The position numbers and the translations under genes were made by a program. From Alphaproteobacteria bacterium RIFCSPHIGHO2_12_FULL_66_14 (lineage in GTDB: Bacteria > Pseudomonadota > Alphaproteobacteria > Reyranellales > Reyranellaceae), in the NCBI GenBank assembly GCA_001767945.1, contig MEMN01000075.1, positions 2,948 to 38,796 of the forward strand: a stretch of DNA of 35,849 bases, read 5' to 3'. The notes under the pieces are model-generated. The model was not told where the DNA came from, did not search any database, and saw only the letters and a program-made list of their open reading frames with translations. Within the stretch, counting starts at the first letter, position 1. Each line of letters starts with the position of its first letter. Below are positions 1 to 35,849 of the stretch, piece by piece.

Positions 1-573
1 GCGCGGCGCCGGCGTCACCGGCGTGAGCGACCAGGCGACGAAGGTCATGGCGAGCGGCGGCAGGCCGGTGAGGATGAAGGCCCAGCGCCAGCCCACGGCA
101 TCGGCGACGAGCTGGCACACGAGGAAGGACAGGCCGACGCCGAAGGAGAAGGCACCGGTGTAGACGGTGACGCTGCGCGAGCTGTCGCCCGGATCGAGCC
201 GGTCGGTCAACGCCTTGAGGCCCGGCATGTAGGCCCCGGCGAAGCCCAGCCCCGTCAGGCCCCACAGCAGCATGGCCGAGACCATGCCTTCGGCGAACAC
301 GCCGAAGGCGACCGTCCCGGCGGCGTTCAGCAGCGAGCCCAGCATGAGGATCCTGCGGGCATCGATACGGTCGGTGAGCGTCGTGAGGACGGGGGCGGCC
401 AGCATGTAGCCCAGGGCATAGGCGCTCGCCATCAGGCCGGCCTCGGCATAGGAGAGGCCCCATTCGGGAATCAGGAACGCCGGCATGGTGGCCGGCACGG
501 CGACGTGCGGCAGCAGGCCGCCGACCTGCCCCACCGCCATGGCGACCACCAGACTCTTCCCCCGGAGATTCAT
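1..573 (-). CDS. MFS transporter, N-terminal part (cut by window edge)
   Basis: This frame is open from an ATG at 573 to the window start, giving 191 residues of the N-terminal half of a major facilitator superfamily permease. Hydrophobic helices alternate with short loops. A motif-A-like loop, LTDRIDARR, lies at residues 66-74 between the second and third helices, with the conserved Asp-Arg at 68-69. Such proteins use the proton gradient to move small solutes or drugs across the inner membrane; the substrate cannot be read from the sequence. It shares a strand with the VOC/HpaB pair, 92 bp beyond the VOC stop, so it may import or export the aromatic compound handled there; that is inference. 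No strong Shine-Dalgarno sequence is visible, and a hairpin sits at 579-595 just upstream of the start. Confidence 0.85.
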   Translation of the reverse strand, partial: MNLRGKSLVVAMAVGQVGGLLPHVAVPATMPAFLIPEWGLSYAEAGLMASAYALGYMLAAPVLTTLTDRIDARRILMLGSLLNAAGTVAFGVFAEGMVSAMLLWGLTGLGFAGAYMPGLKALTDRLDPGDSSRSVTVYTGAFSFGVGLSFLVCQLVADAVGWRWAFILTGLPPLAMTFVAWSLTPVTPAPR

Positions 574-578
574 TGGCG

Positions 579-595
579 GGGAGTGTAGCACTCCC
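579..595. repeat. 7-bp dyad upstream of the MFS gene
   Basis: GGGAGTG and CACTCCC form perfect 7-bp arms around a TAG loop, 5 bp before the MFS start codon. It lies where a ribosome binding site would be expected, so it could be an operator or an RNA hairpin that hides the start. Only the symmetry is seen; the function is unknown. Confidence 0.3.
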
Positions 596-665
596 TTCGA
601 TCACGCATGACTTCGGCCTTCGTGACTCACCGCTGCACGACACGCCTCAGGGTGAGGTGTAGCCC

Positions 666-1253
666 TTACGTCGCGGCGCGGGCGGCCGTGCCGAAACTCG
701 GGATGCCCTGGGTGCGATCCTCGAGCGCCTCGGCGCCTTCGGTCGGCAACGGCTTGACCCAGTTGAGTGCGGCGTTGATGTCGCCCTGCCAAACCTCCTT
801 CGGCAGGTCGTAGACGAACTCGACGCCGTAGCCGTTGGGGTCGTGGATATAGAGGCTGTGGGTCATGCCGTGCTCGACCCTGCGGTCGAACTTCACGCCC
901 TTGTTCTGCAGGTAGGTGAGATGGGCGAGCCAGGCCTCGCGGCTCGGCATGGAGATGGCGATGTGGTTGACCGCGACCGGCATGCCGAACATCGCCCACT
1001 CCTTGGGCGGCGGCGGCAGGTCGCGGTTCTCGACCAGGGCGATGTCGTGGTGATGGCTGGTGCCGTCCTCGCGGACGCCCGAGTAGAAGCGCATCTTGGG
1101 CGGATTGGGACGGGTCGCCGTCGGCGTCAGTTCGCCGACCTGCTTGAAGCCCACGATCTCCGTCCAGAAACGGTGCGACTCCTCGAGGTCGCGGACGTTG
1201 AGCACGAGGTGGTTGATGCCGCGCGGCGTCACTGGCTTGTCCATGACATTCAC
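666..1253 (-). CDS. VOC-family protein, extradiol dioxygenase-like
   Basis: This 195-residue protein has the vicinal oxygen chelate fold. The likely metal ligands are H15 (in INHLVLNV), H97 (in VNHIAI) and E145 (in DPNGYGVEF), matching the His-His-Glu facial triad of type I extradiol dioxygenases. The family includes catechol 2,3-dioxygenases, glyoxalase I and resistance proteins. It follows the HpaB-type monooxygenase gene by 67 bp on the same strand. A ring-hydroxylation then ring-cleavage pair is therefore plausible: the flavin enzyme makes a catechol and this protein opens it with Fe(II) and O2. The substrate is not identifiable. A fosfomycin-resistance or glyoxalase-like role is possible but fits the neighbours less well. 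Confidence 0.85.
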   Translation of the reverse strand: MNVMDKPVTPRGINHLVLNVRDLEESHRFWTEIVGFKQVGELTPTATRPNPPKMRFYSGVREDGTSHHHDIALVENRDLPPPPKEWAMFGMPVAVNHIAISMPSREAWLAHLTYLQNKGVKFDRRVEHGMTHSLYIHDPNGYGVEFVYDLPKEVWQGDINAALNWVKPLPTEGAEALEDRTQGIPSFGTAARAAT

Positions 1254-1320
1254 TCCCGGATCGGTTCTGTCCTTATGCCCGAAAATACTAGCACCAAACG
1301 GCCCGACGCGCGCCCCGCCG

Positions 1321-2796
1321 TCAGGATGCCGCCACCGCCGCCTGCGGGACGGCCGGTTCGTCGAGGTCCTCCAGCAGGAAGCGGTCGACCAGCCGGTTGG
1401 CCCGGGTGCGGTCGGCGGCCGTGTGCGCCACCGTCAGGTTGCGGCCGACCGAGCCCAGGTAGAAGCGCTCGTATTGCTCGTTGCGGCTGCCCAGCGCCGT
1501 GCCGGTGAAGTCCCAGGCGAGGCGGAACAGCCGGCTGCGCTGCTCGGCATCGACGCCGACGCCCAGCAGGTACTTGTCGATCAATGGCCGCAGCTTGCGG
1601 TCGGCGAGGGCTGAGCGGGCCGGCGTGGTCAGGAGATTGTGCGAGCCGACCAGGCGGATGATCTCGTTGACCCTCGGGAACCAGGTCGGCAGCGCCGCAC
1701 GCAGGGCCAGCAGCGGCCGCTGGTCGCAGGCCCACAGGCCGTTGCCGATCTCGCGGGCGGCCTGCTCGGCGGCATAGACCGAGGCGCGGGCGAATTCGGC
1801 GAACATCGCGATCTCGCCCAGCATCTGCTGCGTCTGCGGCAGGTTGAGGTTGATCGCCTCGGCCATCCTTGTGGCGAGGCCGTAGGCGAACTCGAGCTTG
1901 GTCTGCGCCCGGATCATGGTCTGCTGCATGATGTTGGGCCACCAGCTCGTCTTCATCACCGAGTTGTAGACGGCGAGGTTGGCGTCGATGAACAGCCGCT
2001 CGCGCGGCACCTCGACGTCGTCGAAGATCACGAAGGCGTCCTGCTCGTCGAAGCGGCTCGACAGCGGATGCTCGAAGCGGTTGCTGTTCACCGACACGCT
2101 GTCGCGGCAGAGGAAGGTGAGCCCCGGCGCATCCATCGGGATGCAGAAACTCAAGGCATGCACGCCCGCCGCATCGGGCATCGGCCCGCCGGGATAGACC
2201 GCGAGTTCGTCGGCGAACGGCGCGAGCGTGGCCAGCACGCGGCTGCCGCGCACCACGATGCCGTGCTCGGTCTCCCCGACCTTGTGGAGCTGCACCGGAT
2301 CGAAGCCCACCGGATACTTGCCCTTGGCCAGATCGACGTTGGTATGGACGATGGTGTGGGTGAGCGAGATGTCGTCGCGCCGGAGCTTCTTCTGATAGCG
2401 CACGAGGTTCTCGGCGCCCTGCTCGTTGCCATTGATGGCCCACTCGTCGCTGCGGCCGGCGAAACCCGCGAAGGTGACGTTCATGTAGTCGGGCGTGCGG
2501 CCCATCAGGCCGACGGAGTATTCGGCGATCTTCTCCAGACCGCGGTGACGCCTCTGCAAATCCTCGTGGCTCCCCGGGATCATGTGGCTGACGTTGATCG
2601 GCTCGCCGGTCTCAGGATCCGGCATCAGGCAGACGTCGGCGGCCTGGTGCTGCAGGTCGAAGACCTCGGCCATGGCCTCCGCCGCGCCGCTGAGCGCCGG
2701 ATGGTCGGCGATCGAGCCGATTTTATCGCCGCCGACCCACAGGGCGCGGCCGTCGCGCAAGCCCTGCAGGAACTGCTTTCCCGTGCGTGCCGCCAT
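1321..2796 (-). CDS. 4-hydroxyphenylacetate 3-hydroxylase (HpaB) family flavin monooxygenase
   Basis: This 491-residue protein belongs to the HpaB/PvcC family of FADH2-dependent ortho-hydroxylases, which have an acyl-CoA dehydrogenase-like fold. The N-terminus RTGKQFLQGLRDGRALWVGG is the typical family opening. I chose the ATG at 2796 because GGGAGGAG lies 6 nt upstream; the frame is open to 2883, but those extra 29 residues are not family-like. Known members hydroxylate phenols such as 4-hydroxyphenylacetate or chlorophenols and need FADH2 from a separate reductase (HpaC), which is absent here. The gene lies upstream of the VOC gene and diverges from a LysR gene, so it is probably induced by an aromatic ligand. 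The exact substrate is unknown. Confidence 0.88.
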   Translation of the reverse strand: MAARTGKQFLQGLRDGRALWVGGDKIGSIADHPALSGAAEAMAEVFDLQHQAADVCLMPDPETGEPINVSHMIPGSHEDLQRRHRGLEKIAEYSVGLMGRTPDYMNVTFAGFAGRSDEWAINGNEQGAENLVRYQKKLRRDDISLTHTIVHTNVDLAKGKYPVGFDPVQLHKVGETEHGIVVRGSRVLATLAPFADELAVYPGGPMPDAAGVHALSFCIPMDAPGLTFLCRDSVSVNSNRFEHPLSSRFDEQDAFVIFDDVEVPRERLFIDANLAVYNSVMKTSWWPNIMQQTMIRAQTKLEFAYGLATRMAEAINLNLPQTQQMLGEIAMFAEFARASVYAAEQAAREIGNGLWACDQRPLLALRAALPTWFPRVNEIIRLVGSHNLLTTPARSALADRKLRPLIDKYLLGVGVDAEQRSRLFRLAWDFTGTALGSRNEQYERFYLGSVGRNLTVAHTAADRTRANRLVDRFLLEDLDEPAVPQAAVAAS

Positions 2797-2882
2797 TTGC
2801 CGCTCCTCCCGAGGTGGTTTTCTTGATCTGGACGCTGGATTGGCGAAATCGACCCTAGTCAAGCGGCCGGTATGCCGGAACA
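2797..2882. promoter_or_regulatory. Divergent control region between hpaB-like and lysR genes
   Basis: This 86-bp spacer separates the divergent monooxygenase and LysR genes, the usual layout for a LysR-type regulator that controls its neighbour and itself. On the minus strand TTGACT (2862-2857) resembles a -35 box for the monooxygenase, but no good -10 follows at 17 bp. No convincing T-N11-A palindrome was found by eye. Confidence 0.35.
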
Positions 2883-3881
2883 ATGAAAGAGATCATGAAA
2901 CGCATAACCAACCGTTATGAAGCCCACCCGGGGCGGACGCCGCCGGCGGCCGGCGAGCGCGACCTGGTGGCGCGGCTGCACAAGGTCAATCTCGACCTGC
3001 TGCCGGTGCTGCATGAGCTCCTGCGCACCCGCAGCGTCACGCGCACCGCGCAATCCCTCGGCATCACCCAACCCGCCGTGAGCCGGGCGCTCCGGCAGCT
3101 GCGCGGCGCCTTCGACGACCAGCTGCTGATCTCGCCCGGCCGCGACACCCACCTCACCGAACGGGCGGCGGCGCTGGCCGGGCCGCTCGGCCATGCGCTC
3201 GGCGAACTCGACCTGCTGCTGAAGCCCGCCGGCCCGTTCGATCCGGCGACCGAGGCGGTGCACCTGGTGGTCAACACGGCCGACTATGTCACCCAGCTCC
3301 TGGCGCCGATCCTGGCCGAGATCTGCGCCCGCGAGGCGCCGCACGTCGTACTGGAATTCACCTGGGCCGGCACGCGCACCGCCGAGGACCTGGCCAAGGT
3401 CGACTTCATGATCGGCCCGCGTGCCTTCGGCGAGACCCTGGGCAAGCGGGTCGGCCGCCTGCCGCTGTGGCGCGACGAGATGGTGTGCATTGCCGCCGCC
3501 GGCAACGCGGCGATCCCGCCGCGCCTCACGCCGGCGCAGTTCCAGGCCATGCGCTACGTCGCCTTCCAGCGCGGCCCGCGCACGCCGCAGGACGTGCGCG
3601 TCCTCCTGCAGCCGACCTCGACGCTGGAGGTGGCGCCGGTCTGCACCACTTCCAGCTTCCTGGTGCTGGGCGCGATCGTCGGCAAGTCCGACTGCGTTGC
3701 GCTGGTGCCGCGCAAGGTGGCGCGGGAGCTGGCGCGCGCGGAAAAGCTGCGCATCGTCGAGATCGCCTACCTGCGCAAGCAGCTGCTGATCGACGCCTAC
3801 TGGAGCCTGGCCACCAACAGCCGGCGCGGCCGCGCCTGGTTCCGCGGGCTGCTGGCCCGCGGCGCCGCCCGGCTGGGGTAG
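2883..3881 (+). CDS. LysR-family transcriptional regulator (NahR/NodD-like branch)
   Basis: This 332-residue protein has an N-terminal winged helix-turn-helix. The HTH lies near residues 50-72 (SVTRTAQSLG, ITQPAVSRAL), preceded by VNLDLLPVLHELL, which is typical of the NahR/NodD/LinR branch. The rest is a periplasmic-binding-like effector domain. It probably activates the divergent monooxygenase and VOC genes when an aromatic inducer binds. The ATG at 2883 gives the longest protein. The ATG at 2895, preceded by GAAAGAG, would shorten it by four residues and has the better ribosome site. The DNA-binding role is secure at family level; the inducer and targets are inferred from position. Confidence 0.9.
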   Translation: MKEIMKRITNRYEAHPGRTPPAAGERDLVARLHKVNLDLLPVLHELLRTRSVTRTAQSLGITQPAVSRALRQLRGAFDDQLLISPGRDTHLTERAAALAGPLGHALGELDLLLKPAGPFDPATEAVHLVVNTADYVTQLLAPILAEICAREAPHVVLEFTWAGTRTAEDLAKVDFMIGPRAFGETLGKRVGRLPLWRDEMVCIAAAGNAAIPPRLTPAQFQAMRYVAFQRGPRTPQDVRVLLQPTSTLEVAPVCTTSSFLVLGAIVGKSDCVALVPRKVARELARAEKLRIVEIAYLRKQLLIDAYWSLATNSRRGRAWFRGLLARGAARLG

Positions 3882-3902
3882 GCGCAGGAATTTCGCCGAC
3901 CC

Positions 3903-3930
3903 GGGAATAAACGCCCCTCCCCGGTGTCTC
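3903..3930 (+). promoter_or_regulatory. Candidate ECF-type promoter before the secreted-protein gene
   Basis: GGGAATAA at 3903-3910 and GTGTCTC at 3924-3930 resemble the -35 (GGAAT-like) and -10 (CGTC/TGTC-like) elements of ECF sigma promoters. They lie about 35 bp upstream of the gene at 3966 and 475 bp upstream of the ECF sigma gene itself. ECF operons usually autoregulate, so this is the natural place for such a promoter. The assignment is by pattern only. Confidence 0.35.
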
Positions 3931-3965
3931 TCCCCTGCTGACAACATCCGCACGGGAGAAAAGAC

Positions 3966-4352
3966 ATGCTGAAATCGATGCTTTCCGCCGCCGCCCTGCT
4001 CGCGGCCCTCACTGCCGGCAGCGCCTTTGCCGCCGACCCCGCCTCCGCGACCCCACCCATGAACAAGGGCGGCATGTTCGTCACGGCGAGCGGCATGACG
4101 CTCTATACCTTCGACAAGGACGCCACCCCCGGCAAGTCGGTGTGCAACGGCCCCTGCGCCACCAACTGGCCGCCGGCCGTCGCCGCCGATGGCGCCAAGG
4201 CGGCGGGCGACTGGACGATCATCACCCGCGACGACGGGCTGAAGCAGTGGGCCTACAAGGGCAAGCCGGTCTACGCCTTCATCAAGGACACCAAGGCGGG
4301 CGACAAGGCCGGCGACGGCTTCCTGAACGGCGCCTGGCATATCGCCAAGTAA
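3966..4352 (+). CDS. Secreted COG4315-type repeat protein (PF03640-like)
   Basis: This 128-residue exported protein has an N-terminal signal peptide (MLKSMLSAAALLAALTAG) with probable cleavage after AFA, near residue 22. The mature part has two copies of the short motif typical of the 'secreted repeat of unknown function': LYTFDKD near residue 45 and VYAFIKD near residue 104. Between them is CNGPCATNWPP with two cysteines. Family members are periplasmic or lipoproteins of unknown biochemical role, often beside ECF sigma factors or stress genes. No lipobox cysteine is visible, so this one is probably soluble. An AGAAAAG-type ribosome site precedes the ATG. It lies 52 bp upstream of the sigma gene on the same strand, which suggests a shared stress regulon. 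Confidence 0.85.
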   Translation: MLKSMLSAAALLAALTAGSAFAADPASATPPMNKGGMFVTASGMTLYTFDKDATPGKSVCNGPCATNWPPAVAADGAKAAGDWTIITRDDGLKQWAYKGKPVYAFIKDTKAGDKAGDGFLNGAWHIAK

Positions 4353-4365
4353 TCCTGTCTCGACT

Positions 4366-4392
4366 CTCCTCCCCCGCCGCGCGGGGGAGGAG
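4366..4392. terminator. 12-bp stem-loop between secreted protein and ECF sigma genes
   Basis: CTCCTCCCCC and GGGGGAGGAG pair perfectly, and two further G-C pairs extend the stem to 12 bp around a 3-nt loop. No T-tract follows on either strand, so it is not a classic intrinsic terminator. It could attenuate transcription or stabilise the upstream mRNA. It may also be a copy of a dispersed intergenic element, which needs a genome search. Confidence 0.45.
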
Positions 4393-4404
4393 TAAGAGGA
4401 ATGG

Positions 4405-4911
4405 ATGGCCGACGCGGACGCCCTGCTCGAACCGCTGATCCCGGCGTTGCGCCGCTACGCCTACGCGCTGCTGCGCGACCACGATGCGGCCGACGATCTG
4501 GTGCAGGACACACTGGAGCGGGCGCTGTCGCGCTGGCGGTTGCGACGACCGGACGGCGACCTGCGCGCCTGGCTGTTCACCATCCAGCGCAACCTGTTCG
4601 TCAATGCCTGGCGCCAGCGACAACGACAGGGGCCACACGCCAGCCTGGACGACGTCGCGCCGCCCGGCACCGCCGCGCAACAGGAGGCGGCGCTCGAAGT
4701 CCGGGACGTGCTGGCGGCCCTCGACCAGCTGCCCGAGGAGCAGAAGTCGCTGCTGCTGCTGATCGGGGTGGAAGATTTCTCGTACGATGACGCGGCGCGC
4801 ATCCTGGGTCTGCCGATGGGGACCGTGATGTCGCGCCTGTCGCGCGGCCGGCAAAAGCTGCGGTCGATTTTGGAAACGGGGCGCGCCACGCTGCTTCGGA
4901 GAGTGAAATGA
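4405..4911 (+). CDS. ECF-family RNA polymerase sigma factor
   Basis: This 168-residue protein contains only sigma region 2 (about residues 13-75, with DHDAADDLVQDTLERAL and LRAWLFTIQRNLFVNAWR) and region 4 (about 103-155, with an HTH around YDDAARILGLPMGTVMSRL), as expected for group 4 sigma factors. It redirects RNA polymerase to stress promoters. Its stop overlaps the anti-sigma start as ATGA, so the two are translationally coupled. It would be held inactive by that protein until a signal releases it. The ATG at 4405 fits, with AAGAGGAA a few bases upstream. The regulon probably includes the secreted protein gene just before it; that is inference from position and the candidate promoter. 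Confidence 0.95.
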   Translation: MADADALLEPLIPALRRYAYALLRDHDAADDLVQDTLERALSRWRLRRPDGDLRAWLFTIQRNLFVNAWRQRQRQGPHASLDDVAPPGTAAQQEAALEVRDVLAALDQLPEEQKSLLLLIGVEDFSYDDAARILGLPMGTVMSRLSRGRQKLRSILETGRATLLRRVK

Positions 4912-5675
4912 TCGGCGAAGACGACCTCCAGGCCTTCATCGACGAGCGTCTCGACGGCCCTCGTCGCGCGGCGGTGGAGGCGCATCTCGCCGCCCATCCC
5001 GAGATCCGCGAACGGGTCACCGCGGAGCGCCGCCAGCGCGCGATGCTGCGCGGCCAACTGGAAGCCAAATTCGCCGAGCCGGTCCCGGCGCGACTGAGGA
5101 TCGCCAGCATCCGCGCATCGCGGCGTGGACAGTCGGCGGGCTGGATGCGCACGGCCGCGGCAGCGCTCGCGATCTTCGTCGCCGGCGCGGCCGGCGGCTG
5201 GTTCGCCAACGGCCTGGCGCCCGCCTCCGCGCCCGTGGCGCCGACGACCAGCATCGCGCAGGGCGCGACCGCGGCCTTCCGGACCTTCGTGGTCGAGGTC
5301 GCCCATCCGGTCGAAGTGGGCGCGACACAGGAAGCGCATTTGCTGCAGTGGCTGGGCAAGCGGCTCGGCCGGCCACTGGCGGCGCCCGACCTCTCGCGGT
5401 TCGGCTACCGGCTGATGGGGGGGCGGCTGCTGCCGGCGGGAAGCGCTGCCGCGGCGCAGCTCATGTACGACGACGCGAGCGGCCGCCGCCTCACCGTCTA
5501 TGTGCGGGCGGCGTCGGGCACCGAGACGGCCTTCCGCTTCCAGCAGGAGGGCGATACCGCGACCTTTGCCTGGATCGACCAGGGCTTCGGCTTTGCCGTG
5601 ACGGCGATGGCCAGCCGCGACGAACTGCTGCCGATCGCCGAAGCGGTCTACCAGAGGTTCGTCGGCAAGAGCTGA
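4908..5675 (+). CDS. Membrane-anchored anti-sigma factor (RsiW-like)
   Basis: This 255-residue protein has a cytoplasmic N-terminal domain (residues 1-79), one transmembrane helix (about 80-100) and a periplasmic C-terminal domain. The N-terminal region contains EAHLAAHPEIRERV, which aligns with the zinc anti-sigma fold, but the protein contains no cysteine, so the His-Cys-Cys zinc site is missing. It therefore probably senses a membrane or periplasmic signal through its outer domain, and not thiol oxidation. It overlaps the sigma gene by 4 nt, the standard arrangement for a cognate pair. Its 3' end lies 12 bp from the convergent small membrane protein gene, leaving no room for a terminator between them. 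Confidence 0.88.
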   Translation: MIGEDDLQAFIDERLDGPRRAAVEAHLAAHPEIRERVTAERRQRAMLRGQLEAKFAEPVPARLRIASIRASRRGQSAGWMRTAAAALAIFVAGAAGGWFANGLAPASAPVAPTTSIAQGATAAFRTFVVEVAHPVEVGATQEAHLLQWLGKRLGRPLAAPDLSRFGYRLMGGRLLPAGSAAAAQLMYDDASGRRLTVYVRAASGTETAFRFQQEGDTATFAWIDQGFGFAVTAMASRDELLPIAEAVYQRFVGKS

Positions 5676-5687
5676 CCCTCGCCGTCG

Positions 5688-5954
5688 CTACTTCGTCGGA
5701 TCGGTCAGGTCCTCGAATTCCTTGAGGTGGCTCGGGGCCCATTTGTGGTCGCGGGCGCGCACGATCCAGCGGTTGAGGAAGCCCCAGTGCCGCCGGCCGG
5801 CCTTCACCCAGACACGGCCGGTCTCGAACTCGGTGGCCAGCAGGTAGATGCCGAGCACGAAGAAGATCCAGCCCTGCAGGATCGGCAGCAGGCCACCCAC
5901 CACCGACATCACGAGGCAGCCCAGGACCGCCAACGCCATCAGCGGCTTGCGCAT
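5688..5954 (-). CDS. Small membrane protein, PGPGW-like
   Basis: This 88-residue protein has two hydrophobic segments near residues 5-22 and 25-44, then a charged basic C-terminal tail. The segment LPILQGWIFFVLGIYLLATEF resembles the core of the PGPGW putative transmembrane family, with the second Gly-Trp kept; this family call is moderate. Function is unknown. Its AGGTG ribosome site overlaps the lpdA stop, 7 bp upstream, so it is co-translated as the last gene of the TCA operon. That may reflect co-transcription only. Confidence 0.75.
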   Translation of the reverse strand: MRKPLMALAVLGCLVMSVVGGLLPILQGWIFFVLGIYLLATEFETGRVWVKAGRRHWGFLNRWIVRARDHKWAPSHLKEFEDLTDPTK

Positions 5955-5961
5955 CCGACAC

Positions 5962-7374
5962 CTACAGGTGGATCGGCTTTTCCCAGGCCGCCAACGCCGC
6001 TTCCTTGAGCGCCTCGTTGACGGTCGGATGGGCGTGGCAGACGCGGCCGATGTCCTCGGCCGAGGCCGCGAACTCCATGGCGAGCGCCGCCTCGCCGATC
6101 ATCGTGCCGGCCTCGGCGCCGAAGATGTGGACGCCCAGCACGCGGTCGGTGGTTTTGTCGGAAAGTACCTTCACGAAGCCCTCCGTCGCCGCGTTCGCGC
6201 GGCTGCGCGGGTCGGCGGTGAAAGGATACTTGCCGACCTTGTAGGCAACGCCCGCCGCTTTCAGTTGTTCCTCGGTCTTGCCGACCCAGGCGACCTCGGG
6301 CTGGGTGTAGACGACCGACGGCACGAGGTCCCAGTTCACGTGGCCCTTCTGGCCGGCCAGCGTTTCTACGCAGGCGATGCCGTCCTCGCTCGCCTTGTGC
6401 GCCAGCATCGGCCCGTCGATCACGTCGCCGATGGCGTAGATGCCGGGCACCGAGGTCCGGAAGTGAGCATCGACGGCGATGCGGCCGCGTTCGGTGAGTT
6501 TCACGCCGACCTTGTCGAGGCCGAGGCCTGCCACATAGGGACGGCGGCCGATGGCCACCAGCACGACGTCGGCCTGCAGCGTCTCCGTTGTCCCGCCCTT
6601 CGACGGCTCGACGGTGAGCGTGACGCCCGCACCGGTCGTCTCGGCCTTGGTCACTTTCGTACTCAGCTTGAACTTCAGCCCCTGCTTGGCGAGGGCGCGC
6701 TGGAAGAACTTGGTGATCTCGTCGTCGATGCCCGCGCAGATGCGATCGAGGAACTCGACCACCGTCACCTCGGCGCCGAGCCGCCGCCACACCGAGCCCA
6801 GCTCGAGGCCGATGATGCCGGCACCGACCACCACCAGGCGCTTCGGCACCTGGCCGAGCTCGAGCGCGCCGGTCGAGGACACGATCTTCTTTTCGTCGAT
6901 GGCGATGCCGGGGAGCGGAGTCACTTCCGAACCCGCGGCGATCAGGATGCTCTTGGCCGTGACCGTGTCCTTCACCGCGCCGTCGGAGCCGATCACCGAG
7001 ACCTTGCCGGCGGCTTCGATGCGACCAGCGCCCTGCAGCCAGGCGATCTTGTTCTTCTTGAACAGGAACTCGATGCCCTTGGTGGTGGCGCCCACCACCT
7101 CGGCCTTGCGCTTCATCATCTGCGCGAAGTCGAGCGTCGGCGCTCCGACCACGATGCCGTGCGCGGCAAGGTCGTGGCCGGTCTCCTCGAACAGGTGCGA
7201 GGATTGCAGCAGCGCCTTGGAGGGGATGCAGCCGACGTTGAGGCAGGTGCCGCCGAGCGTCGCGTTCTTCTCGACGACCACCACCTTCATGCCGAGCTGG
7301 GCGGCGCGGATCGCCGCCACGTAGCCGCCCGGACCGGCGCCGATCACGATGAGGTCAAATGTCTCATTCGCCAT
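5962..7374 (-). CDS. lpdA: Dihydrolipoamide dehydrogenase (E3)
   Basis: This 470-residue flavoprotein reoxidises the lipoyl group of E2 and passes electrons to NAD+. The FAD-binding GAGPGG is at residues 12-17. The redox disulfide is C44 and C49 in GGTCLNVGCIPSK. A second Rossmann motif, VVGAGIIGLELGSVW, binds NAD, and the C-terminal HAHPTVNEALKEA carries the catalytic His-Glu pair of the dimer interface. The length is normal. It lies 10 bp after sucB, with GAGGA overlapping the sucB stop, so it is dedicated to the 2-oxoglutarate dehydrogenase complex. It may also serve other lipoyl complexes, because alphaproteobacteria often carry a second E3 with pyruvate dehydrogenase. Confidence 0.97.
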   Translation of the reverse strand: MANETFDLIVIGAGPGGYVAAIRAAQLGMKVVVVEKNATLGGTCLNVGCIPSKALLQSSHLFEETGHDLAAHGIVVGAPTLDFAQMMKRKAEVVGATTKGIEFLFKKNKIAWLQGAGRIEAAGKVSVIGSDGAVKDTVTAKSILIAAGSEVTPLPGIAIDEKKIVSSTGALELGQVPKRLVVVGAGIIGLELGSVWRRLGAEVTVVEFLDRICAGIDDEITKFFQRALAKQGLKFKLSTKVTKAETTGAGVTLTVEPSKGGTTETLQADVVLVAIGRRPYVAGLGLDKVGVKLTERGRIAVDAHFRTSVPGIYAIGDVIDGPMLAHKASEDGIACVETLAGQKGHVNWDLVPSVVYTQPEVAWVGKTEEQLKAAGVAYKVGKYPFTADPRSRANAATEGFVKVLSDKTTDRVLGVHIFGAEAGTMIGEAALAMEFAASAEDIGRVCHAHPTVNEALKEAALAAWEKPIHL

Positions 7375-7384
7375 GACGCTGTCC

Positions 7385-8644
<1,260 letters not shown>

Positions 8645-8671
8645 GACTAAAAAATCCTCCTTGTCGCGCCC

Positions 8672-11563
8672 TCAGACCGTGAGTGCGCGGTCGACCAGAT
8701 CGGCCTGTTCCTTGAGATGCGTGCGCGCCGAGCCCGTCGCCGGCGAGGCCGCTTCCGGCCGGCCGATATAGACCGGCCGCTTCGCCCTGACGTCGATGCC
8801 CGACAGCGCCCGCTCGATGCGGCGATCGATGAAATGCCAGGCGCCCATGTTCTCGGGTTCCTCCTGGCACCACACCACCTCGGCATTGGGATACTGCGCG
8901 AGCCTGACGCCCAGCCGGCTGAACGGGAATGGATAGAGCTGCTCGATCCTCATGATCGCGATGTCATCGATCCTGCGCTTGCGCCGCTCGGCGACGAGAT
9001 CGAAATAGACCTTGCCCGAGCACAGTACGACGCGGCGGATCTTCGCCGCGTCGGCGAGTTGGTCGGTCTCGGCCAGGATGCGCCGGAACGACGAGCCCGG
9101 TCCGAAATCGGCCAGGGTCGACACGCACTCCTTGTGACGCAGCAGCGACTTCGGCGTCATGACGATCAGCGGCTTGCGGAACGAACGCCGCATCTGGCGG
9201 CGCAGCGCGTGGAAATAATTGGCCGGCGTCGTGGGATTGACGACCTGCCAATTGTCCTCGGCTGAGAGCTGGAGATAGCGCTCGAGCCGTGCCGAGCTGT
9301 GTTCCGGCCCCTGGCCCTCGTAGCCGTGCGGCAGCAGCATGACGAGGCCGTTCATGCGCAGCCACTTGCTCTCGCCGGAACAGATGAACTGGTCGATGAT
9401 GACCTGCGCGCCGTTGGCGAAGTCGCCGAACTGCGCCTCCCACAGCACCAGCGCATTGGGCTCGGCCGATGAATATCCGTACTCGAAGCCCAGCACGCCC
9501 GCCTCGTTCAGCGGGCTGTCTATGATCTCGATATGCGCCTGCTCCGGCGCCACGTGATTGAGCGGGATGTATTTCGTCTCGGTGGTCTGGTCGACGAGCA
9601 CCGAGTGGCGTTGCGAGAAGGTGCCGCGGCCGGAATCCTGGCCGCTGAGACGCACCGGCGTGCCCTCGGCCAGCAGCGTGCCCCAGGCCAACGCCTCGCC
9701 GGTCGCCCAGTCGATGTCGCGACCGGTGTCGATGGTCTTGCGTTTCTCCTGGAGCTGGCGCGCGATCTTGCGGTTGAGGTCGAAATTCTTGGGCGCCTCG
9801 GAGATCGCGCGGCCGACCGCCGTGAGTTGGTCGAGTTCGACCGCGGTCACGCCCTTGCGGTCTTCTTCGCCGGGCGCCACGGTGAAGCCCGCCCACTTGC
9901 CCTCGAGCCAGTCGGCCTTGTTGGGCTTGTAGTTGGTCGCCGCCTCCAGCGCCTTGTCGAGATTCTCGCGCAGCGCGCCGTCCATGGCCGCCACGTCGGC
10001 GGCGCTCACCACGCCTTCGGCCTCGAGGCGACCGGCGTAGACCTCCTTCACCGTCTTGTGGCCGCCGATCTCCTTGTACATCAGCGGCTGGGTGAACATC
10101 GGCTCGTCCGACTCGTTGTGGCCGTGCCGGCGGTAGCAGAACATGTCGATGACGATGTCGCGCTTGAAATGCTGGCGGAACTCGGTGGCGATACGCGAAA
10201 CGTGGACGACGGCCTCGGGATCGTCGCCATTCACGTGCAGGATCGGCGCCTGAACGATCTTGGCGATCTCGGTGCAATAGGGCCCGGAGCGCGAATAGGT
10301 CGGCAGGGTGGTGAAGCCGATCTGGTTGTTGACCACGAAATGGATGGTGCCACCGATGCGGTAGCCGCCGAGGTCGCTGAGGTCGAGGCTTTCGGCCACC
10401 AGACCTTGGCCCGCGAACGCCGCGTCGCCGTGCATCAGGATCGCCATGACCTGGCTGCGATCCCTGTCGCCACGCTGGTCCTCCTTGGCGCGCGCCTTGC
10501 CCAGCACGACCGGATTCACCGCCTCGAGATGCGAGGGGTTGGGCGACAGCGAGAGGTGGATGACGTTGCCGTCGAACTCGCGGTCGGCTGAGGCGCCGAG
10601 ATGGTACTTCACGTCGCCCGACCCGCGCATTTCCTCGGGCTGCGACGAGCGGCCCTGGAATTCGGAGAACAGCGCGGTGTAGCTCTTGTGCATGACATGC
10701 ACCAGGGTGTTGAGGCGGCCGCGATGCGGCATGCCGATTACCACGTCGCGCACGCCGAGCTGGCCGCCGCGCTTCAGGATCTGCTCGATGCCGGGGATCA
10801 GCGATTCGCCGCCATCGAGGCCGAAGCGCTTGGTGCCGACGAACTTGACGCCGAGGTAGCGCTCCAGCCCCTCGGCCTCGACCACGCGCTGCAGGATCGC
10901 CTTGCGGCCCTCGACCGTGAACTCGGTGTGGTTCTCGATGTGCTCGATGCGCTCCTGGATCCAGGCCTTCTGGTCGGGATCGCTGATGTGCATGAACTCG
11001 ACACCAATGCGCCCGCAGTACGTCTTGCGCAGGCGATCCATGATCTGGCGCAAGGTCGCGGTCTCGCCCAACGCCAGCGAGCCGAAGATCAGGACCGGGC
11101 GGTCCCAGTCATTCTCGCCGAAGCCGTAGGTCGCCGGGTCGAGTTCGCGGTGCGGCGCCTGACGGACCAGACCCAGCGGGTCGAGATCGGCCTCGAGATG
11201 ACCGCGGATGCGATAGGCGCGGATCAGCATCAGCGCCCGCGCCGTGTCCTGGGCGGCGGCGCGGATCTCGGCCTCGGTCTTGCCGGCGAGCGGCATGGCG
11301 GCGCCGTTGCCGCCCTTCACGTTGCGGTTGGCAGCAGTCCGCGGCACCTCGGCGTCGGCGGCGCCGATCACCCGGGCGCCGTTGGGAGCCCAGCTCGCGC
11401 CGCGTGTCTCGGCCAGTACGTCGGCCTTCTCCTCTGCCAATGCCGCGAAGAAAGTCTGCCAGTCCCGGTCGACGGAATTGGGATCACCCTGGTAGCGGGC
11501 GTAAAGCTCCTCAATGAATGGCGCGTTGGCGCCGAACAGGAACGATGTCTGTTCCGCTCTCAT
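8672..11563 (-). CDS. sucA: 2-oxoglutarate dehydrogenase E1 component
   Basis: This 963-residue thiamine diphosphate enzyme decarboxylates 2-oxoglutarate and hands the succinyl group to the E2 lipoyl arm. It has the N-terminal E2-binding segment (SFLFGANAPFIEELYARYQ), H280 in GMPHRGRLN, the ThDP/Mg motif starting at D380 (HGDAAFAGQG) and N412 in VVNNQIGF. The C-terminal transketolase-like domain is complete. An AAGGAG site lies about 10 nt before the ATG. It sits 60 bp after sucD and 27 bp before sucB on the minus strand, inside the TCA operon. Length and motifs match typical SucA. Confidence 0.98.
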   Translation of the reverse strand: MRAEQTSFLFGANAPFIEELYARYQGDPNSVDRDWQTFFAALAEEKADVLAETRGASWAPNGARVIGAADAEVPRTAANRNVKGGNGAAMPLAGKTEAEIRAAAQDTARALMLIRAYRIRGHLEADLDPLGLVRQAPHRELDPATYGFGENDWDRPVLIFGSLALGETATLRQIMDRLRKTYCGRIGVEFMHISDPDQKAWIQERIEHIENHTEFTVEGRKAILQRVVEAEGLERYLGVKFVGTKRFGLDGGESLIPGIEQILKRGGQLGVRDVVIGMPHRGRLNTLVHVMHKSYTALFSEFQGRSSQPEEMRGSGDVKYHLGASADREFDGNVIHLSLSPNPSHLEAVNPVVLGKARAKEDQRGDRDRSQVMAILMHGDAAFAGQGLVAESLDLSDLGGYRIGGTIHFVVNNQIGFTTLPTYSRSGPYCTEIAKIVQAPILHVNGDDPEAVVHVSRIATEFRQHFKRDIVIDMFCYRRHGHNESDEPMFTQPLMYKEIGGHKTVKEVYAGRLEAEGVVSAADVAAMDGALRENLDKALEAATNYKPNKADWLEGKWAGFTVAPGEEDRKGVTAVELDQLTAVGRAISEAPKNFDLNRKIARQLQEKRKTIDTGRDIDWATGEALAWGTLLAEGTPVRLSGQDSGRGTFSQRHSVLVDQTTETKYIPLNHVAPEQAHIEIIDSPLNEAGVLGFEYGYSSAEPNALVLWEAQFGDFANGAQVIIDQFICSGESKWLRMNGLVMLLPHGYEGQGPEHSSARLERYLQLSAEDNWQVVNPTTPANYFHALRRQMRRSFRKPLIVMTPKSLLRHKECVSTLADFGPGSSFRRILAETDQLADAAKIRRVVLCSGKVYFDLVAERRKRRIDDIAIMRIEQLYPFPFSRLGVRLAQYPNAEVVWCQEEPENMGAWHFIDRRIERALSGIDVRAKRPVYIGRPEAASPATGSARTHLKEQADLVDRALTV

Positions 11564-11623
11564 GGCCCGGTACTCCTTGGCCTGTCGTTGCCAGCCGTCC
11601 AGCAGAGGCCGGGCGGCAATCGC

Positions 11624-12502
11624 CTATCGGCCCTTCATGGCCTTCAGCATTTCCTCGCCGAGTGCAGCAGGAGAATCCGCCACCGTGATGCCGGCCGAGC
11701 GCATGAAGTCGACCTTGAACTCGGCCGTGTCCTGGCCGCCCGAGATCACCGCACCAGCGTGGCCCATGCGGCGGCCCGGGGGCGCGGTGCGGCCGGCGAT
11801 GAAGCCCACGACCGGCTTCCTGGTCTTGGAGGCCTTGATGAACTCGGCGCCCTTGACCTCGGCGTCACCGCCGATCTCGCCGATCATGACGATGCCTTGA
11901 GTCTCCGGATCGGCCAGCAGCATCTCCAGGCACTCGACGAAGTTGGTGCCGTTCACCGGATCGCCGCCGATGCCGATGCAGGTCGTCTGGCCGAGCCCGA
12001 CGGCCGTGGTCTGCGCCACCGCCTCGTAGGTGAGCGTGCCCGAGCGCGAGATGATGCCGATCCTGCCGCGCTTGTGGATGTGGCCCGGCATGATGCCGAT
12101 CTTGCACTCGCCGGGCGTGATGACGCCGGGGCAATTGGGTCCGATCAGGCGCGATTTCGAGCCCGTGAGCGCGCGCTTCACCTTCACCATGTCGAGCACC
12201 GGGATGCCCTCGGTGATGCACACCACCAGCGGGATCTCGGCATCGACCGCCTCCAAGATCGAGTCGGCGGCATAGGGCGCAGGCACGTAGATGACGCTCG
12301 CAGTGGCGCCGGTCTTGGCCACCGCCTCGGCCACGGTGTCGAACACCGGCAGATCGAGGTGCTGGGTGCCGCCTTTGCCCGGGGTCACACCGCCCACCAT
12401 CTTGGTGCCGTAGGCGATCGCCTGCTCCGAATGGAAGGTACCCTGCGAGCCGGTAAAGCCCTGGCAGATGACCTTGGTGTTTTTGTCGACCAGCACGGCC
12501 AT
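11624..12502 (-). CDS. sucD: Succinyl-CoA synthetase alpha subunit
   Basis: This 292-residue subunit, with SucC, converts succinyl-CoA, ADP (or GDP) and phosphate to succinate and ATP (GTP). The CoA-binding loop [10 protein letters not shown] is at residues 15-24. The active-site histidine that becomes phosphorylated is H248 in [10 protein letters not shown]. Its ATG overlaps the sucC stop by one base (TGATG), giving tight translational coupling suited to a stoichiometric heteromer. Length and sequence are typical. Confidence 0.98.
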
Positions 12503-13698
12503 CAGTTGGCCTCCTTGACGGCCTTGACGATCTTCTCGGCGGCGTCGGCGAGATTCTCCGCCGAAGTGATCTTGAGGCCAGATTCCTTCAGGATCTTCTT
12601 GCCGAGCTCGACGTTGGTGCCTTCCAGCCGCACGACCAGCGGCACATGCAGGTTGACCTCGCGCGCCGCGGCGACCACGCCCTCCGCGATCACGTCGCAG
12701 CGCATGATGCCGCCGAAGATGTTGACCAGGATGCCCTCGACGTTGGAATCCTTTAGGATGATCTTGAACGCCGCCGTCACGCGCTCCTTGGTGGCGCCGC
12801 CGCCGACATCGAGGAAGTTTGCCGGCGCCGAGCCATAGAGCTTGATGATGTCCATGGTCGCCATGGCGAGGCCCGCGCCGTTCACCATGCAGCCGATCTG
12901 GCCGTCGAGCTTGACGTAGTTCAGCGCGTACTTGCCGGCCTCGGTCTCGGCCGGGTCCTCCTCGTCGAGATCGCGCAGCGCCTCGAGCTCGGCGTGCCGG
13001 TAGAGCGCGTTGTCGTCGAAGGTCATCTTGGCGTCGAGCGCGATCACGTCGCCCGTCGCCGTCACGACCAGTGGATTGATCTCGATCAGCGAGCAGTCGA
13101 GGTCGGTAAAGGCACGATAGAGATTGCCGAGGAGCGAGACGAAGGCGCCAACCTGCTTGCCGGAGAGCCCCAGCGCGAAGGCGATCTTGCGGCCCTGGTA
13201 ACCCTGGAAGCCGGCGGCGGGATCGATCGCCTGCTTGACGATCTTCTCGGGGCTCTCGTGCGCCACGGTCTCGATGTCCATGCCGCCTTCGGTCGAGGCG
13301 ACGACGGCGACCCGGCCCACGGCCCGATCAACCAGCAGCGAGAGGTAGAGCTCGCGTTTGATGTCGCAGCCTTCCTCGATGTAGAGGCGCTTGACCATCT
13401 TGCCGGCCGGTCCAGTCTGCTTGGTGACCAGCTCGTGACCCAGCATGGCCTGGGCATTGGTGCCGACCTCGTCGACGGTCTTGGCAATCCGTACACCGCC
13501 CTTGCCGTCCGGATCGTTCTTGAAGCGGCCCTTGCCGCGCCCGCCGGCATGGATCTGGGACTTCACGACAGTCACGGTGCTGCCCAGCTTGCGGGCGACG
13601 TCGATGGCCTCGTCCTTGGTATAGGCGACGCCACCCTTGAGCAGGGGGACGGCGAACTTGGCCAGCAGGACCTTGGCCTGGTATTCGTGGATGTTCAT
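12502..13698 (-). CDS. sucC: Succinyl-CoA synthetase beta subunit
   Basis: This 398-residue ATP-grasp subunit binds the nucleotide and succinate. The N-terminus [15 protein letters not shown] and the HAGGRGKG loop near residue 51 are hallmark features. The C-terminal ligase domain contains [11 protein letters not shown], typical of the succinate-binding power helix. It is the first gene of the sucCDAB-lpd run, separated from mdh by 167 bp that contain hairpins and small dyads, so it may have its own promoter. It overlaps sucD by 1 bp. Confidence 0.98.
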
Positions 13699-13865
13699 GG
13701 AGTCCTATCGCTGGGGACTGCAGTGCAATAAGTATGCACAACGACTTAGTTGTAAAACGAAACTGACCAATAGCTGCGGCACTTTATGGACGCCACAGCG
13801 CATTGGCAACGACGGACTGATGACCCTTTTGGGTCCTTCGACCAAAGTCGAAGGCAGCTGCCCGA
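13699..13865. promoter_or_regulatory. mdh-sucC intergenic region with hairpins and dyads
   Basis: This 167-bp gap is unusual in an otherwise tightly packed operon. On the mdh side are two adjacent stem-loops (13822-13835 and 13835-13854). On the sucC side are two short inverted repeats: GTGCA/TGCAC at 13723-13739 and ACAAC/GTTGT at 13738-13753. The layout fits partial termination after mdh and a regulated promoter for sucCDAB. No clear -35/-10 pair was assigned. Confidence 0.4.
13822..13854 (-). terminator. Paired stem-loops downstream of mdh
   Basis: CCTTCGAC/GTCGAAGG (8 bp, 4-nt loop, 13835-13854) abuts GACCC/GGGTC (5 bp, TTTT loop on the plus strand, 13822-13835), 12 bp after the mdh stop. 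There is no following T-run on the minus strand. This may be an attenuator or an mRNA-processing or stability element more than a strong terminator. Confidence 0.4.
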
Positions 13866-14897
<1,032 letters not shown>

Positions 14898-15752
14898 TCA
14901 AACGGGATGCTTCTTGAGGTGGGCCAGCAGCAATTCCGTGGCGCGGCCCGGCGCCTGGTCCATCACGAAGTGGCCGACGCCGGGCAACACCTCCATGGCA
15001 AAAGCCGTGCCCACGAACTCACGCGTTCCGTGGGCGGCATCCGGCCCGACGGTAGCATCAGCATCACCCCAGATGTAGAGCGTTGGAACCTGGATCGTCC
15101 CGATATCGGCAGCCAACCCCTTGTTGGCGCGATACCAGGCAAGAGCGGCTTCAATCGCCGCGGGACTGCGCAACACCGAAAGATGCTCCTCGAGGGCGGC
15201 CTCAGGTACGCCCTGACCGAACAGGCCGTCGCGCAGGCGTTTGGCATTGTCGGCCAGCAACAGCCTGCCGGTCTCGGGCTCGAGAAAGGCACGGTGGTGC
15301 CGCGAGCGATGCTTCTGGTCGCCATCCTCCTTCCGGAGCGCGCGATGGAAAGATTTCGGATGTGGCCGCGACAGGATGGTGAGCGACGCAAGCCGCTCGG
15401 GATATTTGCCCGCCACGCCCCACGATACCTGCCCGCCCCAGTCGTGGCCGACGAGATGGAAGCGCTTACCGTCGTAACCGGCCGCCGCCGCGATCTCGAT
15501 CGCATCGTCGACCAGCCTGTCGAAGGCGTAATTCGAAAGGTCGGCGGGATCGGGCCGCGCCTCGGGCGAATAGCCGCGCTGGTCGGGGGCCACGGCGCGA
15601 TAGCCCGCCAGCGCCGGCAACGTCGCACGCCAGCTGTGCCGCGATTCGGGGAAGCCGTGCAGCAGCAGCACGAGAGGTCCGCCGGCCGGGCCTGCGACAT
15701 CCGCTGTGAATGTCAGGCCCGACCGCGTCTCAACGCCGATGGTTTCAACCAT
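14898..15752 (-). CDS. Alpha/beta hydrolase (epoxide hydrolase/dehalogenase-like)
   Basis: This 284-residue alpha/beta fold enzyme has the oxyanion motif HGFPES at residues 32-37. The nucleophile elbow GHDWGG has D104 as nucleophile, which points to the epoxide hydrolase/haloalkane dehalogenase group and away from Ser esterases. The acid is probably in WGDADATVG and the base is the histidine of GVGHFVMDQAP. The substrate is unknown. It begins 7 bp after the dienelactone hydrolase-like gene, so the two hydrolases are co-transcribed. It lies upstream of mdh by 66 bp. Confidence 0.88.
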   Translation of the reverse strand: MVETIGVETRSGLTFTADVAGPAGGPLVLLLHGFPESRHSWRATLPALAGYRAVAPDQRGYSPEARPDPADLSNYAFDRLVDDAIEIAAAAGYDGKRFHLVGHDWGGQVSWGVAGKYPERLASLTILSRPHPKSFHRALRKEDGDQKHRSRHHRAFLEPETGRLLLADNAKRLRDGLFGQGVPEAALEEHLSVLRSPAAIEAALAWYRANKGLAADIGTIQVPTLYIWGDADATVGPDAAHGTREFVGTAFAMEVLPGVGHFVMDQAPGRATELLLAHLKKHPV

Positions 15753-15759
15753 CAGCCGG

Positions 15760-16647
15760 TCAAGTCACGCCGTTGGCCTTGAACCAGGCGAGCGCCCGCT
15801 TCCAACCGTCTTCCGCCGGACCCTTGCGGTAGCTCGGGCGGTAGTCGGCATTGAAGGCGTGCGGCGTGTCGGGATAGGTGACGATCTCCGACTTCTTCGC
15901 CGCTGCGCTTCCTTCCTTGAGTGCGGCACGCATCTTGTCGACGCTCGCGTTCGGGATGCCGGTGTCGGCGCCGCCGTAGAGGCCGAGCACCGGGCCGTTG
16001 AGATTCTTGGCGATATCGAGGGGATGCTTGGGCGTGAGCGCCGTCGACGCACCTTCGACGCGACCGTACCAGGCGACGCCCGCTTTCACCGCGGGATTGT
16101 GGGCATCGTAAAGCCAGACTATGCGACCACCCCAGCAGAAGCCGGTGATGCCGAGCTTGGAAGTATCGGCCTTGCCCTCGCCTTTGACGAAGGCCACCGA
16201 AGAATCGAGATCGCCCATCACCTGCTCGTCCGGCACCTTGGCGACAATCTCGCTGAGGAGCTTGGGAATGTCGGTGTAGCCCTTGGCGTCGCCCTGGCGG
16301 AAATAGAGTTCGGGCGCGATGGCGCAGTAGCCTGCCTTGGCGAAGCGCCGGCACATGTCGGCAATGTGGGCGTGCACGCCGAAGATCTCTTGCACCACCA
16401 GGATCGTGCTGAAGCCTGTTCCAGTCGCCGGCATGGCGCGATAGGCAGCCATCTCCTTGCCGTCCTTGGTCTTGACCTTCACCGCACCGGCAGTGAGTCC
16501 GTCGGTCGGTGTCGTGATCATGGTCTGCGCCGACACCGGCTGGACCGAGAGCGCAAAAGTCGAGCCGAGCGCTACGCCACCCACGGCCATCGCGCCACGC
16601 CGCGATAACGCAATATCGTTAGCTGAAAAAACCCGGTCGCCGTCCAT
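15760..16647 (-). CDS. Exported dienelactone hydrolase-family protein
   Basis: This 295-residue protein has a long N-terminal leader with SRRGAMA at residues 15-21, followed by a hydrophobic stretch and an AQT junction near 40-42. That resembles a twin-arginine signal, so export to the periplasm is likely. The mature domain is dienelactone hydrolase-like with the full Cys triad: C171 (GFCWGG), D228 and H263, plus E88 in QEIFG. The family cleaves lactones such as dienelactone in chlorocatechol pathways, but many members have unknown substrates. It is co-oriented with and 7 bp upstream of the alpha/beta hydrolase. Confidence 0.88.
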
Positions 16648-16688
16648 GTTCCTGCCTCCCAGAGAAGAATGTGGGGTGAGCCTAGGCC

Positions 16689-16703
16689 GCCGGCTTCGCC
16701 GGC
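16689..16703. terminator. Hairpin downstream of zapE
   Basis: GCCGGC and its reverse complement pair around a TTC loop, 38 bp after the zapE stop, in the 93-bp gap before the dienelactone hydrolase-like gene. No T-tract follows, so its role as a terminator is uncertain. Confidence 0.3.
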
Positions 16704-16740
16704 CACAATCACAATCCGGAGAGTTAGGTGCCGGAGAGCC

Positions 16741-17916
16741 TCAGGCGATATGGTCGAGAACCAGATACTCCGGGCTCTGCATCTCCATCAGGCGCGAGAC
16801 CGTGCGCTGAAACTCGAAGGCGCCGTCGCCGTCGACATAGAGGCCGGCCGGGGCCGTGGCGGCCGAGCAGATGAACTTCACTTTCTTTTCGTAGAATTCG
16901 TCGATCATGGTGACGAAGCGTGCCGCCTTGTCCTGGCTGTCGGGCCCCATCTTGGGGATGTCAGCCATGATGACCGTGTGGAAATTGTCGGCGATGCAGA
17001 GGAAGTCCGAGGCGCCCATCGGTTTGGCGCACCAGTCGAGATAGTGCGCCATGGCGACGCCAGGAGCGGCCCGCGGGACCTCGACGTCGCGGCCCTGCGT
17101 CCGCAGAACCCGCGGCTCGCCGTCGGCGCCGGCGGCGAGTGCCCGGAACGCCTCGTCGAGCTTGGCGTTGGCCCAGGCGCCGAGCGGCGTCAGATAGACG
17201 TCGAAGTTGCGCAGCCGGTTCATGCGATAGTCCTGGTCGCCGCCCAGCTCGAGGATCTCGAGGTGTTCCTTGATCAGATCGATGAACGGCAGGAAGCGGT
17301 CGCGCTGCAGCCCGTCCTTGTAGAGATCGTCGGGCTGGCGGTTGGAGGTGGCGATCACCGTGATGCCTTCGTCGAACAGGGTCTCGAACAGGCGCCCGAG
17401 GATCATCGCGTCGGCGATGTTCGTGACCTGGAATTCGTCGAAGCACAGCAGGCGCGTTTCCGTAGCGATCTCGCGCGCGATCGGCACAATGGTGTCGGCT
17501 TCGGGGGGCGCGCCCTCGGCGGCGAGCTTCTCGCGGCGGCGGTGCAGGCGCACCTGGACCTCGAGCATGAATTCGTGGAAGTGCACGCGCCGCTTCCTGG
17601 CCACCGGCGCATCAGCAAAGAACAGGTCCATCAGCATCGACTTGCCTCGGCCGACCGGACCCCAGATGTAAAGACCGTGCGGCCCGACCAGCGGCTTGGC
17701 TGTGCGCCCCAGCCCCAACCGCGCCAGCAAACCTGGTCTGGCCGGATGGGCCGCCAATGCCGCCAGCTGGTCGTGCACGGCCTGCAGCCGCAGAACGATA
17801 CGCTCCTGCACGGGATCGGCATGGATTTCACCCGCGGCGCGGCGGGCGGCAAGGTTGGCGAGTGGCCCCCTCTTCTCGATCAGAGGGGCAGCGGTCGAGG
17901 GGGGAGTGGACTCCAT
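16741..17916 (-). CDS. zapE: Cell division protein ZapE (AFG1-like ATPase)
   Basis: This 391-residue P-loop ATPase has Walker A GPVGRGKS at residues 86-93 and Walker B LLCFDE ending at D160-E161, followed by FQVTNIADAM, a strong AFG1/ZapE signature. In E. coli ZapE binds FtsZ at the constricting septum under stress; mitochondrial homologues handle protein quality control. The length is normal for alphaproteobacteria. It stands alone on the minus strand and diverges from fmt across 51 bp, so the two promoters lie in that short gap. A cytoplasmic location is expected. Confidence 0.93.
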   Translation of the reverse strand: MESTPPSTAAPLIEKRGPLANLAARRAAGEIHADPVQERIVLRLQAVHDQLAALAAHPARPGLLARLGLGRTAKPLVGPHGLYIWGPVGRGKSMLMDLFFADAPVARKRRVHFHEFMLEVQVRLHRRREKLAAEGAPPEADTIVPIAREIATETRLLCFDEFQVTNIADAMILGRLFETLFDEGITVIATSNRQPDDLYKDGLQRDRFLPFIDLIKEHLEILELGGDQDYRMNRLRNFDVYLTPLGAWANAKLDEAFRALAAGADGEPRVLRTQGRDVEVPRAAPGVAMAHYLDWCAKPMGASDFLCIADNFHTVIMADIPKMGPDSQDKAARFVTMIDEFYEKKVKFICSAATAPAGLYVDGDGAFEFQRTVSRLMEMQSPEYLVLDHIA

Positions 17917-17967
17917 TCTGCCGGCATAACTAGCTCACCGCCGCGCGGCTGCCTATAAGGTGCGGCG

Positions 17968-18942
17968 ATGAAGATTGCGTTTCTCGGCACCTCCGCCTTT
18001 GCCGTGCCGGCGCTCAAGGCGCTGGCCGAGGCCGGCCACGACGTGGTCGCGGTCTATACGCGTTCGCCCAAGCCGGCCGGCCGCGGCCAGCAGGAGCGGC
18101 GCACGCCGGTTCACGAGGTCGCCCTCTCGCTCGGCCTCGGCGTGCGCTCGCCCAAGAACCTCAGGAGCGACGAGGAAGCACAGGCCTTCAAGGCGCTCGA
18201 CCTGGACGCGGCGGTGGTCGTGTCCTATGGCCATATTCTGCCGAAGAGCTTCCTTGATGCCCCGGTGCTGGGGTGTGTCAACATCCATGGTTCGCTGCTG
18301 CCGCGTTGGCGCGGCGCAGCACCCATCCATCGCGCCATCCTGGCCGGCGACAAGGAGACCGGCGTCACGACCATGCGCATGGACGAAGGTCTCGACACCG
18401 GTCCGATGCTGCTGGCCGAACGCACGCCGATCTCCTCGGCCGACACTGCTGAAACGGTGCACGACCGCCTGGCCGACCTCGGCGGCCGGCTGATCGTGTC
18501 GACGCTCGACGGGCTGATGCGCAAGACCATCGATCCGGTGCCGCAACCCGACGAGGGTGTCACTTATGCCCACAAGCTTGGCAAGGAGGAGGGTGCGCTC
18601 GATTGGCGCCGGCCGGCGGCCGAACTCGAGCGCAAGGTGCGCGCCTTCCATCCCTGGCCCGGTACCTGGTTCGAGGCACCGCAGGAGAACGGCGCCGAAC
18701 GCGTCAAGGTGCTGGCGGCGGGTCTCGCCCTGGCCGGCGGTGCGCCCGGCACGCTCGTCGTCGGGCGCGACGGCTTCCCGGTGGTGGCCTGCGGCATCGG
18801 CGGGCTGAAGCTCCTGCAATTGCAGCGCCCCGGCAGGTCGGCACAATCGGCCGATGCCTTCCTACGTGGCTTCGCGCTGGTCACCGGCACCATCCTGCCG
18901 CCGCCCACCGTCGTGCCGCTGTCGCCGTCCAGACCCGCCTGA
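17968..18942 (+). CDS. fmt: Methionyl-tRNA formyltransferase
   Basis: This 324-residue enzyme transfers a formyl group from 10-formyl-tetrahydrofolate to Met-tRNA(fMet). The catalytic residues N105, H107 (in CVNIHGSLLPRWRGAAPI) and D143 (in DEGLDTGPM) are all present. The C-terminal tRNA-binding domain is complete. TATAAG lies 9 nt upstream of the start codon and overlaps AAGGTG, so the untranslated leader would be very short if it is a -10 box. The def gene that often precedes fmt is absent here. truA follows after 4 bp, forming a two-gene translation operon. Confidence 0.97.
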   Translation: MKIAFLGTSAFAVPALKALAEAGHDVVAVYTRSPKPAGRGQQERRTPVHEVALSLGLGVRSPKNLRSDEEAQAFKALDLDAAVVVSYGHILPKSFLDAPVLGCVNIHGSLLPRWRGAAPIHRAILAGDKETGVTTMRMDEGLDTGPMLLAERTPISSADTAETVHDRLADLGGRLIVSTLDGLMRKTIDPVPQPDEGVTYAHKLGKEEGALDWRRPAAELERKVRAFHPWPGTWFEAPQENGAERVKVLAAGLALAGGAPGTLVVGRDGFPVVACGIGGLKLLQLQRPGRSAQSADAFLRGFALVTGTILPPPTVVPLSPSRPA

Positions 18943-18946
18943 CGCC

Positions 18947-19735
18947 GTGCCGCGTTACAAGCTCATCGTCGAATACGATGGCGGTCCCTTCGTCGGCTGG
19001 CAGCGCCAACCCAATGGCCCCACCATCCAAGCGCTGCTGGAAGACGCGATATTCGCCATGAGCGGCGAGCGCGTGTCGGTGCAGGGTGCGGGCCGCACCG
19101 ATTCCGGCGTCCATGCGCTGGGCCAGGTGGCGCATTTCGATCTCACGAGCGAGATGGCCGCCGACAAGGTGCAAGCCGCGCTCAACTACCATCTGAAACC
19201 CAACCCGATTGCACTCCCCTCGGTCGAGATCGTGCCGGCAAAGTTCCATGCGCGCTTTTCCGCGACGTGGCGGCGCTATCGCTACCGCATCCTCAACCGC
19301 CGGGCGCCACCCACCCTCGACCGCGGACACGTCTGGCACGTGCCGGCGCGGCTCGATCTGGAGGCGATGATAGACGCCGCGGCCATCCTGCAGGGACACC
19401 ACGACTTCAACAGCTTCCGCTCGACGGCCTGCCAGGCGCCGTCGTCGGTCAAAACTCTCGATCTGCTCCGCGCGGGACGCGACGGCGCAGAGATCCAGAT
19501 CGACGTCGGGGCGCGATCGTTCCTGCACAATCAGGTGCGGATCCTCGTCGGCACGCTCAGGCTGGTCGGTCGTGGCCAATGGTCCAGGCACGACGTCGAG
19601 GAAGCACTGGCCGCCCGTGACCGCACCCGTGCCGGGCCGACGGCGCCGCCGCAGGGCCTGTGCCTGATGGAGGTGCGTTACGACCTAGGCGCCGACGGCG
19701 GCGGCGATGCCGAGATGGCGAGCGATGAGGAATGA
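18947..19735 (+). CDS. truA: tRNA pseudouridine(38-40) synthase TruA, GTG start
   Basis: This 262-residue enzyme converts uridines 38-40 of the tRNA anticodon arm to pseudouridine. The catalytic aspartate is D52 in GAGRTDSGVHALGQ. The start is taken as GTG at 18947, 4 bp after the fmt stop, because the family begins with a short stretch before YKLIVEYDG. The ATG at 18854 lies inside fmt and would add 31 residues that are only an fmt shadow. The last 51 bp overlap the convergent membrane protein gene. Confidence 0.95.
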   Translation: MPRYKLIVEYDGGPFVGWQRQPNGPTIQALLEDAIFAMSGERVSVQGAGRTDSGVHALGQVAHFDLTSEMAADKVQAALNYHLKPNPIALPSVEIVPAKFHARFSATWRRYRYRILNRRAPPTLDRGHVWHVPARLDLEAMIDAAAILQGHHDFNSFRSTACQAPSSVKTLDLLRAGRDGAEIQIDVGARSFLHNQVRILVGTLRLVGRGQWSRHDVEEALAARDRTRAGPTAPPQGLCLMEVRYDLGADGGGDAEMASDEE

Positions 19736-20269
19736 GATGAAAGTCGACGGCACCCAGCTCACGATCAGCAGCATTGCCGAAAGCAGCCAGCTGGTGCCCA
19801 GCACCTCCCGCGTGGTCACCAGGAACCAGTAGAAGAACAGGCCCTGCAGACCGATCTTGATCAGCTGCCCGAGTCCTGACGGCACCAGGTAGATGATCGG
19901 CAGGCAGATCAACACGATGACCATGCCGGGCAGGTTGATCCAGTTGAGGGCACCGATGTAGCGCGGAAAGCGATCGAGCCAGCCCTGACGCCGCGCGATC
20001 TCATGGAAGATCACCGGAAACAGCAGCCATTCGATGACGTACTGCAGCGCCTCGGCGAAGACGATCTCCACCTCATCTGCCGTCACCGACACGTCGGAGT
20101 AGTCGACCAGCACCTTGATGACATAAAGCGGCGCCACCACCACCATGAGGCGGAACGAACGCAGGCAGGCTTCCGCGGTATTGTCGAAATGGAGCGGCGC
20201 CGACGGATCCCGTCGCAGAAAGCCCAACGCACCCTGCACGCCGCGGGCGATTTCGGCAGCACTAAACAC
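19685..20269 (-). CDS. Multi-pass membrane protein of unknown function
   Basis: This 194-residue protein has about five hydrophobic helices, near residues 40-58, 74-92, 106-130, 132-153 and 160-185. The N-terminal 35 residues are soluble, with charged residues around RRDPSAPLHFDN. I do not recognise a named family. It follows dapE by 9 bp on the minus strand and is probably co-transcribed with it. Its C-terminal 17 codons overlap the end of truA on the other strand, so the two ends constrain each other. The coding call rests on the coherent hydrophobic pattern and on its operon position. Confidence 0.75.
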   Translation of the reverse strand: MFSAAEIARGVQGALGFLRRDPSAPLHFDNTAEACLRSFRLMVVVAPLYVIKVLVDYSDVSVTADEVEIVFAEALQYVIEWLLFPVIFHEIARRQGWLDRFPRYIGALNWINLPGMVIVLICLPIIYLVPSGLGQLIKIGLQGLFFYWFLVTTREVLGTSWLLSAMLLIVSWVPSTFISFLIARHLGIAAAVGA

Positions 20270-20278
20270 GGCGGGCCT

Positions 20279-21478
20279 TCAGGCCGCGAAGAAACGGTCA
20301 AGCACCGTCTCGTAGACGTTGGCAAGCATCCGGAGATCGGCGACGGCGCTCTTCTCGTCGACCTTGTGCATGCTCTCGCCTACCAGCCCGAACTCCAGGA
20401 CCGGACAATAGGCGCGGATGAAGCGGGCATCCGAGGTGCCGCCCGTCGTCGAGAGTTCGGCCTCGACACCCGTAACGTCGCGGATGGCGCCGGCGACAAG
20501 GTCGCTCAGCGGCCCCGGCGGGGTGTAGAAGGATTCGCCCGAGACCTCGACCTTGTATTCGACGATGCCATTGCCTCCGAGCCGCGCGTTGACGCGATCG
20601 ATGCGCTCCTGAAGGTGCGCCAGAAGGGCCTTCGAGGTCCAGAGATCGTTGAAGCGCGTGTTGAAGCGCGCATGCACCGTGCCGGGCGCGATATTGGTTG
20701 CCTTGTTGCCGACGTCGATGGTGGTGAACTGCAACGATGTCGGCTGGAAATGCTTGCTGCCCCCGTCGACCGGCTCACGCACCAGTGCTTCGATGATCGC
20801 CGAGAGCCGATGCAACGGATTGTCGAGCCGTTCGGGATAGGCGACGTGGCCCTGCACGCCGCGGATCGTCATGTCGACCGTCATGCTGCCGCGACGTCCG
20901 ATCTTCATCATGTCGCCGAAGCGCCTCGAACTCGTCGGCTCGCCCACCACGCAGGCGTCGATCTTCTCGCCGCGGTCGGCCAGCCGCTTCAGCATCTTGA
21001 CCGTCCCGTTGACCGCCGGCCCTTCCTCGTCGCCGGTGATCAGCAGACTGATCGCGCCACCGAAGTCGCGGCCCCGCTTGGCGACGAAGCGCGACACCGC
21101 TTCGGTGAATGCCGCGATCGCACCCTTCATGTCGGCGGCGCCGCGGCCGAATATGTAGCCGTCCGACAGCTCGGCGGAGAACGGACTGATGGTCCACGAC
21201 GAGAGATCACCCACCGGCACCACGTCGGAGTGGCCGGCGAAGCAGAAATGCCGGCCATTCGCCTCCTTCGGCTGGCCGATGCGGGCATAGAGGTTGGCGA
21301 CGTCGTCGGTGCCGGCCTGGGAGAAATTCATGCGCTCGCAGCGGAAGCCGAGCGGCGCCAGGGTGCGTTCGAGCAACTCCAGCGCACCGGCCTCGCGCGG
21401 GGTCACGCTCTCGCAGCGCACCAGCGCGCGCGTCAGTTCGATCACGTCGGTGACGTGGGGAGCCAAGGCATCGGGCAT
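20279..21478 (-). CDS. dapE: Succinyl-diaminopimelate desuccinylase
   Basis: This 399-residue M20 metallopeptidase-like enzyme makes LL-diaminopimelate for lysine and peptidoglycan. Metal ligands are H83 and D85 region (AGHSDVVPVG), D116 (GRGAADMKG), the catalytic E151 with E152 (GDEEGP), and a C-terminal His in GESMHKVDE. The dimerisation domain is complete. Length is typical of DapE. No strong ribosome site is visible before the ATG. Acetylornithine deacetylase and other M20 enzymes are related, but RGAADMKG, TGDEEGPAVNGT and the overall pattern are those of DapE. Confidence 0.95.
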   Translation of the reverse strand: MPDALAPHVTDVIELTRALVRCESVTPREAGALELLERTLAPLGFRCERMNFSQAGTDDVANLYARIGQPKEANGRHFCFAGHSDVVPVGDLSSWTISPFSAELSDGYIFGRGAADMKGAIAAFTEAVSRFVAKRGRDFGGAISLLITGDEEGPAVNGTVKMLKRLADRGEKIDACVVGEPTSSRRFGDMMKIGRRGSMTVDMTIRGVQGHVAYPERLDNPLHRLSAIIEALVREPVDGGSKHFQPTSLQFTTIDVGNKATNIAPGTVHARFNTRFNDLWTSKALLAHLQERIDRVNARLGGNGIVEYKVEVSGESFYTPPGPLSDLVAGAIRDVTGVEAELSTTGGTSDARFIRAYCPVLEFGLVGESMHKVDEKSAVADLRMLANVYETVLDRFFAA

Positions 21479-21505
21479 GTCGCGACACTACATCTCTGCA
21501 CCCTC

Positions 21506-21541
21506 AAAGAGAAGGGCGCCGGCTTGGCCCAGCCGGCGCCC
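21506..21541 (-). terminator. Intrinsic terminator of smc
   Basis: A perfect 11-bp stem (GGGCGCCGGCT / AGCCGGCGCCC, 6-nt loop, 21514-21541) is followed on the minus strand by TTCTCTTT (21513-21506). It lies 40 bp after the smc stop and 28 bp before dapE. This is the best intrinsic terminator in the window and separates smc from dapE. Confidence 0.7.
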
Positions 21542-21581
21542 AGTCGATTCGAGAGGAAGAGAGTCTTGTTGCTTATGGAAC

Positions 21582-24500
21582 TCAGGCGACCATGCGGTCG
21601 GCTTCCTGTAGGTCGACCGACACGAGCTGGGAGACGCCCTGCTCGGCCATGGTCACGCCATAGAGCCTGTCCATGCGCGCCATGGTGACACGATGGTGGG
21701 TGATGATCAGGAAGCGCGTGTCGGTGCGGCCGGCAATGTCCTGCACCAGGGCGCAGAAGCGCTCGACGTTCAAATCGTCCAGCGGCGCGTCCACCTCGTC
21801 CAGCACGCAGATCGGCGCCGGGTTGGTCATGAACACGGCGAACAACAGCGACAGAGCGGTCAGAGCCTGTTCACCGCCCGACAGCAGCGACATCACCTGA
21901 AGCTTCTTGCCCGGCGGGCTGGCGTGGATTTCGAGGCCGGCTTCGAGCGGGTCCTCTGATTCGGTGAGGCGCAGCTCCGCCTTGCCGCCGCCGAACAGCT
22001 TGGTGAAGAGCTGCTGAAAATGGCCGCTCACCTGCTCGAAGGCGACGAGGAAGCGCTCGCGGCCTTCGCGGTTGAGGCTCTGGATGCCCTGGCGCAGCCG
22101 GCCGATGGCGGCGACCAGATCGTCGCGCTCGGAGGTCATGCCGGTGATCTGCTGCTCGAGTTCGTTGGCTTCCTCCTCGGCCCGCAGGTTGACTGCGCCC
22201 ATGGTCTCGCGCTCGTGGACCAGACGCTCGAGACGATGCTCGGCCTTTTCAATTTCCGGCAACTCCTCCAGCGACTGGACTTCGGCCAGCGCCAGCACGC
22301 CGTCGGGCTCGCAGCGCAGCCGTTCGACGATGCGCTCAACCACGGCCTCGCGGTCCTTGGTCGCCTGCTCGACCTGGCCCTCGCGCCGCACCCGGCTTTC
22401 GCGCGCCCCGGCCAGTTCGCCCTCGGCCTGGCGTAGCGCCTTGTCGGCCTCGCCCTGCCGGGTCTCGCCGACGGCCAGCCGGTCGGCTGCCTGCTGACGG
22501 TTGACTTCGGCCTCGGCGATCTCGTCGCCCAGCGCCCCACGCTTGGTCTCGATCTCGGCGGGCTTGGCCTCGAGCTCGGCGATGGCGCCGGCGATCTGCT
22601 CGCGGCGGGCATCGAGTTCGACGATCTGGCCATCGGCGTCGGCCAGGCGCTTGCTCCAGCCGGCATGCTCCTGGGCGATCTGGCCGAGACGCTCGACACG
22701 CATCGCCGCTTCGCGGGCAAGACGGTCGCACGTGCCTTCGGCGTCGACCAGAGCGGCGCGCAGTTCGGCGATGCGGACACGCAACGTGCCGGCGGTGGCG
22801 CGGTCGGCCTGGGTGTCGGAAATCGCCGACAGCCGGGCCTCGCGGAAGGTGCGGCGCATCTCGGCATCGGCGACGTCGCCCGTGATCTCGACCTGCAACT
22901 GCTCGATGCCGGTGAGGCGCGTGCGCAGCTGGTCGGTGCGGCGCGTCACCTCCGTGTGACGATCACGCGCCGCCGTGGCGGCGCGCTCTGCAGCAGCGAC
23001 GGCGGTCTGGGCGGTCCGCTCGGCCACGCCGGTCGCTTCACTTGCGTCCTGGGTCTTGCGGCGCGCAGCGTCAGCCACGTCGCGCTCGTGCTGGCGGGCC
23101 TGCTCGACGCAGGTCCGTTCGGCATCGCGGGCGGCAGCGAGCCAGCCCGCTTCGGCATCGACGCGGGCTTGTTCGGCCGTCTGTTCGACCACGATAGCGT
23201 CGATCTGCTGGCGAAGGTCGGCCAAGCGGTTGCGCTGGCCGAGACGCACGGCGGCGGTCGACGGCGCGCCAGCACGCATCGTGTAGCCATCCCAACGCCA
23301 CACCGCGCCCTCTCGGGTGACGAGTTGCTGGCCGGGCTTGAGCGCCGCCTGCAGGGCTTCGCCAGTGGCGTCGTCGGCGACGAGACCGATGAAGGCGATG
23401 CGGCGCGCGAGCTCCGGCAGCGCCTTGACGTGGGTACCGAGCGGCGTGGCGCCTTCCGGCAGGGCCGGCGCATCGGCGAGCGGCTCCAGCGGCAGCCAAT
23501 GAACCGGCGCGCCGCGGTCGGACGACGCCTCGAGCTCGTCGCCAAAGGCGGCGCCCAGCGCCTTTTCGAAGCCGGGCTCGACGCTCAGCGCATCGAGCAG
23601 CGGCGGCCAGAGTGAGTCGGCGGCCGACTTCAGCGCCGCGGCGACGCCGGCTTCCTCGGCGCGCAGCTTGGTCAGCCGCGCGTTGGTTTTCTGCACGATC
23701 TCGGCGGCGGCGGCGTGGCTCGCTTCGGCAGCCTGGCGCTCGGCGGCGCGGGCGCGCTCCATGTCGATGCGCTCGGCCTCGGCCTTGGCCACAGCCAGAC
23801 GCGCCGCGTCCGACTCGTAGCGCGCGGCCTCGCGGGCGTTCTCGATCGCCTCCTGGCCTTCGCGCTTGGCGTCCTCGAAAGCCACGCGTGCGGCCTCGAG
23901 CGCGGCTTCGACCTCGGCCAGAGCCGGCAGGCCCGCAAGTTCGGTTTCAACCTGGCGCTGCTGTGCCGCGACTTCCTCGCTGCGGACCGCCATCCGGCGC
24001 AGGCGCTCCTGCAACTCGACGATCTCGCGGCTCACGCTCTGACGCAGCGCCTCGTCGTCGGCGATCTGCCGGGTCAGGCGGTCGTGCTCGGCTTCGGCCG
24101 TGGCGGTGTCGTCCTGGGCGGCATCGCGGGCCTGCTGTGCGGCAGCGGCGCGATCCTCCTCGCCCACCTGCTCCTGCTCCAGCCGGCCACGCTGGCCGTC
24201 GAGATCGGCAATGGCGGTTTCGGCATCGCCCTTGCGGCCACGCTCGCGCTCGAGGTCGGAATCGGTCTGCCGCAGACGGGTCTCGGCGTCTTGCTGGGCA
24301 GCCGCCACCCGCTCGGCTTCGGCGGTGAGCGCATCGTGCGCCACGCGCAGGCGCTGGAGGGCGGCGGCGGCGGCGGCTTCATCGTTGCGCAGCGGCGGCA
24401 GCGAAGTCGCGGCTTCGGCCTGCGCCGTGGTGGCAAGCCCCACCAGGCGCGTGAGATCGGCGACCTGGGCTTCGGCCTCGCGCAGGCGTTCGCCCGAATC

Positions 24501-25238
24501 GGCGAGGTCACGCTCGGCGGTGGCGAGTTTCAGCGCCAGCACCGCCGCTTCGGCGCGACGAATGTGGTCGGAGAGATTGCGATAGCGGCTGGCCTGCCGC
24601 GCCTGGCGCTTGAGGCCCTTGTGCTGCTCCTCCAGCGCCACCAGGACGTCCTGCACACGCGCCAGGTTCTGCTCGGCAGCACGCAGGCGCAGTTCGGCCT
24701 CGTGGCGGCGGGCATAGAGGCCGGTGATGCCGGCCGCTTCGTCGATGATGGTGCGGCGGTCGGCCGGCTTGGCGTTGATCAGCGCGCCGATGCGGCCCTG
24801 GCTCACCAGCGCGGTCGAGCGCGATCCCGTCGCCGAATCGGCAAACAGCGTCTGCACATCGCGGGCGCGGATCTCGCGGCCGTTCACCGAATAGGCCGAG
24901 CCATGGCCGCGCTCGATGCGGCGCACGACGTCGAGCTGGTCGGTGTCGTTCACCATGGCGGGCGCAGTGCGCGTCTTGTTGTCGAGCGTCAGCATCACCT
25001 CGGCGATGTTGCGCGCCGGACGGGTGCCGGCGCCGGCGAAGATGACGTCCTCCATCTCGCTGCCGCGCATTTGCTTGGCCGAGGTCTCGCCCATCACCCA
25101 CTTCAGGGCCTCGACAAGGTTCGACTTGCCGCAACCGTTGGGGCCGACGATGCCGGTCATGCCGGCCTCGATGGCGAGTTCCGTCGGGTCGACGAAGGAC
25201 TTGAAGCCGGAGAGCCGGAGCTTGTCGAACTGGACCAT
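21582..25238 (-). CDS. smc: Chromosome segregation ATPase SMC
   Basis: This 1218-residue protein is a full structural-maintenance-of-chromosomes ATPase. Walker A GPNGCGKS is at residues 32-39, the ABC signature LSGGEQ starts at about 1119 and Walker B ends at VLDE near 1145-1148. Two long coiled-coil arms rich in Ala, Glu, Arg and Gln flank a hinge domain at roughly 540-680. Dimers with ScpA/ScpB organise and separate newly copied chromosomes. It is the last gene of the DUF721-dsbA-dsbA-smc run, 20 bp after the nearer dsbA, and ends at a strong terminator. The scpAB genes are not in this window. The length is in the normal range. Confidence 0.98.
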   Translation of the reverse strand: MVQFDKLRLSGFKSFVDPTELAIEAGMTGIVGPNGCGKSNLVEALKWVMGETSAKQMRGSEMEDVIFAGAGTRPARNIAEVMLTLDNKTRTAPAMVNDTDQLDVVRRIERGHGSAYSVNGREIRARDVQTLFADSATGSRSTALVSQGRIGALINAKPADRRTIIDEAAGITGLYARRHEAELRLRAAEQNLARVQDVLVALEEQHKGLKRQARQASRYRNLSDHIRRAEAAVLALKLATAERDLADSGERLREAEAQVADLTRLVGLATTAQAEAATSLPPLRNDEAAAAAALQRLRVAHDALTAEAERVAAAQQDAETRLRQTDSDLERERGRKGDAETAIADLDGQRGRLEQEQVGEEDRAAAAQQARDAAQDDTATAEAEHDRLTRQIADDEALRQSVSREIVELQERLRRMAVRSEEVAAQQRQVETELAGLPALAEVEAALEAARVAFEDAKREGQEAIENAREAARYESDAARLAVAKAEAERIDMERARAAERQAAEASHAAAAEIVQKTNARLTKLRAEEAGVAAALKSAADSLWPPLLDALSVEPGFEKALGAAFGDELEASSDRGAPVHWLPLEPLADAPALPEGATPLGTHVKALPELARRIAFIGLVADDATGEALQAALKPGQQLVTREGAVWRWDGYTMRAGAPSTAAVRLGQRNRLADLRQQIDAIVVEQTAEQARVDAEAGWLAAARDAERTCVEQARQHERDVADAARRKTQDASEATGVAERTAQTAVAAAERAATAARDRHTEVTRRTDQLRTRLTGIEQLQVEITGDVADAEMRRTFREARLSAISDTQADRATAGTLRVRIAELRAALVDAEGTCDRLAREAAMRVERLGQIAQEHAGWSKRLADADGQIVELDARREQIAGAIAELEAKPAEIETKRGALGDEIAEAEVNRQQAADRLAVGETRQGEADKALRQAEGELAGARESRVRREGQVEQATKDREAVVERIVERLRCEPDGVLALAEVQSLEELPEIEKAEHRLERLVHERETMGAVNLRAEEEANELEQQITGMTSERDDLVAAIGRLRQGIQSLNREGRERFLVAFEQVSGHFQQLFTKLFGGGKAELRLTESEDPLEAGLEIHASPPGKKLQVMSLLSGGEQALTALSLLFAVFMTNPAPICVLDEVDAPLDDLNVERFCALVQDIAGRTDTRFLIITHHRVTMARMDRLYGVTMAEQGVSQLVSVDLQEADRMVA

Positions 25239-25258
25239 CTACACCACGCTTGCTGTGA

Positions 25259-25918
25259 CTATTTGACGAGTTTGGCGAGTACGCCGTCGAGATCCTCGAC
25301 CGAACGCGACCCGCGATAGAGATCGCCGCCGATGAACAGGGTCGGCGTCGAATTGACGCCGAGCGCCTCGCCGCTGCGATAGTCGTTGAGCACGGCGTTC
25401 ATCATGGCGTCGTTGGCAAGGCAGGCCTTGATCTCGGCCTCGCCCAGGCCCGCGATGCGCAGCGGCTTGGCAAGTTCGGCGATCGGATCGGCGCCGGTCG
25501 CCCACTGCGGCTGGCCACGGAAGATGATGTCGAGGACACCGAAGTAGCGGTCCTTGCCGGCGCACTCGGCGATCTGGGCCGCCTTGACCGCCACCTGGTC
25601 GAGCGGAAAGTCGCGATAGACGAGCTTCACTTTGCCGGTGTCGATCCACTTCTTCTTGAGCTCGGGCAGGATCTGGGTGTGGAAGTGGGCGCAGTGCGAG
25701 CAGGTGAGCGAGGCATATTCGACGATGGTGACGGGTGCCTTGGGGTCACCCAGCACATGATCGCTCGACTGAACGGCCAACAGCGCGGACTTGTCCGGGG
25801 TCGCCGCCACGGCAACCGGCGCCGGACCCGGCGCGGGGGGGCGCGTGCCGAAATAGACGCCAGCCACGATCGCAGCCACCGCCACGGCACCGCCGGCGAC
25901 GATCAAGATATTCCGCAT
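25259..25918 (-). CDS. DsbA-family thiol:disulfide oxidoreductase, membrane-anchored or exported
   Basis: This 219-residue protein has an N-terminal hydrophobic helix (residues 4-23), a Pro-Ala-rich linker, and a DsbA/thioredoxin domain with the redox motif C73-S-H-C76 and the cis-proline loop NSTPTLFIGG. It probably introduces or shuffles disulfides in periplasmic proteins. I chose the ATG at 25918 because GAGAGGAA lies just upstream; an upstream ATG at 25954 would add 12 residues before the signal. It is 54 bp after a second DsbA gene and 20 bp before smc. The two DsbA domains share the WIDTG, FP and AAQ segments, so they look like a tandem duplication. Confidence 0.9.
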   Translation of the reverse strand: MRNILIVAGGAVAVAAIVAGVYFGTRPPAPGPAPVAVAATPDKSALLAVQSSDHVLGDPKAPVTIVEYASLTCSHCAHFHTQILPELKKKWIDTGKVKLVYRDFPLDQVAVKAAQIAECAGKDRYFGVLDIIFRGQPQWATGADPIAELAKPLRIAGLGEAEIKACLANDAMMNAVLNDYRSGEALGVNSTPTLFIGGDLYRGSRSVEDLDGVLAKLVK

Positions 25919-25972
25919 TCCGTCTTCCTCTCCACTACATCTTGGGAATTTCACCTGTGGGGAGTCAAACGA

Positions 25973-26590
25973 TTACCGCCCCACTTGGCGTAAAATTGCT
26001 GCGATGGCGTCCGAACTGCCGGGATTCAGGTAGTTTTCCTCGTTGATGAACAGGGTCGGCGTGGACGTGACCCGGAGCGCCTGGCCGGTCTGGACATCGA
26101 ACACGACTTTGTCCAAAGCGCGGTCGTTGGCGAAGCAGGCTTGGGCGTCCGCCGGGGTTACCCCCTGCGCCGCCAGGACCTTGATCATGTCGGCCTCGGG
26201 ATCGCTCCCGGTCAGCCATTCGAACTGACCGCGGAACAGGGCGTCGGCTGTGGCGAAGAATCTGTCCCGGGGCACGCATTCGGTGAGCTGGGCGGCCCGC
26301 GTGGCCACGACATCCGAGGGAAAGTGACGATGGATCAGCCGCAGGCGGCCGGTGTCGATCCATTCCTTCCGCAGCGTCGGCAGCACCCCGATGTAGAAGG
26401 TCGCGCAGTGCGGACAGGTGAACGAGTAGTAGGAAATCAGCGTATTGGGCGCGTCCGCCTTGCCCAGGATGTGATCGTCGGGCAGCGGCGCCAGCAGCTT
26501 GTCGCGCGAGAGTTCCTGGGCACCGAGGTCGTCGGCCACGAACAAGGCCCCCAGCGTCGCCGCCAGGACGCCGCGCCGGGTGAGCGCCAC
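25973..26590 (-). CDS. Possible independently translated DsbA-family protein inside the fused frame
   Basis: If translation starts at the in-frame GTG at 26590, a 205-residue exported DsbA results: ALTRRGVLAATLGALFVADD forms a twin-Arg-like signal peptide with likely cleavage after GAQ near residue 25, followed by the redox site C59-P-H-C62. This would resolve the topological oddity of a cytoplasmic DNA-related domain attached to a periplasmic oxidase. No clear Shine-Dalgarno sequence precedes the GTG, so this is a competing model to the full-length fusion and not an extra locus. Confidence 0.4.
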   Translation of the reverse strand: MALTRRGVLAATLGALFVADDLGAQELSRDKLLAPLPDDHILGKADAPNTLISYYSFTCPHCATFYIGVLPTLRKEWIDTGRLRLIHRHFPSDVVATRAAQLTECVPRDRFFATADALFRGQFEWLTGSDPEADMIKVLAAQGVTPADAQACFANDRALDKVVFDVQTGQALRVTSTPTLFINEENYLNPGSSDAIAAILRQVGR

Positions 26591-27058
26591 ACGGGCGCCG
26601 AGCCGGGTGAGCGCAGCCCGCAACTCGGGGTCCTTCACGGCCGCCGCCCGGGCCGCGACCTCGGTCACGGTCTTCGGATCGGGCTTGGGGGCCGGCGGCG
26701 GCGCGGTCGACCCCGCGATGGCGCCTTGGACAAGCCGGATATCGTCGATCATGCGGTGCCCGAAATAGGCGTTCACCCGCTCGACGATCTGGCCGGTCTG
26801 GTGCTGGACTTCCAGTGCGGCGACGCCCGAGACGCGCAGCCGCAGCAGCTTGCCGCCCCCGGTTGAGCTTCGCGCGCCGCGACCGGCCAGCAGGGCGTCG
26901 GGACGGGTGGTGCGGGCGAGGTCAGGGCCGACAATGGCCGACCATCCGGCGCGCAGGCGCGCGATCGAGGCGCCTTTGCCCCCCGTCCGATTCTGGGCGA
27001 TCCCGGAGGTGAGCCGCTGGGCCAGACCGCCGATGGCACGGAAGCCGTTTTCCCGCAT
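25973..27058 (-). CDS. DUF721 (DciA-like) domain fused in frame to a DsbA-family domain
   Basis: One uninterrupted frame of 361 codons runs from the ATG at 27058 through two normally separate proteins. Residues 1-156 are a DUF721 domain (FRAIGGLAQRLT, GWSAIVGPDLA, LRLRVSGVAALEVQHQ, IVERVNAYFG), the family that includes the DciA helicase loader. Residues from about 157 are a signal-like segment (LTRRGVLAATLGALFVADD) and a DsbA domain with C215-P-H-C218 and STPTLFINEE. AAGG lies 5 nt before the ATG; the frame is open upstream to 27205, overlapping the divergent mutY start, and those extra 49 residues are not family-like. Either a true fusion is made, or the DsbA part starts internally (GTG at 26590). 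Stop-codon loss or a sequencing error at the junction cannot be excluded. Confidence 0.65.
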   Translation of the reverse strand: MRENGFRAIGGLAQRLTSGIAQNRTGGKGASIARLRAGWSAIVGPDLARTTRPDALLAGRGARSSTGGGKLLRLRVSGVAALEVQHQTGQIVERVNAYFGHRMIDDIRLVQGAIAGSTAPPPAPKPDPKTVTEVAARAAAVKDPELRAALTRLGARVALTRRGVLAATLGALFVADDLGAQELSRDKLLAPLPDDHILGKADAPNTLISYYSFTCPHCATFYIGVLPTLRKEWIDTGRLRLIHRHFPSDVVATRAAQLTECVPRDRFFATADALFRGQFEWLTGSDPEADMIKVLAAQGVTPADAQACFANDRALDKVVFDVQTGQALRVTSTPTLFINEENYLNPGSSDAIAAILRQVGR

Positions 27059-27116
27059 GGACCCTTTCAGACCCTGTTCCTTGTAGTAAGCCCAATGGTA
27101 CGGGACGACCGCTAAC

Positions 27117-28172
27117 ATGACCATGACCCACGCCCCGCTTCTGCTCACCTGGTACGACCGACATCGTCGCACCCTGCCGTGGCGTGCGCCCTCGGGGGAG
27201 CGCACCCCGCCCTATCTCGTGTGGCTGTCGGAGATCATGCTGCAGCAGACCACCGTGGCCACGGTCGGCGACTATTACCGCCGTTTCGTCGAGCGCTGGC
27301 CCACCGTCGAGGCGCTCGCCGCCGCCCCGCTCGATGACGTGCTCTCGGCCTGGGCCGGCCTCGGCTATTACGCCCGCGCCCGCAATCTTCATGCCTGCGC
27401 CCAGGCCGTGGCAGACAAGCGCGGCGGCCGCTTCCCCGAGGATGAGGCCGCTTTGCGCGCACTCCCCGGCATCGGCCCCTATACGGCGGCCGCCATCCGC
27501 GCGATCGCCTTCGACCACAAAGCCTCGGCGGTCGACGGCAATGTCGAGCGCGTGATCGCCCGCCTGCAGGCGATCGAAACGCCGCTGCCCGATGCCAAGA
27601 TCGAAATCCATGCCCGCGCCGCCGAGCTGGTGCCCGAAGACCGCGCCGGCGACTACGCCCAGGCGATGATGGATCTCGGCGCCACGGTCTGCACGCCGCG
27701 CAAGCCGCTCTGCGTCATCTGCCCGCTCAGCCGAAGCTGCCGCGCACTAAAACTCGGCATCGCCGAGACTTTGCCGCGACGTTCTCCGAAAGCCGAGAAA
27801 CCGACCCGTCGCGGCCTCGCCTTCGTGCTGGCCCGCAAGGACGGCGCCATCCTGCTGCGCAAGCGGCCGACCAAGGGCCTTTTGGGCGGCATGGACGAGG
27901 TGCCGTCGAGCCCGTGGCGCGAGGGCAAATTCGTGGCGGCCGACGCGCTCAGCGACGCACCGGTGCCGGCGCGCTGGACGATCCTGGACGGGCTGGTCCG
28001 CCACACTTTTACGCATTTTCATCTCGAGCTCAGCGTCGCCCGCGCCACCGCCACCACCGACCGCCTGGCCCGGCTCCTGCCCGGCAGCGCCTGGTGCACC
28101 CTCGATCTCCTCGACGACCGCGCGCTCCCCACCGTCATGCGCAAGGTGATCGAAAAGGCCAGCCTGGCCTGA
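27117..28172 (+). CDS. mutY: A/G-specific adenine DNA glycosylase MutY
   Basis: This 351-residue repair enzyme removes adenine mispaired with 8-oxoguanine. Catalytic residues are E39 (SEIMLQQT) and D140 (VDGNVERVI), with the helix-hairpin-helix at LPGIGPYTAAAI (116-127). The iron-sulfur cluster ligands are C192, C199, C202 and C208. The C-terminal NUDIX-like 8-oxoG-recognition domain (about 230-345) contains RHTFTHFHLEL. It diverges from the DUF721 frame across 58 bp. Two close ATGs (27117 and 27123) are possible starts. A hairpin follows the stop directly. Confidence 0.97.
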   Translation: MTMTHAPLLLTWYDRHRRTLPWRAPSGERTPPYLVWLSEIMLQQTTVATVGDYYRRFVERWPTVEALAAAPLDDVLSAWAGLGYYARARNLHACAQAVADKRGGRFPEDEAALRALPGIGPYTAAAIRAIAFDHKASAVDGNVERVIARLQAIETPLPDAKIEIHARAAELVPEDRAGDYAQAMMDLGATVCTPRKPLCVICPLSRSCRALKLGIAETLPRRSPKAEKPTRRGLAFVLARKDGAILLRKRPTKGLLGGMDEVPSSPWREGKFVAADALSDAPVPARWTILDGLVRHTFTHFHLELSVARATATTDRLARLLPGSAWCTLDLLDDRALPTVMRKVIEKASLA

Positions 28173-28193
28173 GCTCTCCGCACGCCGGAGAGC
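28173..28193 (+). terminator. Stem-loop directly after mutY
   Basis: GCTCTCCG and CGGAGAGC pair over 8 bp with a 5-nt loop, starting at the base after the mutY stop. A weaker second stem (GTCGGC / GCCGAC, 28198-28220) has five T in its loop. The first hairpin lacks an immediate T-run, so termination is plausible but not certain. Confidence 0.4.
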
Positions 28194-28210
28194 CGTTGTC
28201 GGCCGAGGCT

Positions 28211-28333
28211 TTTTGCCGACGCCCCGGTGTCGGGAAAATCCTGTCGGAAAATTCAGGGCGTTGATCGGCAAGACTTTTCGCCGGCCGTTTTCCGACACCC
28301 GCGTGTCGAAGAATGCGAGCTGTGTCGGAAAAC
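28211..28333. repeat. Cluster of TGTCGGAAAA repeats in both orientations
   Basis: TGTCGGAAAA occurs exactly at 28242-28251 (+), 28288-28297 (-) and 28323-28332 (+). Variants lie at 28228-28238 (one extra G), 28304-28313 (TGTCGAAGAA) and 28211-28220 (inverted, GTCGGCAAAA). The second and third exact copies extend to a perfect 12-bp inverted repeat (GTTTTCCGACAC at 28287-28298 and GTGTCGGAAAAC at 28322-28333). It fills the noncoding stretch after mutY. Protein-binding array, structured RNA or remnant of a palindromic element are all possible. Confidence 0.6.
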
Positions 28334-28483
28334 CTCCTCACGCCGGACGGGGCATGGCCAAAGAAAAGGCCGACGCGGTTTAAGCGTCAGCCTGACAAGA
28401 TTAATAGCATATTCCTGTTGAATCTGCACATCACATTCGCGTGAGTGGATGCTGGCAGTGCAAGCACTCCGCTCGCGGCGCCT
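28334..28483. other. Noncoding stretch between repeat cluster and small protein gene
   Basis: Together with the repeat cluster this makes a gap of about 310 bp without a gene. Apart from a candidate minus-strand terminator at 28360-28388 it holds an AT-richer segment (about 28380-28440) that could contain a promoter, but I could not assign -35/-10 boxes or a coding frame. No tRNA or known small RNA was recognised. Confidence 0.4.
28360..28388 (-). terminator. Candidate terminator for the 60-aa protein gene
   Basis: On the minus strand GACGC/GCGTC (28388-28372, 7-nt loop) is followed by GGCC and TTTTCTTT (28367-28360). It lies about 96 bp after the stop of the small protein gene. The stem is short, so confidence is low. 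Confidence 0.3.
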
Positions 28484-28666
28484 CTAGATGAGGTTGGGTT
28501 TCGGCAGGCTGGTGGGGAGGATCTCGATCACCGAGTAGCCGTCCCGCTCGAGCGAAACCGCCTGAAGCTGGGCTTCCTTGAGGGTCGAGTAGGCGATGCC
28601 GATGCGGCGGCCGCCCTTGGGCTTTTCAACCCAGACCATATGCTTGCCGATTGCGGTTGTTGTCAT
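28484..28666 (-). CDS. Small protein of unknown function, 60 aa
   Basis: Starting from the ATG at 28666 (AGGG 6-9 nt upstream) this gene gives 60 residues. The sequence has a regular alternation (HMVWVEKPKGGRRIGIAYST, LKEAQLQAVSLERDGYSV, IEILPTSLPKPN) that resembles a compact alpha/beta fold with two strands around a central helix. No signal or membrane segment is present. I do not recognise a family. An upstream ATG at 28696 would add ten residues, but they fall outside the regular pattern. It diverges from the TetR gene across 115 bp. Confidence 0.6.
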   Translation of the reverse strand: MTTTAIGKHMVWVEKPKGGRRIGIAYSTLKEAQLQAVSLERDGYSVIEILPTSLPKPNLI

Positions 28667-28745
28667 GGCGGACCCTATACAGGCAAACGCCGGCATTAGC
28701 GAACACTCGATAGTTGGCTCCCAAACCAGTCAATTCTCATCCGTC

Positions 28746-28773
28746 TTGACAAAAAATGAATTTGAATTCATTT
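28746..28773 (+). promoter_or_regulatory. Promoter and AT-rich palindromic operator of the TetR/Rieske operon
   Basis: TTGACA, a consensus -35 box, is at 28746-28751. Immediately after it lies a perfect 9-bp inverted repeat, AAATGAATT-TG-AATTCATTT (28754-28773), which would cover the spacer and the -10 region. The TetR start codon is at 28782, only 30 bp from the -35 box, so the transcript would have almost no leader. This is a natural TetR autorepression site; binding is inferred. Confidence 0.6.
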
Positions 28774-28781
28774 CTTTACAC

Positions 28782-29411
28782 ATGGCCTACCGGCGCACCG
28801 AACGGGTCCAGGAGCAGCTTCAGGACAAGCGCGACCGCATCCTGCAGGCGGTCCGCGCGGTCGTGAGCGAGGTCGGCTTCCGCGGCGCCCAGGTCGCGAC
28901 CGTGGCCGAGGCGGCGGGAGTGGCGACCGGCACGATCTACCGGCATTTCCCATCCAAGGGCGAGTTGTTCGCCGAGGCGCTGGCCCTGAACGCGGGCCAC
29001 GAAGTGAGCGTCATGCAGGCCGTGGCCGACAGCGAGGGAACGGCCACGGCACGGCTCGCCGACGCGGTGCGCGTGTTCGCGCTCCGCGCCATGCGGGCAC
29101 GGCGGCTGGCCTGGGCGATGATCGCCGAACCGGCCGAGCCCGAAGTCGACGCGGCCCGCCTGAAATCCCGCCGCGCCTTCGCCGATGTGCTGCAAGGCCT
29201 GATCGAGGACGGCATCGCGCGCGCCGAGTTCCCGCCGCAGAACGCCCGCATCGCCGCCGCCGGCCTGATCGGCGCCCTGACCGAGGGACTGATCGGCCCC
29301 CTGGCGCAGGATGCGGAGGCGCCGCCCAACGCTCTGTCCTTGTCGCGCGAGATCACCGCCTTCTGCCTGCAGGCCGTCTCCGCCCGTCCTTATGAGGAGT
29401 CCCGCTCATGA
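28782..29411 (+). CDS. TetR-family transcriptional repressor
   Basis: This 209-residue protein has an N-terminal TetR DNA-binding domain, HTH around residues 36-58 (AQVATVAEAAGVATGTIYRHFPSKGEL split over helices 2-4), and a helical ligand-binding C-terminal domain. The frame is open further upstream, but the ATG at 28782 is chosen because the family starts a few residues before the first helix and because the operator and -35 box lie just before it. The stop overlaps the start of the oxygenase gene (ATGA). It probably represses this two-gene operon until an aromatic or toxic ligand binds. The ligand is unknown. Confidence 0.92.
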   Translation: MAYRRTERVQEQLQDKRDRILQAVRAVVSEVGFRGAQVATVAEAAGVATGTIYRHFPSKGELFAEALALNAGHEVSVMQAVADSEGTATARLADAVRVFALRAMRARRLAWAMIAEPAEPEVDAARLKSRRAFADVLQGLIEDGIARAEFPPQNARIAAAGLIGALTEGLIGPLAQDAEAPPNALSLSREITAFCLQAVSARPYEESRS

Positions 29412-30589
29412 CCATGACCGACGCCGCGGCTCCCGCCTCTACGGTTCCTCATTGGCAGCCCCTGTTCCAACGCCTGCTCGGAGAGATCGACGGGCGCACC
29501 AGCCCCGACTGGCAGGCCGACGAGGCCGGTCTCGATCCCGCCCTCTACATCGACCCAACGCGCTTCGCGCGCGAGCGCGAACGCCTGTTCCGCCGGATGC
29601 CGCTCTGCCTCGGTCCCGTCGACCAGCTCCGCGAGCCCGGCAGCGCGATGGCGCGCGAGATCTGCGGCGTGCCCGTGCTGATCACGCGCTCGCGCGAAGG
29701 GCACGTGAAAGTGTTCCTGAATGTCTGCCGTCATCGCGGCGCGCGGCTGATCGCGGGCGACGGCGAACCTTGCCGACGCCAGAGCCTGGTCTGCCCCTAT
29801 CACGGCTGGACCTACCGCCTCGACGGCTCGCTGGCCGGCCTGCCGCGCGCCGAGGCTTTCCCGACGGTCGACAAGCACACGCTCGGGCTGCGCGAGCTGC
29901 CGTCAGCCGTGCGCCACGGCATGATCTGGGCGGTGCTCGATCCCGCCGCCTCAGCGCCCGACATGGCGGCGTTCCTGGGCCCGCTCGACGGCGACCTCGC
30001 GGCGATCGGTCTCGGCGGCCATCGCCTCTATCGCCAGCACGCCATCAAGCGCGCCGCCAACTGGAAGCTGATCGTGGAAGCTTTCCTCGAGATCTATCAT
30101 CTGACGCGCCTTCACGCCGGCACGATCGGGCCATTTTTCGCCGACGCAGTCTCGGTGAGCGACGCGGTGGGCCCGCACATCCGCTTCCTCGCGGCGCGCG
30201 AACGCACGGCCGATATCCGCGAACTGCCGCCCGAGCGCTGGAGCCCGCAGCATCACGGCACGCTGGTGCACTTCGTGATGCCCAGCAGCATCTTCATCTA
30301 CCATCCCGACTACATCAGCCATCTTGGCCTGTTCCCGAGCGCGCCGGACGAGACGCTGTTCGTGCATTCCATGCTGACGCCGGACATTCCCGAGGACGAC
30401 AAGACGGCGATGCACTGGGCCCGCTCGTTCGAGCTGATCGACGGCGGCGTCTTCAACAGCGAGGATCTGCCGACCTGCGAGCAGATCCAGCGCGGCATGG
30501 GCAGCGGCGCCAACGAGCGGCTGATCGTGGGCCGGCTGGAGCAGAACCTGCGGCGGTTTCACGCCAATTTGGACGCGGCGTTGGATTAG
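29408..30589 (+). CDS. Rieske non-heme iron aromatic ring-hydroxylating oxygenase, alpha subunit
   Basis: This 393-residue protein has a Rieske [2Fe-2S] domain with C107-x-H109 and C129-x2-H132 (CRHRGARL and CPYHGW). The catalytic domain has the mononuclear iron ligands H231 and H236, with the bridging acid E228 in LEIYHLTRLH where many family members have Asp. D353 is a candidate third ligand. The family activates O2 to hydroxylate or demethylate aromatic or quaternary-ammonium substrates. No beta subunit, ferredoxin or reductase gene is adjacent, so it may be an alpha-only oxygenase using a reductase encoded elsewhere. It overlaps the TetR gene by 4 bp. Confidence 0.92.
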   Translation: MTMTDAAAPASTVPHWQPLFQRLLGEIDGRTSPDWQADEAGLDPALYIDPTRFARERERLFRRMPLCLGPVDQLREPGSAMAREICGVPVLITRSREGHVKVFLNVCRHRGARLIAGDGEPCRRQSLVCPYHGWTYRLDGSLAGLPRAEAFPTVDKHTLGLRELPSAVRHGMIWAVLDPAASAPDMAAFLGPLDGDLAAIGLGGHRLYRQHAIKRAANWKLIVEAFLEIYHLTRLHAGTIGPFFADAVSVSDAVGPHIRFLAARERTADIRELPPERWSPQHHGTLVHFVMPSSIFIYHPDYISHLGLFPSAPDETLFVHSMLTPDIPEDDKTAMHWARSFELIDGGVFNSEDLPTCEQIQRGMGSGANERLIVGRLEQNLRRFHANLDAALD

Positions 30590-30617
30590 AGGAGCATGAA
30601 ACGAGCGGCTCGAGCAC

Positions 30618-31010
30618 CTACTCCTCAAAGCGACCTGTGGCGTCACGATCGCGCTCGTATCGTCTCGTGAGCGGAAACGGCGGCAACCAGGACTCGCGAC
30701 GGACGGTCCAGAGTTCGTAGGTCGGCGTCAGTTGGTCGGGGGCATCCAGGGATCCCAGGTTCACACCGATTTCGTCTCCGCTCTGTCCAAAAACGGGCGA
30801 GCCGCAGCGGGGACAGAAGAACCGCCCACCATAGTCGCGCGCTTCGCCGTCGATCGTCACCGCATCCTGCGGGAACCACGCGGAGCCGTGAAAAAGGGCG
30901 CCATGATGCTTGCGGCAGTCGAGACAGTGACAAAGGCCGACCCGGTAGGGGCGTCCCGACGCCACAAATCGGACGTTGCCGCACAGGCAACCGCCGGTGA
31001 ATCGCTCCAT
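30618..31010 (-). CDS. GFA-family (CENP-V/GFA domain) zinc protein
   Basis: This 130-residue protein matches the glutathione-dependent formaldehyde-activating (GFA) domain. Seven cysteines fall in the family pattern: C8, C10, C27, C29, C32, C66 and C69 (CLC, CHCLDC, CPRC), which hold two zinc ions. The segment FFCPRCGSPVFG is diagnostic. The founding member was proposed to bind S-hydroxymethylglutathione, but most family members have no proven activity. It lies near a GST gene on the same strand, but 43 bp after the NTF2-like gene, so a thiol or aldehyde detoxification context is possible. Confidence 0.9.
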   Translation of the reverse strand: MERFTGGCLCGNVRFVASGRPYRVGLCHCLDCRKHHGALFHGSAWFPQDAVTIDGEARDYGGRFFCPRCGSPVFGQSGDEIGVNLGSLDAPDQLTPTYELWTVRRESWLPPFPLTRRYERDRDATGRFEE

Positions 31011-31053
31011 GCTGTGTCTCCTCCAGGCTTCGACTCAATCATAGCCCTCCCGC

Positions 31054-31449
31054 TCAGGATTGCGCGCGCAGGTCGAAGTGGAAAACCTTCGAGATGATCT
31101 GCCAGCGACCGTCGACGAAGACGAAGGTCAGAAGATCGCTGAAGAATTTGGCGCCGATGGCGCATTCGACGCGGGCGAAGGCCGTCACCGGCCCGGCGAA
31201 CTCGATGGCGACGATGCGGTCCGCCCGCACCTCGTTCCGGCTGGCCGGCGAAGGCCGTTGGTCGACGATCGGGAAGTACTCGTCCATGCCGAGATGGACG
31301 AGCGTGCCGTCCGTCGCGCAGACATAGTGCGCCTTGGCGTGAAACACCGAGCGCAACAGGGCCGTGTCGCTGTGGTACAGCCCGTCGAAATACTTGCCGA
31401 GAACGGCGGCGACGGCGGCGAAGTTCGTCTCCATCCGGGCCACCGTCAT
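31054..31449 (-). CDS. NTF2-like (SnoaL/DUF4440-type) protein
   Basis: This 131-residue protein has the cone-shaped NTF2-like pattern: an N-terminal helix (FAAVAAVLGKYFDGLYHSD), a turn (TALLRSVFHAKAHYV), then beta strands ending in VFVDGRWQIISKVFHFD. The start is taken at 31449, because its ATG overlaps the GST stop as TGATG; the frame is open further upstream, inside GST, as a shadow. Family members bind or turn over small molecules and include isomerases and dehydratases; no catalytic residue can be assigned here. It is co-translated with the GST gene. Confidence 0.8.
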   Translation of the reverse strand: MTVARMETNFAAVAAVLGKYFDGLYHSDTALLRSVFHAKAHYVCATDGTLVHLGMDEYFPIVDQRPSPASRNEVRADRIVAIEFAGPVTAFARVECAIGAKFFSDLLTFVFVDGRWQIISKVFHFDLRAQS

Positions 31450-32063
31450 CAGGCCGCGATGAGGCCTTCGGCCCGCATCGCCGCTTGCACGGAGGGCCGT
31501 GCGGCAACCCGGGCGACGAAAGCCGCGACGTTGGGCCATTTGGCCAAGCCGATCCCCGTCGGCCCCGTCCAGTTCGCGACCGTGAAGAGATAGGCGTCGG
31601 CGACCGAAAAGCGCTCGCCCAGAAGATAGAGGCGGCCGTCGCCCAGGAGTTGCTCGAAGTAGTCGAGGCGGCGGGCGACATTGGCCTGGGCCGCCCGCTT
31701 TGCTTCCTCGGAAGTGGACGGGGTGAACAGTGGTGAGAACGCCTTGTGCAGCTCCGACGCGATGAAATTCAGATGCTCCTGGAGGCGGACCCTCTCGAGC
31801 GTGCCGTTCGCCGGCGCAAGGCCAGCCGCCGGATACCGGTCGGCAATGAACTGCACCATGACGGCGCCCTCGGTCAGCACCTCGCCGTCGTCGAGACGGA
31901 GCGCCGGCACGTATCCCTTGGGATTGACCTTCGAAAATTCCTCGCCGCTTGCCGTCTTCCGCGATGCCAGGTCGACGCGCTCCAGGTCGAACGGCACGCC
32001 GGCTTCACGCAGGCTGATGTGCGGGGAAAGCGAGCAGGCGCCGGGGGCGTAATAGAGCTTCAT
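31449..32063 (-). CDS. Beta-class glutathione S-transferase
   Basis: This 204-residue protein starts with MKLYYAPGACSLSPHISLRE, where C10 matches the catalytic or mixed-disulfide cysteine of bacterial beta-class GSTs. The thioredoxin-like domain (1-80) has NPKGYVPAL with the cis-proline and TEGAVM for glutathione binding; residues 88-204 are the helical domain. It probably conjugates or reduces electrophiles with glutathione in the cytoplasm. It diverges from an HxlR regulator across 134 bp and is followed by the NTF2-like gene with 1-bp overlap. Control by HxlR is inferred from this layout. Confidence 0.93.
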   Translation of the reverse strand: MKLYYAPGACSLSPHISLREAGVPFDLERVDLASRKTASGEEFSKVNPKGYVPALRLDDGEVLTEGAVMVQFIADRYPAAGLAPANGTLERVRLQEHLNFIASELHKAFSPLFTPSTSEEAKRAAQANVARRLDYFEQLLGDGRLYLLGERFSVADAYLFTVANWTGPTGIGLAKWPNVAAFVARVAARPSVQAAMRAEGLIAA

Positions 32064-32122
32064 TGCGTGATCCTCGGTTTGACTGGGGTGATTGGAAGGT
32101 CTCGCGGAAGCTAGGCGATATC

Positions 32123-32184
32123 GGTAACCTTTGTATATGTCATAACCATATGTTACTTCATTTTCAGATAACCTCGCGGTAACC
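32123..32184. promoter_or_regulatory. Candidate HxlR operator region with TAACC motifs
   Basis: The 134-bp gst/hxlR spacer contains GGTAACC at 32123-32129 and 32178-32184, CATAACC at 32141-32147 and GATAACC at 32167-32173. An imperfect dyad centred at 32140 has GTAAC and GTTAC ends (32124-32156) with an AT-rich core. HxlR-family proteins bind such dyads between divergent genes. The site is inferred. Confidence 0.4.
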
Positions 32185-32197
32185 GGCGAAAACGGCG

Positions 32198-33729
<1,532 letters not shown>

Positions 33730-33768
33730 AGTGTTTTCCCGCAGACCCACCATGGCTAGGCGGTTACG

Positions 33769-33808
33769 TTGAAGAAGCGCCGCCGATCGACTAGGTTACA
33801 TGTAACCT
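33769..33808 (+). promoter_or_regulatory. mazEF promoter with 16-bp palindromic operator
   Basis: AGGTTACATGTAACCT (33793-33808) is a perfect 16-bp palindrome, 16 bp before the antitoxin ATG. TTGAAG at 33769-33774 and TAGGTT at 33792-33797 form a -35/-10 pair with 17-bp spacing, so the palindrome overlaps the -10 box. A further half-site GGTTAC is at 33762-33767. This fits autorepression by the antitoxin or the toxin-antitoxin complex. Confidence 0.65.
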
Positions 33809-33824
33809 GAACTGGAGTTCGATC

Positions 33825-34055
33825 ATGCCTGCGTCTCGCCCCAAGTCTTCTCGCATCAAGGTGCGCGAACACCGGGAGCGGCTGCGTCAGCAAGGTCTGC
33901 GGCCCATTCAGATCTGGGTGCCCGACACCGGGGCGCCGGCATTCCGCTCGGAAGCCCGGCGCCAGTCCGTGGCCGTCGCGGCCAGTTCCTGGGCGGCCGA
34001 GGATCAGGCCTTCATCGACGCCTTGGCCGAAGCCGATCCCGACACCGAGGCATGA
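33825..34055 (+). CDS. MazE-type antitoxin (DUF3018 family)
   Basis: This 76-residue protein has a basic N-terminal half (SRIKVREHRERLRQQGLRPIQI, split across the DNA-binding region) and an acidic C-terminal half (EDQAFIDALAEADPDTEA), as expected for an antitoxin that binds DNA and wraps the toxin. IQIWVPDTGAPAFRSEARRQS is the DUF3018 hallmark; this family is annotated as antitoxin MazE-like. GGAG precedes the ATG. It overlaps the toxin start by 4 bp (ATGA), assuring antitoxin is made first, and a perfect palindrome lies upstream. Confidence 0.92.
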   Translation: MPASRPKSSRIKVREHRERLRQQGLRPIQIWVPDTGAPAFRSEARRQSVAVAASSWAAEDQAFIDALAEADPDTEA

Positions 34056-34423
34056 AGCGCGGCGACATCTGGACGGCCGCCGGCGGAAAAGACTACGCCG
34101 GCAAGCCCAGGCCGGTGGTCATCGTCCAGGACGACGCCTTCGACGGCACCGACTCGATCACGATCTGCGCCTTCACCACCGACGAGACGGAGGCTCCGCT
34201 GTTCCGGCTGGTCGTACAGCCGACGGCCCGGAATGGACTGCGGGCGACATGCCGCCTGATGGTCGACAAGGTGACGACCGTTCCCAAGAACAGGCTTGGC
34301 ACTCACGTCGGCCGGCTCGACGATGAAGACATGCTTCGGCTCAATCAGGCGATTCTGGTCTTCCTGGGTCTTGCGACCTCGCCGAAAACGAGCCGCTCGA
34401 TCGGCGGAACCCACCAGACCTAG
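34052..34423 (+). CDS. MazF/PemK-type toxin (endoribonuclease)
   Basis: This 123-residue protein carries the MazF fold signatures RGDIWTAAGG (3-12) and KPRPVVIVQDDAF (18-30), with the conserved Arg at 20, and a strand with TICAFTTD. Family members cut mRNA at short sequences and arrest growth until neutralised by MazE. The gene overlaps its antitoxin by 4 bp. The C-terminal KTSRSIGGTHQT extension looks disordered. The cut-site preference cannot be predicted. It lies just before a decayed GST fragment, hinting at insertion into older sequence. Confidence 0.92.
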   Translation: MKRGDIWTAAGGKDYAGKPRPVVIVQDDAFDGTDSITICAFTTDETEAPLFRLVVQPTARNGLRATCRLMVDKVTTVPKNRLGTHVGRLDDEDMLRLNQAILVFLGLATSPKTSRSIGGTHQT

Positions 34424-34443
34424 GCGATGTTGCCAAAGGGCAA

Positions 34444-34528
34444 TTACAGGAACCGGGCGAGTTCCTCGGCGATCGCCTTCCGCACATCCGGGCATTCGAC
34501 TTACCGCCCGTCGTCATCGCATGATCGA
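34444..34528 (-). pseudogene. Decayed 3' end of a GST gene
   Basis: On the minus strand positions 34500-34444 read VECPDVRKAIAEELARFL and then a stop. The intact GST at 35067 ends SERPGVKKAIAGELAQVVNS, so the C-terminal helix is clearly related. In the same frame a TAA lies directly upstream (34501-34503). Before it the DNA still resembles the intact gene around TCGATCA (34522-34528) but in another register, as expected after small indels. No further upstream GST sequence is seen; the small membrane protein gene ends at 34552. It is a remnant of a second GST copy. Confidence 0.6.
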
Positions 34529-34551
34529 AGGAGCGGGCTCGCCAATAGCCT

Positions 34552-34971
34552 TCATGCATTGCGGTTCCGGCGGAAGATCAGGGCAACGATTACCCCGCCC
34601 AGCACCGAAGCCAGGACCATGATCACGAAGAGGCCTACTGCGGCCCACAGAGCATAGGCGGCCGCTTTGGCGCCGGCCTCTTCGTACTTTTTGTTCACAG
34701 TCGCCCGCAGATCACCGACCTGCTCCTTTATCTCGTCTCGCAGCGCCTTCAGTTCGGGCGGCAGCGGCACGTTTGCGCGGACGCGCTCCATGCCGGAGTC
34801 CTTCGCCTTTTCGAGCGTATCCCTGACCGGCGAAGGCTGCTGCTGGACCTGCGCCTGCTGCACGGCGGCAGGCCCAGGACCGGAACCTTCCCGATCCACC
34901 AATCTGGCGGTGGCGCCCCCGGCCACCATGACGGCAAGAACGAAGACCAGCGACGGGACAAGTCTGGGCAT
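34552..34971 (-). CDS. Small membrane protein of unknown function
   Basis: This 139-residue protein has an N-terminal hydrophobic signal or anchor (residues 4-21), a Gln/Pro/Ala-rich linker (30-50), a charged helical segment likely to form a coiled coil (RDTLEKAKDSGMERVRAN, then LKALRDEIKEQVGDLRAT), and a C-terminal transmembrane helix (about 106-131) ending in basic RRNRNA. GAGG lies about 7 nt before the ATG. No family was recognised. It sits between the GST remnant and the intact GST gene on the same strand as both. Confidence 0.65.
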   Translation of the reverse strand: MPRLVPSLVFVLAVMVAGGATARLVDREGSGPGPAAVQQAQVQQQPSPVRDTLEKAKDSGMERVRANVPLPPELKALRDEIKEQVGDLRATVNKKYEEAGAKAAAYALWAAVGLFVIMVLASVLGGVIVALIFRRNRNA

Positions 34972-35066
34972 CGGGAAACCTCATCGATCCGGCCTGGGAA
35001 TAATAGCATGACCGGCAGAGAAACACCCCTGTACGAGCGCGCCGAGTGGGCCAGGCCAAGGGTCGT

Positions 35067-35708
35067 CTATGAGTTCACGACCTGGGCAAGCTCCCCAGCG
35101 ATCGCCTTCTTCACGCCCGGGCGCTCCGACATGCGACGCCGGTGATCGACCACCCGCGGGATGCGCTTGGGGTCGACACCGTCGGCCTCCAGCCATTGCG
35201 CCAGTGTGAAAAGATAGGGATCGCAGATCGTATAATGCTCGCCCATCACCCACGGACCCTTCAGCATCTCGCGCTCGATCATGTCGAAAGCGGCACCGAC
35301 CGACTCCGGCACCTTGCGCTGCATGGCGGCGATCGACGACTTGTCGTCGGCATCGACCCAGCGATGGCCGCGCATGCGGTGCGCGTGCGCCACATGCAGA
35401 TGCGAGCAGAGATAGCTGTTGAACGCCTGCACCTGGGCGAAGGCGAAAGGATCGTCCATCAGCGCGAGCCGCGACTTCGGGAAGCTCTGGGCGAGGTAGA
35501 CCAGCATCGCCGGCGTCTCGGTTAGGATGCCCCTGTCGGTGACCAGCGCCGGCACGCGCGCCTTGGGATTGACTTTCAGATAGTCGGCGGACTTCTGCTG
35601 CTCCTTGCCGAAGTCGACGCGCACGGTCGAATAGTCAGCGCCGACTTCCTCGAGAACGATGTGCGTGGCGAGCGAGCAGGTGTGGGCAGCGTAGTAGAGT
35701 TTCAGCAC
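35067..35708 (-). CDS. Glutathione S-transferase (beta-class-like)
   Basis: This 213-residue protein begins MLKLYYAAHTCSLATHIVLEE, with C11 at the beta-class position, and has NPKARVPALV with the cis-proline and LTETPAMLVYL for glutathione binding. The helical domain follows from about residue 88. It should conjugate glutathione to, or reduce, electrophilic compounds. It follows the cut-off VOC gene by 20 bp, a pairing that recurs in detoxification operons. It is distinct from the GST at 31449 and is the closest visible match to the decayed fragment at 34444-34528. Confidence 0.92.
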   Translation of the reverse strand: MLKLYYAAHTCSLATHIVLEEVGADYSTVRVDFGKEQQKSADYLKVNPKARVPALVTDRGILTETPAMLVYLAQSFPKSRLALMDDPFAFAQVQAFNSYLCSHLHVAHAHRMRGHRWVDADDKSSIAAMQRKVPESVGAAFDMIEREMLKGPWVMGEHYTICDPYLFTLAQWLEADGVDPKRIPRVVDHRRRMSERPGVKKAIAGELAQVVNS

Positions 35709-35728
35709 GGATCGTCTCTCCTTGCTCG

Positions 35729-35849
35729 TCAGACTTCAGCGTAGATTTCTATGACGTTGCCTTCGGAATCGCGAAAGAACAGCGCGCGGTGCCGCCAGGC
35801 CGGGATGTCTCGCGGCGGACCCAGCATCTCGACGCCCTTGGCGACCAGC
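35729..35849 (-). CDS. VOC-family protein, C-terminal part (cut by window edge)
   Basis: Only the last 40 residues are present, reading to a TGA at 35731-35729. They end ALFFRDSEGNVIEIYAEV, the final strand of glyoxalase/VOC domains, with the Glu of VIEIY as probable metal ligand. It lies 20 bp upstream of the GST gene on the minus strand. The specific function cannot be called from this fragment. Confidence 0.75.
   Translation of the reverse strand, partial: LVAKGVEMLGPPRDIPAWRHRALFFRDSEGNVIEIYAEV

Follow-up and report, generated by a model that had tools for sequence, protein, structure and literature searches.

DciA, a helicase loader found widely among bacteria, is reported to be essential in diverse model organisms (PMC12547741), and in Alphaproteobacteria the genes for proteins with its domain (PF05258) are described as located between mutY and trx-smc (PMC5109545). 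In the case of Caulobacter crescentus DciA, changes of L163, L167 and L170 are reported to weaken the binding to DnaB, the L167S and L170S proteins to be functionally impaired in vivo despite normal protein levels, and the variants without residues 170-179 to be also defective (PMC9825169). The Reyranella protein herein described carries L146, L150 and L153 at the same spacing as Caulobacter L163/L167/L170 (PMC9825169). The two proteins also share the DUF721 domain, the gene order mutY - dciA - thioredoxin gene - smc, and the C-terminal LxxxLxxL element, but the Caulobacter protein consists of 179 residues and stops 9 residues after the third leucine, whereas the Reyranella chain continues via a predicted signal peptide into DsbA.

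Production of two proteins from a single gene via an internal signal sequence is known for Bradyrhizobium fbcH, of which the cytochrome b/c1 precursor is cut by signal peptidase. The products of fbcH are membrane partners of one complex, whereas one of the Reyranella products would be a cytoplasmic helicase loader. Tat signals are characterized by an arginine pair, by lower hydrophobicity together with a higher glycine content, and by a basic c-region (PMC5539426), and Tat segments away from the N terminus are known in the actinobacterial polytopic Rieske proteins (PMC7317946; PMC5449189). As described in these two sources, the Rieske proteins resemble the fused protein in carrying a Tat-type signal away from the N terminus and a preceding chain that is not exported by that signal, but the preceding parts are membrane helices inserted by Sec in the Rieske proteins and a soluble DNA-replication protein in Reyranella (PMC7317946; PMC5449189).

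The window, i.e. the whole stretch of 35,849 nucleotides analysed here, includes the features listed in Table 1. As the preliminary description had claimed, the DUF721 and DsbA domains are located in a single stop-free frame (361 codons, with matches to PF05258 and PF13462). No NCBIfam model scored above its own cut-off for the fused protein. Given the mutY and trx-smc placement stated in PMC5109545, the order of genes is the usual alphaproteobacterial one, and the missing boundary alone is odd. Four features are added here to that description: the DnaB-binding tail abuts the signal, the fused gene carries the only DciA of the genome, a second and separate dsbA lies next to it, and the fusion marks a clade. 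Beyond mutY (28596-30589), a frame for a TetR-type regulator and the alpha subunit of a Rieske ring-hydroxylating oxygenase were noted.

Table 1. Features of the dciA-dsbA locus (positions within the window)
Feature	Position	Strand	Evidence or remark
dciA-dsbA fused gene	27058 (ATG) to 25973 (stop end)	minus	361 aa, 38.6 kDa, without internal stop
DciA (DUF721) domain	residues 16-109; 26732..27013	minus	Pfam PF05258, E 3.5e-12, 46.8 bits (cut-off 24)
DsbA-type thioredoxin domain	residues 194-356; 25991..26479	minus	Pfam PF13462 (Thioredoxin_4), E 3.2e-31; active site C215-P-H-C218
DnaB-binding motif LxxxLxxL (predicted, from Caulobacter spacing)	L146, L150, L153; 26600..26623	minus	
Tat-like internal signal peptide (predicted)	R161 to A180; 26519..26578	minus	RR and AQ conservation
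Probable signal peptidase I cut, A180/Q181 (predicted)	26516..26521	minus	small residue at -1; A180 and Q181 invariant in 42/42 aligned rows
Second, separate dsbA (dsbA2)	25259..25954	minus	PF13462, E 2.7e-41; probable start ATG ~25918 (MRNILIV...)
smc	21582..25238	minus	PF02463 SMC_N, E 9.7e-58
mutY	27117..28172	plus, divergent from fused gene	PF00730 and PF14815 NUDIX_4

A total of 65 Reyranella genomes were searched, and in 59 of these the junction is read through in a single stop-free frame, including four (G029, G033, G010 and G007) with loci that are partial, as we interpret because of contig ends, and still span the junction. The remaining six (G006, G009, G013, G032, G338 and G348) gave neither a junction match nor a PF05258 DciA match; these may reflect assembly gaps, although G032 and G009 are rated 92 and 95% complete. 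The open frame is not due to chance, being shared by 59 of the 65 genomes with no stop in any, while the other six are without any DciA match. Outside Reyranella, the fusion is also present in genus g227, represented by a single genome (G357). The three other genera of the family comprise nine genomes, of which two (G326 and G359) were without a usable locus, and dciA and dsbA are separated by a stop in all seven genomes in which both domains were found (G222, G358, G360, G324, G325, G327 and G328). The genes are also separate in the one genome from another family of the same order (G037). By scanning of GTDB contigs, in which the nearest named relatives of the window belong to Reyranella, 47 loci were obtained, of which 45 are fused, some ending at the contig end, and two (L077 and L078) gave a match confined to the DsbA part. 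The fused records include R. massiliensis 521, R. soli, R. aquatilis, and Enhydrobacter aerosaccus ATCC 27094; Enhydrobacter stands outside Reyranellaceae according to NCBI, but the genome with the same coordinates (G011) is classed in the same genus here.

The preliminary description had proposed alignment of the junction with relatives, and in this alignment the stop is absent throughout the genus wherever the locus was found. The lost stop codon suggested there as one explanation is contradicted, as a sequencing error or private mutation, by the genus-wide fusion, but is right in effect as an old, fixed loss, since the related genera have the stop between the two genes. Loss of the stop by an indel or miscall in sequencing or assembly would be conceivable in a draft assembly of 242 contigs such as that of the window, but the frame is equally open in 59 Reyranella genomes, among them named assemblies that carry no MAG label, which makes the chance of such an artefact practically negligible, and a sequencing error or private stop loss was thereby ruled out. 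The fusion is real, clade-wide and marks a clade, and these genetic facts are firm. On the tree of DciA, built from a chosen subset of rows, the 26 fused rows included formed one clade (SH-aLRT 99), and a single origin of the fusion is therefore likely.

The search with PF05258 gave exactly one match per genome for the 59 fused Reyranella genomes, always inside the fused frame, and no second stand-alone DciA was detected by this search in the 65 genomes of the genus. DnaB, DsbB and signal peptidase I were all found in the window's own genome. The PF01695 (DnaC/IstB) model gave three short partial matches in the same genome, one of them over the cut-off (27.8 bits), but is not specific because it also matches 13 of 14 control genomes; the partial matches are tentatively read as other AAA proteins rather than a DnaC-type loader. 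The LxxxLxxL motif is present in all 50 distinct fused frames, and its leucines are invariant in the 42-row alignment. In the AlphaFold model (42 rows), the DciA half gave pLDDT of about 30-67, and with this low confidence the model is silent on the packing of the tail or its position by the membrane.

The order of elements around the junction is the same in the 50 distinct fused frames: a DPxLRAALxRLG-like stretch, 5-10 residues, the arginine pair, 19-23 residues, and AQ. The spacer between the DPxLRAALxRLG-like stretch and the arginine pair is six residues in 38 frames, five in nine, and 9-10 in three. Among 40 distinct tails of unfused DciA caught by a pattern, which missed four further tails, LxxxLxxL was found in 37, with the end at a median of 11.5 residues past the third leucine, and a dibasic pair occurs within the first ten residues after the motif in 12. 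The DciA of genus g26 ends with LTRR, LGRR or SRRKG, its RR being located five residues past LG, compared with mostly five or six residues in the fused proteins. From this likeness of the tails, the end of DciA may itself have turned into the n-region of the signal, but dibasic tails are common (12/40) and coincidence is possible.

The dN/dS ratio, as estimated from 142 related pairs that are not independent of each other, was 0.12 for DciA (residues 1-112), 0.40 for the linker, 0.099 for the DnaB motif, 0.205 for residues 155-165, 0.235 for the signal (residues 157-181), 0.41 for the stretch after the signal, and 0.204 for DsbA. With use of 19 disjoint pairs, pN/pS for the same segments, in the same order, was 0.15, 0.35, 0.13, 0.27, 0.23, 0.37 and 0.17, giving a similar picture. 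Purifying selection runs across the junction.

The arginine pair is RR in 49 and RH in one of the 50 distinct fused frames, and the residue two positions after it is hydrophobic (V in 22, F in 12, L in eight, A in six, M in one, and I in one). The AQ pair is present in all 50, and a basic residue was found among the four residues before Q, the span scored by the script, in 42, the copy in the DNA studied here being one of the eight without it. TatC was found in 30 of the 31 genus genomes searched. Altogether these features favour Tat over Sec as the predicted route of DsbA export. The choice is not settled, however, because the hydrophobicity of the h-region is just slightly below that at the beginning of the downstream DsbA: the best 12-residue hydropathy was 2.34 for the fused signal versus 2.64 for the downstream DsbA start (45 found), with overlapping spreads. 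The fused signal is located about 160 residues inside the chain, away from the N-terminal position typical of Tat substrates. It is unlikely that the signal stays uncleaved as the permanent anchor of a type II membrane protein, in which one chain could physically link helicase loading and the redox state of the envelope. Such a single chain would agree with the purifying selection through the junction and with the finding that neither a stop nor a common start parts the two domains, but AQ is invariant, with A at -1 as in a cut site, and the hydrophobic stretch is short and glycine-rich, unlike a typical anchor.

A nested-start gene had also been suggested, with a possible GTG start at 26590. 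This GTG is present, in frame, and corresponds to codon 157, but it is common to close relatives only, several of which keep a GTG 2-4 codons ahead of the arginine pair. In the 18 codons that lead to the arginine pair, ATG, GTG and TTG are all absent from 27 of the 50 distinct fused frames, and the other 23 have at least one; up to the AQ pair, seven frames are without such codons, and over a shorter span, beginning with the DnaB motif and closing with the late hydrophobic stretch, eight. Start candidates past the arginine pair would lead to its loss. The mean of Shine-Dalgarno-like pairing with the 16S tail was -4.3 for the internal candidates (n=90). This value is closer to the -3.4 of random coding positions (n=500) than to the -7.9 of the downstream dsbA start (n=46), and the start of dciA is intermediate at -5.6 (n=45). 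A conserved nested start was thus rejected as the general mechanism, because 27 of the 50 frames are without any of the three codons ahead of the arginine pair. Two proteins could still be made from one frame if an internal start, at GTG 26590 or at a non-standard codon, added a second product, a pre-DsbA carrying a signal peptide of its own. Initiation at GTG 26590 would yield an ordinary 22.4-kDa pre-DsbA beginning with VALTRRGVLAATLG, and the GTG kept by several close relatives agrees with this; internal initiation in the close relatives of the window, or from rare starts such as CTG or ATT, is possible. As the account of the fused gene it is nevertheless quite improbable in view of the start-free frames and the weak pairing, and even if an internal start were used, translation from the first start would run through anyway.

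The DsbA half retains the TP loop and, apart from CAGC in L076 and CPFC or CPYC in some frames, the CPHC active site, and C215, C218, T333 and P334 are invariant in the 42-row alignment. AlphaFold gave pLDDT over 90 across most of the DsbA domain, and the best fold match was Wolbachia alpha-DsbA1 (3f4s; E 3.9e-15), the nearest solved sequences also being those of 3f4r and 3f4s. The fused half thus resembles alphaproteobacterial DsbA in the thioredoxin fold with CPHC, the exported-type signal and the place downstream of dciA, but differs from it in having no clade-wide start of its own and in being translated as the C-terminal part of DciA. This DsbA part might have no role outside and serve as a cytoplasmic thioredoxin-like partner of DciA, given that DciA works in the cytoplasm and that a separate dsbA adjoins. 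Such a role is very unlikely, because the export signal and the AQ pair are kept across the clade and the fold is nearest to that of alphaproteobacterial DsbA.

The reading to which the evidence points, and which we consider probable, is a true fixed fusion that gives one precursor, from which DsbA is exported, probably by Tat, and cleaved off, while DciA stays cytoplasmic and keeps the signal peptide as a membrane tail. The ribosome would make a single 38.6-kDa precursor, of which the N-terminal DciA part would remain cytoplasmic. The internal signal, consisting of the arginine pair and the glycine-rich hydrophobic stretch, would carry DsbA across the inner membrane, and the cleavage by signal peptidase I after A180 would release a 20-kDa periplasmic DsbA. 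An 18.6-kDa DciA with the signal peptide as a C-terminal tail would be left over, and the sole recognised helicase loader would at first be tethered to the membrane, with its DnaB-binding helix just inside, and perhaps be trimmed later, DnaB being loaded by either the tethered or the trimmed form. This order of parts agrees with the N-in, signal, C-out fusion once regarded as topologically odd, which is the surviving reading after refutation of the lost-stop error and rejection of the nested start as a general mechanism, although its topology is predicted.

It is a tentative and rather doubtful extension of this model that Reyranella DciA is an obligatory by-product of export, being delivered to the membrane by the DsbA signal, keeping the tail, and loading DnaB at or after its release from the membrane; if true, the export capacity or the redox state of the envelope could set the supply of the helicase loader. 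A clade in which the sole recognised DciA forms the N-terminal half of an enzyme predicted to be exported calls into question the view that the loader diffuses freely through the cytoplasm, and lends itself to asking, in a natural setting, if the loading of the helicase can tolerate, or makes use of, attachment to the membrane. If the export reading is true, the signal peptide would act, unusually for a natural protein, about 160 residues into a chain that begins as a soluble protein of the cytoplasm, and one short tail would serve as both the helicase-binding element and the n-region of the export signal. A search of the literature outside subscription papers and preprints gave no report pairing DciA with DsbA, DUF721 with thioredoxin, or Reyranella with DsbA, and, among the papers listed, none of a membrane-anchored DciA.

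With respect to the origin of the fused dsbA, two tandem DsbA-type genes are present at the Reyranella locus and one at the same place in the related genera. On the free tree, which was constructed with chosen subsets of rows (18 of 58 fused, 16 of 57 downstream, 7 of 7 related-genus and 34 of 48 outgroup), the downstream DsbA grouped with the single DsbA of the related genera (SH-aLRT 94) and the fused DsbA stood apart (support 69). A tree in which the fused and downstream copies were joined scored better, however, by 10.5 log units (AU p 0.65). The fused DsbA, an additional copy beside the ordinary dsbA, arose either just before the fusion or earlier.

Among the matches listed for 289 genomes of the class, no DciA-DsbA fusion arising independently elsewhere in Alphaproteobacteria was seen: a full-length stop-free match was found only in three genomes, all of Reyranella, and the matches of three genomes (G095, G059 and G040) extend across both domains but contain one or two stops. 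Of 77 loci compared (L080-L156), in which the outgroup loci are the best-scoring ones plus 18 picked for long open frames and not a random sample, 71 include both domains according to the filter applied, 47 as separate genes (one place being counted twice, as L080 and L107) and 24 in fused form, all 24 from the genus or g227. In two of the loci, from two distant families (L083 in G059 and L097 in G313), dciA and dsbA are in the same frame with one stop codon between them, and fusion by a single stop loss would therefore be easy. In another locus (L099 in G040), the DsbA frame is in phase with the preceding dciA but parted from it by stops, and its start region contains a lipoprotein-like LLAGC stretch.
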